From Geobacter sp. AOG2 (GTDB taxonomy: Bacteria > Desulfobacterota > Desulfuromonadia > Geobacterales > Pseudopelobacteraceae): a stretch of DNA of 64,000 nucleotides. A program made the position numbers and the translations under genes. Positions 1 through 64,000 of this stretch are shown here, one piece after another. The notes beneath the pieces are model-generated. The model was not told the DNA's origin, did not search any database, and saw only the letters and a program-made list of their open reading frames with translations. Each line of letters opens with the position of its first letter. Position 1 is the stretch's first letter. The stretch spans positions 3,255,574 to 3,319,573 of the forward strand of contig NZ_BLJA01000001.1 of the NCBI RefSeq assembly GCF_019972295.1, read 5' to 3'.

Positions 1-964
1 ATTGTGCCGTAGAATCCTCTCCTGCCTTGGAGGCTGCGGGAACAACCGGCTTCGGCGTAACGGCAGCCGGGGACTGTACTGTGGCGGCCGGTTTTGCCTG
101 TTGTACGGCAGGGGGAGTTATGATGGAAACCGGTTTCTGTTCGTTTTTGCGGTTCTGGATGACCGTAACAACCACGGCGGCGATCAGGACCGGCGCCAGC
201 CAGAGCAGGAAGGAAGAACGCCTGGAGAGCTTTTTTTCCGGTTCGATCATCTCAAGGTGTTCCACGTCCCACCCAGAAAAGGACTGTCGAGCGGGCTCCG
301 CAGGCAGATCCGGCTCCTGCATGCTCTCTACGGCGCTATCGAAGGAGCTGGTAAACTCCGAGTAGACCTTAATACGTGAGCGGGGGGCATAGGTGATGCC
401 CTGATCCACCAGTGACGGCTCCGCCGGAGAGGGCGGGGGCGGGGCGATGGTCAGGATGTCCAGAATGGGCGCCGGTACCAGCTCGGGCTCTGCGGCCGGT
501 TCTTCGTTTGGTGCCATAACCGGCTGCGCCGGGGTAGCGGCGGAGGTTGCAACGATATCCTCCACCGCCAGGGCTGCTTCCAAACTGCTGCGGCCTTTCT
601 GGGGAATGAGGGTGGCAATCGTGCGCCGGACGGCATCCAAGAGATTCTTTTCGTCCAGCGAGGTATCGATGTGCCCCTGATAGAGTTTGATGGTCTCTTC
701 GCTGACCTGGGAAGGGGTGCAGAGCAGCACGAAGCGGCTACGCTTCCTGCCGAGCTGCTTTTTGAGGTGCATCAGCAGGATGTCGGCGGAAAGTCCGGAG
801 AGATGGGTCTGGACAAAAACCATGGCCGGCTTTCGGGCGAGCAACTCTTCGCCACCCTTTTCAAGGCTGGATGCCGTGCGTAGCGTGATGCCCTTGTCGT
901 CCGCGAGCCGGTTGAAGATCTTTCTGAGACGCGGTACATCGGTTATCAGCAGCAGGTCGGTCAC
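1..964 (-). CDS. Receiver-like domain protein with one membrane helix (3' end cut by window edge)
   Basis: About 321 residues are visible; the C-terminus lies beyond the window edge. The GTG start at 964 follows a strong Shine-Dalgarno (GGAGGGG) and reads VTDLLLITDVPRLRKIF. The first ~115 residues look like a degenerate response-regulator receiver fold (beta strand LLLITD, then PAMVFVQTHLSGLSAD where the phospho-acceptor would sit), with Gln/Thr where Asp is expected, so phosphorylation is doubtful. A Pro/Ala-rich linker follows, then one hydrophobic segment near residues 247-267 preceded by basic residues, then another Pro/Ala/Lys-rich stretch. The gene is divergent from the GlcD gene. Membrane anchoring is inferred; the function is not recognised. 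Confidence 0.6.
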   Translation of the reverse strand, partial: MTDLLLITDVPRLRKIFNRLADDKGITLRTASSLEKGGEELLARKPAMVFVQTHLSGLSADILLMHLKKQLGRKRSRFVLLCTPSQVSEETIKLYQGHIDTSLDEKNLLDAVRRTIATLIPQKGRSSLEAALAVEDIVATSAATPAQPVMAPNEEPAAEPELVPAPILDILTIAPPPPSPAEPSLVDQGITYAPRSRIKVYSEFTSSFDSAVESMQEPDLPAEPARQSFSGWDVEHLEMIEPEKKLSRRSSFLLWLAPVLIAAVVVTVIQNRKNEQKPVSIITPPAVQQAKPAATVQSPAAVTPKPVVPAASKAGEDSTAQ

Positions 965-1125
965 GTGTGGTCCCCTCCTAAAAATCAATGGAGTTTATTC
1001 TACGGCATGAAGTATGCGTAATCAACAGGATTTATTGGCTGTACCGCCGTAAATGGGCCTTGCGCCGGAGAGGGGTAATCATGTATCGTAGACCCTGCAA
1101 TGAACTAAATCCGAAAGGTATTCAG

Positions 1126-2529
1126 ATGCTCGATTCACGGATTCTCGGCGAACTCGCTGCCATAGTGGGGACGGACAATGTCTTGACCGAAAAACAGGAT
1201 ATGCTTTGTTACTCCTACGATGCCACCCAGATGGAATTTCTGCCGTCGGCGGTTGTTCATCCTGCAAATGCAGCGGAGGTTTCCGCCGTGCTCGAACTGG
1301 CCAACCGTGAAGGCTTCCCGGTGTTTCCCCGCGGAGCCGGCAGCGGGTTCTCGGGCGGCGCGCTTCCCAAGGCGGGCGGCATTGTGCTGGTCACCACCCG
1401 CATGAACCGCATCCTGCGTATCGACACCGAGAACCTGATCGCCGAGGTGGAGCCGGGGGTCGTCACGGAGCTGTTCCAGCAGGAGGTGGAGAAATTCGGC
1501 CTGTTCTACCCGCCTGACCCGGCCTCCCTCAAGTTTTCCACCCTGGGGGGAAACGTGGCTGAGAACGCCGGTGGGCCGCGGGCCGTGAAATACGGCTGCA
1601 CCAAGGATTTCGTCATGGGGTTGGAGGTCGTCCTGCCGACCGGCGCCATCATCCGCACCGGCGGAGAAACCTACAAGGGGGTGGTCGGTTACGATATGAC
1701 CAAGCTTCTATGTGGTAGTGAGGGCACTCTCGGGATCATAACCCGCATTATTTTCAAGCTGCTCCCCTTTCCCGACGCCAAAAAAACGATGCTGACCATC
1801 TTCGATTCCATCGATGGGGCCGCCAAGGCTGTTTCAGCCATTATCGGCGGCAAGATCATTCCCACCACGCTGGAATTCATGGATCATGCCACTTTGCAAT
1901 GCGTCGAGCGTCGTTTCAACCTGGGAATCCCTCCCGAGGGGCGTGCCGTGCTGCTGATTGAGGTGGACGGGGACCGGGATTTGGTCGAAAAACAGGCCGG
2001 GCAGATCCACGACATCATCAAACCGCTTGGATTGGTCCAGTTCCGCGCCGCCGAAAGCGCCGCCGAGTCGGAGCAACTCTGGAAGGTCCGCCGCCTGGTG
2101 TCGCCATCGCTCCGGGACGTCAATCCCGACAAGACCAACGAGGACATCGTAGTGCCCCGCAGCAAGGTGCCCGACGTCATCAGGCGAATCGAGGCCATCC
2201 AACAGAAGTTCGATGTGCCCATCGTCAATTTCGGTCACGCCGGGGACGGCAACATCCACGTCAACGTGATGATCGACAAACAGATTCCTGGCATGCAGGA
2301 GCGAGCCGAGGGAGCGGTAAGGGAAATCTTCCAGGCCGCACTGGATCTGGGAGGGACCATGTCGGGAGAACATGGCGTGGGGCTTTCTAAGGCGCCCTAT
2401 ATCGAATTGGAGCTGACCCCGGACCAGATCGCGGTCATGAAGGCCGTCAAGCACGCTCTGGACCCGAACAACATACTGAACCCAGGCAAGATGTTTCCTT
2501 GGGGGGAGAATGGTCATGCCGCACAATAG
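1126..2529 (+). CDS. glcD: FAD-linked oxidase, GlcD/D-lactate dehydrogenase family
   Basis: A 467-residue flavoprotein of the GlcD/DLD family, which oxidises 2-hydroxy acids such as glycolate or D-lactate. The N-terminal FAD_binding_4 (PCMH) domain shows PRGAGSGFSGG at about residues 68-78 and a GGNVAENAGGPR loop. The C-terminal cap shows FGHAGDGNIHVN near 369 and SGEHGVGL near 412. The frame is open from 988, but the ATG at 1126 has an AAAGGT ribosome site at good spacing and gives the usual family length. The last 20 bases overlap the next small gene, implying translational coupling. The substrate cannot be read from sequence. No GlcE/GlcF partner lies beside it. Confidence 0.9.
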   Translation: MLDSRILGELAAIVGTDNVLTEKQDMLCYSYDATQMEFLPSAVVHPANAAEVSAVLELANREGFPVFPRGAGSGFSGGALPKAGGIVLVTTRMNRILRIDTENLIAEVEPGVVTELFQQEVEKFGLFYPPDPASLKFSTLGGNVAENAGGPRAVKYGCTKDFVMGLEVVLPTGAIIRTGGETYKGVVGYDMTKLLCGSEGTLGIITRIIFKLLPFPDAKKTMLTIFDSIDGAAKAVSAIIGGKIIPTTLEFMDHATLQCVERRFNLGIPPEGRAVLLIEVDGDRDLVEKQAGQIHDIIKPLGLVQFRAAESAAESEQLWKVRRLVSPSLRDVNPDKTNEDIVVPRSKVPDVIRRIEAIQQKFDVPIVNFGHAGDGNIHVNVMIDKQIPGMQERAEGAVREIFQAALDLGGTMSGEHGVGLSKAPYIELELTPDQIAVMKAVKHALDPNNILNPGKMFPWGENGHAAQ

Positions 2530-2791
2530 CGGTAAGGAACGGCAGGAAGTCTCGCTTGTCGGGCGGATACTGTCCTTGGAGACCATGCTGCTCATGATGG
2601 GGGTTGCGTCGCTCGTCTACGGTATCGTCAACGGCGTGGAGACCAGCATCCTCTGGGGGATCGTCATCATCCCCGGCGTGTTTATCCTGATGAAGGTCCG
2701 TCGAAAGGACTGGCGAAAACACTGGCAAGAACTGGAGGCGGAGCAGAAAGCCCGTAGCGGGCACAAAGAGCCCCCTTCGGACACGCATTAG
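2510..2791 (+). CDS. Small two-helix membrane protein coupled to glcD
   Basis: A 93-residue protein whose ATG lies inside the 3' end of the GlcD gene (20-base overlap) after a GGGGGGAG ribosome site. Two hydrophobic segments are visible, about residues 20-42 (LETMLLMMGVASLVYGIV) and 46-62 (ILWGIVIIPGVFILM). A highly charged C-terminal tail rich in Lys, Arg and Glu follows. It is not a recognised family. The overlap suggests co-translation with the oxidase, perhaps to hold it at the membrane, but that is inference. Confidence 0.65.
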   Translation: MVMPHNSGKERQEVSLVGRILSLETMLLMMGVASLVYGIVNGVETSILWGIVIIPGVFILMKVRRKDWRKHWQELEAEQKARSGHKEPPSDTH

Positions 2792-2813
2792 CAGGCTATT
2801 GAAATACCGTCCC

Positions 2814-2898
2814 AGGTTGTTCAAAAATAGTCAGATCGTCGCCTCCGCACAAAAGGGCTTTCGAGGACGGCGGCGAGATGGCTATTTTTCAACAACCT
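2814..2898. repeat. Family A palindromic repeat, copy A1 (short form)
   Basis: Intergenic element of 85 bp with 17-bp terminal inverted repeats, AGGTTGTTCAAAAATAG at the left and CTATTTTTCAACAACCT at the right, with one mismatch. The interior holds the conserved tract CTTTCGAGGACGGCGGCGA. A further conserved flank (GCAGGCTATTGAAA) lies just outside at 2791. It sits between the GlcD unit and maf, and its right end abuts the maf ribosome site. Related copies are at 4268, 24853 and 27675. Confidence 0.85.
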
Positions 2899-2915
2899 CT
2901 TAGGAAGTGACCGTT

Positions 2916-3494
2916 ATGAAACATGGAGCAATCGTTCTGGCCTCGGCTTCACCACGACGTACGGAGCTGATGGCCTTGGCCGGCATCGAATTCACGGTGG
3001 TTGCGGCAGATATCTGCGAAGATGCATTGCCCGGCGAGAAACCGTCCGAACACGTCATCCGTCTGTCGCGCGAGAAGGCCGATGCCGTAGCGCGGACAAC
3101 GGCCGGCCGTTTCTTCATAGGCGCCGACACCGTGGTGGTCCTGGACGACACCATCATGGGAAAACCTGTCGACGATGCCGATGCCTTCCGTATGTTGACC
3201 GCCCTGTCCGGCAGAAAGCACGAGGTGATCACCGGGTTCACGGTCTTCGACAAGGTGAGCGGCATCCACCTCAGCCGGAGCGTGCATACCGAGGTGACCT
3301 TCCGAAACCTCACGGAGAAAGAGATCTGGGACTACATCGCCAGCGGCTGTCCCATGGACAAGGCGGGGTCCTATGCCATCCAGGGAGGCGCCGTACATTT
3401 CGTCCGCTCTATCAGCGGATCGTACACCAATGTGGTCGGCCTGCCGATGGCAGAGTTGTACGAGGTACTACAGACGGTCGAGGCGTTGCCCTGA
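2916..3494 (+). CDS. maf: Maf-family nucleoside triphosphate pyrophosphatase
   Basis: A 192-residue Maf/HAM1-fold enzyme. The family hydrolyses non-canonical or pyrimidine nucleoside triphosphates (dTTP/UTP type) and is linked to septum-formation control. The signature LASASPRRTELM begins at residue 8 and is followed by GADTVVVLDDTIMGKP, which carries the catalytic Asp. The ATG at 2916 is preferred over the upstream in-frame GTG at 2907 because TAGGAAG lies at proper spacing. It reads in the same direction as yggS, with an 86-base gap. Confidence 0.92.
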   Translation: MKHGAIVLASASPRRTELMALAGIEFTVVAADICEDALPGEKPSEHVIRLSREKADAVARTTAGRFFIGADTVVVLDDTIMGKPVDDADAFRMLTALSGRKHEVITGFTVFDKVSGIHLSRSVHTEVTFRNLTEKEIWDYIASGCPMDKAGSYAIQGGAVHFVRSISGSYTNVVGLPMAELYEVLQTVEALP

Positions 3495-3580
3495 TATCGG
3501 GTGTCGAGTCCGTCGTTTCCCTAAAAACAATCGTTCCTGGTTACAGCTCGGTTAACGGCACCCGGAACGGGAAAACTGCC

Positions 3581-4264
3581 ATGTCGATTGCACAACGCCT
3601 CAACCAGATACGGTCGCGGATCGGAGACGCCGCTGCCAAGGCCGGCCGTGATCCCCACGCGATACGCTTGGTGGCGGTTTCCAAGACCCGCCCCCTCGAG
3701 GATATCGTGGAGGCCTGCCGGGCGGGGCAGATCATCTTTGGCGAGAATTATGTCCAGGAACTGGCCGCCAAGGCGGCCAGCATAGGGGACCCCCTGGAAT
3801 GGCACTTCATCGGCCACCTCCAGAGCAACAAAGTCAAATACCTGGCCGGTTTGGTGTCGCTGGTCCACTCGGTTGACCGCTTCTCCCTGGCCGAGGAGAT
3901 CAGCCGCCAGTGGGGCAGGCTGGGCCGAAGCTGTGACGTGCTGGTACAGGTGAACATCGCCGGCGAGGCCACGAAGTCTGGTACAACGGAGACCGGGGCG
4001 CTCCAACTGGTGCGTGATATTGCCCTGTTGCCCAACGTCAGGGTGCGTGGACTCATGACCATGCCCCCCTTTTTCGACGATCCCGAGGGAGCCCGCCCCT
4101 ATTTCGCTGAACTGAAGCGGCTGTCGGACCTGATCGCTGCTGAAGCTATTCCGGGCGTGGAGATGGGAGAACTTTCCATGGGCATGTCCGGCGATTTCGA
4201 GGCCGCCATTCAGGAGGGTGCAACTCTGGTGCGGGTCGGCACCGCCATCTTCGGCGAGCGGTGA
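3581..4264 (+). CDS. yggS: YggS-family pyridoxal-phosphate homeostasis protein
   Basis: A 227-residue alanine-racemase-fold PLP-binding protein of the YggS/PLPBP family, involved in vitamin B6 and amino-acid homeostasis rather than racemisation. The PLP lysine is in the motif LVAVSKTR (Lys35). FGENYVQEL, WHFIGHLQSNK and the C-terminal phosphate-binding MGELSMGMSGDFEAAI are all present and intact. The length is typical. The ribosome site is weak (GGGAAAA). It probably shares a transcript with maf. Confidence 0.93.
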   Translation: MSIAQRLNQIRSRIGDAAAKAGRDPHAIRLVAVSKTRPLEDIVEACRAGQIIFGENYVQELAAKAASIGDPLEWHFIGHLQSNKVKYLAGLVSLVHSVDRFSLAEEISRQWGRLGRSCDVLVQVNIAGEATKSGTTETGALQLVRDIALLPNVRVRGLMTMPPFFDDPEGARPYFAELKRLSDLIAAEAIPGVEMGELSMGMSGDFEAAIQEGATLVRVGTAIFGER

Positions 4265-4267
4265 TGC

Positions 4268-4351
4268 AGGTTGTTGAAAAATAGCCATCTCACAACCGTC
4301 CTCGAAAGCCCTTTTGTTCGGGTGCGGCGATCTGGCTGTTTTGAACAACCT
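4268..4351. repeat. Family A palindromic repeat, copy A2 (short form, opposite orientation to A1)
   Basis: Begins AGGTTGTTGAAAAATAG just past the yggS stop and ends in GTTTTGAACAACCT. The core CGTCCTCGAAAGCCCTTTTG is the reverse complement of the A1 core, so this copy faces A1. Together they bracket maf and yggS. It occupies the convergent gap between yggS and mqnB and could serve as a bidirectional terminator hairpin. Confidence 0.83.
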
Positions 4352-4382
4352 GGGTTCTTTGAATAACAGTTTGGCGATGCTA

Positions 4383-5147
4383 TTACAACTCGGGCACCGC
4401 CTGCACAAAAGCGCTCAACTCCGGCCGGTCCAGGTCTTCCAAGTATTTGAGCACGAAACGCTGCGCCGATTCCGCAGCCCGCGGTATGTCCCAGGCGCTC
4501 ATATCCCGATCCACCACAAGGTTGCTAATGCCGCGGATTTCAAGACAGTCCACGCCTGAACGCAGGCATACCTGCGCAACGGCCGCTCCTTCCATGCTTT
4601 CGGCAATGGCGTTGAAGTGTCGCGCCACGGTCTCGCCGCGCTGGCGTGTCCCGCTACAGGTTGAAACGGTCACGAAACGCCCCCGCATCAGGAATACTCC
4701 ATAGTAATCGGCTAACTGCATGGCCTTTTCTGCGGCATGCTTGGAAAGGGGAATTTCATTGTGAAAGGTTAGTTTCCCCTGCGCAAATGATGCTAACTCC
4801 ATGAAGCGAAGATCCTTCCATCCCTCCGGTGTCTGAACCCCTTCATCTCCCAGAATCTCATTGCTGGCAACGGCAAGGTTGCCGATTGACAGTCCACTCC
4901 CCGGATAGGCGCCTGCACAGCCGACATTGATCACCAAGCGTGGCCGGCAACGCTCTATCAGGACCGCTGCGGCGGCAGCGGCGTTGATCTTGCCGACCCC
5001 ACCCGCGCAGAGCGTTACGGGCAGCGTACCAATGGTCCCCTCGGCATATTCGAAAGCAGCCGTCGTCTGCTGGACGGAGTTGGTAAGGGCATGCTCCAAC
5101 AAGGACATTTCCTGGAGCACCGCCGTGATGATAAGAATCGGTTCCAT
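4383..5147 (-). CDS. mqnB: Futalosine hydrolase
   Basis: A 254-residue nucleoside-hydrolase-fold protein of the MTA/SAH nucleosidase superfamily. It most resembles futalosine hydrolase, which releases hypoxanthine in the futalosine menaquinone pathway. Visible motifs are GGVGKINAAAAAAVLI, INVGCAGAYPGSGL and the C-terminal SMEGAAVAQVC, whose Glu binds the ribose, followed by the acidic NLVVDRD. The ATG at 5147 (MEPILIITAVLQEM) is preferred to the in-frame ATG at 5183, which adds an atypical tail. The futalosine assignment is supported by mqnD in this window. MTA/SAH nucleosidase is the alternative. Confidence 0.82.
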   Translation of the reverse strand: MEPILIITAVLQEMSLLEHALTNSVQQTTAAFEYAEGTIGTLPVTLCAGGVGKINAAAAAAVLIERCRPRLVINVGCAGAYPGSGLSIGNLAVASNEILGDEGVQTPEGWKDLRFMELASFAQGKLTFHNEIPLSKHAAEKAMQLADYYGVFLMRGRFVTVSTCSGTRQRGETVARHFNAIAESMEGAAVAQVCLRSGVDCLEIRGISNLVVDRDMSAWDIPRAAESAQRFVLKYLEDLDRPELSAFVQAVPEL

Positions 5148-5181
5148 GTTTATTATCCCGTACAGTTTAGTTAGTACTCGC

Positions 5182-5284
5182 AATTCCGGCTATTTTTGCC
5201 GTTGCCTTCTTTGCGGCTTCTTGATGTAGACCCTGCTACGCCTGCGTCACCGCGCCTCGGCATCGGCCAAAATAGCTCGGAATG
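5182..5284. repeat. Family B palindromic intergenic element
   Basis: A roughly 100-bp element with imperfect inverted ends: ATTCCGGCTATTTTTGCCG at the left and CGGCCAAAATAGCTCGGAAT at the right. It has a GC-rich centre containing CCCTGCTACGCCTGCGTCACC. It lies between the mqnB start and the 3' end of the hybrid kinase gene. Only one copy was seen, so its dispersed nature is inferred from its form. Confidence 0.6.
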
Positions 5285-5311
5285 CATTCCCACGGCTAAC
5301 CGCACGGGATA

Positions 5312-8008
5312 CTAGCGTGGCAGCCTTTCTGGCTCGTTTGTCTCTCTGTTTTCAAGCCACTGGTTCAGGACCGTTTCCAGGTCCTGAACCAGCACCGGTT
5401 TTGACAGGTAGTCGTTCATGCCCGCTTCGATGCATTTTTCCCGCTCACCGGCCATGGCGTTGGCCGTCAAGGCTATCACCGGTGTCGTATGGTTGCGGAC
5501 ACTTGATGTCGGGTCGCGGATGACGGCAGTGGCATCGTACCCGTTCATCTCCGGCATCTGGCAGTCCATCAGCACCAGATCATAGGAACTGTGTTCCAAT
5601 GCCTTGACCGCATCAAGGCCGTTTGCGACGGCGTCGGCCTCGTAGCCCAGCTTGTTGAGCATCATCCTGATGACTCGTCGATTGGTGGTATGGTCTTCAG
5701 CCAACAGGATACGTGCACGTTGGGTGGCGTCGGCATTACGGTTGACGAAGGACCCTTGGGCTTCTTTCTCCTGAACGGTGCCGGCGTCCTGAGTCTGTTT
5801 TTCAAACGGCAGGGTGATGCGGAAGGTCGAACCGGAACCGGCGCTGCTTGTTACATCGATGGCGCCGCCCATCAGTTCCGCAAGTTGGCTGCTGATTGCC
5901 AGTCCCAACCCTGTGCCGCCGTATTTGCGGGTACTTGAACCGTCTACTTGGACGAAGGGGGTAAAGATGCCGTCCAAGTGTTCCGAGGAGATGCCGATGC
6001 CGGTATCGCTTATTGCGAATCGTAGCGTTACCTGTTGAGCCTCTTCGTGTTCCCGCGATACATGGACCGTCACACCCCCCTGACGGGTGAATTTGATGCC
6101 GTTTCCCACGATGTTCCTGATGATCTGGGCCAGACGGCCCGGATCGCCCCTGAGTTGCAGCGGCACATCCTGCTCCACCTGCCAGGCCAGTTGCAAGTTC
6201 TTTTCCACGGCCTGCAACGAGAAAATCTGTATGGTGTCCTTAATGACGGTTTTGAGATTGAAGTTGCTTTTCTCAAACAGAAGTTTTCCTGCTTCTATAC
6301 GGGCGAAATCGAGAAGCTCATCAATCAGGTTCAGCAACTCCTTGCTACTTTTGAGGGCCACCCCAGCGTATTCGAGTTGCTCCGAAGTCAGGTCCGTGTC
6401 CATCAGAAGCCCGCTCATGCCGATGATGCCGTTCAGCGGAGTGCGGAGCTCATGGCTCATGTTGGCAAGAAACCGGCTCTTGGCGGCATTGGCCGCATCG
6501 GCGGTTTCCTTGGCTGATATAAGGGCCTGTTCTGTTTGTTTCCGTTCGGTAATATCCTGAAAGAATCCGATGTAGCGGTCATTATCGATCTTGACGGCCT
6601 GCAGGGATACCCAAACTTTGCTACCGTCTTTCCGCACCAGGAGCAATTCTCGTGTGGCGGAGCCTTCTTCTTTAAATTTTTCGAAATTATGCCGCCCCGT
6701 TTCCCGGTATTCAGGGGGCAGTATATCCCCAATGGACATGCTGGTAAGTTCCGCTTCGGAATACCCCAGCATTACGGCCGCAGTACGGTTTACCTCGACG
6801 TACCTCCCCAAGTGGTCGACAACCGATACGCCGATAGGTGCAAACTCGATATACGAACGGAACTTGGCCTCGCTTTCCCGCAGCGAATCCAGTGCCATCT
6901 TGCGTTCGGTGATGTCGAGCATCAATCCACGCAGGATTGGGGGTGAATCATCTTCAATAACCACCGAGACCGTATTCCGAAGCCAGAGCGTGTTCCCGTT
7001 GGCGGCGATCATGCGGAAGTCGAATTGCCGGGATATCTTTTCGCGTGCTATTTTCCTGCACAGCCCCATCACCCTGTCGTTGTCTTCCGGGTGGATATGG
7101 TTATGATAGAAGCCCGGTTCGGACAGCCAGGCTGAAACCGGGTAGCCCAGCAGTTGTTCGGCACGGGCACTGACAAGTTTGAAATGAAGCATATCCGCGG
7201 TCGCCTCCCAGACGATCCCCTGGATTTCATCAACCAGTTTCTGATAGCGTTCCCGAGATCGGAGCACCTCCCGTTCCGCCGTCAGGTGATGTTCCCACTG
7301 CTCCCGGACGTAGACATAACCGAAGATCGGGATACCACACATGTGCAGGCCGTGACGGATTGGGCCGAGAACCTTGATGGCGCTTGCGGATGAGATGCTG
7401 GTTATCAAGCCCAGGGCGTCGTCCAGGAAGAATCCACAAAACGCGAACAATAGCGCCGTCCGGCGCCATCCCGGAACGCGCCACAGAAATACCAGGGCGG
7501 CTGCCAGAAAGATGCCGCCACAAAGATGGAATGTGACGCCATACCAACTGGTCTCGAAGTCCGAGCCGGGAAATCTGCTACTGAGGGAGGCCCAGCCGGA
7601 AAAGGTCGACAGGTAGGCGGTAAGCGTGCATGCCAGCCCCGCCTTGAGATAGCGCCGCGCCAGTCGCGGATCGAGCAGGTTGTCCAGATATGCCGCAGCA
7701 ATCCATATAAGGGAGATGGCCGTCAAGGCATGTTCAATCGGCAGGGACAGCGGCTGTAGACGGGCATTGGAGATGGTGTTGCTGAAGGAGAGAAACAGGG
7801 CGGCAAACATAAATATCTCACGCGCCAAGCCCAGGATAAAACCGGTCAACAACATCATGTTTCGTTGCGGGTCATGACGCCGCTGGCGCACGGCGGCCCA
7901 GATGAGCAACATCCAGAACAGGGCCGCCATGCCGAGGCGGACGAAGTGATCCGGCACGAAGTCCCCACCGACAAACTCGACTAGTATTGCCATCAGGTAG
8001 TCGGACAT
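5312..8008 (-). CDS. Membrane hybrid sensor histidine kinase (multi-PAS, HisKA, HATPase, receiver)
   Basis: An 898-residue hybrid kinase. Residues ~1-240 hold about seven hydrophobic helices (membrane sensor region). Two PAS/PAC units follow at about 255-375 and 385-500. HisKA is next, with SRFLANMSHELRTPLNGIIG and the phospho-His near 517. HATPase motifs (RNIVGNGIKFT, DTGIGI, GGTGLGL) follow. The C-terminal receiver has its acceptor Asp in LVLMDCQMPEMNG near 815. The start at 8008 has AGGAG upstream and overlaps the 3' end of the glycosyltransferase-like gene by 16 bases. No output regulator is adjacent, so the phosphorelay partner is unknown. All catalytic boxes look intact. Confidence 0.9.
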   Translation of the reverse strand: MSDYLMAILVEFVGGDFVPDHFVRLGMAALFWMLLIWAAVRQRRHDPQRNMMLLTGFILGLAREIFMFAALFLSFSNTISNARLQPLSLPIEHALTAISLIWIAAAYLDNLLDPRLARRYLKAGLACTLTAYLSTFSGWASLSSRFPGSDFETSWYGVTFHLCGGIFLAAALVFLWRVPGWRRTALLFAFCGFFLDDALGLITSISSASAIKVLGPIRHGLHMCGIPIFGYVYVREQWEHHLTAEREVLRSRERYQKLVDEIQGIVWEATADMLHFKLVSARAEQLLGYPVSAWLSEPGFYHNHIHPEDNDRVMGLCRKIAREKISRQFDFRMIAANGNTLWLRNTVSVVIEDDSPPILRGLMLDITERKMALDSLRESEAKFRSYIEFAPIGVSVVDHLGRYVEVNRTAAVMLGYSEAELTSMSIGDILPPEYRETGRHNFEKFKEEGSATRELLLVRKDGSKVWVSLQAVKIDNDRYIGFFQDITERKQTEQALISAKETADAANAAKSRFLANMSHELRTPLNGIIGMSGLLMDTDLTSEQLEYAGVALKSSKELLNLIDELLDFARIEAGKLLFEKSNFNLKTVIKDTIQIFSLQAVEKNLQLAWQVEQDVPLQLRGDPGRLAQIIRNIVGNGIKFTRQGGVTVHVSREHEEAQQVTLRFAISDTGIGISSEHLDGIFTPFVQVDGSSTRKYGGTGLGLAISSQLAELMGGAIDVTSSAGSGSTFRITLPFEKQTQDAGTVQEKEAQGSFVNRNADATQRARILLAEDHTTNRRVIRMMLNKLGYEADAVANGLDAVKALEHSSYDLVLMDCQMPEMNGYDATAVIRDPTSSVRNHTTPVIALTANAMAGEREKCIEAGMNDYLSKPVLVQDLETVLNQWLENRETNEPERLPR

Positions 8009-8676
8009 AGGGTCGTATCTCCTCTCAGGCATTGCGCCAAGGCCAAGGTGCGCGGCGCGTTGTCGCGTGTCGGTCGTTTCAGGAATGCCTCCAGATCCTC
8101 TGCCGTATCGATATCACGCCACGGCTCTAGAAGGGCGGTTCTGAGCCCGCCGAGGCGTGCCCGCTCCAGGCTGGTCCTCAGTACCTCGCCGCTGCTCCAA
8201 GGGATGTCCTCGAACAGCTGCTGCTGGAAGCGCCGCAGGCCGAGCAGATAATAACCGCCGTCCACGGCTGGGCCGAAGACGGCCTCGGCTTCATTCCGCT
8301 CCAGAAGGCCGAATGCTTGCAGGATATACTCGGGTGGGAGGTCGGGCGCATCGCTGCCGATGATGCAGCATGTTTCACAACCGCTTGCCAGGGCTTCTCC
8401 AAAGGCGTTTGCCATGCGTTCACCCAAGTCCCGGCCCTGTTGTTCGAACACCTCCAGTCGCGGCAGGAGGGGGAACGCGGGAGTAGTGATGTTCTTCAAC
8501 GCCCAGAAGAGCAACAGGCGGGTGTCATCCAGGGTGACGGCTGCCGCCAGCACATCGGTCAACATGGCGGTATACAGGTCCGTGGCGGCCCGATGGCTTC
8601 CCAAATCACGGGCCAAGCGGGTTTTTACCGTGCCAGCAAGCGGTTCCCGGGCAAAGATAATCAGGCCTCTGGTCAT
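7993..8676 (-). CDS. DUF2064 / TIGR04282-family glycosyltransferase-like protein
   Basis: A 227-residue GT-A-fold nucleotidyltransferase/glycosyltransferase-like protein. Family signatures are FAREPLAGTVKTRLARDLG at the N-terminus, IIGSDAPDLPPEYI in the middle and VFGPAVDGGYYLLGL with the metal-binding region. Some relatives are annotated in arsenosugar biosynthesis, but no arsenic genes are nearby, so the substrate is open. Its ATG overlaps the folE2 stop (ATGA) and its stop overlaps the kinase start, giving a tightly coupled three-gene unit. Confidence 0.8.
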   Translation of the reverse strand: MTRGLIIFAREPLAGTVKTRLARDLGSHRAATDLYTAMLTDVLAAAVTLDDTRLLLFWALKNITTPAFPLLPRLEVFEQQGRDLGERMANAFGEALASGCETCCIIGSDAPDLPPEYILQAFGLLERNEAEAVFGPAVDGGYYLLGLRRFQQQLFEDIPWSSGEVLRTSLERARLGGLRTALLEPWRDIDTAEDLEAFLKRPTRDNAPRTLALAQCLRGDTTLCPTT

Positions 8677-9497
8677 GCCCTGCGGTCAAGCTCCACGGCG
8701 GCATAGGCCGAATGGTTGTGGATCGACTCGAAGTTTTCCGCCTCCACCGAGAACCAGATGATATTTGCCACGGCTGCCAGTCGGGAATAGGCTTCTCGGA
8801 CCATGTCCTCCACAAAGCGTGGATTGTCGTAGGCCTGCTCGGTGACGTACTTCTCGTCCTCACGCTTGAGTAACGAGTAGAGCGGGCTGCTGCCGCATTG
8901 CTCGATCAAATCTACCAAGTCTTCGATCCAGATGAACTCCCGATAGCGTACCTGCACGGTCATGACGCTACGCTGGTTGTGGGCGCCAGCACGGGAGAGT
9001 TCCTTGCTGCACGGGCAGAGTGAGGTGAGCGGCACCTTGACCACCAGCATGAAATCCAGGGTGTCGGTCATGGACGCCTTGAATTCGCAGCTGTACTCCA
9101 TCAAGCTCTTGGCACCCGAGACCGGGGCCTTTTTCTCGATGAAGTAGGGGAACTGGATCTCCATGTGGGCGCTGGCGGAGCCGAGCCGGGCCTTGACCTC
9201 GTCCAGGATCGTTTCCAGCTTGTCCAGGCCGATATGCTCGCGATGGCGGTTCAGGATCTCCACAAAGCGGCTCATGTGGGTTCCCTTGAAGTGGTGGGGC
9301 AGGTCCACGTACATGTTGATCCGTGCCACGGTGTGCTGTAGCGAATGGTTTTTGTCCATCACCACGATGGGGTAGGAGATATCCTTGACGCCGACCTTGG
9401 CGATGGGTATCCTGCGGTGGTCGGGGCGTTTCTGCATGTCCGGCATGGCCGGTTTGGGCGTCTTCTCTGAGGTTGTTTTCGTCATTTGCTGCACCAT
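8673..9497 (-). CDS. folE2: GTP cyclohydrolase FolE2 (type IB)
   Basis: A 274-residue type IB GTP cyclohydrolase converting GTP to dihydroneopterin triphosphate for folate and 7-deazapurine synthesis. The family hallmark LTSLCPCSKELS with catalytic Cys, followed by GAHNQRS, is present. So are VDLPHHFKGTHMSRF near the N-terminus and NHSAYA near the C-terminus. The metal-flexible IB type is common in anaerobes. First gene of the minus-strand unit with the DUF2064 gene and the hybrid kinase. queF, a later step of queuosine synthesis, is at 54.2 kb. An in-frame ATG five codons in (8-5 residues shorter) is also possible. Confidence 0.94.
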   Translation of the reverse strand: MVQQMTKTTSEKTPKPAMPDMQKRPDHRRIPIAKVGVKDISYPIVVMDKNHSLQHTVARINMYVDLPHHFKGTHMSRFVEILNRHREHIGLDKLETILDEVKARLGSASAHMEIQFPYFIEKKAPVSGAKSLMEYSCEFKASMTDTLDFMLVVKVPLTSLCPCSKELSRAGAHNQRSVMTVQVRYREFIWIEDLVDLIEQCGSSPLYSLLKREDEKYVTEQAYDNPRFVEDMVREAYSRLAAVANIIWFSVEAENFESIHNHSAYAAVELDRRA

Positions 9498-9548
9498 GGG
9501 GCTGTCCTGTAGGATTGGAATCTATTCAGTGACCAAGGGGAATGCCGT

Positions 9549-9821
9549 ATGAATATCAGGGTTTCCGTCACGGTTTTCGGCCGTGTACAGGGGGTGGCGT
9601 TTCGTCACTACACCCGCCTGCGCGCCATGGAGCTTGGCGTCAACGGCTGGGTGAAGAACCTGTCGGACGGTTCGGTTGCCGGTGTGTTCGAGGGTGATGA
9701 GAACGCGGTGAATTCCCTGGTCGGCTGGTGCCGCCAGGGACCGCCCGCCGCCGAGGTGGAACGGCTCGACCTGCACCGGGAGATCTCCACCGGCGAATTC
9801 GAGGCGTTCTCCATCAGGTAG
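9549..9821 (+). CDS. acyP: Acylphosphatase
   Basis: A 90-residue acylphosphatase, which hydrolyses carboxyl-phosphate bonds. The signature [12 protein letters not shown] places the catalytic Arg at residue 19. [15 protein letters not shown] supplies the catalytic Asn at 37. Length and fold signatures are standard. It is divergent from folE2, and its last eight bases overlap the 3' end of convergent engB. Confidence 0.95.
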
Positions 9822-10413
9822 TCGTGTCGTCCAGGCCGGCTAACTCGGAGACCGCCCGCCATACCCCCTCGCGCCCTACCTTCGACAGAGCCGAAAAAGG
9901 GACCAGTTCCTCCCGGCTGCGGCCGATCACTGTTGCAATCAGCCCCGCCTGGCGGGCCTGCTCGTTTTTAGAGAGCTTGTCGCACTTCGTCACCACGATG
10001 ATCGGCGGGATGCCGTAGGTCTCCAGCCAGCGCAACATATTGAGGTCTCCATCCGTGGGGGTGCGGCGGATGTCCAGGATCAGGACCACCGCCCGCAAAT
10101 TCTCCCGTTCGGCCAGATAGGTCTCGATCATCGGCTGCCACTGTTTGCGCAACTCGGGCGGCGCTTTGGCGTAGCCGTAACCGGGCAGGTCCACCAGGAC
10201 AAGGCGGCCGTTAACGTCGAAAAAGTTGATCAGCTGGGTCCTGCCGGGAGTGGAACTGGTTCGCACCAGGCTTTTGCGGTTGACCAGCACGTTGATCAGC
10301 GACGACTTGCCCACATTGGAGCGGCCCACGAAGGCCACCTCGGGCAGTGCCGTATCCGGGTAGTCCTTTGGTTTTACCGCACTTTTGATGAATTCTGCCT
10401 GGTGTACATCCAT
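9814..10413 (-). CDS. engB: Ribosome-biogenesis GTP-binding protein EngB/YsxC
   Basis: A 199-residue TrmE-Era-EngA-EngB GTPase needed for 50S subunit assembly. G1 is [12 protein letters not shown] near residue 31, G2 is STPGRTQ, G3 is DLPGYGYAK and G4 is TKCDKL, all intact. The start has an AAGGAGAG ribosome site upstream. The N-terminal extension [17 protein letters not shown] is normal for EngB. It is divergent from nuoH. Confidence 0.95.
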
Positions 10414-10712
10414 GTCGACGCTCTCCTTGCCACAGCATTATAGTGCGCCGCGTCATGGCGGTTCAAGCGCTTATTTCTCTGGTGATGATAATTTGGAATT
10501 TATTCCCACAGGCGATCTACCCTCTACGGAATATCCATACCTGGTTTTCAGGCGCAAATCCTTGAAGCACCTCGTTCGGGCACTGCTTTTACAGCGTCAT
10601 CGCCACGATTTCATCCTGTCTCCCGGAATTAGTCGGTGGCGTTCGACATGCTTTTGTGATATATGAATATCATTCCGTTGGTGTCCTCTTACATGCTCCT
10701 GACCAGGTTCCG
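10414..10712. other. Intergenic region between engB and nuoH
   Basis: About 300 bases between divergent engB and nuoH. Short open frames occur, but none has a ribosome site or recognisable product, and no trace of nuoG or other upstream nuo genes was found. It presumably holds both promoters; no consensus box was clear enough to call. Confidence 0.4.
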
Positions 10713-11711
10713 ATGACGGCATCCACTGTGGACATAGCGCTGTTTGCGGCAAAGCTGGGGATGATCTTCTTCGTGATCCTCACTTTGGCTGCCTACTTGG
10801 TATTCGCCGAACGGAAGGTCCTGGCCTGGATACAGGATCGCAAGGGACCGAACCGTGTCGGCCCCTTCGGACTCCTTCAACCCCTCGCAGACCTGATCAA
10901 ACTCCTCACCAAAGAAGATTTTGTCCCGCTTGCCGCCGATAAATGGCTGTTCTATCTTGCCCCGGCCATGGCGGCCATTCCGGCCATCCTGACCTTCGCC
11001 GTCATCCCATTCGGCGCGCCGGTGGTCGTTGCCGGCCATCAAGTGCAGATGCTGGTGGCCGACCTGAATGTCGGGCTGCTGTTCTTCCTGGCGCTCTCTT
11101 CCATTGCTGTGTACGGTGTTGCCATCGGCGGTTGGGCCTCCAACTCCAAATACTCCCTGCTGGGTGGCATTCGCGGCCTGGCCCAGTTGATCTCCTACGA
11201 ACTGTCCATGGGGCTGTCCTTGGTGCCGGTGGTCATGCTGGCCCGCTCCTTCAGCCTTGCCGACATCGTCGCGGCCCAGTCCCCCGTCCCGTTCATCGTG
11301 TACCAGCCGTTGGCTTTTCTCATCTTTCTGATCAGCATCACGGCGGAGTGCAAGCGCATTCCCTTCGATATCCCCGAGGCGGAGGGCGAACTGGTAGCCG
11401 GTTTTCATACCGAATACTCCGGCATGCGCTTCGGCCTGTTCTTTGTTGGCGAGTACATCAACATCATCGTGCTGGGCGGGTTGGCCACGACCTTCTTCCT
11501 GGGGGGCTGGCACGGCCCCTTTCTGGCGCCGGTACTGTGGTTTTCCTTCAAGACCCTGGCCTTTGCCTTTTTCTTCATCTGGATGCGCGGGACCTTGCCC
11601 CGCCTGCGCTACGACCAGCTTATGCACCTGGGGTGGAAGGTGTTGACTCCGCTGGCCCTGGCGAATATCCTGATCACCGGCTGGTGGCTGGCGCTGAAGG
11701 GCGCATTATAG
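10713..11711 (+). CDS. nuoH: NADH-quinone oxidoreductase subunit H
   Basis: A 332-residue multi-helix subunit linking the peripheral arm of complex I to the quinone site. Recognised by FAERKVLAWIQDRKGPNRVGP near the N-terminus, KEDFVP, and the conserved ECKRIPFDIPEAEGELVAGF loop with its acidic quinone-channel residues. The ATG at 10713 gives the usual short N-terminus; upstream in-frame starts would add ~19 atypical residues. It is the first gene of the nuo group here; nuoA-G do not precede it. Confidence 0.93.
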   Translation: MTASTVDIALFAAKLGMIFFVILTLAAYLVFAERKVLAWIQDRKGPNRVGPFGLLQPLADLIKLLTKEDFVPLAADKWLFYLAPAMAAIPAILTFAVIPFGAPVVVAGHQVQMLVADLNVGLLFFLALSSIAVYGVAIGGWASNSKYSLLGGIRGLAQLISYELSMGLSLVPVVMLARSFSLADIVAAQSPVPFIVYQPLAFLIFLISITAECKRIPFDIPEAEGELVAGFHTEYSGMRFGLFFVGEYINIIVLGGLATTFFLGGWHGPFLAPVLWFSFKTLAFAFFFIWMRGTLPRLRYDQLMHLGWKVLTPLALANILITGWWLALKGAL

Positions 11712-11785
11712 TCTTACGGAGGCTAAACGATGAAACTGCGGACATCACTGTCCGGAACATAAATCAACCACGGGAGGAGTCGAGC

Positions 11786-12208
11786 ATGGAAAGTGTGAAC
11801 GCCAAGGACCGTCACGGACATACCCCTCTGATCAACGCCGCGAAAGAGGGGCAGAAGGATTTTGTTCAGGATCTGCTGCACCGGGGCGCAGACTTGACCG
11901 CCAGCAGCGACAAAGGCAAAACGGCCCTCCACTACGCCGCCGCCAACGGCCATACCGAAATCGTCAGGATGCTGCTCGAAAAAGGCGCCGACGTTGACGT
12001 CCGGGACCGGGAAGGGCATACTCCCTTGATGCTGGCTGCCATTTACGGCTGTAACAAGACCGTGCAGGCCTTGCTGGACGGCGGCGCTAATGCTGGGCTC
12101 AAGACGCCTACCGGCAATACCGCCAGCCGCTATGCCGAGAACAACAGCCATCCCCTGGCTTCGGCGCTGCTCAAGAAGGCCGAACGGGCCAAACACGGCA
12201 ACGCATAA
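11786..12208 (+). CDS. Ankyrin-repeat protein inside the nuo cluster
   Basis: A 140-residue protein made of about four ankyrin repeats. HGHTPLINAAKEGQKDFVQDLL, GKTALHYAAANGHTEIV and GHTPLMLAAIYGCNKTV each carry the TPLhxAAxxG signature, and a degenerate fourth repeat plus a basic tail follow. A GGGAGGAG ribosome site precedes the ATG at 11786. It has no signal peptide. It lies 74 bases after nuoH and 65 before nuoI, on the same strand. Ankyrin repeats bind proteins, so a role in complex I assembly or regulation is possible but unsupported beyond position. Confidence 0.88.
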   Translation: MESVNAKDRHGHTPLINAAKEGQKDFVQDLLHRGADLTASSDKGKTALHYAAANGHTEIVRMLLEKGADVDVRDREGHTPLMLAAIYGCNKTVQALLDGGANAGLKTPTGNTASRYAENNSHPLASALLKKAERAKHGNA

Positions 12209-12228
12209 TACTTTCCGACGCTTGAGCA

Positions 12229-12251
12229 GAGACGCCCCGCCGGGGCGTCTC
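12229..12251 (+). terminator. Perfect 10-bp hairpin between the ankyrin gene and nuoI
   Basis: GAGACGCCCC, loop GCC, GGGGCGTCTC. The stem is perfect, but the following bases (CCGTTTCAGG) are not a uridine run. It may attenuate or stabilise mRNA ends inside the operon rather than fully terminate. Confidence 0.5.
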
Positions 12252-12273
12252 CCGTTTCAGGAAGAATAACTCC

Positions 12274-12804
12274 ATGCCGATACTCTCCGACATAAAGGCC
12301 ATCCTGGGCGGCTTCCGCATTACCCTGTCGCACATGCTGCGTCGGCCGGTCACCATCCAGTATCCCGAGGAAAAGCGCACCCCGTACCCGCGTTACCGGG
12401 CGCGTATCGTATTGACCCGCGACCCGGACGGTGGCGAGCGTTGCGTAGCCTGCTACCTCTGCTCCGCCGCCTGCCCCGTGGACTGCATCTCCATGCAGGC
12501 TGCCGAACGGGAGGATGGCCGCCGCTATGCCGCATGGTTCCGGATCAATTTTTCCCGTTGCATCTTCTGCGGTCTGTGCGCCGAGGCCTGTCCGACCCTA
12601 GCCATCCAAATGACTCCTGATTTCGAAATCTGCAAGCGGGACATCATGGACCTGGTCTATGAAAAGGAAGACCTGCTGATCGACGGCTGCGGCAAGGATA
12701 ATTCCTACAATTTTTACCGCCATGCCGGCATCGCCGTGACCCAACCCCGGGGCGAGGGGGCGGAGGAAGATCCGCCGGTGGATGCTAGGTCGTTGATTCC
12801 GTAG
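12274..12804 (+). CDS. nuoI: NADH-quinone oxidoreductase subunit I
   Basis: A 176-residue 2[4Fe-4S] ferredoxin-like subunit carrying clusters N6a and N6b toward the quinone site. The two motifs are [15 protein letters not shown] (about residues 57-71) and [12 protein letters not shown] (about 96-107). [12 protein letters not shown] near the N-terminus is typical. The ribosome site is AGGAAG. It sits between the ankyrin gene and nuoJ rather than directly after nuoH. The C-terminal 25 residues, acidic and Pro-rich, are beyond the usual end. Confidence 0.94.
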
Positions 12805-12810
12805 CTTACG

Positions 12811-12942
12811 AAATCTGCCATGGAGATGCAGAGGCACGGAGAAAGCAAAAAATAAATACAAAGAAAAGCGGGAAGCTTTTTCTCGGGTATAGTTATCAAC
12901 GTGCCGTTGGACTCCTCTGTGTCACTGTGGCCCTGTGGCAAC
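12811..12942. repeat. Family C (CTCTGTG-type) inverted element, copy C1
   Basis: Left arm ATCTGCCATGGAGATGCAGA and right arm CTCTGTGTCACTGTGGCCC with TGTGGCAA at the end, around an AT-rich middle. It fills the nuoI-nuoJ gap. The same arms recur at about 37.0, 40.7-40.85 and 54.07-54.22 kb. Confidence 0.6.
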
Positions 12943-12955
12943 ATGAATTGAACTT

Positions 12956-13513
12956 ATGGAACAGATCATCTTCTACATACTGGCCGGGGTGGCCGTTATC
13001 GGCACGATCCTGGCCATTACCGAGAAACACCCGGTGCATGCCATCCTGTATCTGGTGACTTCCCTGTTTTCCATCGCGGTGATCTTTTTCCTGCTGATGG
13101 CGCCCCTGGTGGCGGCCTTTGAGGTGATCCTCTACGCCGGAGCCATCATGGTGCTGTTCCTGTTCGTGATCATGATGCTCGACCTGGGGCACCCGGAAAA
13201 GGGGGTGTCACCCCATTGGCGCCAGTGGTTGCCGTCCCTGGCGCTGGCCGGGGTGAGCATCGTCTGCCTGTCGATCGCCATTGTCTCCCGCCACGGTTCC
13301 GCAGCCGCGCCGCCAGCGCCGGCCCTGCCGATCCGTGAGGTGGCCCGGTGCCTGTTCCGGGACCACGGTCTGGCGGTGGAGTTGATCTCGCTGCAACTGT
13401 TGTTCGCATTGGTAGGGGCCTTGTATCTGGGTAGACAAGGCGCGCACTCACCCGACCTTCGGCCACCTTCTCCCCAAGGGAGAGGGGTTGGGGATGAGGG
13501 GGAACCGTCATGA
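12956..13513 (+). CDS. nuoJ: NADH-quinone oxidoreductase subunit J
   Basis: A 185-residue membrane subunit with about five helices. HPVHAILYLVTSLFSIAVIFF and FEVILYAGAIMVLFLFVIMML, the conserved helix with the pi-bulge Tyr/Gly region, identify it. The last ~25 residues (from about DLRPPSPQGRGVGDEG) do not look like NuoJ and are encoded by a dispersed CCTTCTCCCC-type palindrome at 13460-13500. The stop overlaps the nuoK start (ATGA). Confidence 0.9.
   Translation: MEQIIFYILAGVAVIGTILAITEKHPVHAILYLVTSLFSIAVIFFLLMAPLVAAFEVILYAGAIMVLFLFVIMMLDLGHPEKGVSPHWRQWLPSLALAGVSIVCLSIAIVSRHGSAAAPPAPALPIREVARCLFRDHGLAVELISLQLLFALVGALYLGRQGAHSPDLRPPSPQGRGVGDEGEPS
13460..13503. repeat. REP-like palindrome forming the 3' end of nuoJ
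   Basis: CACCTTCTCCCCAAGGGAGA followed by GGGGTTGGGGATGAGGGGG: a hairpin-forming sequence of the CCTTCTCCC/GGGAGAGGGTTGGGG type seen between genes in many bacterial genomes. Here it is read in frame as the NuoJ C-terminus. Confidence 0.6.
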
Positions 13514-13818
13514 TTGTCCCACTCGAACATGTCCTCATCCTGGCCGGCCTGCTCTTCTTCCTGGGTATGGGGGGGCTTCTGGCCTGGCGCGCCAACCTGA
13601 TCATGATGCTGGTCTGCATCGAGGTCATGCTGAACGCGGTCATGCTGGTCTTCGTGGGGGGATCGGCCCGTTGGGGCACCGCGGACGGCCAACTGTTCGC
13701 CATCTTCATCATGGCTCTCACGTCGGCCGAGGTTTCTCTGGCTCTGGCCATGGTGGTCTACCTGCACCGGCGTCGCAAGACCGTGGATACGGACCGGTTC
13801 AGCGAGATGAAGGGATAA
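13510..13818 (+). CDS. nuoK: NADH-quinone oxidoreductase subunit K
   Basis: A 102-residue, three-helix subunit of the proton-pumping arm. The conserved NLIMMLVCIEVMLNAVML contains the key membrane Glu of helix 2, and SAEVSLALAMVV supplies the Glu of helix 3. The ATG overlaps the nuoJ stop, so the two are translationally coupled. Confidence 0.95.
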   Translation: MIVPLEHVLILAGLLFFLGMGGLLAWRANLIMMLVCIEVMLNAVMLVFVGGSARWGTADGQLFAIFIMALTSAEVSLALAMVVYLHRRRKTVDTDRFSEMKG

Positions 13819-13839
13819 TTCCGGGCACATGGATTTTTG

Positions 13840-15720
13840 ATGAAACTCTACCTCGCTCTCATACTACTGTTGCCGTTTATGGGCGGTCTCTTCAACGCAC
13901 TGCTGGGACGGCTGCTGCCACGCCGCATGGGCGAGGTAGTGGCCTGCGGGGTGATCTGGGGCGCGTTCGTCTGTACCGTTTTGGCCTTTGCCGGTTTTGC
14001 GGGCCCGGTCAGGGTGGAGTTCGGCTCCTGGCTGGCCGCCTTCACCTTCCAGGCCCCCATCGCTCTGTATCTGGATCAACTCTCCCTAGCGTTGACGTTG
14101 ATGATCACCTTTGTCTGCGGTCTGATCCACCTCTATTCCGTTGGCTACATGCAGGATGACCCGGCTTGGGCACGCTACTTCGCCCTGTTGAACCTCTTCG
14201 TCTTCGCCATGCTGACGCTGGTGCTGGCCGAGAACCTGCCGCTCCTCTATCTGGGGTGGGAGGGGGTCGGCTTCTGCTCCTACGCCCTGATCGGTTTCTG
14301 GTACACGGAGGAGAAGAACGCCACCGCCGGGCGCAAGGCCTTCATCACGACCCGTATCGGCGACACCGCCTTCGGCATCGCCATCGTCTGGATGTACCAT
14401 CTCTCCGGCTCTGTCTCCATTACCCGCCTGAACGCCATGGGCGACGTCATCCCCGCTGCCGTTGTCACGACCCTCGGACTGCTGCTCTTGGCCGGCGCAG
14501 CCGGAAAGTCGGCCCAGTTGCCGCTATCGGTCTGGCTGCCGGACGCCATGGCCGGTCCCACGCCGGTGTCGGCACAGATCCACGCTGCCACCATGGTCAC
14601 TGCCGGGGTCTACCTGCTGGCGCGCATGTTTCCCCTGATCGGCAGCTCGGAAACGGTGCGGGCGGCCATCGCCCTGACCGGTGGCATCACCGCTTTTTAC
14701 GCCGCTACCTGCGCCTGCTGCCAGCGCGACCTGAAACGCATCCTGGCCTACTCGACCATCAGCCAGATTGGCTACATGGTGCTCGGAGTGGGAGCGGGAG
14801 TCCTGACCGGCGCTACCTTCCACCTGCTGACCCACGCCTTCTTCAAGGCGCTCCTGTTCCTTGGCGCGGGCTGCGTCATCAACGCCCTGCACCACCAGCA
14901 GGACATCTTCCGCATGGGAGGGCTCAGGACAAAGCTGCCTGCGGTCTATTGGCCGTTCCTGGCCGGTTCGCTCTGCCTGGCCGGATTTCCACTGACCGGC
15001 GGCTTCTTCAGCAAGGATGCCATCCTGGGAGGGGTGGCCGCCCAGGGAGGTCCTCTGTACGGCGGTCTGCTGCTCCTCGGCCTTTTTACGGCGCTGTTGA
15101 CCTCCTTCTATACTTTCCGCATGCTCTTCGTGGTCTTTCATGGAAGAGAGGAGGCTCATAGTAGCCCCCTCCCGAAAATCATGACCCTCGCCCTCATCCC
15201 TTTGGCCCTGCTGGGCCTGTGCGGTGGCCTGCTAAACCTGCCTGCTTATCTGGGCTATCAGGGCGGGCTGGACGGTTTCCTTGGTTCGATCACCGGTTTC
15301 GGGGGCGTTGAGCAGGCGTCCCACGCCGATGAGATCGCCCTGCAAATCGTCGCCGCGACCCTCAGTCTGGCGGGCCTGGGCTTGGCCTGGTCCCGTTATA
15401 CCGGCAACCGCCGTGCCGAATCTCTGGCCCGCGAGGACGCCGGGTCGCCGGGCGCCGGTTTCCTGTTGAACGGCTGGTATCTGGACGGCCTCTACTGGGC
15501 GCTTGTTATCAACCCATTCAAGCATCTTGGGAGCTTTCTCTGGAAACGATGGGATGAAGCGGGTATCGACGGCACTCTGAACGGTCTGGCCCGCCTTACC
15601 GCACGTCTGGGCGGCTTGTCCGCCGCCTGGAGTACCGGCCGGGTGGGCACCTCCCTGTTTGGTCTCGCGGCCGGGATCTGCGTGGTGCTGGTTTATCTTG
15701 TTTGGGTAACACTATCATGA
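13840..15720 (+). CDS. nuoL: NADH-quinone oxidoreductase subunit L
   Basis: A 626-residue antiporter-like proton-pumping subunit. LGWEGVGFCSYALIGFW carries the conserved Glu of TM5, and KSAQLPLSVWLPDAMAGPTPVSAQIHAATMVTAG the Lys and His/Thr channel residues. HAFFKALLFLGAGCVI and the long amphipathic C-terminal region are also present. ATG at 13840 is chosen over TTG at 13837. The stop overlaps the nuoM start. Confidence 0.95.
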   Translation: MKLYLALILLLPFMGGLFNALLGRLLPRRMGEVVACGVIWGAFVCTVLAFAGFAGPVRVEFGSWLAAFTFQAPIALYLDQLSLALTLMITFVCGLIHLYSVGYMQDDPAWARYFALLNLFVFAMLTLVLAENLPLLYLGWEGVGFCSYALIGFWYTEEKNATAGRKAFITTRIGDTAFGIAIVWMYHLSGSVSITRLNAMGDVIPAAVVTTLGLLLLAGAAGKSAQLPLSVWLPDAMAGPTPVSAQIHAATMVTAGVYLLARMFPLIGSSETVRAAIALTGGITAFYAATCACCQRDLKRILAYSTISQIGYMVLGVGAGVLTGATFHLLTHAFFKALLFLGAGCVINALHHQQDIFRMGGLRTKLPAVYWPFLAGSLCLAGFPLTGGFFSKDAILGGVAAQGGPLYGGLLLLGLFTALLTSFYTFRMLFVVFHGREEAHSSPLPKIMTLALIPLALLGLCGGLLNLPAYLGYQGGLDGFLGSITGFGGVEQASHADEIALQIVAATLSLAGLGLAWSRYTGNRRAESLAREDAGSPGAGFLLNGWYLDGLYWALVINPFKHLGSFLWKRWDEAGIDGTLNGLARLTARLGGLSAAWSTGRVGTSLFGLAAGICVVLVYLVWVTLS

Positions 15721-17210
15721 TGGCCGATCTGCATCTACTGACCATCCTGGTCTTTTTCCCCCTGGCCGGCTGCCTGTTCATGATGCCGGTCTGGAAGCGT
15801 CCTGCGGCCGCGCGGCCGCTGGCCCTGGGGGTGATGACCGGCGAACTGTTGCTGGCAGTTTGGCTGTATGTCTCGTGGCACGGGCTGGCAGCGCTGAAAC
15901 CGGTCCTGTCCGGCTACCTGCTGGTGGAGGACGCCCCTTGGATCGGGGCCTTCGGGATCCGCTACACCTTGGGGCTGGACGGCATCTCGCTCCTCATGGT
16001 CATGCTAACCGCCTTCAGCTTCTGCTTGGCCCTGGCGGTGTCGTGGCGGGCTGTCGGCGAGAAGGTTGGCCTGTTCTTGACGCTATTATTGGCCATGGAG
16101 ACCGGTATCATGGGGGTTTTTCTGGCCCTGGACCTGGCTCTGTTCTACCTGTTCTGGGAGGTGATGCTGATCCCCATGTTCTTCCTGATCGGCATATGGG
16201 GCCATGGCCGACGCATCTATTCCACGGTAAAGTTCTTCCTCTTCACCATGTTCGGCTCGCTCCTGATGCTTCTGGCGATCATCGCCCTGCACCTGCTCCA
16301 TGCCCGGCAGAGCGGGGTGGCCACCTTCGGGCTGCACGAACTGATCGCAACCCCCTTGCCGGCCGGCACCCAGCTCTGGCTGTTCGCCGCCTTTTTTCTG
16401 GCCTTTGCCATCAAGTTCCCACTTTTTCCCTTGCACACCTGGCTGCCGGACGCCCACACCGACGCACCCACCGCCGGGAGCGTGATCCTGGCCGGGCTCC
16501 TGCTCAAGACCGGCAGCTACGGCCTGATCCGCTTCGGCTACCCGCTCTTCCCCCAGGCGGCTCATACGTTGACGCCGCTGTTCTACACCCTGGCCATCGC
16601 CGGTATCATCTACGCCTCGCTGGTGGCCTTTGCCCAGGAGGACATGAAGCGTCTGATCGCCTATTCCAGCATCGGCCACATGGGGTACGTGGCCATCGGT
16701 ATCGCCGCCTGGCAACCGGTGGCCCTGTCTGGCTCCATTATCCAGATGGCCAACCACGGTGTAACCACCGGCGCCCTGTTCGCCATGGTAGGCATGCTGG
16801 ACGAGCGGGCGCACACTCGGGAGATTGGCGCCTTCGGCGGGCTGTGGGGCAAAATTCCGCTCTGGTCGTTCTTCTTCCTGCTCTTCTCCATGGCTTCGGT
16901 CGGCCTGCCGGGGTTGAACAACTTCGTGGGCGAGTTCCTGGTGCTGGCCGGCACCTTTACAAAATCCCCGCTGGCGGCGGAGCTGGCTTTCGCCGGCATC
17001 GTCCTGACCCTGGTGTACACGGTGCGGCTGGTGCAGGAGGTGGTCTTTCAAACGGAACGCAGGCCCCTGCCGCTGGCGGACTTGGATCGCCGTGAAATCT
17101 TTATCCTGACCGTGCTGGCCCTGATGGTAGTCTGGATGGGCGTACATCCCGCGCCGTTCCTGGAACTGATCCACGGACCGGTGCAGCTTCTGACCGGGGG
17201 GATGCCATGA
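15717..17210 (+). CDS. nuoM: NADH-quinone oxidoreductase subunit M
   Basis: A 497-residue antiporter-like subunit. FYLFWEVMLIPMFFLIGIWG carries the pumping Glu, and FAIKFPLFPLHTWLPDAHTDAPTAGSV the Lys and family motif. AYSSIGHMGYVAIGIAAW follows. Start ATG 15717 overlaps nuoL (ATGA); a second ATG follows directly. The stop overlaps nuoN. No disruption is visible. Confidence 0.95.
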   Translation: MMADLHLLTILVFFPLAGCLFMMPVWKRPAAARPLALGVMTGELLLAVWLYVSWHGLAALKPVLSGYLLVEDAPWIGAFGIRYTLGLDGISLLMVMLTAFSFCLALAVSWRAVGEKVGLFLTLLLAMETGIMGVFLALDLALFYLFWEVMLIPMFFLIGIWGHGRRIYSTVKFFLFTMFGSLLMLLAIIALHLLHARQSGVATFGLHELIATPLPAGTQLWLFAAFFLAFAIKFPLFPLHTWLPDAHTDAPTAGSVILAGLLLKTGSYGLIRFGYPLFPQAAHTLTPLFYTLAIAGIIYASLVAFAQEDMKRLIAYSSIGHMGYVAIGIAAWQPVALSGSIIQMANHGVTTGALFAMVGMLDERAHTREIGAFGGLWGKIPLWSFFFLLFSMASVGLPGLNNFVGEFLVLAGTFTKSPLAAELAFAGIVLTLVYTVRLVQEVVFQTERRPLPLADLDRREIFILTVLALMVVWMGVHPAPFLELIHGPVQLLTGGMP

Positions 17211-18604
17211 CGAAAACAGACCTGATTGCACTCATGCCTCTGATCATCCTGGCCGGGGGCAGCGTTGCGGTTCTGTTGGCGGGGGCGGTTCGACCGGGTG
17301 GATGGCTCTATAAGCTGGCTCTCGCTTTTGTCGCCGCTGACCTGGTGTGGACGATTGCCGTACCGGCCGTCGCGGTCATGCCGGGCCTTGCCGTTACTCC
17401 CTTCTCCCGTTTCTTTACCGCATTCCTCGATAGCACCGGCCTTGTGGCCCTGCTGCTGGCCTCCGGCTACAACAAGCGGCGCGGCATCGTAGGGGAGGAG
17501 TACCCGGCTACCCTGCTCTTCGCCCTGGCCGGCATGGGGGCGGCCTGTGCCGCCACCGACCTGCTGATGCTCTTCCTTGGCCTGGAGGCCTTTACTTTTG
17601 CGTTCTACATCCTGGTGGCCGTGGAACGGGATTCGGTCCGGGGAGGTGAGGCGGGGCTGAAGTACCTGCTTAACGGCACCCTGTCGGCTGCCATCCTGGC
17701 CATGGGGATTGCCTTGATCTATTGCAGCCGCGGGACGCTCAAGCTGGCCGAACTGGCCCTGCACCCGATGGCTCTGGAACCGTTGTTTCTGGCCGGTGTC
17801 TGCATGGTCGTCCTGGGATTGGCCTTCAAGCTCTCCTGGGTCCCGGCTCATCTCTGGACACCGGACGTGTACCAGGGTGCACCGGCCCCGGTGACGGCGC
17901 TCCTCTCCACTGCCTCCAAGGGCGCCTCGGTAGCGGCCGTACTCCTCGTACTGCCTCTGGCGGCCGAATGGCGTGGCGGCCGCGACGTACTCTGGTGTCT
18001 GGCAGTTGCCACCATGGTCTGCGGCAACCTGGCGGCCCTGATGCAGACCGGTGTCAAGCGGCTCCTGGCTTGGTCGTCGGTGGCCCAGATGGGGTACATC
18101 GCCCTGGCCTTTGTGGCCCTGCCCGCCGGTGGGGGACGCGCGGCCCTTTTTTACATCGTAGCCTATGCTGCGGCCGGGCTGGCCTCCTTCGGCGCGGTGT
18201 CGGTCCTGTCGGATGGAGCGGACCGGGACGCTATCGAGCAGTACCGCGGCCTGGGATACCGCAATCCTCTTGCCGGAGCGGCCCTGACGGTGTCATTGTT
18301 TTCCCTGGCCGGGATTCCCCCGGCGGCCGGTTTCATGGCCAAGTTCGCGGTCTTTAGCGCCGCGCTGCGGGCGGGTGAAACCGCATTGACCCTGGTTGGC
18401 GTCCTCTCGGCTCTGGTGGGGGTCTTCTTCTATCTGCGGGTGGTAGTTGCACTCTACATGAAGCCTGTCGACGGGACGGCCCCGGCAGCTCGGCGGCTCA
18501 CAATTTCAGAGATAGCTGCCTTGGTCATTCCGACACTGGCAACCGTATTCATGGGTGTTTGCCCCTCACCGTTGCTCGATCTGCTGGCACGGATTCTGAG
18601 ATAA
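17207..18604 (+). CDS. nuoN: NADH-quinone oxidoreductase subunit N
   Basis: A 465-residue antiporter-like subunit closing the nuo group. Recognised by FLGLEAFTFAFYILVAVERD (pumping Glu), AFKLSWVPAHLWTPDVYQGAPAPVTA and AWSSVAQMGYIALAFVALPA. SLAGIPPAAGFMAKF near the C-terminus is typical NuoN. The ATG overlaps the nuoM stop. A strong terminator follows within 20 bases. Confidence 0.95.
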   Translation: MTKTDLIALMPLIILAGGSVAVLLAGAVRPGGWLYKLALAFVAADLVWTIAVPAVAVMPGLAVTPFSRFFTAFLDSTGLVALLLASGYNKRRGIVGEEYPATLLFALAGMGAACAATDLLMLFLGLEAFTFAFYILVAVERDSVRGGEAGLKYLLNGTLSAAILAMGIALIYCSRGTLKLAELALHPMALEPLFLAGVCMVVLGLAFKLSWVPAHLWTPDVYQGAPAPVTALLSTASKGASVAAVLLVLPLAAEWRGGRDVLWCLAVATMVCGNLAALMQTGVKRLLAWSSVAQMGYIALAFVALPAGGGRAALFYIVAYAAAGLASFGAVSVLSDGADRDAIEQYRGLGYRNPLAGAALTVSLFSLAGIPPAAGFMAKFAVFSAALRAGETALTLVGVLSALVGVFFYLRVVVALYMKPVDGTAPAARRLTISEIAALVIPTLATVFMGVCPSPLLDLLARILR

Positions 18605-18622
18605 AAAGACCGGCAAAAAAGG

Positions 18623-18654
18623 AAAAAGGCCGCCCGAAAAACGGACGGCCTTTT
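18623..18654 (+). terminator. Intrinsic terminator after nuoN (probably bidirectional)
   Basis: AAAAAGGCCGCCCG, loop AAAAA, CGGACGGCCTTTT: a stem of about 13 bp with A-rich left and T-rich right flanks. It lies between convergent nuoN and mqnD and can serve both. Confidence 0.88.
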
Positions 18655-18730
18655 GGGGCTTCGACAGGTATATCTCCTCCCACCATGATGGGATTTCAAG
18701 ATTGCAGCGTAATCACGCTTAAAGAGGGCA

Positions 18731-19564
18731 TCAACTGAAGAGAGGCGCCGTGGTGACCGGGATGATCCCCGCCTTTTCGGCCCGCTCCATGAGACATTTG
18801 ATGGCTCTTATCCCCTCCTCGCCCAGATCGTTTGAGAAATCGTTGACGTACAGGCCGATATGGGCCGAGCAGACCTCCTCGTCCATCTCCTGGGCATGCT
18901 CGTGGATGTAATGGGCCGCAGAGGCCGGATTGGCGCGGGAATAGGTTACCCCGTCCCGCAGCGCGTTTTCGATGGCTGCAATGGTGTCGGCCCCCATGGA
19001 TCGCTTGGCGACGATACCACCCAGGGGGATCGGAAGGCCGCTTTCCCTTTCCCACCACTCTCCGAGGTCGAGTATTTTGTGCAGGCCGAAGCCCTGGTAG
19101 GTGAAGCGTGATTCGTGGATGATCACCCCGGCATCGGCGTTGCCGCTTAACACTGCATCCATGATCTCGTTGAAGGGCATCACCAGGAAGTTTTTCAGAG
19201 TAGGGTCGAACAGGCGCAGCAAGAGCAGCGCCGTGGTGAAACGCCCCGGAACCGCAATAGTCCTGTCGCGCAGGTCAGTGGGGTCGATATGCTCCTTTGC
19301 CACTAACAACGGCCCGCAACCCCGACCAAGAGCGCTGCCCGAATGGAGCAGGGCGTACTCATCGCGGATATGCCCCAAGGCGTGGTAGGAGACCTTGGTG
19401 ACATCCAGTTCACCCCTGAGGGCTAATTGATTGAGGGTCTCCACATCCTCCAGTCGCTCCTTGTAGGAAATGCCGCGAGTATCCACAAGACCGTGCACGA
19501 GAGGGTAGAACATGAAGGTATCGTTGGGACAAGGGGAAAAACCGAGGGTCAGGGGTGTGGTCAT
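18731..19564 (-). CDS. mqnD: 1,4-dihydroxy-6-naphthoate synthase
   Basis: A 277-residue periplasmic-binding-fold enzyme of the MqnA/MqnD family. MqnD converts cyclic dehypoxanthinylfutalosine to 1,4-dihydroxy-6-naphthoate in menaquinone synthesis. The N-terminus LTLGFSPCPNDTFMFYPLVHG is a clear MqnD signature, and VSYHALGHI and VIIHESRFTY line the active site. The frame is open upstream, but the ATG at 19564 has AAGGAG seven bases ahead and gives the family length. The pathway partner mqnB is at 4.4 kb. Confidence 0.93.
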   Translation of the reverse strand: MTTPLTLGFSPCPNDTFMFYPLVHGLVDTRGISYKERLEDVETLNQLALRGELDVTKVSYHALGHIRDEYALLHSGSALGRGCGPLLVAKEHIDPTDLRDRTIAVPGRFTTALLLLRLFDPTLKNFLVMPFNEIMDAVLSGNADAGVIIHESRFTYQGFGLHKILDLGEWWERESGLPIPLGGIVAKRSMGADTIAAIENALRDGVTYSRANPASAAHYIHEHAQEMDEEVCSAHIGLYVNDFSNDLGEEGIRAIKCLMERAEKAGIIPVTTAPLFS

Positions 19565-19654
19565 AATGGGCTCCTTATGGTTATTGCCTGAATCCGTGAT
19601 GCCTTCACGGTTCCTCTCACTTGATCCGCACTTCTGGCTTCGCGGATTCAAGCG

Positions 19655-21433
19655 CTACCGGTGACCGGCTTTCATATCATCCTCCCAATCACGCCATTCC
19701 ACCCGATACCTGTTCAGGTAGTGGTCGACCGCCTGGCCGATGGTGGGGAAGAAATTTTCCGTGCCGAACCTGGCGAACAGGCCGTAGCGTTTGAGGTGAT
19801 CCTTTACCGGGCCTTTCATTTCCGCAAAACACAATTCGATCCCGTCTTTGTGTAGTTCCTCGACGAGTTCCACAAGCACGTCGGCTGCGGTGATGTCCAC
19901 GTCGGTAACCGGTTCGGCTGCAATCGCGATACAGCGCGTTGGGGCAGGTGCATCGGATATGGCCCGAAGCACACCCTCGCGGAACATCTCCGCGTTGGCG
20001 AAGAACAGGGGGGCATCCCAGCGGAAGAGCACCAACCCCTGAATGCGCCGCGCCTCGGGATGGCGCGTGATGTCATGATACCCTTTCATACCGTCCACCC
20101 GGCCCAGGACGGCATGGTACGGACGCCAGGCCCGCCAGATGAAGGTTAAGAGCGCCAGGCCGACGGCGATGAAGATACCGGGGATGACGCCTAACAGGGC
20201 AACGCCCAGGAAACAGACAATCGACAGGTAGAACTCGCCACGCCGCAGGTGATACAGGCGTCGGACTTCCTTGACCTCTACAATGGCGCTGCAGGCCGAG
20301 ATGACGACCGCGGCGAGGGCTGCGGTGGGCACATACCGCATCAGCCGGGGAAAAAAGATCAGGAGCAGGGCGATGCACATCGCGCCGACGACGCCCGTGA
20401 CCTGCGTTCTTGCCCCTGCCGATTCCGCCACCGGCGTACGCGACGCGCTGCTGCTCACGGAGAAACCCTGGAAGAACCCGGTGGCCACGTTGGCGATGCC
20501 GAGGGCGATCAACTCCTGGTTCTCGTCGACGTAATAGCCGCCACGCAATGCATAGACACGGGAGAGTACGCTCATGTCGGCAATGGAAACGAGGGCTATT
20601 GCCGCCGCGCCGGTACACAAGGCGACGAACTCGCTGCCGGAAACGCTGGCGATGTGGAGGACCGGCAACCCCTGGGGCAGCGCTCCGACCACGGAGATGT
20701 GCGCCCGCCCTGCAAGATCGAACAGCGCAACGGCCGCGGTGGCTCCGGTTACCGCGATTAGCACGCCGGGCAAGCCGCGTCCCCACCTTTTTACCGCGAA
20801 GATCACCGCCAGACAAGAAAAACCGATGGCGCACGCGGTACCGTTGGCGCGTCCGTTCAAAATGCCGTGAACAAGGCTGGTCAGCGACCCGGCGAGGCTA
20901 CCGCCATCCACGGAAAATCCGCACAGTTTCGGTAATTGACTGATGAGTAGGGTGAGGGCTATGCCGTTCAGGTAGCCGTGGCGGACCGGTTTGGAGAGGA
21001 GGTCGGTGATGAATCCGAACTTGGCGATGCCGGCCAGGATACACAGAACCCCCGCGATTACGGCGAGCATGGCGGCGAGAGCGGCCGCACGGTCCGCGTC
21101 ACCCGCGGCCAATGGTAGAACGGTCGCCGCGATAAGAGCGGTGAGCGCCGAATCGGGCCCGAGCACCAGAATGCGGCTCGGCCCGAAGACGGCATATGCC
21201 AGGAGCGGGACAATGGTGGCGTAAAGGCCGTAGATGGCGGGCAGGCCCGCTGCCTCGGCATACCCCATGCCGACCGGCACGAGTACCGCCGTAAGCGCCA
21301 GCCCTGCTACGAGATCCTGCAAAAAAACGGCCCTGCTGTAGTGGCTCAGCATCACCACGCCGGGTAGCAAACGGCGCAAACCGTGTGTGCGGGCATGACG
21401 GATCAAGGGGGCAGGTGCGATTTCAGGCGCCAT
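19655..21433 (-). CDS. SulP-family anion permease with C-terminal STAS domain
   Basis: A 592-residue transporter of the SLC26/SulP family (sulfate or bicarbonate class). The N-terminal half has ~10-12 hydrophobic helices, with the SulP signature near VPVGMGYAEAAGLPAIYGLYA and GPSRILVLGPDSA. The last ~150 residues form a STAS domain (VLFRWDAPLFFANAEMF, then VDITAADVLVELVEELHKDG). Start ATG 21433 has GAGGGA nine bases upstream. The substrate cannot be read from sequence. Confidence 0.9.
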   Translation of the reverse strand: MAPEIAPAPLIRHARTHGLRRLLPGVVMLSHYSRAVFLQDLVAGLALTAVLVPVGMGYAEAAGLPAIYGLYATIVPLLAYAVFGPSRILVLGPDSALTALIAATVLPLAAGDADRAAALAAMLAVIAGVLCILAGIAKFGFITDLLSKPVRHGYLNGIALTLLISQLPKLCGFSVDGGSLAGSLTSLVHGILNGRANGTACAIGFSCLAVIFAVKRWGRGLPGVLIAVTGATAAVALFDLAGRAHISVVGALPQGLPVLHIASVSGSEFVALCTGAAAIALVSIADMSVLSRVYALRGGYYVDENQELIALGIANVATGFFQGFSVSSSASRTPVAESAGARTQVTGVVGAMCIALLLIFFPRLMRYVPTAALAAVVISACSAIVEVKEVRRLYHLRRGEFYLSIVCFLGVALLGVIPGIFIAVGLALLTFIWRAWRPYHAVLGRVDGMKGYHDITRHPEARRIQGLVLFRWDAPLFFANAEMFREGVLRAISDAPAPTRCIAIAAEPVTDVDITAADVLVELVEELHKDGIELCFAEMKGPVKDHLKRYGLFARFGTENFFPTIGQAVDHYLNRYRVEWRDWEDDMKAGHR

Positions 21434-21466
21434 TGGCAATGTCCCTCGCGGATAGCTGGAGAAGGA

Positions 21467-22597
21467 TCAAACCAGCATGCGCCCGTTTTCAATGATGACC
21501 TGCTCGCCGCCATCAGCCATGACCAAGGTCAGGGTGGGGCGGTAAAAAACGTAATCCTCATGGAAGGGTGCGCTGACCTTGCCGCCGAAACCTGAGTTGT
21601 CCCCCAGGGCGATATGGATCGTGCCAAGGATCTTCTCGGCCTCCAGCACATTATCCGGGCGGCTGGCCTTGTCGTTGGTGCCGATGCCCAGTTCGGCAAT
21701 ATTACGGCAGTTGGCGTTCTCGGCGAATTTGGCCTCAAGCCTGGTGCGTTGCGGGTCGGTGCCCTCAATCCGGACCACGACGCCATTCTCCACGTACAGC
21801 CGTAGCGGCTCGTCCAATTTGCGGGTCGGCCCCCACTCGATCACCATAATGCCGTGGCTTTTTCCCTCCAGCGGTGCAAGATACCCCTCGCCGGCCGGCA
21901 GGTTGCCGAAGCTGCCGGCAGCGGTCAGCAAGCCGTCGTCGCCCCCGGCCTGCCTGCCCTGCTTGCAGATCATCATGTCGGTGCCGTTGGGGCAGGTGAC
22001 CCGAACCCACTCCGCCCGGTTGACCGCCGCCACCAACCGGGCGGTGCGATCCGCCAGCGTCTGCCAATCCACGGTCATGGAGCTGTGGAACATGTCCGGG
22101 TCGAAGTGCGGCAGGCTGGCGAAGCGCGTGCCGGTGGCGCAGGCCAGGGCGCGGTAACGAGTGTGGCTGGTTGAGTTGTTGGAAAGGGCGATGATGATGT
22201 CCGCCACGGTTTCTTTGCGGGCCAGGATGATCTCGCGGCCCGCCGCGATCTCGTCGGGGGTGGCCTGCTTTGTCAGGAGACTTGTCAGCAATCCTGACCT
22301 CTCCAGTTCGGAAATGGTCTCGTCGCCGAAGGTGGCCAGCCAGAGTTCCCGCGGCGGCTCGGCGCCCGAGGCCGGTGTGGCGGGAAATTCCACAAAACTG
22401 CTGCTACCATAGGTTTTGGCGGCGAAATCAGCCGCGAGGCGGGCGGTGGCGTTCAGGCGCATGCGCCGGTCCCGGTCGCTTGCGGAGACCGTTTCATCGG
22501 GCCGGATCGTGTCGCTGAATACCAAAACCCGCTCGTTGTCACGGATGCCCATGTTGGTTTCAAAGAGTGATCGAAATGCTCCGTCGAGAGAGGTCAT
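21467..22597 (-). CDS. M29-family (thermophilic type) aminopeptidase-like protein
   Basis: A 376-residue protein resembling the M29 aminopeptidase family (leucyl aminopeptidase, AmpS/AmpII type). Supporting motifs are VRVTCPNGTDMMI, GNLPAGEGYLAPLEG, NIAELGIGTN, EAEKILGTIHIALGDNSGFGG and APFHEDYVFYRPTLTL, which contain the expected Glu, His and Asp metal ligands. No signal peptide, so it is probably a cytosolic metallo-aminopeptidase. It lies just upstream of the SulP gene on the same strand (33-base gap). Confidence 0.8.
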   Translation of the reverse strand: MTSLDGAFRSLFETNMGIRDNERVLVFSDTIRPDETVSASDRDRRMRLNATARLAADFAAKTYGSSSFVEFPATPASGAEPPRELWLATFGDETISELERSGLLTSLLTKQATPDEIAAGREIILARKETVADIIIALSNNSTSHTRYRALACATGTRFASLPHFDPDMFHSSMTVDWQTLADRTARLVAAVNRAEWVRVTCPNGTDMMICKQGRQAGGDDGLLTAAGSFGNLPAGEGYLAPLEGKSHGIMVIEWGPTRKLDEPLRLYVENGVVVRIEGTDPQRTRLEAKFAENANCRNIAELGIGTNDKASRPDNVLEAEKILGTIHIALGDNSGFGGKVSAPFHEDYVFYRPTLTLVMADGGEQVIIENGRMLV

Positions 22598-22829
22598 GGC
22601 GGTATCCTTCCGTTGCGTAAAGTGCTGCCTGCCCCTCTCTATACCACAGAATGGCGTAAAGGTGAAACCGCTTGAAAGGAAAGGGTATACAAAGATTTTT
22701 TTTCCCTTGATTTCTGGAACATTATTGTGCTACTCATGCATACTGTATACACATTTTTTGGGTAGATTTGAACAATAATTGCAAGAGCTTAACCCCTTGG
22801 TTCGCGGGGTCCGGTTTTCGGAGGTTCGA

Positions 22830-24851
22830 GTGGCTTCAGTAGTCTTTTCCACGTGGGGCAGGAACGTCGTAGACAACAGGAATGTTTCCGGTGAACCGGA
22901 GGCGGTGGTCTTCAAGCTGCCGGTAGCCTTTGATGGCGAACGTCCGTTGCGCGCGTTCATGGGATGGGACGGCATCATTCTGTTCGACAAGGACGTCGAT
23001 GTACCGGCCATGACGGCCGAATACATGAAGCGTGTCCAGACCTTGTACTGCTGCGGCAAGTGCACGCCGGGCAAGAAGGGCACCAAGGTGCTGATGGACC
23101 TGTTCAAGGGGGTGTTGGACGGCACGGCCGTCGAGGCCGACCTGGATAAGGTTGGGGATCTTGCCGACTTGCTCAGGAATTGCAAATGCACCCTTTGCCA
23201 GAGTGCGACGGTGCCGGTTTTCGATGCGGTGCAGCATTACCGTGCCGACTTCGTCGCCCGCCTGCACGAGCGCCGTGCGGTCAAGAGTGCCGACGAGTAC
23301 ATTCACAAGATCACCGCGCCTTGCATGGATAAATGTCCGTCTCACATCGATATACCCCGGTACATCGAGGATATCAAAAACCTCCGCTTCTCCGATTCCT
23401 TGTCAACTATCCGCGAAAACATGCCGCTCCCGGCCGTCTGCGGACGGGTCTGCCCGCACCCCTGCGAGACCGCCTGCCGCCGCAAAAATGTGGACGATGC
23501 CATCAATATCATGGTGCTCAAACGGTCCGCCTCGGATTACGAGCGACTGCACAAACTTTTGCCCCCAATGCAACCCAAGGCGAAGAAGAGCAAGACGGTC
23601 GGCATTGTGGGCGCCGGCCCGGCAGGTCTGGCCGCAGCCTATTACCTGGCTCTGGAAGGATACCCCTGCACCATCTACGAAGCACTGCCGGAAGGGTACG
23701 GCGGCGGCATGATCGCAGTCGGCATCCCGGCCTACCGCATGCCGCGCACGATCCTGCAGCGCGACATCGACATCATTCAGGCCATGGGGGTCGAGATCGT
23801 CTACAACTGCCGCGTCGGCACGGACATTTCCCTGGCGGACCTGAAGAAAAAGCATGACTCCGTATTCGTCGCCCCTGGTGCTCACCGTTCCAAGCCCATG
23901 GGTGTGGAGGGAGAGGACAAGGGGTACAAGGGCTTCCTCAAGGGGGGGATCGACTTCCTGCGGGAAGCCTACATGGGCAAGCCGACCGGCATGGGCAAGA
24001 AAGTTGTTGTGGTCGGGGGCGGCAATACCGCCATCGACTGCGTCCGAGTCGCCCTGCGCGAGGGAGCTGAGGATTCGTACCTAGTCTATCGCCGTTCCCG
24101 CAAGGAGATGCCTGCCGATGTGTGGGAGGTGGACGGCGCCGACGAGGAGGGGGTCAAGTTCGAGTTCCAGGTTCTCCCCACCCGGATCATCGCCAACGAC
24201 AAGCATGAGGTAACCGGCGTTGAGTGTGTCCGCATGGAGTTGGGAGAACCTGACGCATCCGGCCGCCGCCGCCCTGAACCGATGCCGGGCAGCGAGTTTG
24301 TCATTGAGTGCGACACGGTCATCCCGGCCATCGGCCAGGACGCTGACCTGGGGTTCATCCCACCCGACATGGGCATCGATATCAGCAAGTGGAACACGGT
24401 GGTCACCAGGTACCTGCCCCTCAAGGATGCGGCCGGAAAGGATCTCAAGGACGGCATGGGCAACCCGCTCTCCCGCTCGCTGATGACCGACTGCGAGGGC
24501 GTCTTTGCCGGCGGAGATGCCGAGATCGGCCCTCTGACGGTGGTGGCCTGCGTCGGTAACGCTCATCGTGCCGCGCGGGTCATCCAGCGTTGGCTTGAGG
24601 AGGGCAAGGCCTATCTCACCGAAGATGATATCTTTGACGACCTGCTTACCTATCTAGGGGTGTACGACAAGGGCGAGAAGGTGTCCTGGCTCGATTCTGC
24701 GGCGCGTGCCCATCAGAAAGAGGTCCATGGTAAAGAGCGGGCCAGCCTCAAGAACTACAGCGAGGTTGAACTGGGCTTCAGCGACAGCGTGGCCCAAGCC
24801 GAGGCCGACCGGTGTCTGCGCTGCTACCGCATGGCCATGGTGGCTGTGTAA
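22830..24851 (+). CDS. sfrB: SfrB-like NAD(P)H oxidoreductase subunit (NuoF-tail/GltD-type flavoprotein)
   Basis: A 673-residue protein matching the beta subunit of Geobacter SfrAB, the soluble NADPH-dependent oxidoreductase first described as an Fe(III) reductase. Domain order: N-terminal NuoF-like Fe-S region (CCGKCTPGKKG near residue 75, CKCTLC near 115); an Fe-S domain of the GltD/dihydropyrimidine dehydrogenase type (CMDKCPSHIDIPRYI, CGRVCPHPCETACRR); an FAD Rossmann fold (VGIVGAGPAGLAAAYYL); an NAD(P) fold (VVVVGGGNTAIDCVRVA); and a closing CLRC motif. The GTG at 22830 follows GGAGGT. The gene for the NuoG-like partner lies 177 bases downstream. The physiological electron acceptor is not certain; a generic GltD-type NADPH transhydrogenase is the alternative. 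Confidence 0.75.
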   Translation: MASVVFSTWGRNVVDNRNVSGEPEAVVFKLPVAFDGERPLRAFMGWDGIILFDKDVDVPAMTAEYMKRVQTLYCCGKCTPGKKGTKVLMDLFKGVLDGTAVEADLDKVGDLADLLRNCKCTLCQSATVPVFDAVQHYRADFVARLHERRAVKSADEYIHKITAPCMDKCPSHIDIPRYIEDIKNLRFSDSLSTIRENMPLPAVCGRVCPHPCETACRRKNVDDAINIMVLKRSASDYERLHKLLPPMQPKAKKSKTVGIVGAGPAGLAAAYYLALEGYPCTIYEALPEGYGGGMIAVGIPAYRMPRTILQRDIDIIQAMGVEIVYNCRVGTDISLADLKKKHDSVFVAPGAHRSKPMGVEGEDKGYKGFLKGGIDFLREAYMGKPTGMGKKVVVVGGGNTAIDCVRVALREGAEDSYLVYRRSRKEMPADVWEVDGADEEGVKFEFQVLPTRIIANDKHEVTGVECVRMELGEPDASGRRRPEPMPGSEFVIECDTVIPAIGQDADLGFIPPDMGIDISKWNTVVTRYLPLKDAAGKDLKDGMGNPLSRSLMTDCEGVFAGGDAEIGPLTVVACVGNAHRAARVIQRWLEEGKAYLTEDDIFDDLLTYLGVYDKGEKVSWLDSAARAHQKEVHGKERASLKNYSEVELGFSDSVAQAEADRCLRCYRMAMVAV

Positions 24852-24852
24852 G

Positions 24853-24992
24853 AGGTCGTTGAAAAACGGTCATTCGCCACCGTCCTCGAAAGCCCTTTCG
24901 TGCGGTGTAGCGCTGCTACGCCTCTGCGGGGCATTCTGCGAGTGCGCCGATCTGACTATTTTTTAACAACCTGAGTTTTTCAATAGCCTACT
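24853..24992. repeat. Family A palindromic repeat, copy A3 (long form)
   Basis: Begins AGGTCGTTGAAAAAC right after the sfrB stop and ends CTATTTTTTAACAACCT at 24972, with the outer flank TTTTTCAATAGCCTAC to 24992. The core CGTCCTCGAAAGCCCTTTCG matches A2 orientation. It includes a nested palindrome TGTAGCGCTGCTACG absent from A1 and A2. It separates sfrB from sfrA. Confidence 0.83.
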
Positions 24993-25028
24993 AATAGGAA
25001 AAATCGCATTCAAACTCTGGAGTTGTGT

Positions 25029-27626
25029 ATGGTTACGCTGACGATTGACGGCAGGCAGATACAGGTCCCCGCAGGGACGACCATTCTGGATGCGGCCGCT
25101 GAGCTGGGGATCAAAATCCCGACGCTCTGCTGGCTGAAAAAGGTTTCCACCACCGGGGCCTGCCGAATCTGTGTGGTACAGATCGAGGGGGTCGACCGGT
25201 TTATGACCGCCTGCAATACACCGGTCAAGGACGGCATCGTTGTCACTACCATGTCGCCGCAGTTGGAGAAGGCCCGCAGGAAGACGCTGGAGTTGCTGCT
25301 GGTAAATCACCCGCTGGACTGTCCAGTCTGCGATGCGGCGGGCGAATGCGACTTGCAGGATACCTGCTACGGTCTCAAGGTGGACCGGAACGAGTATACC
25401 GCCGAGTTGGAGTCCTTGCCCATCAGTTACGATTGGCCCTTGATCGAAAACTGCGCCACCCGTTGCATCCTGTGCGAAAAGTGCGTCAAGGTCTGCCACG
25501 AGATCGTGGGGGCCGACGCCATTGAGGTCAAGAACTGCGGTGACCGCTCTCTGATCGGCACAGTGAACGGGAATCCGCTCGATTGCGACTTCTGCGGCAA
25601 CTGCATTAATGCTTGCCCCACCGGCACCCTGATCAGCAAGCCGTTCAAATTTCGCGGGCGTCCTTGGACCTTCGACGTGACTAAAAGCATCTGCGCCTTC
25701 TGCTCGTCCGGTTGCCAGATCGAATACCATTCCCGCGACGGCCGCGTGGAACGGGTCACCAGCTCCGATGACGGGTTTAATCGCGGCAACCTGTGTATCA
25801 ATGGCCGTTTCGGCTACGCAGCCTTCAATTCCTCCGGCAGACTGACCGTACCGCTCCTCAGGGACGGCGCCGGCAACCAGCAGAAGGCCGGCTGGGACCA
25901 GGCTCTGGGCACAGTTGCGGCTCGGCTGAAGGATATTGTCTCCGTCAGCGGCGGGGCCAGTGTGGCCGGCATTGGATCGCCCCGGGTGACCAACGAGGAA
26001 AGCTATCTCTTTCAAAAATTTCTGCGCGGTGCCGTGGGCACCAACAACGTCGATTCCGAGGCGCGCCTCGGCTATTTCCCGGCTCAACTCATCCAGTGGC
26101 GGATGCTCGGATACAGCGGTGGGACTTATACCATGGATGCCATTGAGCAGGCCTCGGCGGTCGTGATTCTGGGGAGTGACCTCAAGTCGGAATCGGCCGG
26201 TTTTGCCTACCGGATGATCCAGGCCGCCACCAAAAACGACGCCAAGGTCGTGGTAGCCGGTGCGCGTGCCACCTGGATCAACAGTTATGCCAACAGTTTT
26301 CTCCAGTACCGTCCCGGCAGCGAGGCCTGGCTGGTGACTGGTCTTAACAAGGCCATCTTGGCGGAAGGGTTTGAAAATAAGGAATTCATCGCCGCTGACA
26401 CCAAGGAGTTCGCCGCGTTTACCACAGCCCTTGGCGGCATATCCTTCGATCAGATTGCCGAAGCGAGCGACGTCGGCGAGGCCGACCTGCGCGAGGCAGC
26501 CCGTCTGATTGGTACCAGTGGCCGCGTGGCCGTCATCTACGGTGCCGAGATCATACGTTCCGCCGATGCGGCAAACGCCGTGACCGGAACGGTCAACCTG
26601 GCGCTCCTGACCGGTGCAGCAGGCACGGGCGGAGCAGGAATCTATCCGCTGGACGAGAAGAACAACACCCAGGGGATGCTGGACATGGGGGTCTGCCCCG
26701 AATATCTGCCCGGCTATCACAGCTACGAGCATGCCGCCGCCCGTTTTAGCGCGGAGTGGAAGACCGCAGTTCCCGGTACGGTCGGCAAGGACCTCTTCCA
26801 GATCATCGAAGGAATAGAAAAGGGCGACATCCGGGCGCTGTACGTCATGGGAAGCGACCCGCTGCATTTCATGCCGGACCGCAACCGCATCCTGAAAGCC
26901 CTTCAGAAACTGGATCTCTTGGTGGTGCAGGACCTGTTCCTGACTGAAACCGCCCGTTTGGCCCACATCGTGCTGCCTGCCGCCGGCGGGGCGGAGAAGG
27001 CCGGTTCCTTCACCACCGTGGACAACCGGGTGCAGTGTTTCCCTCGCGCCGTGGTTCCGGCCGGTGATGCCCGAACCGATGGCGAGATCCTGATGAAGCT
27101 TTACGATCTCGTGTCGCCCGTAACCAATATTGCGGCTACGCCCGTGGAAGAGCTTCACCATGAGATCGCCCGGCTGAGTGAGCTCTACAGTGAGCAGTGC
27201 GACCATGAGGGATGTCGCATGGGGCGGGTCAAGAACCGCCTCGCCTTCAGCGATAAGCCGGCAACTTTTGTACCGTTAACGCCTGCGCCAGTAGTCCGGC
27301 GTGACGCGGCCCATCCCCTAAGCCTCATTGTCGGCCCGGCGCTGCGCCACAACGGCAGTTTCTCCACTTGGTCGGACAACAATATGGCCGTTGCCGGTGA
27401 GGCGTATGTGGAGATAGCGCCTGCGGACGCGCACAAGGCGGGGATTGTTACCGGAAACGTGGTGAAGCTCACTTCTCCCCACGGCAGCGTCATTCTCACG
27501 GCCAAAGTGCTGGAAAAGGCACAGGAGGGTACGTTGTTCGCTCCGGCCCACTTCCGTGAGGCTCAGGTGAACCTGCTGACCCATGGAGCCGGCGGTTCGG
27601 TGGGGGTCAAGCTGGAAAAGGCCTGA
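25029..27626 (+). CDS. sfrA: SfrA-like NuoG-type iron-sulfur/molybdopterin-fold subunit
   Basis: An 865-residue NuoG/formate-dehydrogenase-like protein resembling Geobacter SfrA. The N-terminal [2Fe-2S] ferredoxin has CWLKKVSTTGACRIC. The His-ligated cluster region is NHPLDCPVCDAAGECDLQD. Two [4Fe-4S] motifs are CILCEKCVKVC and CDFCGNCINACPTG. The molybdopterin-oxidoreductase fold starts with CAFCSSGCQIEYHSRDG and ends in a C-terminal beta-barrel (VVKLTSPHGSVILTAKV). Start ATG 25029 has GGAG at good spacing. It probably takes electrons from the SfrB flavins. A NuoG role for the incomplete nuo group upstream is the main alternative. Family A repeats flank it on both sides. Confidence 0.75.
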   Translation: MVTLTIDGRQIQVPAGTTILDAAAELGIKIPTLCWLKKVSTTGACRICVVQIEGVDRFMTACNTPVKDGIVVTTMSPQLEKARRKTLELLLVNHPLDCPVCDAAGECDLQDTCYGLKVDRNEYTAELESLPISYDWPLIENCATRCILCEKCVKVCHEIVGADAIEVKNCGDRSLIGTVNGNPLDCDFCGNCINACPTGTLISKPFKFRGRPWTFDVTKSICAFCSSGCQIEYHSRDGRVERVTSSDDGFNRGNLCINGRFGYAAFNSSGRLTVPLLRDGAGNQQKAGWDQALGTVAARLKDIVSVSGGASVAGIGSPRVTNEESYLFQKFLRGAVGTNNVDSEARLGYFPAQLIQWRMLGYSGGTYTMDAIEQASAVVILGSDLKSESAGFAYRMIQAATKNDAKVVVAGARATWINSYANSFLQYRPGSEAWLVTGLNKAILAEGFENKEFIAADTKEFAAFTTALGGISFDQIAEASDVGEADLREAARLIGTSGRVAVIYGAEIIRSADAANAVTGTVNLALLTGAAGTGGAGIYPLDEKNNTQGMLDMGVCPEYLPGYHSYEHAAARFSAEWKTAVPGTVGKDLFQIIEGIEKGDIRALYVMGSDPLHFMPDRNRILKALQKLDLLVVQDLFLTETARLAHIVLPAAGGAEKAGSFTTVDNRVQCFPRAVVPAGDARTDGEILMKLYDLVSPVTNIAATPVEELHHEIARLSELYSEQCDHEGCRMGRVKNRLAFSDKPATFVPLTPAPVVRRDAAHPLSLIVGPALRHNGSFSTWSDNNMAVAGEAYVEIAPADAHKAGIVTGNVVKLTSPHGSVILTAKVLEKAQEGTLFAPAHFREAQVNLLTHGAGGSVGVKLEKA

Positions 27627-27631
27627 TGACA

Positions 27632-27654
27632 AAGCGCCGCTTCCCGCAGCGCTT
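27632..27654 (+). terminator. Imperfect hairpin after sfrA, left of repeat A4
   Basis: AAGCGCCGC, loop TTCCC, GCAGCGCTT, with one mismatch. It lacks a T run. It strongly resembles the hairpin on the other side of repeat A4 at 27797. Confidence 0.5.
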
Positions 27655-27674
27655 CAAGCCGTTGCAAAAATCTC

Positions 27675-27795
27675 AGGTTGTTCAAAAATAGTCAGATCGT
27701 CGCAACCGCAGAAGGCCATGAGGAGGCGTAGCAGCGCTACGCCGCACGAAAGGGTCTTCGAGGACGGCGGCGATATGGCTGTTTTTCAACAACCT
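27675..27795. repeat. Family A palindromic repeat, copy A4 (long form, opposite to A3)
   Basis: Starts AGGTTGTTCAAAAATAG and ends GTTTTTCAACAACCT, with core GTCTTCGAGGACGGCGGCGA and nested GGCGTAGCAGCGCTACGCC. It faces copy A3, so A3 and A4 bracket sfrA as an inverted pair. A degenerate outer flank (GCCGTTGCAAAAATCTC) extends left to 27659. Confidence 0.85.
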
Positions 27796-27796
27796 C

Positions 27797-27822
27797 AAGC
27801 GCCGCCTCCTGCGGCGCTTTTT
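27797..27822 (+). terminator. Intrinsic terminator after sfrA
   Basis: AAGCGCCGC, loop CTCCT, GCGGCGCTT followed by TTT: a 9-bp perfect GC-rich stem with a U tract. It closes the sfr region just before the promoter of the radical SAM gene. Confidence 0.85.
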
Positions 27823-27824
27823 GT

Positions 27825-27854
27825 TTGCCTGATCCCGCGCCACGCCTGTATACT
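27825..27854 (+). promoter_or_regulatory. Sigma-70-type promoter reading into the radical SAM gene at its start codon
   Basis: TTGCCT at 27825, an 18-base spacer, TATACT at 27849. Initiation about seven bases after the -10 box would fall on or next to the ATG at 27861. With no ribosome site present, this suggests a leaderless transcript. Confidence 0.5.
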
Positions 27855-27860
27855 TGCCTC

Positions 27861-29546
27861 ATGACCTGGAAGATCAGACAAAAGCTGCGCGCCCTGCTGG
27901 AGGCGGAAACCAGTCTGCACTCCGGTGCGCGGGGGCGGGGTGGGCAACTCTCGGTCTGCCTGGCCTACCCCAACTCCTACCAAACAGCCATGAGTAGCCT
28001 GGGGTTCCAGACGATCTTCGGCCTCCTGGCGGAATCCCCCGGCATTCTCTGCGAGCGGACTTTTCTGCCTGACCGAGAGGATCTGGGCGAATACCGGCGT
28101 AGCGGTACACCGCTCCTCTCCCTGGAGAGCCAGCGTCCCGTGGCGGACTTCGATGTAGTCGCCTTTTCGACCTCCTTCGAGCCGGATTACCTCCACATAC
28201 CCCTCATGCTGGAGTTGGCGCGTATTCCGGTTTTAGCCGCAGAACGCTCGGATGCCAATCCCTTGGTCATGGCGGGGGGAGCGGCGTTTTTCATCAACCC
28301 GGAACCGGTGGCTGACCTGCTTGACGTGGTCTGCATCGGCGAGGGAGAAGAACTCATCCCTGCCCTGGTGTCATGCCTCATGTCGCCGCAACGGGGGGGC
28401 AGGGCCGGTCTGTTGTCCACTTTGGCGGCCCGGCCCGGCTTCTATGTGCCATACCTTTATCAACCACAGTATGATGCCGATGGCCATCCGACCGGTTTTG
28501 CCAGCGCTCCGGACGCCCCGCTGCCGGTGGCCCGTGCCTGCCCTGCGTTGGAACACCACCGCCCGGCTTCATCGCTGATCCTGACAAACAACACTGAATT
28601 CGGCGATATGTTTCTGGTGGAGGTGAGCCGGGGGTGCCCACGCGGCTGCCGTTTCTGTAGCGCGGGTTTCATCTACGGCCCCTTTCGCCAGCAGCCTTTC
28701 GAACACCTTGCGGCAGCGGTGGACAATGGACTCAAGCATCGCTCCAAGGTCGGGCTGGTGGGGGCGGCGGTCTCGGACTATCATGCTATCGGCCGACTGT
28801 GCGGTTACATCGTTGCAAAGGGGGCCAAGGTTTCGGTCTCGTCCTTGCGCATCGACCGGTTGGACGACACCATGCTGGATGCCCTGACCGCGAGCGGCCA
28901 CAAAACCATCTCCCTGGCGCCGGAGGGCGGCTCTCAGCGGCTGCGGGACCTGATTCGCAAGAATCTGAGCGAGAGGCAGATCCTGGATGCCTGCGACATG
29001 CTGATCTCCCGGGACATCCTCAACCTGAAACTGTACTTCATCATCGGCCTGCCCACGGAGACGGATGGGGATCTGGATGAACTGCTCCGACTTGTGGAGG
29101 CCATCCGCGAGCGGGTGCTGGAGCGGGCGCGGGCGAATAAACGGATCGGCGAGATCTGCCTGTCGGTCAACCCCTTCATCCCCAAACCGTTTACCCCCTT
29201 CCAATGGTGTGGCATGGAACCGCTTGTCTCTCTGGAACGGAAGGTGAAGCTTTTGGAAGCGGCCGTGCGCGCCATGCCCAATGTGCGCCTCAAGGTGGAG
29301 AGCCTGCGGGAGTCGTACCTTCAGGCCCTGCTGTCCCGTGGGGACCGGCGGCTTTCGGGGATGCTGGTTGCCATGGCAACGGGGAGTTCTCTCAAAAAGG
29401 CGGCCAAGCAGTGCGGGATAGATACGGACGGGTATGTGTGTCGCGACATCCCTGAGGGTGCGATCCTCCCTTGGAGCGTTATCGGGACGGCGGACGAAGG
29501 GCTCCTGAGGAAAGAGTACGAACGAGCAATGGAGAGAAAGCCATGA
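27861..29546 (+). CDS. TIGR03960-family radical SAM protein
   Basis: A 561-residue B12-binding-like/radical SAM protein of the TIGR03960 type. The N-terminal third is the vitamin-B12-domain-like fold (FDVVAFSTSFEPDYLHIPLML, VMAGGAAFFINPEPVADLLD, CIGEGEELI). The [4Fe-4S] cluster motif CPRGCRFCSAG is at about residues 268-278, followed by a TIM-barrel (SLAPEGGSQRLR, LKLYFIIGLPTETDGDL). In many bacteria this gene pairs with a TIGR03936 partner; none is visible here. Start ATG 27861 has no Shine-Dalgarno. The substrate is unknown. Confidence 0.85.
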   Translation: MTWKIRQKLRALLEAETSLHSGARGRGGQLSVCLAYPNSYQTAMSSLGFQTIFGLLAESPGILCERTFLPDREDLGEYRRSGTPLLSLESQRPVADFDVVAFSTSFEPDYLHIPLMLELARIPVLAAERSDANPLVMAGGAAFFINPEPVADLLDVVCIGEGEELIPALVSCLMSPQRGGRAGLLSTLAARPGFYVPYLYQPQYDADGHPTGFASAPDAPLPVARACPALEHHRPASSLILTNNTEFGDMFLVEVSRGCPRGCRFCSAGFIYGPFRQQPFEHLAAAVDNGLKHRSKVGLVGAAVSDYHAIGRLCGYIVAKGAKVSVSSLRIDRLDDTMLDALTASGHKTISLAPEGGSQRLRDLIRKNLSERQILDACDMLISRDILNLKLYFIIGLPTETDGDLDELLRLVEAIRERVLERARANKRIGEICLSVNPFIPKPFTPFQWCGMEPLVSLERKVKLLEAAVRAMPNVRLKVESLRESYLQALLSRGDRRLSGMLVAMATGSSLKKAAKQCGIDTDGYVCRDIPEGAILPWSVIGTADEGLLRKEYERAMERKP

Positions 29547-29722
29547 AACTGTGCACTATCTGCAAAAAGGAGTTTGATGAGGCTGGCGAGCGTTCGGTAT
29601 ACGCCGAAGCTGGAGAGTGGTTGGCAGGAGAGGTCTGGCAGGATGAGGGGGAGTTGTGCCCGCTCTGTCTGGAAAACCGGGCCAGGTTGGTGATGATGTA
29701 CTGCCCGGAGTACGCTTCCTGA
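29543..29722 (+). CDS. Small zinc-ribbon-like CxxC protein
   Basis: A 59-residue protein beginning MKLCTICKKEFDEAG, with a second pair at CPLC near residues 39-42 and a late Cys in MMYCPEYAS. The two CxxC knuckles suggest a zinc ribbon. Its ATG overlaps the stop of the radical SAM gene (ATGA), so the two are translationally coupled and may act together. No named family recognised. Confidence 0.7.
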   Translation: MKLCTICKKEFDEAGERSVYAEAGEWLAGEVWQDEGELCPLCLENRARLVMMYCPEYAS

Positions 29723-29764
29723 AACGTTTTCCCTCTCTTTCGGTCCCGCGACGATAGTTCCTTT

Positions 29765-30061
29765 CTAGTCATACACCTTCATATGACAGCCGGCGCAGTG
29801 ATAGGGCCCCGCATTTTGTTCACCGTGACACCCCTTGCAGTTCCTGTGCGCCCACTCCTTGCCGAAGCCTTCGATTTTGCCCGGTACTGCTTCATGACAG
29901 CTCCGGCAGGTGTGGGTCGCGGCCATGTGGGCCTTGTGCCTGAACATGACGCCGTTTTTCATGGTGATTATCTCGGGAGCAGCGCAGGCCGAACCTGTGA
30001 GCATAACCACGCTCAAAACAATAATGACGGCAGAAACCACGTTTTGGCCGATCCAATCCAT
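29765..30061 (-). CDS. Triheme c7-type periplasmic cytochrome
   Basis: A 98-residue protein with an N-terminal signal peptide (hydrophobic VVSAVIIVLSVVMLTGSACA, cleavage near ACA-AP). Three c-heme motifs follow: CRSCH, CKGCH and CAGCH. FRHKAHM supplies distal His ligands. Size, heme count and spacing fit the c7 (PpcA-like) family of Geobacter periplasmic electron carriers. The ATG at 30061 has GAAGGT eight bases upstream; the in-frame extension upstream would bury the signal peptide. It reads in the same direction as, and downstream of, ftsZ, probably separately transcribed. Confidence 0.87.
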   Translation of the reverse strand: MDWIGQNVVSAVIIVLSVVMLTGSACAAPEIITMKNGVMFRHKAHMAATHTCRSCHEAVPGKIEGFGKEWAHRNCKGCHGEQNAGPYHCAGCHMKVYD

Positions 30062-30159
30062 ATGCGTGAACCTTCGTATCGGAGCGGTGTGATAATGGGA
30101 GCCGTGGGTGCAAAAAACCCGGTTCTTCAGGAGGAACAAGAAGAAGCCGGGCAGAAGGG

Positions 30160-30183
30160 AAGGGAGGCATCGCTACCTCCCTT
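30160..30183 (-). terminator. Hairpin downstream of ftsZ
   Basis: On the minus strand AAGGGAGG, loop TAGCGATG, CCTCCCTT, 18 bases past the ftsZ stop. The stem is perfect; the tail is pyrimidine-rich (CCCTTCTG) rather than pure T. Likely end of the dcw transcript. Confidence 0.6.
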
Positions 30184-30200
30184 TCGCATAAAAGTTCTGG

Positions 30201-31370
30201 TTAATCCACGGATTTCCGCAGGAAGGTCGGGATATCGTACTGGTCTTCGTCGTCCTCGATAAAGGAAACGGCCGGTCTGATGCGGGTTGTACTCTCATTC
30301 TGCTGACGGTCGCGGATATGGGTGGGGATGTCCAGCCATTTTTTGTTGACGGTGCTCTTCTCGGTCAGCGGGGTGACGTTGTGGCGCAGGTCGCGACCCC
30401 GTTCCATGTCGAAGCGATCGCCGAAACCGGTGACGATGGCGGTTACCTTGATCTCATCCCCCAGGCTCTCGTCGATGACCACGCCGATGATGATGTTGGC
30501 GTCTTCGTGGACCTTTTCGTGGACGGTCTTGTTGACGGCGTCGAAGTCGTCCATGGTCATGCTGGCTGAGCCGGTTATGTTGACCAGAACGCCCTTGGCG
30601 CCGGAAACATCGATGTCTTCGAGCAGCGGGCTGGAGATGGCGCACTTGGCTGCTTCGACGGCCCGGTTTTCACCGCTGGCGATACCGATCCCCATCATGG
30701 CCATGCCACGCTCGCTCATGATGGACTTGACGTCGGCAAAGTCCACGTTGATGAAGCCGGAGGTGGTGATCAGGTCGGAAATGCCCTGAACCGCCTGGCG
30801 CAGGACGTCATCGGATGGTTTGAATGCATCCAGGATGCCGAGGGAGCGAGGGGCAATATTGAGGAGTCGATCATTGGGGATAATGATCAGGGAGTCCACA
30901 TGCTTCTTCAGTTCGCGGATGCCCTCTTCGGCCTTTGCCATGCGCTGCTTGCCTTCACGGGAGAACGGCTTGGTGACGATGCCGACGGTCAGCGCTCCGG
31001 CTTCCTTGGCCGCCTCTGCAATGACCGGTGCTGCGCCGGTGCCGGTGCCGCCGCCCATGCCGGCGGCGATGAAGATCATGTCGGCGCCTTTGAGCATTTC
31101 GGTCATTTTTTCCCGGTCTTCAAGGGCCGCATCACGGCCGATGTTGGGGTTGGCGCCTGCTCCGAGTCCTTTGGTCAGTTGCCCGCCAAGCTGCACCTTG
31201 ACTGGCGCTTTGGAATGGCGCAAGGCCTGGGCATCTGTATTGGCAACGATAAAATCCACTTTATGTATGTTATTGGCAATCATCGTGTTGACGGCATTAC
31301 CGCCGCCGCCGCCCACGCCAATCACCTTGATTACGGCACTTTGTTCAATGGTTTCATCAAATTCGAACAT
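30201..31370 (-). CDS. ftsZ: Cell division GTPase FtsZ
   Basis: A 389-residue tubulin homologue forming the Z ring. The N-terminal domain has [11 protein letters not shown] and the tubulin signature [10 protein letters not shown] near residue 107. The T7 synergy-loop region lies in [10 protein letters not shown]. The C-terminal peptide [12 protein letters not shown], which binds FtsA and other tethers, is intact. A GGGGGA ribosome site precedes the ATG. Last gene of the dcw cluster, separated from ftsA by ~308 bases, so it may have its own promoter. Confidence 0.97.
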
Positions 31371-31678
31371 TGTGTTTCCCCCTTAATAAATGGCAGATGC
31401 TGCTTGTCCAGTGACACTGAAATGTAACCGTAATTTCCGCAAGAATCAAAGGAAAAAACATTAAAATATTCGCAATAATGAACAGGCTTTAAATTCAGTT
31501 TGTTAGGCTCTTGAAGAGGTCGCGACTCACTTCGGGGAGATCCCGGAAGGTATCGCTGAACAGGAGGGGAACGAGAGAGAAGGCACTCGGAAGCTGCGGG
31601 CTGTAATGGTAGGCAAATGGCCATCGTAACCCCCCGATAACAAGCTGGTTCCTGTTGTGCCGAGCTAACGGCGATATA
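31371..31678. other. ftsA-ftsZ intergenic region
   Basis: 308 bases. The half next to ftsZ is AT-rich (CATTAAAATATTCG) and probably carries an ftsZ promoter on the minus strand. The half next to ftsA is GC-rich and contains a minus-strand frame open for ~60 codons ending at 31495 with protein-like composition but no ATG, GTG or TTG start. No RNA gene was recognised. Confidence 0.4.
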
Positions 31679-32917
31679 TCAGAAAAACTCCCTGAACCAT
31701 GTTTTCATACGCCGCACGGCGTTGCCGAAGATGCTGTCCTCCGACTTGCTGGTGGGAAATTCCCGGGCGCCGAAGTTGCGGCTACCGTAGACGATTAGTC
31801 CGACGCCGGTTGCGTAGACCGGCGAGTTGACCACGTCCACCAGGCCGCCGATCCGCTGGGGCACACCGCGGCGCACCGGCAGGTTGAAGATCTGCTCGGC
31901 CAGTTCGGGCATCCCCTCCAGGATGCTGGAACCGCCGGTGATGACCACACCCGATGCAATGGAATCCTCCAGTCCGGATTTTATAATCTCCCGATTTACC
32001 AACGTGAAGATTTCTTCCACGCGGGGGCCAAGTATTTCACACAGTACATTGCGGGACAACTCACGCGGCTTGCGGCCGCCGACGCTGGGCACCTCGATCT
32101 TGTCGTCCTTGCCCACAAGAGCCGCGAGACAGCAGCCGTACTTTTGCTTGATTTTTTCCGCCTCAGCCATTGGGGTACGCAGGCCGACGGCGATGTCGTT
32201 GGTCAGGTGGTTGCCCCCCAGAGAGAGCACCGACGTATATTTGATGGCCCCTTCGGCGAAGATGGCGATGTCGGTAGTGCCGCCGCCGATATCCACCAGA
32301 CAGACCCCCAATTCCTTTTCGTCGGCCGACAGAACGGCTTCCGAGGATGCCAACTGCTCCAGCACGATGTCAGCCACATCCAGACCGGCCCGGTTGCAGG
32401 ATTTGACGATATTCTGGGCACTGGCCACGGCGCCGGTGACGATGTGGACCTTGGCCTCCAGGCGTACGCCGCTCATGCCGAGGGGTTCGCGGATACCGTC
32501 TTGTTCGTCGATGATGAATTCCTGTGGCAGGATGTGGATAACCTCACGGTCCATAGGGATGGCTATGGCCTTGGCGGCGTCGATCACCCGTCGCACGTCT
32601 TCCTGGGCCACCTCCCGGTTCTTGATGGCGATCACTCCCTGAGAGTTGATCCCCTTGATGTGGCCGCCGGCGATGCCGGCATACACCGACTTTATCTCGC
32701 AGCCGGCCATCAGCTCTGCCTCGTCGATGGCCTTGCGGATAGAGGCGACCGTGCTTTCGATGTTGATTACCACGCCTTTGCGCAGGCCGCTGGACGGGCT
32801 GGTGCCGATGCCGACGATGTCGATGCCGTCCTCTGTGACATTGCCCACAATGGCACAGATTTTGGTAGTGCCGATATCGAGACCGACAATCAAATTATCT
32901 CTTTTGGTTGCTGACAT
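31679..32917 (-). CDS. ftsA: Cell division protein FtsA
   Basis: A 412-residue actin-fold ATPase tethering FtsZ to the membrane. IVGLDIGTTKICAIVG (phosphate 1), VCLVDIGGGTTDIAIF (phosphate 2) and GVVITGGSSILEGM (adenosine loop) are present. The C-terminal amphipathic helix RRMKTWFREFF is the membrane anchor. 30 bases downstream of ftsQ. Confidence 0.97.
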   Translation of the reverse strand: MSATKRDNLIVGLDIGTTKICAIVGNVTEDGIDIVGIGTSPSSGLRKGVVINIESTVASIRKAIDEAELMAGCEIKSVYAGIAGGHIKGINSQGVIAIKNREVAQEDVRRVIDAAKAIAIPMDREVIHILPQEFIIDEQDGIREPLGMSGVRLEAKVHIVTGAVASAQNIVKSCNRAGLDVADIVLEQLASSEAVLSADEKELGVCLVDIGGGTTDIAIFAEGAIKYTSVLSLGGNHLTNDIAVGLRTPMAEAEKIKQKYGCCLAALVGKDDKIEVPSVGGRKPRELSRNVLCEILGPRVEEIFTLVNREIIKSGLEDSIASGVVITGGSSILEGMPELAEQIFNLPVRRGVPQRIGGLVDVVNSPVYATGVGLIVYGSRNFGAREFPTSKSEDSIFGNAVRRMKTWFREFF

Positions 32918-32947
32918 GCGCCCCCCTGCCTGATATGGGAATTTTTA

Positions 32948-33772
32948 TTAGCCCTTTTTTACCACGATCTTGTCATTGTAATCGAGATCGATGTAGTGCA
33001 ACGTGGACCGTTGGGCCATTAGTTCGCGGTAGATGCGGGCAAAACGGTCCACCTTCGCGGCGAAATCGCCGGATCCGATCTTCACCGGAAGTGCGCCGGA
33101 GGAGGTAAACATGGTGAATCCATAGCCCTTATCGTAATGAATCTCCGATACATCTGCAAGGATAAATGCGCCTTTTTCGTGCAAAATCGTGAGCAGATCG
33201 CAGGTGGCCTTGAGGGCCTCCCGGGTTCCCGCCGGGTCGGTGTTCAAATCCTCTTCGTTGAAGCCGGTTACCACCGGATAGTCCAAGCGGTCGCCTTGGT
33301 TTAGTACCTTGAAAATGTTACCCTTGGTATCCAGGTAATAGATGAATCCCATGTTGACCACGGCCAGCGGTTCGCGCTCGGTTACGGCGATGGAAAGGCC
33401 GTCCGGGAGGTAGCGCCGGATCTGGACCGATTCGATCCAGGGGTTCTGCATGAGGTGTTCACCCATCAGCTTCAGGTTCATGCGCAGCAGGTCGCGACCC
33501 GGTTCAGCGCCGGCGATGGCCAGGATCTCGTCACGGGTCAGTCGGCGGGAGTTTGAAACTTCCACATTCTTGAGGCGGAAAAAGGTTGCGGAGGAAAATG
33601 CCCGGTAGATGCCGAAGAACATCGCACAGGCCAACGCCGCACCGCTCAGGCCAAGGGTAGCCTTGCCCAAGGGACGCAGGTACTTCTTCAGGTCCAGCGG
33701 TTGACGCTGGATCTTGACCTTGTTGGCCGTCACCTTTTTACGGTGGTATGGCGAGGCTGCGAAATCGCGCAT
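32948..33772 (-). CDS. ftsQ: Cell division protein FtsQ
   Basis: A 274-residue bitopic divisome protein. A basic cytoplasmic N-terminus (RKKVTANKVKIQRQ) is followed by one membrane helix at about residues 37-55 (LGLSGAALACAMFFGIYRAF). A POTRA domain follows (RLKNVEVSNSRRLTRDEILAIAG), then the FtsQ/DivIB domain (IRRYLPDGLSIAVTEREPLAVV). It starts two bases after the ddl stop. Confidence 0.92.
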   Translation of the reverse strand: MRDFAASPYHRKKVTANKVKIQRQPLDLKKYLRPLGKATLGLSGAALACAMFFGIYRAFSSATFFRLKNVEVSNSRRLTRDEILAIAGAEPGRDLLRMNLKLMGEHLMQNPWIESVQIRRYLPDGLSIAVTEREPLAVVNMGFIYYLDTKGNIFKVLNQGDRLDYPVVTGFNEEDLNTDPAGTREALKATCDLLTILHEKGAFILADVSEIHYDKGYGFTMFTSSGALPVKIGSGDFAAKVDRFARIYRELMAQRSTLHYIDLDYNDKIVVKKG

Positions 33773-33774
33773 CT

Positions 33775-34698
33775 TCAGTCTGCCTTGATTGAGAGTGTTG
33801 CCGAATCGATGATACGTGCCACCAACGCTTCAAAGGAGAGCCCGGCGCCTTTGGCGGCGATCTCCGGTAGGAGCGAGAGGGCGGTCATGCCGGGCAGGGT
33901 GTTGACCTCCAAAACATAACACTCCTCCTGTGCGGTGACGAGCAGGTCCACCCGGCTGTACCCGCTGCATCCCAGTGAACGATGGGCCGCCAGGCCGGTT
34001 TGCAGCGCCTTTTCGTACAATGCCGGGGCCAGGCGTGCCGGGAAAATGTGTTCGGCCATGCCATCGGTATACTTGGCCTCGTAATCGTAGAATTCTCCCT
34101 TTGGGACGATCTCGATGGCGCCGACGGGGCGGTCCTCCAGAATGCCGACCTGCACTTCCTGCCCCTTGATATACTGCTCTACCAGAATCTCGTTGTCGTG
34201 GCGGAAGGCCAGTTCAAGGGCCGGCACCAGCTGTTGCTCCTCCTTGACGATGGAGATCCCCACCGAAGAACCCTCCTGCACCGGCTTGACCACCAGGGGG
34301 AGGCCGAAGGGGAGTTCTGCAAGCCGTACCGTTTCGCCCCTCCGGAAATGGCGGAAGGGAGCCGTCAGGATGCCGCTGGCTGTGAAGGTCTGCTTACTGA
34401 AGAGCTTGTGCATGGCCAAAGCGCTGGCCAAGACCCCAGAACCGGTATAGGGAATTTGCATCAGCTCCAGCAGGCCTTGTATGCAGCCGTCTTCGCCATA
34501 GCGACCGTGCAGGGCGATGAAGGCCGCCCGGACCTCCTCACGTTCAAGTACAGCCGCCAGGTCGCGGCCGACGTCGATGGCCACGGCATCGTACCCCTGG
34601 GCGAGTAGAGCCCGGTGCACGGCGGTGCCGCTGTTCAGAGACACCTCCCGCTCCGCCGAGAGTCCCCCCATCAGGACGCCTATTCTTCTGCCTTTCAT
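33775..34698 (-). CDS. ddl: D-alanine--D-alanine ligase
   Basis: A 307-residue ATP-grasp ligase making the D-Ala-D-Ala dipeptide of the peptidoglycan stem. The N-terminal [19 protein letters not shown], the [25 protein letters not shown] region, the ATP-binding [15 protein letters not shown] and the C-terminal [15 protein letters not shown] are present. The Tyr-type D-Ala site (YTGSG) supports D-Ala rather than D-Lac specificity. The start overlaps the murB stop by four bases. Confidence 0.96.
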
Positions 34699-35618
34699 GG
34701 TTCCTCTCCTACGATCCTGACCTCTTCCTCAAGCTCGACGCCGGAGGTTTTGAAGACCGCATCCTTGACCCTTTTGGCCAGTTCAAGGAAGTCGGCTGCC
34801 GTTGCCCCACCCCGGTTGATCAGGAAATTGCTATGCATCTCCGACACCTGGGCTCCTCCCACAACGGCGCCGCGCAGGCCGGCCCGGTCAATCAGTCGCC
34901 AGGCGGCCTGGCCGGCAGGGTTCTTGAAAAACGACCCGGCACTGGGAAAACCCACATTGTGCTTTGAACGCCGCAGTTCCGTATCCTTGCGGATCTCCTC
35001 CTCGGTCTCCTGCGGGTCGCATTCGGTGAGCCTGAACAGGGCAGCCAGCACGATCGCCCCTACGGGCAATGTCAGATGACGATAGCCGTAATCCAGTTCC
35101 TCCCTGCGGTACTCGGTAACCGTGTCCCCCAACAGAAGGGTCAGGGATTCCAGCCGCTCCAGGACCCCCGAGCCGTAGGCACCGGCATTCATCTTGACGG
35201 CTCCCCCCACCGTGCCGGGGATGCCGGAGATGTAACCGATGCCCCCCAGGCCCCGTTCCTGGGCGAAGCGCACCAATGCCAGATTCTCCGCCCCGGCTTC
35301 AGCCCGGATCAGCCGCTCACCCACTTCATTGATCCGGTTGAAGCGCGCCAGCGAGATTACCGCTCCCCGAATGCCGCCGTCCCGCACCAGCAGGTTGTAA
35401 CCCCGGCCGATGGCCATCCAGGGTGCCTGATGCTCCTTCAGACTTCGCATCAGTGTCAGCAGGTCGTCCGTGTCCTCCGGTTCTGCGTACAGGTCGGCTG
35501 TCCCTCCCACCTTGAGAGAGGTGTGCTTGCTCATGGCTTCGTCATACAGCACTTGGCCCCGTATGCTGATGTTCCCCAGGTTCAGATCATGCCTCCAGCC
35601 GCTTGACCAACGCCTCAC
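34695..35618 (-). CDS. murB: UDP-N-acetylenolpyruvoylglucosamine reductase
   Basis: A 307-residue FAD enzyme reducing UDP-GlcNAc-enolpyruvate to UDP-MurNAc. [16 protein letters not shown] begins the FAD domain. [34 protein letters not shown] (catalytic Ser) and the C-terminal [19 protein letters not shown] (catalytic Glu region) are conserved. The length fits the type II (Gram-positive-like) group. The start is uncertain: GTG at 35618 overlaps murC by 32 bases, and no ATG gives the full N-terminus. A GGAGG lies just before codons CTG AAC CTG near 35584, so a non-AUG start there is possible. Confidence 0.92.
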
Positions 35619-36963
35619 CCTGCTGCCAGATGCTCCCGGCCCCGAGGGTTATGACGATGTCCCCTTCCTTGACGATTCCGGCCAAGTGTTCGGGGATCAA
35701 CTCACGGTCAGCGATATAGGTGACGTCTTTCTGGCCATGGCGCCGGATCTCTTGGGAAAGCCGTTCGGCGTTCGCGCCTTCGATCGGCTGTTCGCCGGCG
35801 GCATACACGTCGGTCAGAACCAGCACGTCGGCGTCGTAGAAAGCAGTGACGAACTCATTGAACAGCTCGTGGGTACGGCTGTAGCGATGGGGCTGGAAGG
35901 CCGCGATGATGCGCCGTTCCGGCCACCCCTGGCGCGCCGCCGCCAGGGTCGCCTTGATCTCGGCCGGGTGGTGCCCGTAGTCGTCCACCACCATAATCCC
36001 GCGGGGTTCTCCCTTGACGGTGAAGCGTCTGCCCACCCCGCCGAAGGCGGCGAAACCCTCCTGGATGGCGGCAAACGGTATGTCCAGTTCCAGAGCCACC
36101 GCAATGCAAGCCATGGCGTTGAGCACGTTATGGGAACCGGGCATGGGAAAGGTAATCTCCCCCAGCCGGTACCCCTTGTAATGGGCCACGAAGGAGGTGC
36201 TGAAACCGTCGTGCCTGACATGGGTGGCGCGGATGTCGGCTTGGGAGGAGAGGCCATAGGTCATATAGCGCTTCTTCACCAGCGGCAGAATTTCGCGGAT
36301 GTTCTTGTCATCCAGGCAGAGCACGGCCAAACCGTAGAACGGCACCTTGTTGATGAACTCCACAAAGGTGTCCTTGATCTCGTCGATGCCGCCGGAATAG
36401 TGGTCCAGATGGTCGGCATCGATATTGGTCACCACGGCGATTGTGGGCGAGAGCACCAGGAAGGAACCGTCCGATTCGTCGGCCTCGGCTACTAGAAACT
36501 GCCCCTGTCCGAGTCGGGCGTTAGTACCGATGGCGTTCAGTTTGCCACCGATGACGATGGTGGGGTCGATGCCGGCATGGCCCAGGATCGAGGCGGCCAT
36601 GGAGGTGGTGGTTGTCTTGCCGTGGGTGCCGGCGATAGCGATGCCGTATTTCATGCGCATCAACTCTGCCAGCATCTCGGCCCGGGGAATGACCGGCACG
36701 TGCAGCCGCTTGGCCTCCACTACCTCGGGATTGTCGTCATGCACGGCCGAGGAGATCACAACCACATCGCTGCTTTTCAGGTTTTCGGCCTTGTGTCCGA
36801 TGCCGATCTCGGCCCCCAGGGAGGCGAGGCGTTCCGTGGTGTCGGAACTGCGCAGGTCGGAACCGGACACTTTGTAGCCCAAGTTGATGAGCACCTCGGC
36901 GATGCCGCTCATGCCGATGCCGCCGATACCGACGAAGTGGATTCTTTCAATTTTTCCGTACAT
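35587..36963 (-). CDS. murC: UDP-N-acetylmuramate--L-alanine ligase
   Basis: A 458-residue Mur ligase adding L-Ala to UDP-MurNAc. [19 protein letters not shown] binds the UDP sugar, the P-loop is [12 protein letters not shown], and [14 protein letters not shown] and FQPHRYSRT are MurC hallmarks. The ATG at 36963 follows AAGGTG; the frame is open 15 codons further upstream, but those lie outside the family start. Confidence 0.97.
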
Positions 36964-37029
36964 AATGAACACCTTTTTGCTACAGGGATATGGAGGAAAA
37001 ACAAACACCTAAACCAGCCGTTTTTCGCT

Positions 37030-37075
37030 TTTATGTTTTCCTCTGTGTCTCCGTATCTCTTTGGCAGATTTAATG
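37030..37075. repeat. Family C (CTCTGTG-type) element, copy C2 (right arm only)
   Basis: TTTTCCTCTGTGTCTCCGTA followed by TCTCTTTGGCAGATTTAAT in the murG-murC gap. It matches the right arm of the element at 54.18 kb; no matching left arm was seen. Confidence 0.55.
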
Positions 37076-37084
37076 TTTTTCGAT

Positions 37085-38200
37085 TTATAGTTTCTTCATC
37101 ATCTCGTCCACGATAATTTTAGCCGCGTCCAACCGGGCCAGTCCGAAAGCTAACGCCCCGGCGCGGCGCACCGTCTCGGGGTTCTCGGCCAGCTCGTGGA
37201 TGATTCCGGCCAACCGCTCCCCCGACAACTCCCGTTCCAGCAGCATGAATCCGGCCCCCTTCTTAAGGAATGCCTCCGCATTCCTGCGCTGGTGGTCATC
37301 CACCGCGTGGGGAAAGGGGATGAAGAGGCAGGCCTTGCCGCAAGCTGTCACCTCGGCGATGGTTGTGGCCCCGGCGCGGCAGATTACCAGGTTGGCTGGC
37401 TGGTATGCCGCAGCCATGTCTTGGATGAACGGCATCACGGCAGCATTAAAACCGTGCTTGCGATATGCCGCAGCCACCTCGTCCGCATCCTTTTCGCCGG
37501 TCTGGTGGGTAATCTCCAATCTTGCTGCATAGCGCTCCAGGTGGGGCAGTGCCGCGAGCATGGCCATATTGATGGCGTGGGCCCCCTGGCTGCCGCCGAA
37601 GATGAAGAGGCGAAAGGGTGCATTCTCCTCGCTGTCGCTTTGTTGAAGCGGGATAGTCGCAAGATTGGGGGGATTCTGTCCCGCCACCACGTCCAGAATC
37701 TGCCGCCGCAGCGGGTTGCCGGTCAAGAGCGTCTTATCTGTGGGGAAAAAACGGGTCGACTCGTCCAGGGTAATGAATACCCGATCGGCGAATTTTGCCA
37801 GCAAGCGGTTGGTGAGGCCGGGGATGGCGTTCTGTTCGTGGATGGAGCAGGGTATCTGCATGCCGCGGGCCGCCAGTACCATAGGCAGCGAGGCGTAGCC
37901 CCCCACGCCCAGCACCATGTCGGGGCGCCATTTTTTCAGGATTTTGCGGGATTGAGCGTAACCGTAGAGCATCATCGATAGACCCTTGACCTGGCTCAAG
38001 CCACCCTTGCCGCGAATGCCCGCCGCCGAAATCAGCTCCAACCGGTAACCTGCTGCCGGGACGGCGCGGGCCTCGATACCCCGCTCGGTACCGACGAACA
38101 GCACCTCGTTGGCCGAGTCACGAGCGAGGAATTCCTCGGCTACGGCGATGCCGGGGAAGAGGTGGCCGCCGGTGCCGCCGCCGGCAATCAGCAGTCTCAT
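37085..38200 (-). CDS. murG: Undecaprenyl-PP-MurNAc-pentapeptide GlcNAc transferase
   Basis: A 371-residue GT-B glycosyltransferase (GT28) making lipid II from lipid I at the inner membrane. The N-terminal LLIAGGGTGGHLFPGIAVAEEF and the C-terminal UDP-GlcNAc site (FGGSQGAHAIN; VICRAGATTIAEVTACGKACLFIPFP) are intact. The start overlaps the ftsW stop (ATGA). Confidence 0.96.
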   Translation of the reverse strand: MRLLIAGGGTGGHLFPGIAVAEEFLARDSANEVLFVGTERGIEARAVPAAGYRLELISAAGIRGKGGLSQVKGLSMMLYGYAQSRKILKKWRPDMVLGVGGYASLPMVLAARGMQIPCSIHEQNAIPGLTNRLLAKFADRVFITLDESTRFFPTDKTLLTGNPLRRQILDVVAGQNPPNLATIPLQQSDSEENAPFRLFIFGGSQGAHAINMAMLAALPHLERYAARLEITHQTGEKDADEVAAAYRKHGFNAAVMPFIQDMAAAYQPANLVICRAGATTIAEVTACGKACLFIPFPHAVDDHQRRNAEAFLKKGAGFMLLERELSGERLAGIIHELAENPETVRRAGALAFGLARLDAAKIIVDEMMKKL

Positions 38201-39321
38201 GGCTCCTCCTTCAGGTTGATGGCCGAGATTTTCAGTCCCGAGGAGATATTGAGCAGAATACCCACGGCGAACAGACTGATCAGGAGCGAACTACCGCCGT
38301 AGCTGATAAAGGGAAGCGCCAGCCCCTTGGTGGGGAGCAGGCCGGTCACGACCCCCATGTTGACCGTGGCCTCGATGCCGAACAGTACGGCGATCCCTAG
38401 GGCCAGGAAGCGGCCGAAGGTGTCGGGCGCGGCCACGGCGATGCGCATGGCGCGCTGTACCAGCAGGAAGAACATGCCGATGATCACCATAACCCCTAGA
38501 AACCCCAGCTCTTCGCCCACTACGGATAGGATGAAGTCGGTGTGGGCCTCGGGCAAATAGAACAGTTTCTGTTTTCCTTCGCCCAGTCCCTGGCCGAAGA
38601 CACCCCCGGTCCCCAGGGCCAGCCAGGATTGGATGATCTGAAAGCCCTTCCCCTCCGGGTCGCTCCAAGGGTTGAGAAACGCTTCCATGCGTCCCCGATG
38701 GTAGCCCCTGCTTAATTTGTACATCAGAAACGGCATGGCCAACAGCAGCATGGAGAAGATATACACCAACCGTGTGCCGGCTGCAAAGAGCATCACCATG
38801 GCTACGAACGCCAGGGTCAGGGCACCCCCCAGGTCCGGCTGGAGTACCAGGAAGCCGATCAGGAACACGAGCACAATCATGTAGGGGATGAAACCGGCAG
38901 TCAGGGATTTGACCTTGTCCTGCTTTTTGTCCAGGGAATAGGCCATGTACATGATCAGGGCCAGCTTGGCCATCTCCGACGGTTGCAGGTTGAAGCCGGG
39001 CAGTTTGATCCAGCGTGACGAGCCGCCTGCCTTGCCGCCGATGCCCGGTATCAGCACCAGAGCGAGTAGTACCAGGCAAAGCAGGAGCCCCGGCACGGCC
39101 ACCCGTTTCCATGTGTGGTAATCGACCCGCATCACTAGCAGCATGATGCCAAAACCCAAAAGGGCGAACAGCCCCTGGCGCTTGAGAAAGAAGAAGCCGT
39201 CGTGGAACCGCTTTGCAGCCATAACCGACGACGCCGAATAGACCATGACCACCCCGAAGCAGGTCAGAGCAATGGCCATCAACATGATCACGAGGTCGTA
39301 TTCGTCGAGTTTCTTGAACAT
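38197..39321 (-). CDS. ftsW: Lipid II glycosyltransferase FtsW (SEDS family)
   Basis: A 374-residue polytopic SEDS protein, the septal peptidoglycan polymerase partner of FtsI. About ten membrane helices are visible. SEDS motifs include IKLPGFNLQPSEMAKLALI, LQPDLGGALTLAFVAM, SWLALGTGGVFGQGLGEGKQK, LPEAHTDFILSVVGEELGF and the C-terminal GLALPFISYGGSSLL. One base separates it from murD. Confidence 0.95.
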   Translation of the reverse strand: MFKKLDEYDLVIMLMAIALTCFGVVMVYSASSVMAAKRFHDGFFFLKRQGLFALLGFGIMLLVMRVDYHTWKRVAVPGLLLCLVLLALVLIPGIGGKAGGSSRWIKLPGFNLQPSEMAKLALIMYMAYSLDKKQDKVKSLTAGFIPYMIVLVFLIGFLVLQPDLGGALTLAFVAMVMLFAAGTRLVYIFSMLLLAMPFLMYKLSRGYHRGRMEAFLNPWSDPEGKGFQIIQSWLALGTGGVFGQGLGEGKQKLFYLPEAHTDFILSVVGEELGFLGVMVIIGMFFLLVQRAMRIAVAAPDTFGRFLALGIAVLFGIEATVNMGVVTGLLPTKGLALPFISYGGSSLLISLFAVGILLNISSGLKISAINLKEEP

Positions 39322-39322
39322 G

Positions 39323-40663
39323 TTAGAGCCTCTTCACCGCGGCAATATACCGTTCTGCCCGCTCCTCGTAGTCGCGGAACATGTCGAAGCTGGAGCAGGC
39401 CGGTGACATGAGGACGATTCCACCCGGCTCCGTGATGTGGCCCGCCAGAGTCACCGCCTCCTCCAGCGTTGTAGCCAGGCGGGTATCGGTCAGGTGCCCC
39501 AGTTCGGCCTGCATGCGGCCGGCGGCCTCGCCGATCAGGACCAGATGCCGTACCCGCTCCTTCACCAAGAGCGCCAGGGGGGTATAGGAACCTCCCTTGT
39601 CCTTGCCTCCCGCGATCAGGGTGATATTATCGAAGCTCTCCAAGGCCTTCTCCACGCTGCCCACATTGGTGGCTTTGCTGTCCTCGTAGTAGCGGACACC
39701 GTTCACCTCTGCTACGAACTCCATGCGGTGATGCAGCGCCGTGAATCCCTGCACGGCTTCGAAGCTGTCGTCCGGGCGGCAGCCCGAGAGCAGTGCACAG
39801 GCCAGGGCGGCCATAATGTTTTCCAGATTGTGTACCCCCTGGAGGCGTATGGCGTTGGTGGGGAAGCACTCTTCCCGGCCATTGTGGCGGTAGACGATTA
39901 CGCCGTCCCTGTGGAATATCCCTTCCGCCAACTCCTGCCTGCGACTGAAGGGGAATAACTGTGCCTTCAGCCCTTGGGCGTATTTCCAGACCAACTCATC
40001 ATCCCGGTTGACCACGGCAAAGTTCGACTCATCCTGATTTTTGAAGATGCGTAGCTTGGCGTCGATATACTCCTGATAGTCAGCATAGCGGTCCAGGTGG
40101 TCCTCGCTCAAGTTCAGGAGGACCGCCACCTGGGGACGAAAGGCGGTGATCCATTCCAGTTGGAACGAACTGATTTCCGCAACGACCTGGTCCACCAGCT
40201 CGCCCGACTCTAGCAGCTCGATCAGCGGGTTGCCGATATTCCCACCCACAAAGGTACGGTAGCCGTTGGCCTTGAAGATTTCGCCGGCCAGGGTCGTGGT
40301 GGTGGTCTTGCCGTTGGTTCCGGTGATGGCCACCAACGGTACGTCGATGAAACGCGCGGCCAGTTCGATCTCGCTGACGATCTCCCGATCAGCGGCCTTG
40401 GCCTTCACCAGCAGGGGGTGGTCCTGGGGGACGCCGGGGGAGACCACTATCAGGTCTGCGCCGGTGAAGTCACCCTCATCATGGCGTCCCAGCACTTTCC
40501 TGATATTCCAGGCCGCCAACTGTGCCAGTTGGGGAAGCAGAACCGCCTCATCGTGCATGTCGGTCACGGTGACGCGGGCACCTCTCCCGGCCAGAAAACG
40601 GGCGCAGGCCACGCCGGTTTTGGCTAGGCCGACGACGAGAATATTTTTATTGTTCAGTTCCAT
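39323..40663 (-). CDS. murD: UDP-N-acetylmuramoylalanine--D-glutamate ligase
   Basis: A 446-residue Mur ligase adding D-Glu. The N-terminal [18 protein letters not shown]-loop [49 protein letters not shown] and [12 protein letters not shown] are characteristic. The gap to mraY upstream (191 bases) holds a family C repeat. Confidence 0.97.
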
Positions 40664-40680
40664 AGTTAAACCTTCATTTT

Positions 40681-40850
40681 ACTACGGAGCCACAGAGGCT
40701 CGGAACAAGTCATTTTATAAGTCTATGTTCTTCTTGTCTCTTAAACGCTGATAGTAATTCGTTCATCTCAACATAAGCTATCATGTGTTCAACAGAGGGC
40801 TTTCCCGTGCATTTCTCTGCGCCTCTGTGGCTCCGTGGCAAAGTTGAATT
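40681..40850. repeat. Family C (CTCTGTG-type) inverted element, copy C3
   Basis: Left arm ACTACGGAGCCACAGAGGCT and right arm CTCTGCGCCTCTGTGGCTCC with GTGGCAAAG after it, separated by ~110 AT-rich bases. It fills the gap between mraY and murD inside the dcw operon. No gene lies in it. Confidence 0.6.
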
Positions 40851-40854
40851 GAAT

Positions 40855-41931
40855 CTAGCGCATCTTCAACGTCGAGATCGCCACCAGCGCCAGGATGATG
40901 GTGATGATCCAGAAGCGCACAATGATCTTGGGTTCCGCTACCCCTTTCAACTCAAAATGGTGGTGGATCGGCGCCATGCGGAAGATGCGTTTTCCCCGGT
41001 ATTTGTAGGAGCCGACCTGGAAGATGACTGACAACGCTTCGACCACGAATACACCCCCCACGATCACCAGCAGGATTTCCTGCTTGGTCAGCACGGCGAT
41101 GACGCCCAGAGTGCCGCCTAGAGACAGGGAGCCCACATCGCCCATAAAGACCTCGGCCGGGTAGGAGTTGTACCAGAGAAAGCCGAGGCCGGCGCCCACC
41201 ATGGCGCCGCACATGACGGCCAACTCGCCCGCCCCCGGCACCCGGGGGACCTGCAGGTAGGCCGATAGGGTGGCGTGACCGGCAATATAGGCAAAGAGCA
41301 TGTAGGTGGCGGCATTGATGGCCACCGGACCGATGGCCAGGCCGTCCAGGCCATCGGTCAGGTTGACGGCATTACTGGCGCCCACAATCACGATGGTCAC
41401 GAACGGGATGAAGTATATCCACAGGTCGGGGTGGAAACGTTTGAAGAAGGGGAAGTAGAGTTCCTCGTTGAAGCCCGGTTTAAGGAACAGGAACACGGCC
41501 ACCGCTCCGGCCAAGAGCACCTGCCAGAACATCTTCTGGCGAGGCGAAAGCCCCTTGGTATTCTTCTCCACCACCTTCTTGTAATCGTCCACGAATCCAA
41601 TCACTCCGTAGCCAATGGTGATGAACAGGGCCGCCCAGATATACTGGTTGGATAGGTCGGCCCACAAGAGTGTCGGGATGACGATGGCGGACAGGATCAT
41701 CACCCCACCCATGGTGGGGGTGCCCTGTTTTTGCAGATGGGACTCCGGGCCGTCGGTACGGATCACCTGGCGGGCCTGCAGACTCTCAAGCTTGCGGATG
41801 ATCCAGGGACCGAGCACGAAGCAGACCACCAGCGCCGTGATCATGGCATAGATGGTGCGGAAGGTCAGGTATCTGAATATATTGAATAATTTTACGTTGG
41901 CCGCCAACGGGTAAAAGATGTGATAGAGCAT
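40855..41931 (-). CDS. mraY: Phospho-N-acetylmuramoyl-pentapeptide transferase
   Basis: A 358-residue, ten-helix enzyme transferring phospho-MurNAc-pentapeptide to undecaprenyl phosphate (lipid I). Signatures: [13 protein letters not shown], the Asp-rich [22 protein letters not shown] and [12 protein letters not shown]. Three bases after murF. Confidence 0.97.
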
Positions 41932-41934
41932 GGT

Positions 41935-43329
41935 TTATCCTTTTTCTTTCTGTGACAGGTATTGCCTCAGGATAGTTGCCGTCCGTTCCATGGCCATGCC
42001 CCGGGAGCCCTTGAGAACAACCACATCGCCGGGCAGAAGGGATTGTATCACCAGTGCGCCGAGCTCGTCGTGGCCTTGGCCGCACCGGACCGAGTCGGGT
42101 GCCAGACCTGCCTGGATGGCTGCCTGGGCGGCATGACGGCTCATCAGGCTGCCGAGCAGAAAGAGCCGGTCCACGTTTCGCCCTGCGACCGCACCGACCC
42201 CCTCGTGGGCCTCGGCTTCGTGTTCGCCCAACTCCAGCATGTCCCCCAGTATGGCGACCCGGTGTCCCGCGGGGGCAATCTGAACCAGTGTTTCCAGGGC
42301 CGCTTTCATGGAGGCCGGATTGGCATTGTAGCTGTCGTCCACCAGGGTGACCTCTCCGACCTGCTCCAGTTGGAAACGCCCTCTGTACGGTCTGAATGCG
42401 GCGAGTCCTTCCTTGATGATGGCAAGCGGCACGCTGTCCAGCAAGGCCGCTGTGGCTGCCAGGGCGTTTGAGACGTTGTGCAGGCCGAATGCCCTGAGAT
42501 GCACCTGAATCTCCCCCTTGGGAGTGACAATCTGGAATGATTCCCCTTCCAGTCCCAGGTGCTCGATCTCCTTGGCCCGTACTTCCCCACGGCTGATGCC
42601 GAAGCTGATGCGCCGGGCCGAAGCGTTCTGCCCCAGGCTGCTGACCCGGGAATCGTCGCCGTTTACCACAGCCAGACCGCCGTCGCTGACGCGGTGGAGC
42701 AGTTCTCCCTTGGCGCTGGCCACGGCCTCGACCGTGCCCATGCTCTGCAGGTGCGCCGGCAGGGCATTCAACACGATGCCGGTACGGGGCCGGGCGATTT
42801 CGGCCAAGCGGTCGATCTCGCCCGGTTCGCTCATGCCCATCTCCAGTACCGCCCATTGGTGTTCCGGCCTCAGGCGAAACAGCATTTGGGGCACGCCGAT
42901 CAGGTTGTTGAGGTTTCCCTCGGTTTTCAGACCCGGTCCGGTCTTTTCCAGTATGGTGGCCAGCATTTCCTTGGTGGTGGTTTTGCCGTTGCTGCCGGTC
43001 ACGGCGATAACCGGTATGTCGAAGCGCTGCCGGTAGGCCGCGGCCAGATCGCCCAGCGCCCGCAGTGTCTCCTTGACAACAACGCCGGTGCACCCGGCCG
43101 GGAGCGCATGATGGGCAAACCATTTTTCTTCGGCCAGTACCGTGGTTATGCCTTTAGCGGTTACTTCAACGATAAAGTCGTGACCATCGAAGCGGTCCCC
43201 CCTGAGCGGCACGAACAGCTCGCCCGGCGCAACGCTACGCGAATCGGTGGACACGGCAGTTACGCTGCCTTCCCTGCTGCCCGCGACGCGGCCACCGGTA
43301 GCGGCGGCTATCTCTGCTACGGTAAACAT
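41935..43329 (-). CDS. murF: UDP-MurNAc-tripeptide--D-Ala-D-Ala ligase
   Basis: A 464-residue Mur ligase adding D-Ala-D-Ala. TDSRSVAPGELFVPLRGDRFDGHDF, the P-loop AVTGSNGKTTTKEMLA, EMGMSEPGEIDRL and DDSYNANPASMKAAL (MurF signature) are all present. Directly abuts murE. Confidence 0.96.
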   Translation of the reverse strand: MFTVAEIAAATGGRVAGSREGSVTAVSTDSRSVAPGELFVPLRGDRFDGHDFIVEVTAKGITTVLAEEKWFAHHALPAGCTGVVVKETLRALGDLAAAYRQRFDIPVIAVTGSNGKTTTKEMLATILEKTGPGLKTEGNLNNLIGVPQMLFRLRPEHQWAVLEMGMSEPGEIDRLAEIARPRTGIVLNALPAHLQSMGTVEAVASAKGELLHRVSDGGLAVVNGDDSRVSSLGQNASARRISFGISRGEVRAKEIEHLGLEGESFQIVTPKGEIQVHLRAFGLHNVSNALAATAALLDSVPLAIIKEGLAAFRPYRGRFQLEQVGEVTLVDDSYNANPASMKAALETLVQIAPAGHRVAILGDMLELGEHEAEAHEGVGAVAGRNVDRLFLLGSLMSRHAAQAAIQAGLAPDSVRCGQGHDELGALVIQSLLPGDVVVLKGSRGMAMERTATILRQYLSQKEKG

Positions 43330-44859
43330 CTAGGCTGTTTTCTCCCCGAATGCCGCGGCGGCCTCCTCGCGGTCGTCAAAGTGGTGTTTGGTCGTACCGA
43401 TGATCTGGTAATCCTCATGACCCTTCCCGGCCAGGAGTAGGATGTCTCCCGGCTGCGCCATGCTTGCTGCCAGACGGATTGCTTCACGGCGGTTTTCCAA
43501 CATGACGAAGCCCTTCTCGTCGAATGTCGCCTGGGCCGCCAGCTCCCCGTGTGTATATTCCCGTATGTTGAGTGGCGTGATGCCGGCCCTGACTTGGGCA
43601 AGTATGGCGAGCGGGTCCTCGGTCCGGGGGTTGTCCGAGGTGGCGATGGCCAGGTCGCTCATCTCCGCGGCGATCTTCCCCATGATGGGGCGTTTTCCCG
43701 GATCGCGGTCTCCGCCGCAGCCGAAGACGGTAATGATGCGGGCGGTCGCTATCTCTTTCAGGGTTGCAAGTACGTTATGCAGGGCGTCGCCGGTATGGGC
43801 GTAGTCAACCAGACAGGTGATGCCGAAGTTATTGTCAACCCGCTCCATGCGGCCCGGAACTGTGGCGTGTCCCTCGATGCCGGCTTTGATGGCTGTGAGC
43901 GGCAGGTCTAGCGCGATGCCGGCTGCCACGGCCGCCAGGATGTTGGAAAGGTTGAAGCGTCCCAGCAGTTTGGAGGTAAATGGAAATTCACCCTTGGGTG
44001 TCTTCAGGGTCCCGCTGATCCCGTTGACGGTGATGGCCACTTCCACCGGCCGCACGTCGCCGGGATGATCTATCCCGTAACCGATCACAGGGCAGGCGGC
44101 TCGTTCAGCTATCTGGGGGCCATAGTCGTCATCTAGGTTGATCACGGCCCTGCGGCGCGGTTTGGCCGCGGTTGGCTGCAACAATTCGGTAAAGAGGCGC
44201 TGCTTGGCGTGCAGGTACTGCTCCATGCTGCCGTGATAATCCAAATGGTCGCGGGTCAGGTTGCTAAAGATCCCCACATCGAAATGACAGCCATCGGCCC
44301 GTTTCTGCTCCAGGGCGTGGGATGAAACCTCCATCACGAAGGCTTTGGCGCCGGCATCGGCCAATTGGCGGAAAGCGGCCTGTAATTCAGTGGATTCGGG
44401 CGTGGTATGGGAGGCCACGATGGTGGTTGCGCCGAAGCGGTAGCTGATGGTGCCGAGCACCGCTGCCGGCAGGCCCGCCGCCCCCAAGACCGCCTCGATC
44501 AGGTAGGTTGTTGTTGTCTTGCCGTTCGTGCCGGTAATGCCGATGAGCGGCCGGTCCGCGGTGGGGTCGCCGTAGAACGCCGCCGCCATGCGGGCCATGG
44601 CGGGACGGCCGTCCGTTACCATGACCCAGGGGATGCAGGTAGGGGCGCAGGCGGTATCTTCCAGCACCACCGCGGAGGCGCCGGCCTCAACCGCCTGTGG
44701 GATGAAACGGTGACCATCGGCCGCCACGCCTCGTAGTGCAAAGAAAATCGTGCCAGGCTTGATCTGACGCGAGTCGCAACTCAAGGCAGTGATCTCGGTC
44801 GCTCCGCTGCCGTGGAGTTCTGCGTCAGGTACCGAGGCGATGATGTGGGAAAGTATCAT
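43330..44859 (-). CDS. murE: UDP-MurNAc-tripeptide synthetase (meso-diaminopimelate type)
   Basis: A 509-residue Mur ligase. SCDSRQIKPGTIFFALRG and [16 protein letters not shown] (P-loop) identify it. The C-terminal TSDNPRTEDP holds the DNPR motif that selects meso-diaminopimelate. The ATG at 44859 follows GGAG (44866-44869). This ribosome site lies directly beside the T run of the hairpin that follows ftsI. Confidence 0.95.
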   Translation of the reverse strand: MILSHIIASVPDAELHGSGATEITALSCDSRQIKPGTIFFALRGVAADGHRFIPQAVEAGASAVVLEDTACAPTCIPWVMVTDGRPAMARMAAAFYGDPTADRPLIGITGTNGKTTTTYLIEAVLGAAGLPAAVLGTISYRFGATTIVASHTTPESTELQAAFRQLADAGAKAFVMEVSSHALEQKRADGCHFDVGIFSNLTRDHLDYHGSMEQYLHAKQRLFTELLQPTAAKPRRRAVINLDDDYGPQIAERAACPVIGYGIDHPGDVRPVEVAITVNGISGTLKTPKGEFPFTSKLLGRFNLSNILAAVAAGIALDLPLTAIKAGIEGHATVPGRMERVDNNFGITCLVDYAHTGDALHNVLATLKEIATARIITVFGCGGDRDPGKRPIMGKIAAEMSDLAIATSDNPRTEDPLAILAQVRAGITPLNIREYTHGELAAQATFDEKGFVMLENRREAIRLAASMAQPGDILLLAGKGHEDYQIIGTTKHHFDDREEAAAAFGEKTA

Positions 44860-44868
44860 GCTATTCTC

Positions 44869-44906
44869 CAAAAAATGACACAACCTGCCGACAGGTACAG
44901 GTTGTG
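44869..44906 (-). terminator. Probable terminator or attenuator between ftsI and murE
   Basis: On the minus strand CACAACCTG, a ten-base loop, CAGGTTGTG, then TCATTTTTT: a perfect 9-bp stem followed by a six-T run. It sits four bases after the ftsI stop and ends at the murE ribosome site. Confidence 0.7.
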
Positions 44907-44910
44907 ACGA

Positions 44911-46881
44911 TCAAGCGGAAGGCGTAAATTTGATCCAGACCTCGTCTGCTCCCCGAATCGTCTGGCCGGGAGGCGGATTCTGTTCCACAGCCCGCCCGCT
45001 TCCCATCAACTTGATATTGATGCCGCGCTTCTCCATCACCTGCATGACCTGGCGCATGCTCATGCCCCTGAAATCCGGCATGACGGCGACACCGGTGGCC
45101 GCATCCAGGGCATCTCCCTCCGACATGGCAACCGCCTTTGGAGGGGGGGCTTGGACCTCAATGGTCCTGGGTGTTTTGCCGACCTCCCCCTTGGGCATGA
45201 TCTTCAGGTAGGCCAACGCATTCACGGCGATGGAGCGGAAGGCCGGAGCCGCCACAACGCCGCCGTAGGGGCTGGTCTTCGGTTCGTCTACCACCACCAG
45301 GATAGTTAATTTGGGCTTATCAGCCGGCACGAAACCGATAAAGGAGGCGGTCCTCCGGGTAGCGGAATAACCATGGGTCACCGGGTCCGCTTTCTGGGCT
45401 GTACCGGTCTTGCCGGCCACGAGAAAACCGTCGATGGCGGCGTTGAGGCCGGTACCCCCCTCACTGGTGACGCTTTCCATCATCTTGGTGACCTTACGTG
45501 CCGTATCCGCGGAGATCACGCGGCGCACCGCCTGAGGTTCGAATTTTTGGACCTCGCGGCCGCTGTCATCCAGAATTCGTTCCACAATGTACGGTTTGAA
45601 GAGTGTGCCGCCGTTGGCAACGGCGGAAACCGCACTGGTCAACTGGATGGCCGAGGCCGAGACCCCCTGGCCGAAGGAGATGGTGGCCAGATCTACCCCG
45701 TACCAGCGCCGCTTGTCCCGAAGGTTGCCGGGGGATTCTCCCGGAAGGTCCACGCCGGTGCGCTCTCCGAATCCGAAATTCCTCAGGTAGCGGAAAAGAC
45801 GTTCATCCCCCAGTTTGAAGCCGATCTTGGCAGCACCGATGTTACTCGAATACTTGAGGACATCGCTTACGGACAGCCGGGCAAAACTGTGGGTATCGTG
45901 TATGGTCCGGTCGGCGATGATATAGCGGCCGTTCTCGCAGTTTATGGCATCGGTTGGCCTGACGACCTTCTCTTCCAACGCCGCGGAGATCAAGAATATC
46001 TTGAAGGTTGAACCGGGCTCGAAGCTGTCGCTCACGGCACGGTTGCGCAGCAGAGCTTGGGGATAATGGGAATAGGCATTGGGGTTGAAGGTTGGATAAT
46101 TGGCCATGGCGAGGATCCTGCCCGTATCCGACTCCATGACCACGGCCATGCCATTTTTAGCGCCGCTCTCCGTAACCGCCTTGGCCAGTTCCTTTTCGGC
46201 GATGTATTCGATGTTCTTGTCCAGAGTAAGAACGATGTTCTTGCCCGGCGAAGAATTTTTGATGACGGTATCCATGAGGGCTATGTCGCGCCCCAAGGCG
46301 TCGCGCTCGGTTACCATGTAGCCGGTGTTGCCCAGAATGACGGAATCGTACTTGCGCTCAACTCCTTCCAATCCGACCGGGTCCACGCCGGTAAATCCGA
46401 CCACATGGGAGGCAACCTCGCAATTGGGATAAAAACGCTTCGATTCGGAGACAAACCCGATGCCAGTCAACTTGAGGTTCTTGATGCGGGCCGCGACCTC
46501 TGGCGTCAGGCGACGCTCGATCCAGACAAACCCTCTGTCGTTGTTCAGTTTCTTGAGTAGTTCCTGTTTTGATGTTCCGAGAAACGGCGCCAGCACACCG
46601 GCCGTTCCGTCCATATCCTTGATGCGGCGCGGTTCGGCATAGCATGAGTCCATATCCACCGACACAGCCAGAGGAGTGCCATTGCGGTCCATGATGACGC
46701 CTCGCCCTGGGGTGAGTTGCACGATATGCTGGTGCTGCCGCTCTGCCTTCTTGACCAACTCCTCGTGCTGGAGTATCTGGAGATAGAACGCTCGTCCGGT
46801 GACGCTCAGGAACAACAGGCCGAATATGGTCCCGATCATGACGATCCGGACGCGCGCCCATTTTTCCCGGTCATCCCTCAT
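44911..46881 (-). CDS. ftsI: Septal penicillin-binding protein FtsI with PASTA domain
   Basis: A 656-residue class B PBP (septal transpeptidase). A short cytoplasmic tail and one membrane helix (about residues 12-31) precede the pedestal domain. The transpeptidase boxes are GSTFK (active Ser), SSN and KTG in VAGKTGTAQK. A C-terminal PASTA repeat (VAVMPDFRGMSMRQVMQVME) reaches the end. The start overlaps the ftsL stop by four bases. Confidence 0.95.
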   Translation of the reverse strand: MRDDREKWARVRIVMIGTIFGLLFLSVTGRAFYLQILQHEELVKKAERQHQHIVQLTPGRGVIMDRNGTPLAVSVDMDSCYAEPRRIKDMDGTAGVLAPFLGTSKQELLKKLNNDRGFVWIERRLTPEVAARIKNLKLTGIGFVSESKRFYPNCEVASHVVGFTGVDPVGLEGVERKYDSVILGNTGYMVTERDALGRDIALMDTVIKNSSPGKNIVLTLDKNIEYIAEKELAKAVTESGAKNGMAVVMESDTGRILAMANYPTFNPNAYSHYPQALLRNRAVSDSFEPGSTFKIFLISAALEEKVVRPTDAINCENGRYIIADRTIHDTHSFARLSVSDVLKYSSNIGAAKIGFKLGDERLFRYLRNFGFGERTGVDLPGESPGNLRDKRRWYGVDLATISFGQGVSASAIQLTSAVSAVANGGTLFKPYIVERILDDSGREVQKFEPQAVRRVISADTARKVTKMMESVTSEGGTGLNAAIDGFLVAGKTGTAQKADPVTHGYSATRRTASFIGFVPADKPKLTILVVVDEPKTSPYGGVVAAPAFRSIAVNALAYLKIMPKGEVGKTPRTIEVQAPPPKAVAMSEGDALDAATGVAVMPDFRGMSMRQVMQVMEKRGINIKLMGSGRAVEQNPPPGQTIRGADEVWIKFTPSA

Positions 46882-47219
46882 TTTACGACGATCACCTGCT
46901 GCTCTGTGGGCAGGCCCATGGCCAGGTCGCTCTTGGCGATGGTTTCGATGCGGGCCGGGGTTTTGAGGGACGCCGCCTCAAGTTTGAGCCGCTTCTCTTC
47001 CTGTTCTGCATCCTTGAGCTGGCGGTTTGTCTCGGATATGCGCAGATTCAGGTCGATCAGCTTGCAGCGTGACCAGACATGAAAGACCGAGACGATTGTG
47101 AAAAGGATCATGCAGATCATCAGGAATTTGAACATGTCCACCCGCTGGGTGACCAGTTCGGCCCCGGTCAGGGGACGCGGTGCGACGACCTTGCCGTATT
47201 CGGTTCTTGCCTGTGCCAT
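46878..47219 (-). CDS. ftsL: Cell division protein FtsL
   Basis: A 113-residue bitopic protein of the divisome FtsQLB complex. One membrane helix (about residues 32-51, FLMICMILFTIVSVFHVW) is followed by a coiled coil (LIDLNLRISETNRQLKDAEQEEKRL region). The ATG at 47219 has GGAGGT five bases upstream. FtsL sequences are poorly conserved, so identity leans on topology and position between rsmH and ftsI. Confidence 0.88.
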   Translation of the reverse strand: MAQARTEYGKVVAPRPLTGAELVTQRVDMFKFLMICMILFTIVSVFHVWSRCKLIDLNLRISETNRQLKDAEQEEKRLKLEAASLKTPARIETIAKSDLAMGLPTEQQVIVVK

Positions 47220-47296
47220 GCGGTACCTCCGTAAATCCTGTATCTGAAAACTCTCCTGGGCCACCTGCTCAAAACGGGCGTCCTAAAACACGTGCG

Positions 47297-48250
47297 CTAA
47301 CTGGATAGTGCTATTTTCTCTACGCCCCGCAACTTGGCACTCCGCGCCCGCGGATTCCGGGAAATTTCGGTTTCCGTGGCTGTTACCGGCCGGTTGGTCA
47401 GTACCTTCACCCGCGGTTTCTGCCCGCAGATGCAGACCGGGAGTTGGCGCGGGCAGATGCAGCCGGTGGCGTACTCCCGGAAGATGTGTTTGACGATCCG
47501 GTCTTCCAGCGAGTGAAACGAAATAACCACCCCGCGCCCGCCCGGTTTCAAGCGGTCGAGGGCGGCCCGCAGTCCTTGTTCCAGACTTTCCAGTTCCCTG
47601 TTGACGGCAATCCGCAGGGCTTGGAAGGTGCGGGTGGCGGGATGGATGCGCTCCTCCCACTTGGCCCGTGGAATAGCCCCCTTGATGACGTCCGTCAATT
47701 GCAGCGTGGTAAGGATCGCCTGTTCGCCACGGGCCTTGACGATGAATGCAGCGACCCTTTTTGCCCAACGCTCCTCGCCATAGTCCCGGATGATCCGTTC
47801 CAGTTCCTGCTCCGGCAGTTCGTTAACCAGATCGGCGGCGGTTTCCGTGCCCCTTGAGTCCATGCGCATGTCCAGAGGGGCATCCTGCTGAAAACTGAAG
47901 CCGCGTTCCCCGCTGTCCAACTGGTGGGAGGAAACCCCCAAATCGAGGATGAACCCGTCCAGTGAGGTAATACCCTGGGTATCGAGATGCCGGTCGAGGT
48001 TGGCGAAGTTGCCGTGGACCAAGCGGACCGCGGAACCGAACCCGGCCAGCCTGAGGCCGGCAGCCTCCAGCGCTTCCCGGTCCTGATCGATCCCGATCAC
48101 CATCCCGTTATCGGCGCTGCATCGCTCGGCAATCAGCTCCGTGTGTCCTCCGCCCCCCAGGGTTCCGTCCAGATAGATCCCGCCCGGTCGGGGTTGCAGG
48201 AGTGCAATGACCTCGTCCGGCATGACCGACAGGTGATGGAAGGAGACCAT
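47297..48250 (-). CDS. rsmH: 16S rRNA m4C1402 methyltransferase RsmH (MraW)
   Basis: A 317-residue SAM-dependent methyltransferase modifying C1402 of 16S r[31 protein letters not shown] (SAM loop), [16 protein letters not shown] and [14 protein letters not shown] are typical. It directly abuts mraZ, the standard dcw arrangement. Confidence 0.97.
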
Positions 48251-48748
48251 CTAGACGCCCATGGCGGCGAGAGCTTCCGAATCCAGCGGGAAGTTTTTCT
48301 CGTCCTGCGTATTGATGCGACTGTAGGTCCCCTTACTCCAGATATCGAAGCGCTGACCCATGCCGACAAACCAGATATCCCTCTCCAATTCGGCGTGCAG
48401 ACGCAGGGATGAGGGGATTAGTACCCGGCCGAGCTTGTCGGCGGTACACTCCTCCGCCGGGTTGATGATCTGCCGCTTTATGCTGTTCAACTGGGCCGAC
48501 GTGAAGCCGCCCTCATTGGCAAGGATCTTCTTTTTTATCCCGGACCAGGCATCCAAGGGATACACGGAAAGGCCGCGCCCAAAGGTGCCGTCGCCCAGGT
48601 CCACAGGGGATGATTTGGTGATGATGAAGCGCGCATCCTCCGACAGGCTGGCGAGCGCATCCCTGAATTTAGCCGGGATGCAGGTCCTCCCCTTGCCGTC
48701 GATGGTGCTCGGAGTTTCCCCCCCGAAAATGTCGATTGCATCACCCAT
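48251..48748 (-). CDS. mraZ: Transcriptional regulator MraZ
   Basis: A 165-residue protein with two SpoVT/AbrB-like MraZ repeats. The first shows [18 protein letters not shown] and the second [18 protein letters not shown]. MraZ binds direct repeats upstream of its own gene and controls the dcw operon. The ATG at 48748 lies within the repeat array at 48751-48775. Slightly longer than the usual ~145-150 residues. Confidence 0.93.
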
Positions 48749-48750
48749 CT

Positions 48751-48775
48751 TCCACCTGATTCCACTTTTTTCCAC
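48751..48775 (-). promoter_or_regulatory. MraZ operator: three GTGGA boxes at 10-bp spacing
   Basis: On the minus strand GTGGA occurs at 48775-48771, 48765-48761 and 48755-48751, each separated by exactly five bases. This is the box-N5-box arrangement known for MraZ operators (TGGG-like boxes). The last box overlaps the mraZ ribosome site. Confidence 0.75.
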
Positions 48776-48786
48776 ACTATGGGAAA

Positions 48787-48815
48787 TTTATAGCGGCGGT
48801 CAACGGCTATGTCAA
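48787..48815 (-). promoter_or_regulatory. Sigma-70 promoter of the dcw cluster
   Basis: TTGACA at 48815-48810, a 17-base spacer, TATAAA at 48792-48787 on the minus strand: nearly perfect consensus. Predicted start near 48780, just before the MraZ boxes, so bound MraZ would block initiation or promoter escape. Confidence 0.85.
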
Positions 48816-48843
48816 GATAAAACGTGAAGTTGTAAAGGTTTTT

Positions 48844-48887
48844 GCAACAAAAAACCTCCCCCTGAAACGGGGGAGGTTTTTTGTTGC
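48844..48887 (-). terminator. Strong intrinsic terminator upstream of the dcw promoter
   Basis: GCAACAAAAAACCTCCCCC, loop TGAAAC, perfect 19-bp complement ending TTTTTTGTTGC. It follows the hypothetical gene at 48904 on the minus strand and insulates the dcw promoter. Confidence 0.9.
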
Positions 48888-48903
48888 AAATATGTCGGAA
48901 TCC

Positions 48904-49248
48904 CTACTTCTTCCGGCGCTCCGAAAGCGAGATGACCTTAGGGTTGCCGGGATGCCGACCGGAGTGCTCCCGCTGCTCCTTTTCCCCCTGCTCTTGCTGG
49001 ATGCGTTCCTGCTCCACCGGAGAGACGATCCTCTCCATGCGGATGGGGGTGCCGCCCATGGTGAAGGGGGCGCCGTCGAGTTGGGACTCGTCCAGTATCC
49101 AGGTAAACATCTGGAGCGGGAAGGTGAACACCATCAGGCGTGCCTGCCACCATCCCGGCTTTACGTCGGTGGTGAGGTCCTCGATGCGGGCGTAGAAGCC
49201 CGGCTTATTGTCAACGTGGATCAGGACGATATCGTGGGTGGTGACCAT
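48904..49248 (-). CDS. Conserved hypothetical protein
   Basis: A 114-residue soluble protein with no recognised domain. The first ~75 residues look folded (VTTHDIVLIHVDNKPGFYARI, WWQARLMVFTFPLQMFTWILDE). The last 35 are charged and low complexity (Glu, Gln, Arg, Lys). No signal peptide or membrane helix. It is co-directional with the upstream Cys-rich gene (25-base gap) and followed by a strong terminator. Confidence 0.65.
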   Translation of the reverse strand: MVTTHDIVLIHVDNKPGFYARIEDLTTDVKPGWWQARLMVFTFPLQMFTWILDESQLDGAPFTMGGTPIRMERIVSPVEQERIQQEQGEKEQREHSGRHPGNPKVISLSERRKK

Positions 49249-49273
49249 GGCGTGTCCTCGTAATATTCAAGTT

Positions 49274-49807
49274 TCAAGAAATAACTTCCGGCGTGTCGAC
49301 GGGATGTTCGGCCAACAGCAGGAGCGGCTGGCCGAGCGGTCTTTCCAACAGGATTTCTGCTTGTTTCACGTTGCAGCGCAGTTTCTGTTCCAAAGAGGCC
49401 AGCGAGTTTATTACCGTATTTTTCAATCGGGCTTCGACAGCCGTGCAGATGAAGAGCACACAGTCAAGCGGTCGGAAGAGTGGCTCCATGCGGCACCCGT
49501 CGGCATCGCCGTAGGGACAGAACGGTTTCCGGGAGAAATCGGGCGTCGGCGCCGATACCTGCCGGTCAAGCAGGGCCAGCAGGTCCAGTCCGCTGAAGCG
49601 GTATTTCCCGTTCTGACAGCATTGCCCGCCGCAGTCGCGGCAGACTGCGGCGCTGCCTGCCGTCAGGGTCAGGGCCAGCATCTCCCACTTGTACCGCCGG
49701 TAGTCTGCGAGCAGGTCCCCGAGTTGTTGTCGTGCGTGGCGAGGAAGCCGGCCGTGTATATCCTCCATGAGCCACACTCCCCGCTCCCACGCCTTTTGGT
49801 CGTTCAT
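49274..49807 (-). CDS. Cys-rich hypothetical protein
   Basis: A 177-residue protein with a cysteine cluster in CRDCGGQCCQNGKYRFSG, then CPYGDADGC and LDCVLFIC. The pattern recalls YkgJ-type zinc/iron-chelating proteins, but the spacing is not a confident match. Start ATG 49807 (MNDQKAWERG) has AAGAG seven bases upstream; the longer frame upstream would run into the RNase P RNA and is not used. A metal- or cluster-binding role is inferred. Confidence 0.65.
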   Translation of the reverse strand: MNDQKAWERGVWLMEDIHGRLPRHARQQLGDLLADYRRYKWEMLALTLTAGSAAVCRDCGGQCCQNGKYRFSGLDLLALLDRQVSAPTPDFSRKPFCPYGDADGCRMEPLFRPLDCVLFICTAVEARLKNTVINSLASLEQKLRCNVKQAEILLERPLGQPLLLLAEHPVDTPEVIS

Positions 49808-49827
49808 CTGCATCTCTTGTGAAAATT

Positions 49828-50200
49828 TTGGTTGAAGCAGTCCATAAGCCGGGTTCTGTTCCCGGGTCGGGTTACCCCTCGCCGGGCGATGGTCATTCAT
49901 CTGGGACTGCCGTTACCGGCAGCCTCAAGCAGCCAACCCGGAGGCACGGGCGGGCCGCCCTTAACGCCTCCCTATTTGGCCTTGCTCCTGACGGGGTTTA
50001 CCTGGCATCCGGCGTCGCCGTCGGACCCGGTGAGCTCTTACCTCACCCTTTCACCCTTACCTGCCGTGGCAGGCGGACTTCTCTCTGTGGCACTCTGCCC
50101 TGGGGTCGCCCCCGCTGGACGTTATCCAGCGTCATGCCCTATGGAGCCCGGACTTTCCTCCCTTGTAAACAAGAGCGGCCATCTGTCCTGCTTCAACCAA
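49828..50200 (-). ncRNA. rnpB: RNase P RNA (bacterial type A)
   Basis: Catalytic RNA processing tRNA 5' ends. On the minus strand the 5' helix P1 strand is TTGGTTGAAGCAGG near 50200. The universal core GAGGAAAGTCCGGGCTCC follows near 50140-50160. AGGTAAGGGTGAAAGGGTG lies near 50045-50065, GGAGGC and GGCCAAATAGGG near 49970-49985, and ATGAATGACC near 49890. The RNA closes with ACAGAACCCGGCTTATGGAC and CTGCTTCAACCAA at 49828, pairing with P1. Length ~373 nt is normal. Ends are estimated from the P1 helix. Confidence 0.95.
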
Positions 50201-50257
50201 ACTGCTGCCTTGTCCACGGTGGTGGACAAAGCCCTTATTGCTTCGGCGACGCTTTGG

Positions 50258-50977
50258 CTACTGAACCGCGGGTTGCAGTTTCAGGATCAACACCCGCTGG
50301 CAGTGCGGGCAACTGATCAGTTCGTCGCCCTTAAAGAGGCTGTTGTAGAGTTGGGGGGGGAGATTCATGTTGCAGCCCAGGCAGTAGCCGTCACGGGCAA
50401 CTGCGACCGCTTGGCCGCGACGCTGCTGGCGAAGAGCGTCGTAGCGCTTGACCAGACTGGTCGGCAACTCCTTGGTGATGGCCTCGCGCCGGGCGGCGTC
50501 GGTATCGATGTCCTGCTGGACCTTGTCGATCTCGGCCTGCTTCTCGTCACGGCGCTGAGAGGTGTTCTGTTCCAACTCGGCAAGAATTTCTCTGCGGTTG
50601 GCGATCTCCGTATTCAACTCTTCGATCTGGCCTATCTTCTGCAGCGTTTGCTCTTCAATCTCCGCAGCTTGCTTGCGGGCAGCGGCGATCTCCCGGCCAA
50701 CGGCCTGGTACTCCTTGTTGGTCTTGATTTCCTTCATGTTGGTCTCGGAGCGCCGGATGTTTTCCTGCTCGGCGGCCTGGCTGATCTCCAGTTCTCCTTT
50801 TTCCTGCTCGATCTGTGCCACGCGGCCTTCCAGTCCGGCAAGTTCCTGACGGGCTTCGATCAGGGCCTGTTCGATCCCGCTCATCTCTTCCGCCAGCCCA
50901 TTTCGAGCGGTTTTCAGGTTGTCGATCAGGTAATCGATCTCCTGGAGTTGTTCCAACATCTCAAGTCTCTTTTTCAA
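50258..50977 (-). CDS. Coiled-coil protein with C4 zinc ribbon (DUF164/CdsZ-like)
   Basis: A 239-residue protein. Residues ~1-170 form long heptad-rich coiled coils (Glu/Gln/Lys/Leu). The C-terminus is a zinc ribbon with CLGCNMNLP and CPHC. The start is TTG at 50977: GGGAGGAAG lies at ideal spacing and no better ATG gives the full coiled coil. Family members are widespread, and the function is poorly defined. It lies just upstream of rnpB and downstream of the Nif3-type gene, all on the minus strand. Confidence 0.85.
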   Translation of the reverse strand: MKKRLEMLEQLQEIDYLIDNLKTARNGLAEEMSGIEQALIEARQELAGLEGRVAQIEQEKGELEISQAAEQENIRRSETNMKEIKTNKEYQAVGREIAAARKQAAEIEEQTLQKIGQIEELNTEIANRREILAELEQNTSQRRDEKQAEIDKVQQDIDTDAARREAITKELPTSLVKRYDALRQQRRGQAVAVARDGYCLGCNMNLPPQLYNSLFKGDELISCPHCQRVLILKLQPAVQ

Positions 50978-51017
50978 AATCAGCTTCCTCCCGGTACTAA
51001 AATATTGTGTATGTCAA

Positions 51018-52136
51018 TCAGACTCTCAAGGGGTCGGATTCGATACGGCACGGTACGGTGCAACAGTTTCCGTAGCCCGACTCGGACAGCATGCGGCCTA
51101 AGCGTTCGGCCACGTCGTCCACCATAATGATCTCACTGGGAAAATGTCCGGCGTCGATCACGGCGATGCCCAGGTCGTAGGCATCGCGGGCATCGTGGTA
51201 TTTCACATCGCCTGTTACCAATACGTCGGCCCCGTGACGGGCCGCCTCGCGCAAGAGCGATGCCCCGCTGCCGCTGCACAGTGCCACTTTTTTGATCACG
51301 GCCGTGGGATCACCGGCATAGCGAAGGCCCGGCGCATTCAGCGCTGTTTTGATCCGGGCCGCATAGCCGGCCAAGTCGGTCGGCTCCGCCAGGGAGCCGA
51401 CTCTGCCCAGTCCGAGTGGCTTGCCCTCGTTGAGCAGGGGATAGATGTCAAAGGCCGGTTCCTCGTAAGGGTGGGCGGCCAGAAGGGCTCTTATGGCCCG
51501 CGGCAGATTGCGGCGGTCCATGAGCAGTTCCAGGCGTTGTTCGGAAACCTGTTCCCGGTTTCCCACGGCGCCGATGAAGGGCGTTGCCCCGGCCAGCGGG
51601 GTAAAGGTGCCCTCACCGGACGCGCTAAAGGAGCAATCGCGGTAGTTGCCCAGCGTTTCGGCCCAGGGAAACAGCGCTGTGCGGACCCGGTCGAGATGGT
51701 CGTTTGGCACGAAGACCGTCAGTTTGCACAACTCTCGGCCGCACGCGACCTGGAGTGGCCGGCAGCCGGAGACTCCCAGGCGTGCGGCCAGCAGGTCGTT
51801 CAAACCTCCGTCAGCCGTGTCGTAGCTGGTATGAATGCTGATAACCGCCAGATTGGCCTTGATGGCGGCATGCACGAGTTTTCCTTGCGGGGTGGCGGTT
51901 GAAAGGTTCTTCAGGGGCTTGAACAGCAGGGGGTGGTGAGTGACGAGCAGTTGGCAGGATGCGTTTTGGGCTGCTTCCATGACGGCCGGAGTGGCGTCAA
52001 GCGCGACCATGATACGCTCTATTGCGGCATCCGGGTCTCCGACCTGCAATCCCGAGTTGTCCCATGATTCAGCCAAATCCGGAGGGGCAATTTTATTAAT
52101 TATTCCAAGTATATCCGAGAGTTTTGGTGTATTCAT
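51018..52136 (-). CDS. Nif3-like dinuclear metal-centre protein (with inserted central domain)
   Basis: A 372-residue NIF3/YbgI-family protein. Metal-site motifs are THHPLLF (His-His near residue 75), SIHTSYDTADGGLNDLLA, GDVKYHDARDA and IDAGHFPSE. The length (372 versus ~250 in E. coli YbgI) reflects the PII-like insert domain found in the longer class (LCKLTVFVPNDHLDRVRTALF). Often annotated GTP cyclohydrolase I type 2-like, but the role is unproven. Start ATG 52136 has no clear ribosome site. The tRNA lies just upstream. Confidence 0.88.
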   Translation of the reverse strand: MNTPKLSDILGIINKIAPPDLAESWDNSGLQVGDPDAAIERIMVALDATPAVMEAAQNASCQLLVTHHPLLFKPLKNLSTATPQGKLVHAAIKANLAVISIHTSYDTADGGLNDLLAARLGVSGCRPLQVACGRELCKLTVFVPNDHLDRVRTALFPWAETLGNYRDCSFSASGEGTFTPLAGATPFIGAVGNREQVSEQRLELLMDRRNLPRAIRALLAAHPYEEPAFDIYPLLNEGKPLGLGRVGSLAEPTDLAGYAARIKTALNAPGLRYAGDPTAVIKKVALCSGSGASLLREAARHGADVLVTGDVKYHDARDAYDLGIAVIDAGHFPSEIIMVDDVAERLGRMLSESGYGNCCTVPCRIESDPLRV

Positions 52137-52254
52137 GGCGTACAAACAAAAAGAGTGCAACCCTGCGGTGTGCACTCTTGAGAAATTGATGGTACGGGGC
52201 GTCCCGTTCGTAGTAGTCTTGCCGGCATCCGGCGCATTTTCCTTGTAAGTGAAA

Positions 52255-52331
52255 TGGTGGGCCCACCAGGACTCGAACCTGGGACCAACCGGTTATGAGC
52301 CGGTGGCTCTAGCCAACTGAGCTATAGGCCC
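52255..52331 (-). tRNA. tRNA with CAU anticodon (tRNA-Met, or tRNA-Ile2 if lysidine-modified)
   Basis: 77 bases including an encoded CCA. The acceptor GGGCCTA pairs with TGGGCCC. The D arm is GCTC...GAGC, the anticodon loop is CTCATAA (anticodon CAT) on a CCGG stem, the T loop is TTCGAGT on CCAGG/CCTGG, and the discriminator is A. The G1-C72 pair and D-loop exclude initiator tRNA. Elongator Met versus Ile2 cannot be decided by eye. Confidence 0.93.
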
Positions 52332-52346
52332 GTGGAGGAGCTAATA

Positions 52347-52436
52347 CTACGGAAGTGTGTCGAGGCTGTCAAGAACTTTTGACTTTCTGTTTACCAGAGG
52401 GACCGGTATATTCCCAGAACGTCTTGCTTTCACCAT
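52347..52436 (-). CDS. Short ORF (29 aa) with perfect ribosome site
   Basis: ATG at 52436 follows AGGAGGTG at ideal spacing and reads MVKARRSGNIPVPLVNRKSK, then nine residues to TAG. It is basic and not recognised. It starts 17 bases from the 17-bp GTATACA inverted repeat and ends 16 bases before the tRNA. It could be a leader peptide, a small protein or the surviving head of a lost regulator/antitoxin gene. Confidence 0.4.
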   Translation of the reverse strand: MVKARRSGNIPVPLVNRKSKVLDSLDTLP

Positions 52437-52453
52437 GTGCCACCTCCTCGTTT

Positions 52454-52470
52454 GTATACAGCTTGTATAC
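52454..52470. promoter_or_regulatory. Perfect inverted repeat GTATACA-GCT-TGTATAC
   Basis: A 17-bp dyad with 7-bp arms between the divergent short ORF and the CitG-like gene, the form of a dimeric repressor operator (for example GntR or antitoxin-type HTH). No regulator gene for it is recognised nearby. Confidence 0.55.
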
Positions 52471-52554
52471 CGCAAGCATACTGGACAGGTGGGCAAACTT
52501 TGGTATGTTCATGAACAATGCCTGAGGATAATGTGATGGTGGTGAAAAGTACGG

Positions 52555-53397
52555 ATGATCTCCTCGCGAATTTCAGAGATTGAACAGTGGGCCATGTTTT
52601 TGGTCAAGGGGGTTGCCATGGAGTTGTACATGACCCCCAAGCCGGGCCTGGTGGACATGGAGGATTGCGGTTCCCACCACGACCTGTCCTTAGCCACAAT
52701 GGAAGGCTCGATCCGGATTATTGCCGGCTATCTCCACCAACTGTGCGGCTCCCTTGCCTCCGGCGAGGACTTCACCCGTCAGGCCGCCATTGGCAGGCGG
52801 GCCGAACAGACCATGCTCAACGACCTGGGCACCAACACCCACAAGGGGTTCCTCTTCTTGAGCGGTCTGTTGCTCGTGGCGCGCTGGCATGCGCGATCTG
52901 AAGATGAACAGGGCCTGCGGGAATGGGTTGCCGCCCTGGCGTGGGAGTTCTTTGACGCCCAGGGGGAACAGGACACCCATGGGCGACGGCAGAGGGTTCG
53001 ATACGGCGCGGGTGGGATCGTGAGGGAGACCTTGAACGGTCTGCCCGCACTTTTTGACGAGGCGGTCCCGGTGTACCTCACGGCTCTTGAGCACCACGGC
53101 CACCCCAAGATCGCCTCGTTTGTCATGCTGGCTCGCCTGATGCAATGCGTGGACGACACCACCACACTCCACCGCTGTGGCACCATGGGCCTTTCTCGTA
53201 TCAGGAGGGATGGTCGGCACCTCGAACGGATCATCGACTTGGGGGAGGATTGCGAACCGTTTCTTTATGCTCTTAACAGGGAGTATGTCAGGATGAATCT
53301 TACCATGGGCGGGGTGGCCGACATGCTGGGACTCTGCTACGGCTATCTGCTCGCCTGCGGATGCCTCTTGGGCGTTCCGGGACGGAACTCCTTTTGA
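52555..53397 (+). CDS. CitG/MdcB-like triphosphoribosyl-dephospho-CoA synthase family protein
   Basis: A 280-residue protein resembling CitG, which makes the prosthetic-group precursor of citrate or malonate lyase acyl carriers. Family motifs: ELYMTPKPGLVDMEDCGSH, HDLSLATMEGSI, AEQTMLNDLGTNTHKGFLFL and RYGAGGIVRETLNGLPALFDEA. No citrate lyase, malonate decarboxylase or CitX gene lies in the window, so it is an orphan here. Upstream is the GTATACA dyad. The C-terminal third is less typical. The start could also be an ATG at 52594 or 52618. Confidence 0.75.
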   Translation: MISSRISEIEQWAMFLVKGVAMELYMTPKPGLVDMEDCGSHHDLSLATMEGSIRIIAGYLHQLCGSLASGEDFTRQAAIGRRAEQTMLNDLGTNTHKGFLFLSGLLLVARWHARSEDEQGLREWVAALAWEFFDAQGEQDTHGRRQRVRYGAGGIVRETLNGLPALFDEAVPVYLTALEHHGHPKIASFVMLARLMQCVDDTTTLHRCGTMGLSRIRRDGRHLERIIDLGEDCEPFLYALNREYVRMNLTMGGVADMLGLCYGYLLACGCLLGVPGRNSF

Positions 53398-53403
53398 ACG
53401 CAA

Positions 53404-53445
53404 AAGCGGCCGACGGAATCCTGCGTAAGGTCTCCGGAGCCGCTT
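53404..53445. terminator. Weak hairpin between convergent CitG-like and EF-P-like genes
   Basis: AAGCGGC paired with GCCGCTT across ~28 bases that can form an inner helix, with a T run at 53456-53460. Position between convergent stops supports a terminator. Confidence 0.4.
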
Positions 53446-53468
53446 GATGTGACGCTTTTTCCCGGATG

Positions 53469-54032
53469 TTACGCTCGCGAAATGAACCTGCCGTCGCGGG
53501 TATCCACCTTGATTTTTTCTCCGGTTTCCAGGTACGGCGGGACCTGCAACCTGAGCCCGGTCTCCAGGAGGGCCTCCTTGGTTTGGGCCGTGGCGGTGGC
53601 GTTCTTAAGCGCTGGCGCGGTCTCCGTGACGGTCAGCTCTACAGTCATGGGTAACTCCACATTGACCAGCCGCCCTTCGAAGAGCCCCAACACAACCTCG
53701 GTGCCCTCCAGCAGGTAGTTGGCCAGCGTTTCGAACTCCTCCTCGGCCACCTCGAACTGTTCATAGGTTTCCAAATCCATAAAAACACCCTTTGAACCGT
53801 CGGCATAGAGGAATTGGCCTTTGTTGCGGCCATAGTCCGCCTCGTCCACCTTATCTCCGGAACGAAAGGTCTTATCCAGAACCTGGGAGGTAATGAGGTT
53901 TCGGTAGCGGGTCTTGACCATGGTATTGGCTCCCCGGGCCGACGGTGATTGGAAGGTGACGTCAAGGATCAGGCAGGGCGCGCCGTCCAACTGGATGACG
54001 AGCCCTTTTTTGAAGTCGGATGTGGTGAACAT
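53469..54032 (-). CDS. efpL: Elongation factor P paralogue, EfpL/YeiP type
   Basis: A 187-residue three-domain EF-P-family protein. The tip loop of domain I reads QSPSARGANTMVK, with Arg33 in the SP(S/T)ARGA motif of the YeiP/EfpL branch instead of the Lys34 of canonical E. coli EF-P. Further YeiP-like parts are YVDG-like LYADGSKGVFMDLETY and the C-terminal ETAPALKNATATAQ and GLRLQVPPYLETGEKIKVDTRDGR. EF-P proteins relieve ribosome stalling at polyproline and related motifs. No modification enzyme gene (EpmA/B, EarP) is adjacent. Plain efp is the alternative label. Confidence 0.75.
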   Translation of the reverse strand: MFTTSDFKKGLVIQLDGAPCLILDVTFQSPSARGANTMVKTRYRNLITSQVLDKTFRSGDKVDEADYGRNKGQFLYADGSKGVFMDLETYEQFEVAEEEFETLANYLLEGTEVVLGLFEGRLVNVELPMTVELTVTETAPALKNATATAQTKEALLETGLRLQVPPYLETGEKIKVDTRDGRFISRA

Positions 54033-54069
54033 GGGATTCTCCTTGTTAATAATAGTCTTTCAAAATCAA

Positions 54070-54222
54070 CATCTGCCACAGAGACACGGAGACACAGAGG
54101 TTCACAGAGAAAAGCATAACATCATGGGGGTAAACTAAGATAAGGATTGTTGCTCTTTGTTTGCCTTACTCCAGGTTTTCTCTGTGTCTCTGTGTCTCTG
54201 TGTCTCCGTGGCAGATTTGCCG
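54070..54222. repeat. Family C (CTCTGTG-type) inverted element, copy C4 (best preserved)
   Basis: Left arm CTGCCACAGAGACACGGAGA followed by CACAGAG; right arm CTCTGTGTCTCTGTGTCTCC followed by GTGGCAGATTT. The arms are ~40 bases, near-perfect inverted repeats, around ~60 AT-rich bases. It fills the gap between queF and the EF-P-like gene. Confidence 0.7.
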
Positions 54223-54232
54223 TAGTTTCGTG

Positions 54233-54664
54233 CTATTTCTTGCGGTATTCGGCCGTGGGCCAGAAGGGGATGCCGCCACGGGGGGTGAATTCGCCCCGCA
54301 CCGTCAGCCAAGCCGGTTCGAGCAGCTTGACCAGGTCGTTGCAGATGCGGTTGACGCTGGCCTCGTGGAATTCGCCGTGCATGCGGAAGGAACCAAGGTA
54401 GAGTTTGAGGCTCTTGCTCTCGACGCAGAGCCGGTCAGGCTGGTAGTCGATGACGATCTTGGCGAAGTCCGGCTGGCCGGTCATGGGGCAGAGGCAGGTG
54501 AACTCCGGGCATTCGATGTGCAACGTGCCCACGGCCCCGGCCGGATTCATGTCCGGTTGGGCAAAAGGGCTGGGGAATGATTCCAGAAGCCCGGCGTCGG
54601 GTTGGTCGTAGCGGTAGGCCGTCGCCCCGGCTCCCAATGATTTCAGATTTTCGTGAAGCGCCAT
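54233..54664 (-). CDS. queF: NADPH-dependent 7-cyano-7-deazaguanine reductase
   Basis: A 143-residue unimodular QueF reducing preQ0 to preQ1 in queuosine synthesis. FTCLCPMTGQPDFAKI contains the catalytic Cys and Asp. ESKSLKLYLGSFRMHGEFHE contains the substrate Glu/His. Size fits the YkvM-type class. The pathway entry enzyme GTP cyclohydrolase (folE2) is at 8.7 kb. The family C element lies downstream. Confidence 0.96.
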   Translation of the reverse strand: MALHENLKSLGAGATAYRYDQPDAGLLESFPSPFAQPDMNPAGAVGTLHIECPEFTCLCPMTGQPDFAKIVIDYQPDRLCVESKSLKLYLGSFRMHGEFHEASVNRICNDLVKLLEPAWLTVRGEFTPRGGIPFWPTAEYRKK

Positions 54665-54719
54665 AGTATATATCTCCCTTGCGATCGGTCCGAAACGAGC
54701 GACACAATACCATTACGTC

Positions 54720-54869
54720 GTGTTTCAGGCAACCCTTTGCAACGCCCCCACCGGGTTCCGCGGTGGAGGCGCCGCCGGAAGGCTAAAGACCGGTATTACA
54801 AAGGATGAAGTAAACGCACTGGCCGCGCAGATTGGCCGCGAATGCAAAACAGTATGTCTAACTGGATAA
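54720..54869 (+). pseudogene. Possible gene remnant (49-codon frame)
   Basis: Between divergent queF and the nucleotidyltransferase, a GTG-started frame ends at TAA 54869. Its second half (LKTGITKDEVNALAAQIGRE) has ordinary protein composition and codon use, but there is no ribosome site and no recognised family. It may be a decayed gene or chance. Nothing else was seen in 54665-54935. Confidence 0.2.
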
Positions 54870-54935
54870 ACAGCGTGTATACTTGCGGAGATACGACTCC
54901 CAAGCGATACCACATCTTCGGGGGATGGAGCGTTA

Positions 54936-57608
54936 ATGGACGTCATAACCACCCACACCAATGCCGATTTCGACTGTCTGGGCGCCATGGTCGCCGCGGC
55001 CCGGCTTTACCCCGGCGCCCTGATCGCCTTTCCCGGCTCCCAGGAAAAGGCGGTGCGCGATTTTCTGGGCGTCCGTCCCGAGTATCTTCCCGGTGTCGTT
55101 CGCGCCAAAGATATCGACCTGGATGCTGTTACCCGGCTGATTGTCGTCGATTGTCAGCATGGAGGACGCATCGGCCGTTTTGCAACCCTCTTGGAGCGTC
55201 CCGGCCTTGAAATCCATATTTATGACCATCACCCGATTACGGAACAGAGCATCCGGCCGACCGGCGGCATGATCTGCACCTGCGGCTCGTCATCCACCAT
55301 CCTGGGCGGGCTCCTGATGGAACAGGGTGTAGAGCTTACGCCGGAAGAGGCCACGCTGATCATGCTCGGCATCCATGAGGACACCGGTCGGCTGCTGTTT
55401 GCCTCGACCACACGGGACGACTATCGCGTGGCAGCCTGGCTCATGGAACGGGGCGCACGGGTGAACGTGGTGGCCGAGGCCCTCTCCCAAGAGTTGAGCA
55501 GCCAGCAGATGGAACTCCTGAAACGGCTGCTGGCCACACTCAAGACCACGGCAATCAACGGGGTCAATATTTCCATCGCCCACGCCACGAGTGATCGGTA
55601 TGTGGGTGACATCGCCGCCCTTGCCCACCTGATGCGGGACATGGAGAATCTGGATACCCTCTTTGTGGTGGTCTCCATGGAGAGCCGCGTCTATCTGGTG
55701 GCGCGCAGCCGCATCCTGGAGGTGAACGTGGGGGATATCCTGCGTCGTTTCCACGGGGGAGGCCACGCAACCGCCGCATCGGCCGTGGTCCGGGACCAGA
55801 CGTTGCAGCACGTGCTGCAACGTCTGGATGAACAACTGCGGATCGAGGTCAGCCCCCGATTCTGCGCCGGGGATATCATGTCCGCCCCAGTCAAGACCAT
55901 GTCGGACGATGTTACCATCGCCGAAGCCCGGGACCTTTTGACCCGCTACAACTGTAACGCCATGCCGGTTGTGTCCGAAGAACGGATGATCGGGATCATC
56001 TCCCGCAAGATCGTGGAGAAGGCGCTCTACCACAACCTGGGGGCCGCTCCGGCCACCGACTTTATGCACACAGAATTCATGCGGGCTGCTCCCACCACCC
56101 CCATCGTCGACATTCAGGAATATATGGTGGAGGGCAACCGCCGCTTCGTGCCGGTATTCAGGGGGGAGGAGCTTGCCGGAGCAGTGACGCGCACGGACTT
56201 GTTACGCCATATGTACGGTGGTCGCCGGGGCGAACCGGGGGCGCTGTACGATGTGGAAGCCCTCAGCTTTTCCCCAAAAAACCGCTCTATAGCCGGCCTG
56301 CTGGGCAAGCGGCTTCCCGCGGCCGCCTGTAAGCTCCTACACGACCTGGGGACCATCGGCGATGAATTGGGACTGGCGGTGTATGCAATCGGCGGATTCG
56401 TGCGCGACCTGCTATTGGGTGTGGCGAATCTGGATATCGACATCACGGTGGAGGGGGACGGCATTTTTTTCGCCGAACAGTTTGCGGCCCGCCACGGCTG
56501 TAGGGTTCGCAGTCACCGGACCTTCAACACGGCGGTGGTAATCTTCCCGGACGGCGTCAAGATTGACGTGGCCAGTACCCGCCTGGAATACTACGAATCG
56601 CCCGGCGTGCTCCCCACTGTGGAGCGCTCCTCATTGCGCCACGACTTGTATCGGCGGGATTTTACCATTAATACCCTGGCGGTGTGTCTGAACAGCGGGT
56701 CGTTCGGGCGCCTGACCGACTACTTTGCCGGCCAGCAGGACCTTCAGGAACGGCTTGTCAGGGTGCTGCACAATCTCTCCTTCGTGGAGGACCCTACCCG
56801 GGTCTTTCGGGCGATCCGTTTCGAGCAACGCCTCGGTTTTCATATTGCCCCTCATACCGAAAACCTGATCCGCAGCGCGGTGCGGATGAATGTCCTGGAC
56901 AAGGTGGGAGGGCCGCGCCTTCTGAATGAATTGATCCAGATCCTGCGAGAAAAGGAACCGGCCGGGGCCATTATCCGTATGGCCGGTTTCGGCCTGTTGC
57001 CGTTCATCCATCCTGCCCTCAAGTTGCCCCCCGAAACCAGGCGGGTTGTGGATGAAACAGCTCGGATCCTTGCCTGGTTCCGTCTGCTGTATCTGCCGGA
57101 CATCTGCGAACAGTGGCAGGTCTATTTTCTGGCCTTGGGTGACCGGCTCACCAACGACGAGTTTCACGACGCCTGCCGCCGGTTGGCGGTGCCAGGGCGT
57201 GTCTCCGTCAAGGTTTTCTGCCACCGTCGGCGGGCGTTAGGAATCTTGGACGTCATTCAACGGAGATTGAAACGCAGCCCTGAAGTTCGTAATAGCGAAA
57301 TTTATTCATGGTTCCACGGGTTGCCACTGGAGATGCTCCTCTACCTGGCCGCGCGCGCCAGTCGCGAGGAGGTCAGGCGTTTTATCTCCCACTACGTTTC
57401 CCATCTGCGGCAGCTCCGCTGTTCCCTTGACGGAAACGGATTGGCTGCGTTGGGGCTGGCACCGGGGCCGCGGTTCCGCAGGATCATGGATCGACTTCTG
57501 GTGGCCCGCCTCGACGGAGAGGTCGTCAATGATGAGCAGGAGCGTGCCTTGGCACTGCTGCTTATTTCGTCAGATAACGGAAGTTGTGTTGCAAAAACGC
57601 ATCATTGA
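54936..57608 (+). CDS. DHH-CBS-tRNA nucleotidyltransferase fusion (CCA/A-adding type)
   Basis: An 890-residue multidomain protein. The N-terminal DHH/DHHA1 phosphoesterase-like region has THTNADFDCLGAMVAA, VDCQHGG, IYDHHPI and FHGGGHATAASA. Two CBS domains follow at about 310-430. A class II poly(A) polymerase/tRNA nucleotidyltransferase then has YAIGGFVRDLLLGVANLDIDI with the catalytic acidic pair, VIFPDGVKIDVASTR, RRDFTINTLA and the RNA-binding FVEDPTRVFRAIRFEQRLGF. Such fusions occur in Geobacter and Aquifex relatives, where A-adding and CC-adding activities can be split. No second tRNA nucleotidyltransferase is visible in the window. Confidence 0.88.
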   Translation: MDVITTHTNADFDCLGAMVAAARLYPGALIAFPGSQEKAVRDFLGVRPEYLPGVVRAKDIDLDAVTRLIVVDCQHGGRIGRFATLLERPGLEIHIYDHHPITEQSIRPTGGMICTCGSSSTILGGLLMEQGVELTPEEATLIMLGIHEDTGRLLFASTTRDDYRVAAWLMERGARVNVVAEALSQELSSQQMELLKRLLATLKTTAINGVNISIAHATSDRYVGDIAALAHLMRDMENLDTLFVVVSMESRVYLVARSRILEVNVGDILRRFHGGGHATAASAVVRDQTLQHVLQRLDEQLRIEVSPRFCAGDIMSAPVKTMSDDVTIAEARDLLTRYNCNAMPVVSEERMIGIISRKIVEKALYHNLGAAPATDFMHTEFMRAAPTTPIVDIQEYMVEGNRRFVPVFRGEELAGAVTRTDLLRHMYGGRRGEPGALYDVEALSFSPKNRSIAGLLGKRLPAAACKLLHDLGTIGDELGLAVYAIGGFVRDLLLGVANLDIDITVEGDGIFFAEQFAARHGCRVRSHRTFNTAVVIFPDGVKIDVASTRLEYYESPGVLPTVERSSLRHDLYRRDFTINTLAVCLNSGSFGRLTDYFAGQQDLQERLVRVLHNLSFVEDPTRVFRAIRFEQRLGFHIAPHTENLIRSAVRMNVLDKVGGPRLLNELIQILREKEPAGAIIRMAGFGLLPFIHPALKLPPETRRVVDETARILAWFRLLYLPDICEQWQVYFLALGDRLTNDEFHDACRRLAVPGRVSVKVFCHRRRALGILDVIQRRLKRSPEVRNSEIYSWFHGLPLEMLLYLAARASREEVRRFISHYVSHLRQLRCSLDGNGLAALGLAPGPRFRRIMDRLLVARLDGEVVNDEQERALALLLISSDNGSCVAKTHH

Positions 57609-57721
57609 CATGGAGGTGCTCTCCAGTCCTGCCCCCGGGTTTTCTTTTAATAGCCCCTGTTTTTATCTCTAACATGTTGTAAATATGGTTATTATTTAAT
57701 TTGGAGGGTTTTTGGTGGTCT

Positions 57722-57738
57722 TTGGCACCATCCCTGCA
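57722..57738 (+). promoter_or_regulatory. Sigma-54 (RpoN) promoter
   Basis: TTGGCAC-CATCC-CTGCA: the -24 GG (57724-57725) and -12 GC (57736-57737) are separated by exactly ten bases, with the expected TGGCAC and TGCA contexts. It lies ~40 bases upstream of the glycine-rich protein gene on the same strand. The enhancer site was not identified. Confidence 0.7.
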
Positions 57739-57779
57739 TTTTACTGAGGACGACAAATCCAGCGTAGCGAGGGTGGTAT

Positions 57780-58169
57780 ATGAAATCAATGGCACGTTTT
57801 GTCACACTGATCACCTGCTGTGCCATACTGGCTTCGGCAGTATCTGCCTTTGCCGGTGATAATGTCTTTCGTGAGGTGTTTGAGGACGGTTTTTACGGCG
57901 GCGCCGCCGGCGCACTGGTGGGAGCCGCGTTGATGGCCTTTACCAAGAAACCTGCAGATCATCTGGATTACATGGGCTACGGAGCCGCTTCCGGTATCCT
58001 GGTCGGTTCCGCCTATGGCTTAGCCAAATCCGCTCACTCCCTGGCGCAGATTGACAAGGGGAGCATCAAGTTCGCCCTTCCCACTGTTCTGCCCGACCTC
58101 GCCGAGTCACCTGCCTCGCACCAGACAAACATCACTTGGCGCGCCGAGTTATTGCGGGGGACCTTCTAA
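57780..58169 (+). CDS. Exported glycine-rich hypothetical protein under a sigma-54 promoter
   Basis: A 129-residue protein with a clear signal peptide (MKSMARFVTLITCCAILASA, cleavage near SAFA-GD). A glycine-zipper-like hydrophobic segment (GGAAGALVGAALMAF, about residues 40-54) follows, with a second Gly-rich segment (YGAASGILVGSAYG). No known family recognised. A GAGGGTGG ribosome site precedes the ATG. It is flanked by a sigma-54 promoter and a strong terminator, so it is a monocistronic unit with dedicated regulation. Confidence 0.75.
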   Translation: MKSMARFVTLITCCAILASAVSAFAGDNVFREVFEDGFYGGAAGALVGAALMAFTKKPADHLDYMGYGAASGILVGSAYGLAKSAHSLAQIDKGSIKFALPTVLPDLAESPASHQTNITWRAELLRGTF

Positions 58170-58208
58170 TAAGAATTTTTCCGCACCGCTTTATAGCAAC
58201 TGAAAACC

Positions 58209-58243
58209 AATGCCTGTTGCAAAATTGCAACAGGCATTTTTTT
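58209..58243 (+). terminator. Intrinsic terminator after the glycine-rich protein gene
   Basis: AATGCCTGTTGC, loop AAAATT, perfect 12-bp complement GCAACAGGCATT followed by TTTTT. Textbook form. Confidence 0.93.
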
Positions 58244-58300
58244 CTTTGCGTCCCCTGGCGGGTTGTGAGTAAATACCACAAAAAAATCAGGGAGGATGTT

Positions 58301-58615
58301 ATGTCGCAGTTCACAAATGTTACGGTAGTTAAAAAGGCCAATATCTATTTCGACGGCAAGGTTGTCAGCAGGACGGTACTGTTCCCCGACGGCAGCAAGA
58401 AGACGCTGGGTGTCATGCAGCCGGGGGATTACGAGTTTTCCACCGGAGCCGCCGAAGAGATGGATATTCTGGCTGGTGAACTGGAATGGCAGTTGAAGGG
58501 TGAAAAGGAATGGAAACGGGTTGCGGCCGGCCAGGCGTTCAACGTGCCCGCCCACTCCACGTTCCTGATGAGGATGGAAACGGTGGTGGATTATTGCTGC
58601 TCTTTCCTGCCGTAG
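58301..58615 (+). CDS. ppnP: Pyrimidine/purine nucleoside phosphorylase PpnP (YaiE)
   Basis: A 104-residue cupin of the PpnP/DUF1255 family, which phosphorolyses many nucleosides to base plus ribose-1-phosphate. KANIYFDGKVVSRTVLFPDGSKKTLGVM, YEFSTGAAEEMDILAGE and AGQAFNVPAHSTF are the family signatures. The ATG at 58301 follows GGGAGGA. Adjacent upp and uraA make a base-salvage context. Confidence 0.93.
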   Translation: MSQFTNVTVVKKANIYFDGKVVSRTVLFPDGSKKTLGVMQPGDYEFSTGAAEEMDILAGELEWQLKGEKEWKRVAAGQAFNVPAHSTFLMRMETVVDYCCSFLP

Positions 58616-58703
58616 CCGGTCTGTACAAACACGAGCGTCCCGTTCGGTGAACTAACCGGACATGTCACTAGACACGGAATCCCCATCTCAAAGGAATCAT
58701 TTC

Positions 58704-59333
58704 ATGAGCGTCCACGAAGTCAATCACCCTCTGGTGAAACATAAGATCGGCCTGATGCGCGAGGCCGGCATCAGCACCAAAAAGTTTCGCGAACTGACGG
58801 CTGAAATCGCCTCCCTTCTCTCCTACGAGGCCTGCCGTGATTTTCCCCTGGAGGGCAAGAGTATCGAGGGGTGGGATGGCAGTGCGGTGCAGATTCAGCA
58901 GATCAAAGGCAAAAAAGTCACCGTGGTGCCTATCCTGCGGGCCGGGATCGGCATGCTCAACGGAGTGTTGGATATGATCCCCAACGCAAAGGTGAGCGTG
59001 GTGGGGCTGGCGCGCAACGAAGAGACTCTGGAGGCTCATACCTATTACGAAAAATTTGTCGGGCGCCTGGATGAACGTCTGGCCTTGATCATTGACCCCA
59101 TGCTGGCCACCGGCGGCTCCCTCGACGCCACCATCGTCATGCTGAAGAAGAACGGCTGCCGACAGATTCGCGTCCTCTCGCTGGTGGCTGCGCCGGAAGG
59201 CCTCGCCCGCATCGCAGAGGCCCATCCCGAGGTGGATATCTATGTGGCGGCCATCGACGAGCGGCTCAACCGCAACGGCTACATCCTGCCCGGGTTGGGG
59301 GATGCCGGCGACAAGATATTCGGCACTAAGTAA
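58704..59333 (+). CDS. upp: Uracil phosphoribosyltransferase
   Basis: A 209-residue PRTase converting uracil plus PRPP to [31 protein letters not shown] starts the protein. [21 protein letters not shown] and the PRPP loop [16 protein letters not shown] follow, and the uracil-binding [17 protein letters not shown] ends it. AAGGA precedes the ATG at 58704. It lies 46 bases upstream of uraA, and the two are likely one operon. Confidence 0.97.
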
Positions 59334-59379
59334 TACGCATCCATCTCTTAATATCCCACCCTTTAAAGGAGCATGCAGC

Positions 59380-60636
59380 ATGCATCTTCCCCCTGAACCG
59401 GTCTGGCGCCAGGCGCTGGCTGGCGCCCAGATCCTCTTCGTGGCCTTCGGCGCTCTGGTGCTGGTGCCAATCCTCACCGGCATGAGCCCAAGTATGGCCC
59501 TTCTGGGCTCCGGCATCGGTACGCTGATTTTTCAGGCTTGCACCAAGCGTAAGGTCCCTATCTATCTCGGATCGTCCTTTGCCTTTATAGCTCCGATCAT
59601 CTACAGTACCCAGACGTGGGGTTTTCCCGCAACACTTTCGGGGCTTTTTGCTGCGGGCTGGCTCTACCTGGCGTTAAGTGCCGTCATCTACCTCAAGGGG
59701 GTCGGGTTCATCCACAGGATCATGCCTCCGGTGGTGGTGGGGCCGATTATCATGATCATCGGCCTGGGGCTGGCCAGCGTAGCGGTCAACATGGCCATGG
59801 GCAAGACCGGCGACGGTAAGGCGGTTTTGGTGGATTACACCACCGCCCTGCTGATAGCGGGCGGCTCCCTGGCGACCACCGCGCTGGTGGCGACCAAGGC
59901 CAAGGGGCTTTTCCGCCTCCTGCCGATCCTCTCCGGCGTGGCGGTAGGGTATTGCCTGTCCGTATCCTTGGGGTTGGTGGATTTCAGCAAGATCGCCGCC
60001 GCCCCCTGGATCGCACTTCCTCACTTGGTGGCACCCCAATGGAACTGGTCTGCGGTGCTGTTCATGATCCCGGTCGCACTGGCCCCGGCCATCGAGCACG
60101 TGGGGGACATCGTTGCTATCGGTGCCGTCACGGGGCGGGACTACACGGAGCACCCCGGTCTGCACCGCACCATGCTGGGCGACGGTTTGGCGGTATGCTG
60201 CGCGGGACTCATCGGTGGACCGCCGGTGACCACTTACGCCGAGGTGACCGGGGCGGTGATGATCACCCGCAACTACAACCCGGTCATCATGACCTGGGCT
60301 GCCTGCTTCGCCATCCTTATGGCGTTTTTCGGTAAGTTCAACGCCATCCTGCAATCCATCCCCGTCCCGGTCATGGGGGGGATCATGATGCTGCTGTTTG
60401 GCAGCATCGCATCAGTTGGCCTTAACACCCTGATCCATGCACGGGTCAACATGCACCGCCCGCGCAATCTGATCATCGTTTCCTTGGTGCTGGTGTTCGG
60501 CATCGGCGGTCTGACGCTCCATCTGGGCGGCGTCAGCCTGCAGGGCGTCAGCCTGTGCGGTATCAGCGCCATCCTGCTGAACCTGATCCTGCCGCGGGAC
60601 AAGGAGCACGAGTCGGAACAGCAGCACGCCTCCTGA
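59380..60636 (+). CDS. uraA: Uracil permease (NCS2/UraA family)
   Basis: A 418-residue nucleobase:cation symporter with ~12-14 helices. LGSSFAFIAPII, MPPVVVGPIIMIIGLGLA, VALAPAIEHVGDIVAIG (acidic substrate site) and LIGGPPVTTYAEVTGAVMITR are NCS2 hallmarks. AAAGGAG precedes the start. Imports uracil for Upp. Confidence 0.95.
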   Translation: MHLPPEPVWRQALAGAQILFVAFGALVLVPILTGMSPSMALLGSGIGTLIFQACTKRKVPIYLGSSFAFIAPIIYSTQTWGFPATLSGLFAAGWLYLALSAVIYLKGVGFIHRIMPPVVVGPIIMIIGLGLASVAVNMAMGKTGDGKAVLVDYTTALLIAGGSLATTALVATKAKGLFRLLPILSGVAVGYCLSVSLGLVDFSKIAAAPWIALPHLVAPQWNWSAVLFMIPVALAPAIEHVGDIVAIGAVTGRDYTEHPGLHRTMLGDGLAVCCAGLIGGPPVTTYAEVTGAVMITRNYNPVIMTWAACFAILMAFFGKFNAILQSIPVPVMGGIMMLLFGSIASVGLNTLIHARVNMHRPRNLIIVSLVLVFGIGGLTLHLGGVSLQGVSLCGISAILLNLILPRDKEHESEQQHAS

Positions 60637-60808
60637 CCGAGGGTGGGCGGCGGGCCGCGGCCTTGAAAAAACGCACTCCGGAGAACCGGTAGCCGTGCCG
60701 TTCGCGGAGGTGGGCATATCTGCTTTTTACTCGCTCGGCCGGAGTGATTTATGTTATGGATCAATCTCTTCTCGTTACTGAATACAGGTGGGACTGCACG
60801 GTGATTGC

Positions 60809-62524
60809 ATGGATGAAATGATCAGTCTGTGTCTTGATCTCTTCGAGCGGTTGGGAATTCTTGTCGTTCTTTTTTTCCTTATGTTGAGATTCGAGTTATT
60901 CCGGCGACTTTTGACCGGTAAGGTAGCCACGGCGAGCAGCCGAGAGAAGCTGTTCCATGCCGTTTATTTCGGGTTGGCAGGCATCATTGCCACCTATTAC
61001 GGCTTCCCGGTACATGGCGCTATCGCCAATCTGCGTACCGTTCCGGTCGTCATCGGCGGTATTCTGGGAGGCCCCCTGGTTGGCCTGTTCGCCGGCATCA
61101 TCGCCGGGGTGCACCGCTATTTCTACGATATAGGCGGGGTGACCTCGCTCTCCTGCGCTATTGCGACACCGCTGGCCGGGGTCGCGGCGGGCCTGCTCTA
61201 CCGCAGACTGCATCGAAAGACATTCGACACGTTACTGGCCTTTTTCATCGGTATCGTGGCCGAGTCGATCAAAATGGGGTTGATTCTGCTTGTGGCACAA
61301 CCTGAGGCTGCGGCTTTAGGCGTGGTACATACCATCGGCCTCCCCAGCATTCTCTCCAACGCCTTCGGCATCGCGGTGCTCGTGGAGGTTCTTGCGTCCG
61401 TGACTCGTGAGCAGGAGCGGGCCGTGGCGCAACAAGCCCAGACAACGCTCAATATCGCCTTCAGAACGTTGCCGTATCTGCGCCACGGCCTGAATCGCGA
61501 GTCGGCTGAGGAGGCGGCGCATATCATCCGGGAGATGACCGGCCTGGATGCGGTATGCCTTTCCAGCGAGAATGAAATCCTGGCCCATGAAGGACTGGAT
61601 GGTGAACTGCATGCGCCGGGTCGGCACACACTGTCTTCTGCCGCGCGGCGCGCCCTTGATACGGGCACGGTGGTCATTGCCTCCACGAAGAGCGATATCG
61701 GCTGTGGGGGGCAGGGGTGCAAGCTCGGCTCGGCAATTGTCGTGCCTCTCAAAAAGTGGGGCAAAACCGTAGGAGTCATGGAGTTGTACCGCCTGAAGGA
61801 GTATGCCATCAGCAGGTTGGACGTGGAGTTGGCCAACGGTCTTGCCCACCTGTTCTCCAACCAACTGGAACTCGGTGAGATCGAGTTCCAGCGTAAGCTG
61901 GTGGCTGAGGCCGAGATCAAGGCGCTTCAAGCCCAAATCAATCCCCACTTTCTGTTCAATGCCATCTCCACCATCATCAGTTATACCCGAACCGACCCGC
62001 AGACCGCCTCCTGTCTGCTGGTGAAGCTGGCCGAGTTTTTTCGCAAGAATATCAACCCAACAGCCAACAAGGTGCCGCTGTCGGTCGAACTGGAGCATTG
62101 CGAGGCCTATATTGCCATCGAAAAAGCCCGGTTCGAGGAGCGGCTCTCCATTGTTTACGATATAGACGAGGAGGCCCTGTCGTGCAACGTTCCTTCGCTG
62201 ATCCTTCAACCGCTGGTGGAGAACGGAGTGCGTCACGGCATTTTACCGAAGGAGGGTGGCGGTGTGATCCGTATCGGAGCCAGAAAGACCGACAACGGCA
62301 TCATCATCTCTGTCAAGGATAACGGTGTCGGCATATCCCGGGAGCGTATCCAAAGTCTCCTGTCGGAGGCGGCGTTGCCTCATGCGGGCGCGGGGCTGGG
62401 GCTGGCGCTCAAGAACGTCAACAGCCGCCTGGCGACCCTGTATGGTAGCGACAAAGGGTTGAAGATCGAGAGTGAACCGGGCGAGGGCACCACGGTCCAT
62501 TTCTGTGTACCGGTGGGCGCATGA
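60809..62524 (+). CDS. LytS/BtsS-type membrane sensor histidine kinase
   Basis: A 571-residue kinase. Residues ~1-190 form a 5TMR_LYT membrane sensor (GGPLVGLFAGIIAGVHRYFYD). A GAF-like domain (~215-345) follows, with a CGGQGC motif. The LytS-type kinase core has QAQINPHFLFNAISTI with the phospho-His near 381, LVENGVRHGI as the N box and DNGVGI plus GAGLGLALKN in the ATPase. LytS-class kinases sense small metabolites such as pyruvate or act in autolysis control. The stop overlaps the next gene (ATGA). A GTG at 60788 is an alternative start. Confidence 0.92.
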   Translation: MDEMISLCLDLFERLGILVVLFFLMLRFELFRRLLTGKVATASSREKLFHAVYFGLAGIIATYYGFPVHGAIANLRTVPVVIGGILGGPLVGLFAGIIAGVHRYFYDIGGVTSLSCAIATPLAGVAAGLLYRRLHRKTFDTLLAFFIGIVAESIKMGLILLVAQPEAAALGVVHTIGLPSILSNAFGIAVLVEVLASVTREQERAVAQQAQTTLNIAFRTLPYLRHGLNRESAEEAAHIIREMTGLDAVCLSSENEILAHEGLDGELHAPGRHTLSSAARRALDTGTVVIASTKSDIGCGGQGCKLGSAIVVPLKKWGKTVGVMELYRLKEYAISRLDVELANGLAHLFSNQLELGEIEFQRKLVAEAEIKALQAQINPHFLFNAISTIISYTRTDPQTASCLLVKLAEFFRKNINPTANKVPLSVELEHCEAYIAIEKARFEERLSIVYDIDEEALSCNVPSLILQPLVENGVRHGILPKEGGGVIRIGARKTDNGIIISVKDNGVGISRERIQSLLSEAALPHAGAGLGLALKNVNSRLATLYGSDKGLKIESEPGEGTTVHFCVPVGA

Positions 62525-63291
62525 CCATTACGGTATTTATCATCGACGATGAGGCGCCGGCCCGCCGGGAGTTGCGCTACCTGCTTGAACAGGTGGGGGA
62601 TGTGGACATTCTGGGGGAGGCGTCCAACCCTTCCCAGGGAGTGCAGGGTATTCGCGAAACCAAGCCGCAGTTGGTGTTTCTGGACATCCAACTACCCGGC
62701 TTGAGCGGGATAGAATTGGCCCAGGTGATAAGGGCGCTGCCCGACAAGCCGCTGGTCGTCTTCGCCACCGCGTTCGAGCGGTTTGCCGTCCAGGCCTTTA
62801 ACGTGGATGCCTTCGATTACATCCTCAAGCCATTCACCTTGGAGCGGGTGGCCAGGTCCATTCATAAGGCTGGGAAAACCCTTTGCACAGAGGTGAAGGC
62901 AAAAGTATCCGTAGCCCCCCCGGAGATGCCCCATGGTCTTGACAGGCCCGACATTAAGCGGATTTTGGTGCACCGGGGGGGGAAGATGATCCCCATACCT
63001 CCCGAAAGCATCGTTTTTATCCGCGCCGCGGAAGGGGAAACCCTGATCCACACGGCGGATGGCCTCTTTTCCTCGAAAAACACCCTCAACACCCTGGAAA
63101 GCGTCCTGGGCCCCTACTCCTTCGTCCGGGTCCACCGCAACTCGCTGGTCAACCTGAACTGTATCGTTGAGATCATCCCCTGGTTCAACGGCAGTTGCAA
63201 ACTGATCATGAACGACAGTTGCAGTAGCGAGGTACTGGTCAGTAGGTACAATGCCAAGGACCTGAAACACCGCCTTATTTTAGGTAAATAG
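62521..63291 (+). CDS. LytTR-family response regulator
   Basis: A 256-residue regulator. The receiver domain has DDEAPARREL and the acceptor Asp55 in LVFLDIQLPGLSG. The C-terminal LytTR DNA-binding domain (~145-250) shows IVFIRAAEGETLIHTADG, SFVRVHRNSLVNL and LVSRYNAKDLKHRL. It forms a pair with the overlapping LytS-type kinase. LytTR proteins bind direct repeats about 21 bp apart, and three such repeats lie just downstream before the next gene. Confidence 0.95.
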   Translation: MTITVFIIDDEAPARRELRYLLEQVGDVDILGEASNPSQGVQGIRETKPQLVFLDIQLPGLSGIELAQVIRALPDKPLVVFATAFERFAVQAFNVDAFDYILKPFTLERVARSIHKAGKTLCTEVKAKVSVAPPEMPHGLDRPDIKRILVHRGGKMIPIPPESIVFIRAAEGETLIHTADGLFSSKNTLNTLESVLGPYSFVRVHRNSLVNLNCIVEIIPWFNGSCKLIMNDSCSSEVLVSRYNAKDLKHRLILGK

Positions 63292-63336
63292 CAGCTTCTC
63301 TCCCTCGGTTTTGTTCTACTGCCTGGAACACAGGAC

Positions 63337-63395
63337 CATTCAGCGGGGATTTCTGTCATTCATCCCTCATTTTGCGCCATTCACCATAATTGACT
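63337..63395 (+). promoter_or_regulatory. Candidate LytTR binding array and -35 element
   Basis: CATTCAGC at 63337, CATTCATC at 63357 and CATTCACC at 63378 are direct repeats spaced 20 and 21 bp. TTGACT follows at 63390-63395 as a possible -35 box; the -10 is weak (TATCGA-like). Spacing fits LytTR/BtsR sites on one face of the helix. Confidence 0.5.
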
Positions 63396-63498
63396 TATCC
63401 ATAACACCGCTATCGAGTATCGTCGCAGGCAATAAGGCGATTGTTGGGGGAACGGCCATGGGCCGGGACTCCGTCACCACAAATCGAAGGAGGCTGTT

Positions 63499-64000
63499 AT
63501 GTATGAAGGGTTGATCGAATCCGCAGAACAGGAAAGCACAGGGGTAAGTCGCCGTAATTTCATCAAAACAGCGGCAGTGGTAGGGGCCAGTGTGCTGGCG
63601 GTGCAGGCAGTTGGCCGCACCGAGGCCCACGCGGCAGAAGATGCGAAGAAGGAAGCCAAGGCGGCCTCGGCAGCCGCTGCCGGCGGCGGTGCCAAGAAGC
63701 TTTCCGACGTGCTTAAGGTCGCCCGCGAAAAGATGTATCCACGCTGCCGCGTCTGTCCCGAGTGCGACGGGGTTGCCTGTTCCGGTGAGGTGCCGGGCAT
63801 GGGCGGGATCGATTCGGGCAAGGCCTTCAGGAATAATCTCCAGGCCCTTGCCAAATACGACCTGAACATGCGCACCTTCCACGACGTGAAAAAACCGGAT
63901 ACGAGCCTGACCCTGTTCGGCGCCACGCTGTCCATGCCGATCCTTTCCGGCATAACCGGGGGCGTGACCTATAATATGGGATTGGGAGGCAAAGTCAGCG
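63499..64000 (+). CDS. Tat-signal FMN-dependent alpha-hydroxy-acid dehydrogenase (3' end cut by window edge)
   Basis: 167 codons are visible. The N-terminus has a twin-arginine signal: SRRNFIK at residues 17-23, hydrophobic TAAVVGASVLAVQAVG and cleavage near AHA-AE, followed by an Ala/Lys/Gly linker. From about residue 70 the sequence matches FMN alpha-hydroxy-acid oxidising proteins of the anaerobe type: MYPRCRVCPECDGVACSGE, VPGMGGIDSGKAF and LFGATLSMPILSGITGG. AAGGAGG precedes the ATG. The FMN and catalytic His regions lie beyond the edge. Export is inferred from the signal. Confidence 0.82.
   Translation, partial: MYEGLIESAEQESTGVSRRNFIKTAAVVGASVLAVQAVGRTEAHAAEDAKKEAKAASAAAAGGGAKKLSDVLKVAREKMYPRCRVCPECDGVACSGEVPGMGGIDSGKAFRNNLQALAKYDLNMRTFHDVKKPDTSLTLFGATLSMPILSGITGGVTYNMGLGGKVS

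Follow-up and report, generated by a model that had tools for sequence, protein, structure and literature searches.

A phased triple repeat as the predicted LytR operator ahead of a Tat-signal dehydrogenase gene in Geobacter sp. AOG2

The lytSR-dehydrogenase locus

The window analysed here, a 64,000-nucleotide stretch of the Geobacter sp. AOG2 genome, ends with a two-component gene pair followed by a flavoenzyme gene, all on the forward strand. The sensor histidine kinase gene lytS (60788-62524; Pfam 5TM-5TMR_LYT, GAF, His_kinase and HATPase_c) likely has its true start at ATG 60809, judging by the alignment, and is overlapped by 4 bp by the response regulator gene lytR (62521-63291; receiver PF00072 and LytTR PF04397). 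With 5TM-5TMR_LYT, GAF and His_kinase in one protein, receiver and LytTR in the other, and every Pfam score above its cut-off, the pair has the composition of a LytS/LytTR two-component system. LytS is 36% identical to the Escherichia coli pyruvate sensor PyrS/YpdA and 33% to a second such sensor, BtsS, and LytR 31-32% identical to PyrR/YpdB and BtsR; LytR scores below the NCBI BtsR equivalog model NF008677 (153.4 bits against a cut-off of 246). Directly upstream of lytS, at 58136-60636, stands a cluster of a PpnP-type nucleoside phosphorylase, a uracil phosphoribosyltransferase and a xanthine/uracil permease.

Downstream of lytR, the window holds the 5' part (63499-64000, forward strand) of a gene for a Tat-signal FMN-dependent alpha-hydroxy-acid dehydrogenase, preceded by a ribosome-binding site AAGGAGG at 63487-63493 (+) whose AAGGAG is invariant in the ten-region alignment described below. 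Read from the genome, the gene runs on to G000:C1:3320292 (L003:3573-4793) and encodes 406 aa with an FMN_dh match (PF01070, 2.6e-63) and a TAT_signal. Lys281, His305 and Arg308 are invariant across 10 orthologues and were matched to catalytic residues in oxidase sequences, so the protein combines the FMN_dh domain with the catalytic Lys, His and Arg of FMN-dependent alpha-hydroxy-acid dehydrogenases and oxidases. It matches lactate dehydrogenase and lactate oxidase models weakly, below the NCBI cut-offs (155.6 against 376 for NF008398; 117 against 645 for TIGR02708). A Cys-rich stretch after the Tat signal, CRVCPECDGVAC (residues 83-96; L003:3819-3860), is invariant in the dehydrogenase and missing from the aligned parts of known glycolate and lactate oxidases.

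The repeat array and its conservation

Three CATTCA cores lie on the forward strand at 63337-63342, 63357-63362 and 63378-63383, spaced 20 and then 21 bp, exactly where the initial annotation had reported them and, as it had also said, between the LytTR gene and the FMN_dh/Tat gene. As heptamers they read CCATTCA (63336-63342), TCATTCA (63356-63362; CCATTCA in most relatives) and CCATTCA (63377-63383; CCATTCG in most genus members), all three kept in relatives. Direct repeats in a 20-21 bp phase are typical of LytTR regulators, and the array conforms to the usual description of a LytTR operator, at least two such repeats at intervals of some 20-22 bp by a regulated promoter. Within the window the pattern CATTCA-N14/15-CATTCA-N14/15-CATTCA has a single match, none of 100 dinucleotide shuffles has any, and lone CATTCA is not enriched (25 found, 34 expected). 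Across the 3.92-Mb genome, CATTC pairs at array spacing number 13, against 4 for a reversed control, and CATTC triples occupy only two sites, the lytR-dehydrogenase gap and G000:C1:3109458-3109505. The nucleoside cluster at 58136-60636 was searched for a CATTCA array and has none. An Rfam search gave no match up to E = 1, on which a structured RNA or riboswitch was dropped as an explanation, and a terminator scan between lytR and the dehydrogenase gene found none.

Of the 57 genomes searched, 18 have a LytR homologue, counting that of the window. A CCATTC(A/G) triple lies within the 400 bp after lytR in all 15 LytR orthologues that are at least 48% identical (Geobacter-like), scoring 18-21 of 21, a level that no more than 1 of 300 shuffles attains. 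The triple is also present in a sixteenth genome, G021, on a contig that holds only the end of lytR; beside two LytR homologues of 35% identity the triple is absent. The dehydrogenase itself has orthologues in 10 of the 57 genomes and stands directly behind LytR and the array in all ten. The initial annotation's proposal of a LytTR-type operator hung in part on conservation of the repeats in relatives of the same synteny, and it is supported by this linkage to the adjacent LytR and the dehydrogenase promoter: the array is found in nine of nine relatives sharing the gene order. This linkage assigns a predicted regulator to an unstudied periplasmic flavoenzyme of Geobacter-like bacteria.

In the alignment of ten lytR-dehydrogenase intergenic regions, mean column identity is 92% in the repeats, 68% in the spacers within the array and 58% in the remaining intergenic region. 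The Mann-Whitney p-values for repeats against spacers (2e-5) and for repeats against the rest (2e-11) overstate independence because the aligned sequences are related and the genomes are non-independent observations, but the repeat-spacer contrast is an internal one. In the window's genus and two others the spacing is 20+21; two more relatives have 21+20, and the cstA and chemoreceptor promoters discussed below have 21+21. Helical phase is thus retained despite indels, and the 20+21 and 21+20 lineages differ by a compensated spacing change. Two relatives, G020 and G025, have a weak third repeat; in G020 the automatic search picked another register, and the alignment shows its triple matching that of G025.

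Setting aside 7-bp satellites, triple arrays with at most one mismatch are confined to LytR-bearing genomes. The satellites are tandem (CCATTCA)n tracts at several sites in G004, G036, G039 and G047 (without LytR), which mimic the motif in a 7-bp phase. None of the 80 LytTR loci listed from other phyla, with no Geobacter-like locus among them, has a CCATTCA triple scoring at least 19 of 21, and cstA lies near three of these 80, none with a clear CCATTCA array. The array travels with LytSR rather than with any neighbouring gene, be it for the dehydrogenase, a CstA-type transporter or an ABC transporter protein. Comparative evidence of this kind makes the three repeats the predicted, and almost certain, binding site of the neighbouring LytR.

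Promoter architecture

A promoter scan found no consensus sigma-70 site in this region. The TTGACT at 63390-63395, which the initial annotation had noted at the end of the repeats, is present but varies in relatives (TTACCT, TTGCCT, TTCTCT, TTCAGT, TTCTGC), and it was dropped as a -35 element. Conserved instead are a poor -35-like TTATCC at 63395-63400 (+; TTACCC or TTTCCC in relatives) and a predicted -10 element, TATCGT, at 63418-63423 (+), which lies 17 bp past TTATCC and 34 bp past repeat 3. These promoter coordinates rest on sequence comparison, the -10 element on a spacing profile over 20 promoters. In that profile the best -10-like placement falls exactly 34 bp after the repeat-3 heptamer, with a mean score of 2.88 against an averaged shuffle maximum of 1.63, and none of 2000 shuffles reaches 2.88. 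The 34-bp distance holds at the dehydrogenase, the chemoreceptor, two cstA promoters and E. coli yhjX; at two other cstA promoters it is 33 bp, and the -10 match at E. coli btsT, 35 bp away, is poor.

Between the end of the array and the -35-like element lie 11 bp. If transcription starts near 63430, repeat 3 would occupy about -53 to -47, with its centre near -50. A poor -35 element with an operator just upstream suggests activation, and LytR bound to an array whose end is some 47 bp from the putative start, just above that poor element, would be expected to recruit RNA polymerase. The fixed repeat phase together with the fixed distance to the -10 element amounts to a precise, testable model of LytTR activation.

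Other genes downstream of the array

The second perfect CATTC triple in the genome, at G000:C1:3109458-3109505, lies about 80 bp ahead of a chemoreceptor gene (HAMP and MCPsignal), and array and gene are kept together in three further genus members (four in all). The gene in this locus (G000:C1:3109458-3111173, L037) encodes a short uncharacterised sensory region. We regard the product as a candidate receptor for the LytS ligand. Dehydrogenase and chemoreceptor share a predicted operator, and therefore one signal may control both the enzyme and swimming.

Elsewhere the neighbour changes. In five relatives LytSR and the array stand before a CstA-type transporter gene; of 22 cstA genes checked, the array accompanies all five that adjoin LytSR and is absent from the other 17, which score at best 17 of 21. 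This genome carries no CstA-family gene, the target type of E. coli BtsS/BtsR, which those five relatives do have behind LytSR. In G029 (L066), LytSR and the array precede a gene for a branched-chain-type ABC substrate-binding protein rather than a dehydrogenase or cstA. Because regulator and operator stay constant while the target varies between dehydrogenase, CstA, ABC binding protein and chemoreceptor, both the signal of the family and the function of the LytTR operator become directly testable.

A looser scan for repeat pairs across the genus returned largely chance matches and 7-bp satellites, with no convincing extra target beyond the following RcoM-type site. The genome's only other LytTR gene encodes a PAS-LytTR, RcoM-like protein (G000:C1:2966511-2966847, L004) and stands directly before a CO dehydrogenase (cooS-like) gene; between the two genes lie ACCATTCA and GCCTTTCA, 21 bp apart, as they also do in the sister species G001. 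Control of cooS by RcoM has been proposed for G. sulfurreducens (PMC4703632), and ACCATTCA/GCCTTTCA may be a new candidate RcoM-type operator.

Signal, mechanism and alternatives

Working from the observed array, its conservation, its linkage to LytR, the promoter geometry and the second target, we infer binding, activation, ligand and enzyme substrate as follows: very probably, LytSR operates the array, phosphorylated LytR activates the dehydrogenase gene, the chemoreceptor is controlled as well, and the ligand is pyruvate or a close relative. The membrane sensor LytS, of BtsS/YpdA type, would detect an extracellular small carboxylate, most likely one of these, and would phosphorylate LytR. 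Monomers of phosphorylated LytR would then occupy two or three of the CCATTC(A/G) half-sites, which at a spacing of 20-21 bp (two helical turns) share one face of the helix, and from there would bring RNA polymerase to the TTATCC/TATCGT promoter of the periplasmic dehydrogenase. In this genus the same operator would also control a methyl-accepting chemotaxis receptor. The sites might plausibly fill sequentially and cooperatively, as those of YpdB do, though with one site more.

BtsS contacts pyruvate through Arg72, Arg99, Cys110 and Ser113, and an S113A substitution abolished btsT induction in E. coli (PMC10653868). At these positions the alignment gives Arg, Arg, Cys and Ala in the window's LytS; three of the four contact residues are kept, and the full BtsS pyruvate site is not reproduced, Ser113 being replaced by Ala. 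All 15 LytS orthologues have Ala, or in one case Gly, at the Ser113 position, with Arg, Arg and Cys kept wherever the sequence covers them. Because LytS resembles the BtsS family and keeps Arg, Arg and Cys, a small carboxylate is its likely ligand; pyruvate is our default guess, by analogy.

The alternative that survives best, which we rate as unlikely if far from negligible, accepts the array as a LytR operator and has LytS sense an alpha-hydroxy acid, such as lactate, glycolate or a similar substrate of the enzyme, in place of pyruvate, in line with the lactate-like signal of the initial annotation. The adjacent target does belong to the FMN_dh family and has the catalytic Lys, His and Arg, the Ala or Gly at the Ser113 position may alter specificity, and the authors of the BtsS work themselves suggest that lactate binding could be designed into the site (PMC10653868). 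However, LytS proteins whose array precedes a CstA-type transporter gene have the same Arg, Arg, Cys, Ala pocket, and members of that transporter family carry pyruvate in E. coli (PMC7730263); the enzyme, moreover, falls far under the cut-offs of the lactate dehydrogenase and oxidase models.

It is distinctly improbable that LytR represses from the array or mainly regulates something besides the dehydrogenase. CoxC does repress from a triple direct-repeat LytTR operator, one that overlaps the -35 box, but the published generalisation is that LytTR regulators bound upstream of -35 activate (PMC11347149), and the present array stops 11 bp short of the poor -35-like element, as at activated promoters. 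The distance from array to -10 element is, moreover, fixed relative to the dehydrogenase, chemoreceptor and other downstream genes. Very improbable, in turn, is that a different DNA-binding protein reads the repeats and that LytSR just happens to lie beside them: the array follows LytSR across dehydrogenase, cstA and ABC-transporter neighbours, non-satellite triples with at most one mismatch all belong to LytR-bearing genomes, and the direct-repeat phase is a LytTR hallmark. Chance repetition without function, conceivable in that the repeats are merely 6-7 bp long, has next to no standing given the shuffles, the conservation test, the recurrence at four kinds of promoter and, decisive in practice, conservation across 16 genomes.

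Comparison with known LytTR systems

Most LytS/LytTR sensors of small carboxylates have been described as regulating transporters. The circuit type is familiar, and the predicted chemoreceptor target, with a dehydrogenase in place of a transporter, is a variation on it.

RcoM1 and CoxC provide a precedent for the operator form, a LytTR domain reading three direct repeats about two helical turns apart (PMC11347149). They differ in being one-component CO sensors (PAS-heme or MHYT) with repeats of the form TTCNNGCA/TTNNNGCN as against CCATTC(A/G); the present regulator is a receiver-LytTR protein without the CO-sensing PAS or MHYT domain, and an RcoM-type operator was dropped as a reading since TTCNNGCA does not fit the repeats. 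A parallel in gene layout is the LytR-type regulator DVU0596 of Desulfovibrio vulgaris, which was mapped experimentally to cstA genes lying behind its own HK-RR operon (PMC3333781), the same regulator-then-cstA order as in our five relatives. D. vulgaris is a distant organism, and kdp is an extra target there; the likeness is one of gene layout.

E. coli BtsS/BtsR shares with LytSR the domain layout of sensor and regulator as well as Arg72, Arg99 and Cys110, but identity is just 33% and 32%, Ser113 is Ala in LytS, and BtsR targets a pyruvate transporter where we find an enzyme and a chemoreceptor. The BtsR repeat motif, ACC(G/A)CT(C/T)A, differs from the CCATTC(A/G) of the present array. The btsT region nevertheless has BtsR-like repeats GCCGCTCA, ACCGCTTA and ACCACTCA at 20 and 21 bp, the phase of the present array; searched with the CCATTCA consensus, this triple is insignificant (41 of 300 shuffles). 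PyrS/PyrR (YpdA/YpdB) includes the sensor closest by identity (36%), and a PWFN segment is common to the LytTR domains. The published yhjX site has two repeats, a core with an extra T and an MFS transporter target, and GGCATTTCAT repeats before a yhjX-type MFS gene are not what we find here, where CCATTC(A/G) precedes an FMN_dh gene.

YpdB binds as monomers to a tandem pair of sites, one after the other and cooperatively (PMC4847170), and the btsT and yhjX repeats were taken from the oligonucleotides published with that work. In those oligonucleotides we see one repeat-like element more than the two published sites, in a phase of about 20-21 bp, at both btsT (L104) and yhjX (L105), a reading that is ours rather than that of the authors (PMC4847170). 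At yhjX the element would be TCATTCAT, located ahead of the pair of known YpdB sites; together with the two GGCATTTCAT it lies near a 21-bp phase, and a -10-like TATGGT follows 34 bp past the last repeat. The shared geometry suggests a second look at both E. coli promoters. We can go further only tentatively, to a picture that we think somewhat doubtful as a whole: a LytS-type receptor with an altered pocket (Ser to Ala) and a three-site operator may govern a small regulon of a periplasmic dehydrogenase and a dedicated chemoreceptor, one external acid setting its own oxidation and taxis, and this LytS/LytTR family may have in common three operator sites at 20-21 bp and a -10 element fixed 34 bp downstream, with btsT and yhjX of E. 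coli each including a third site so far unrecognised.
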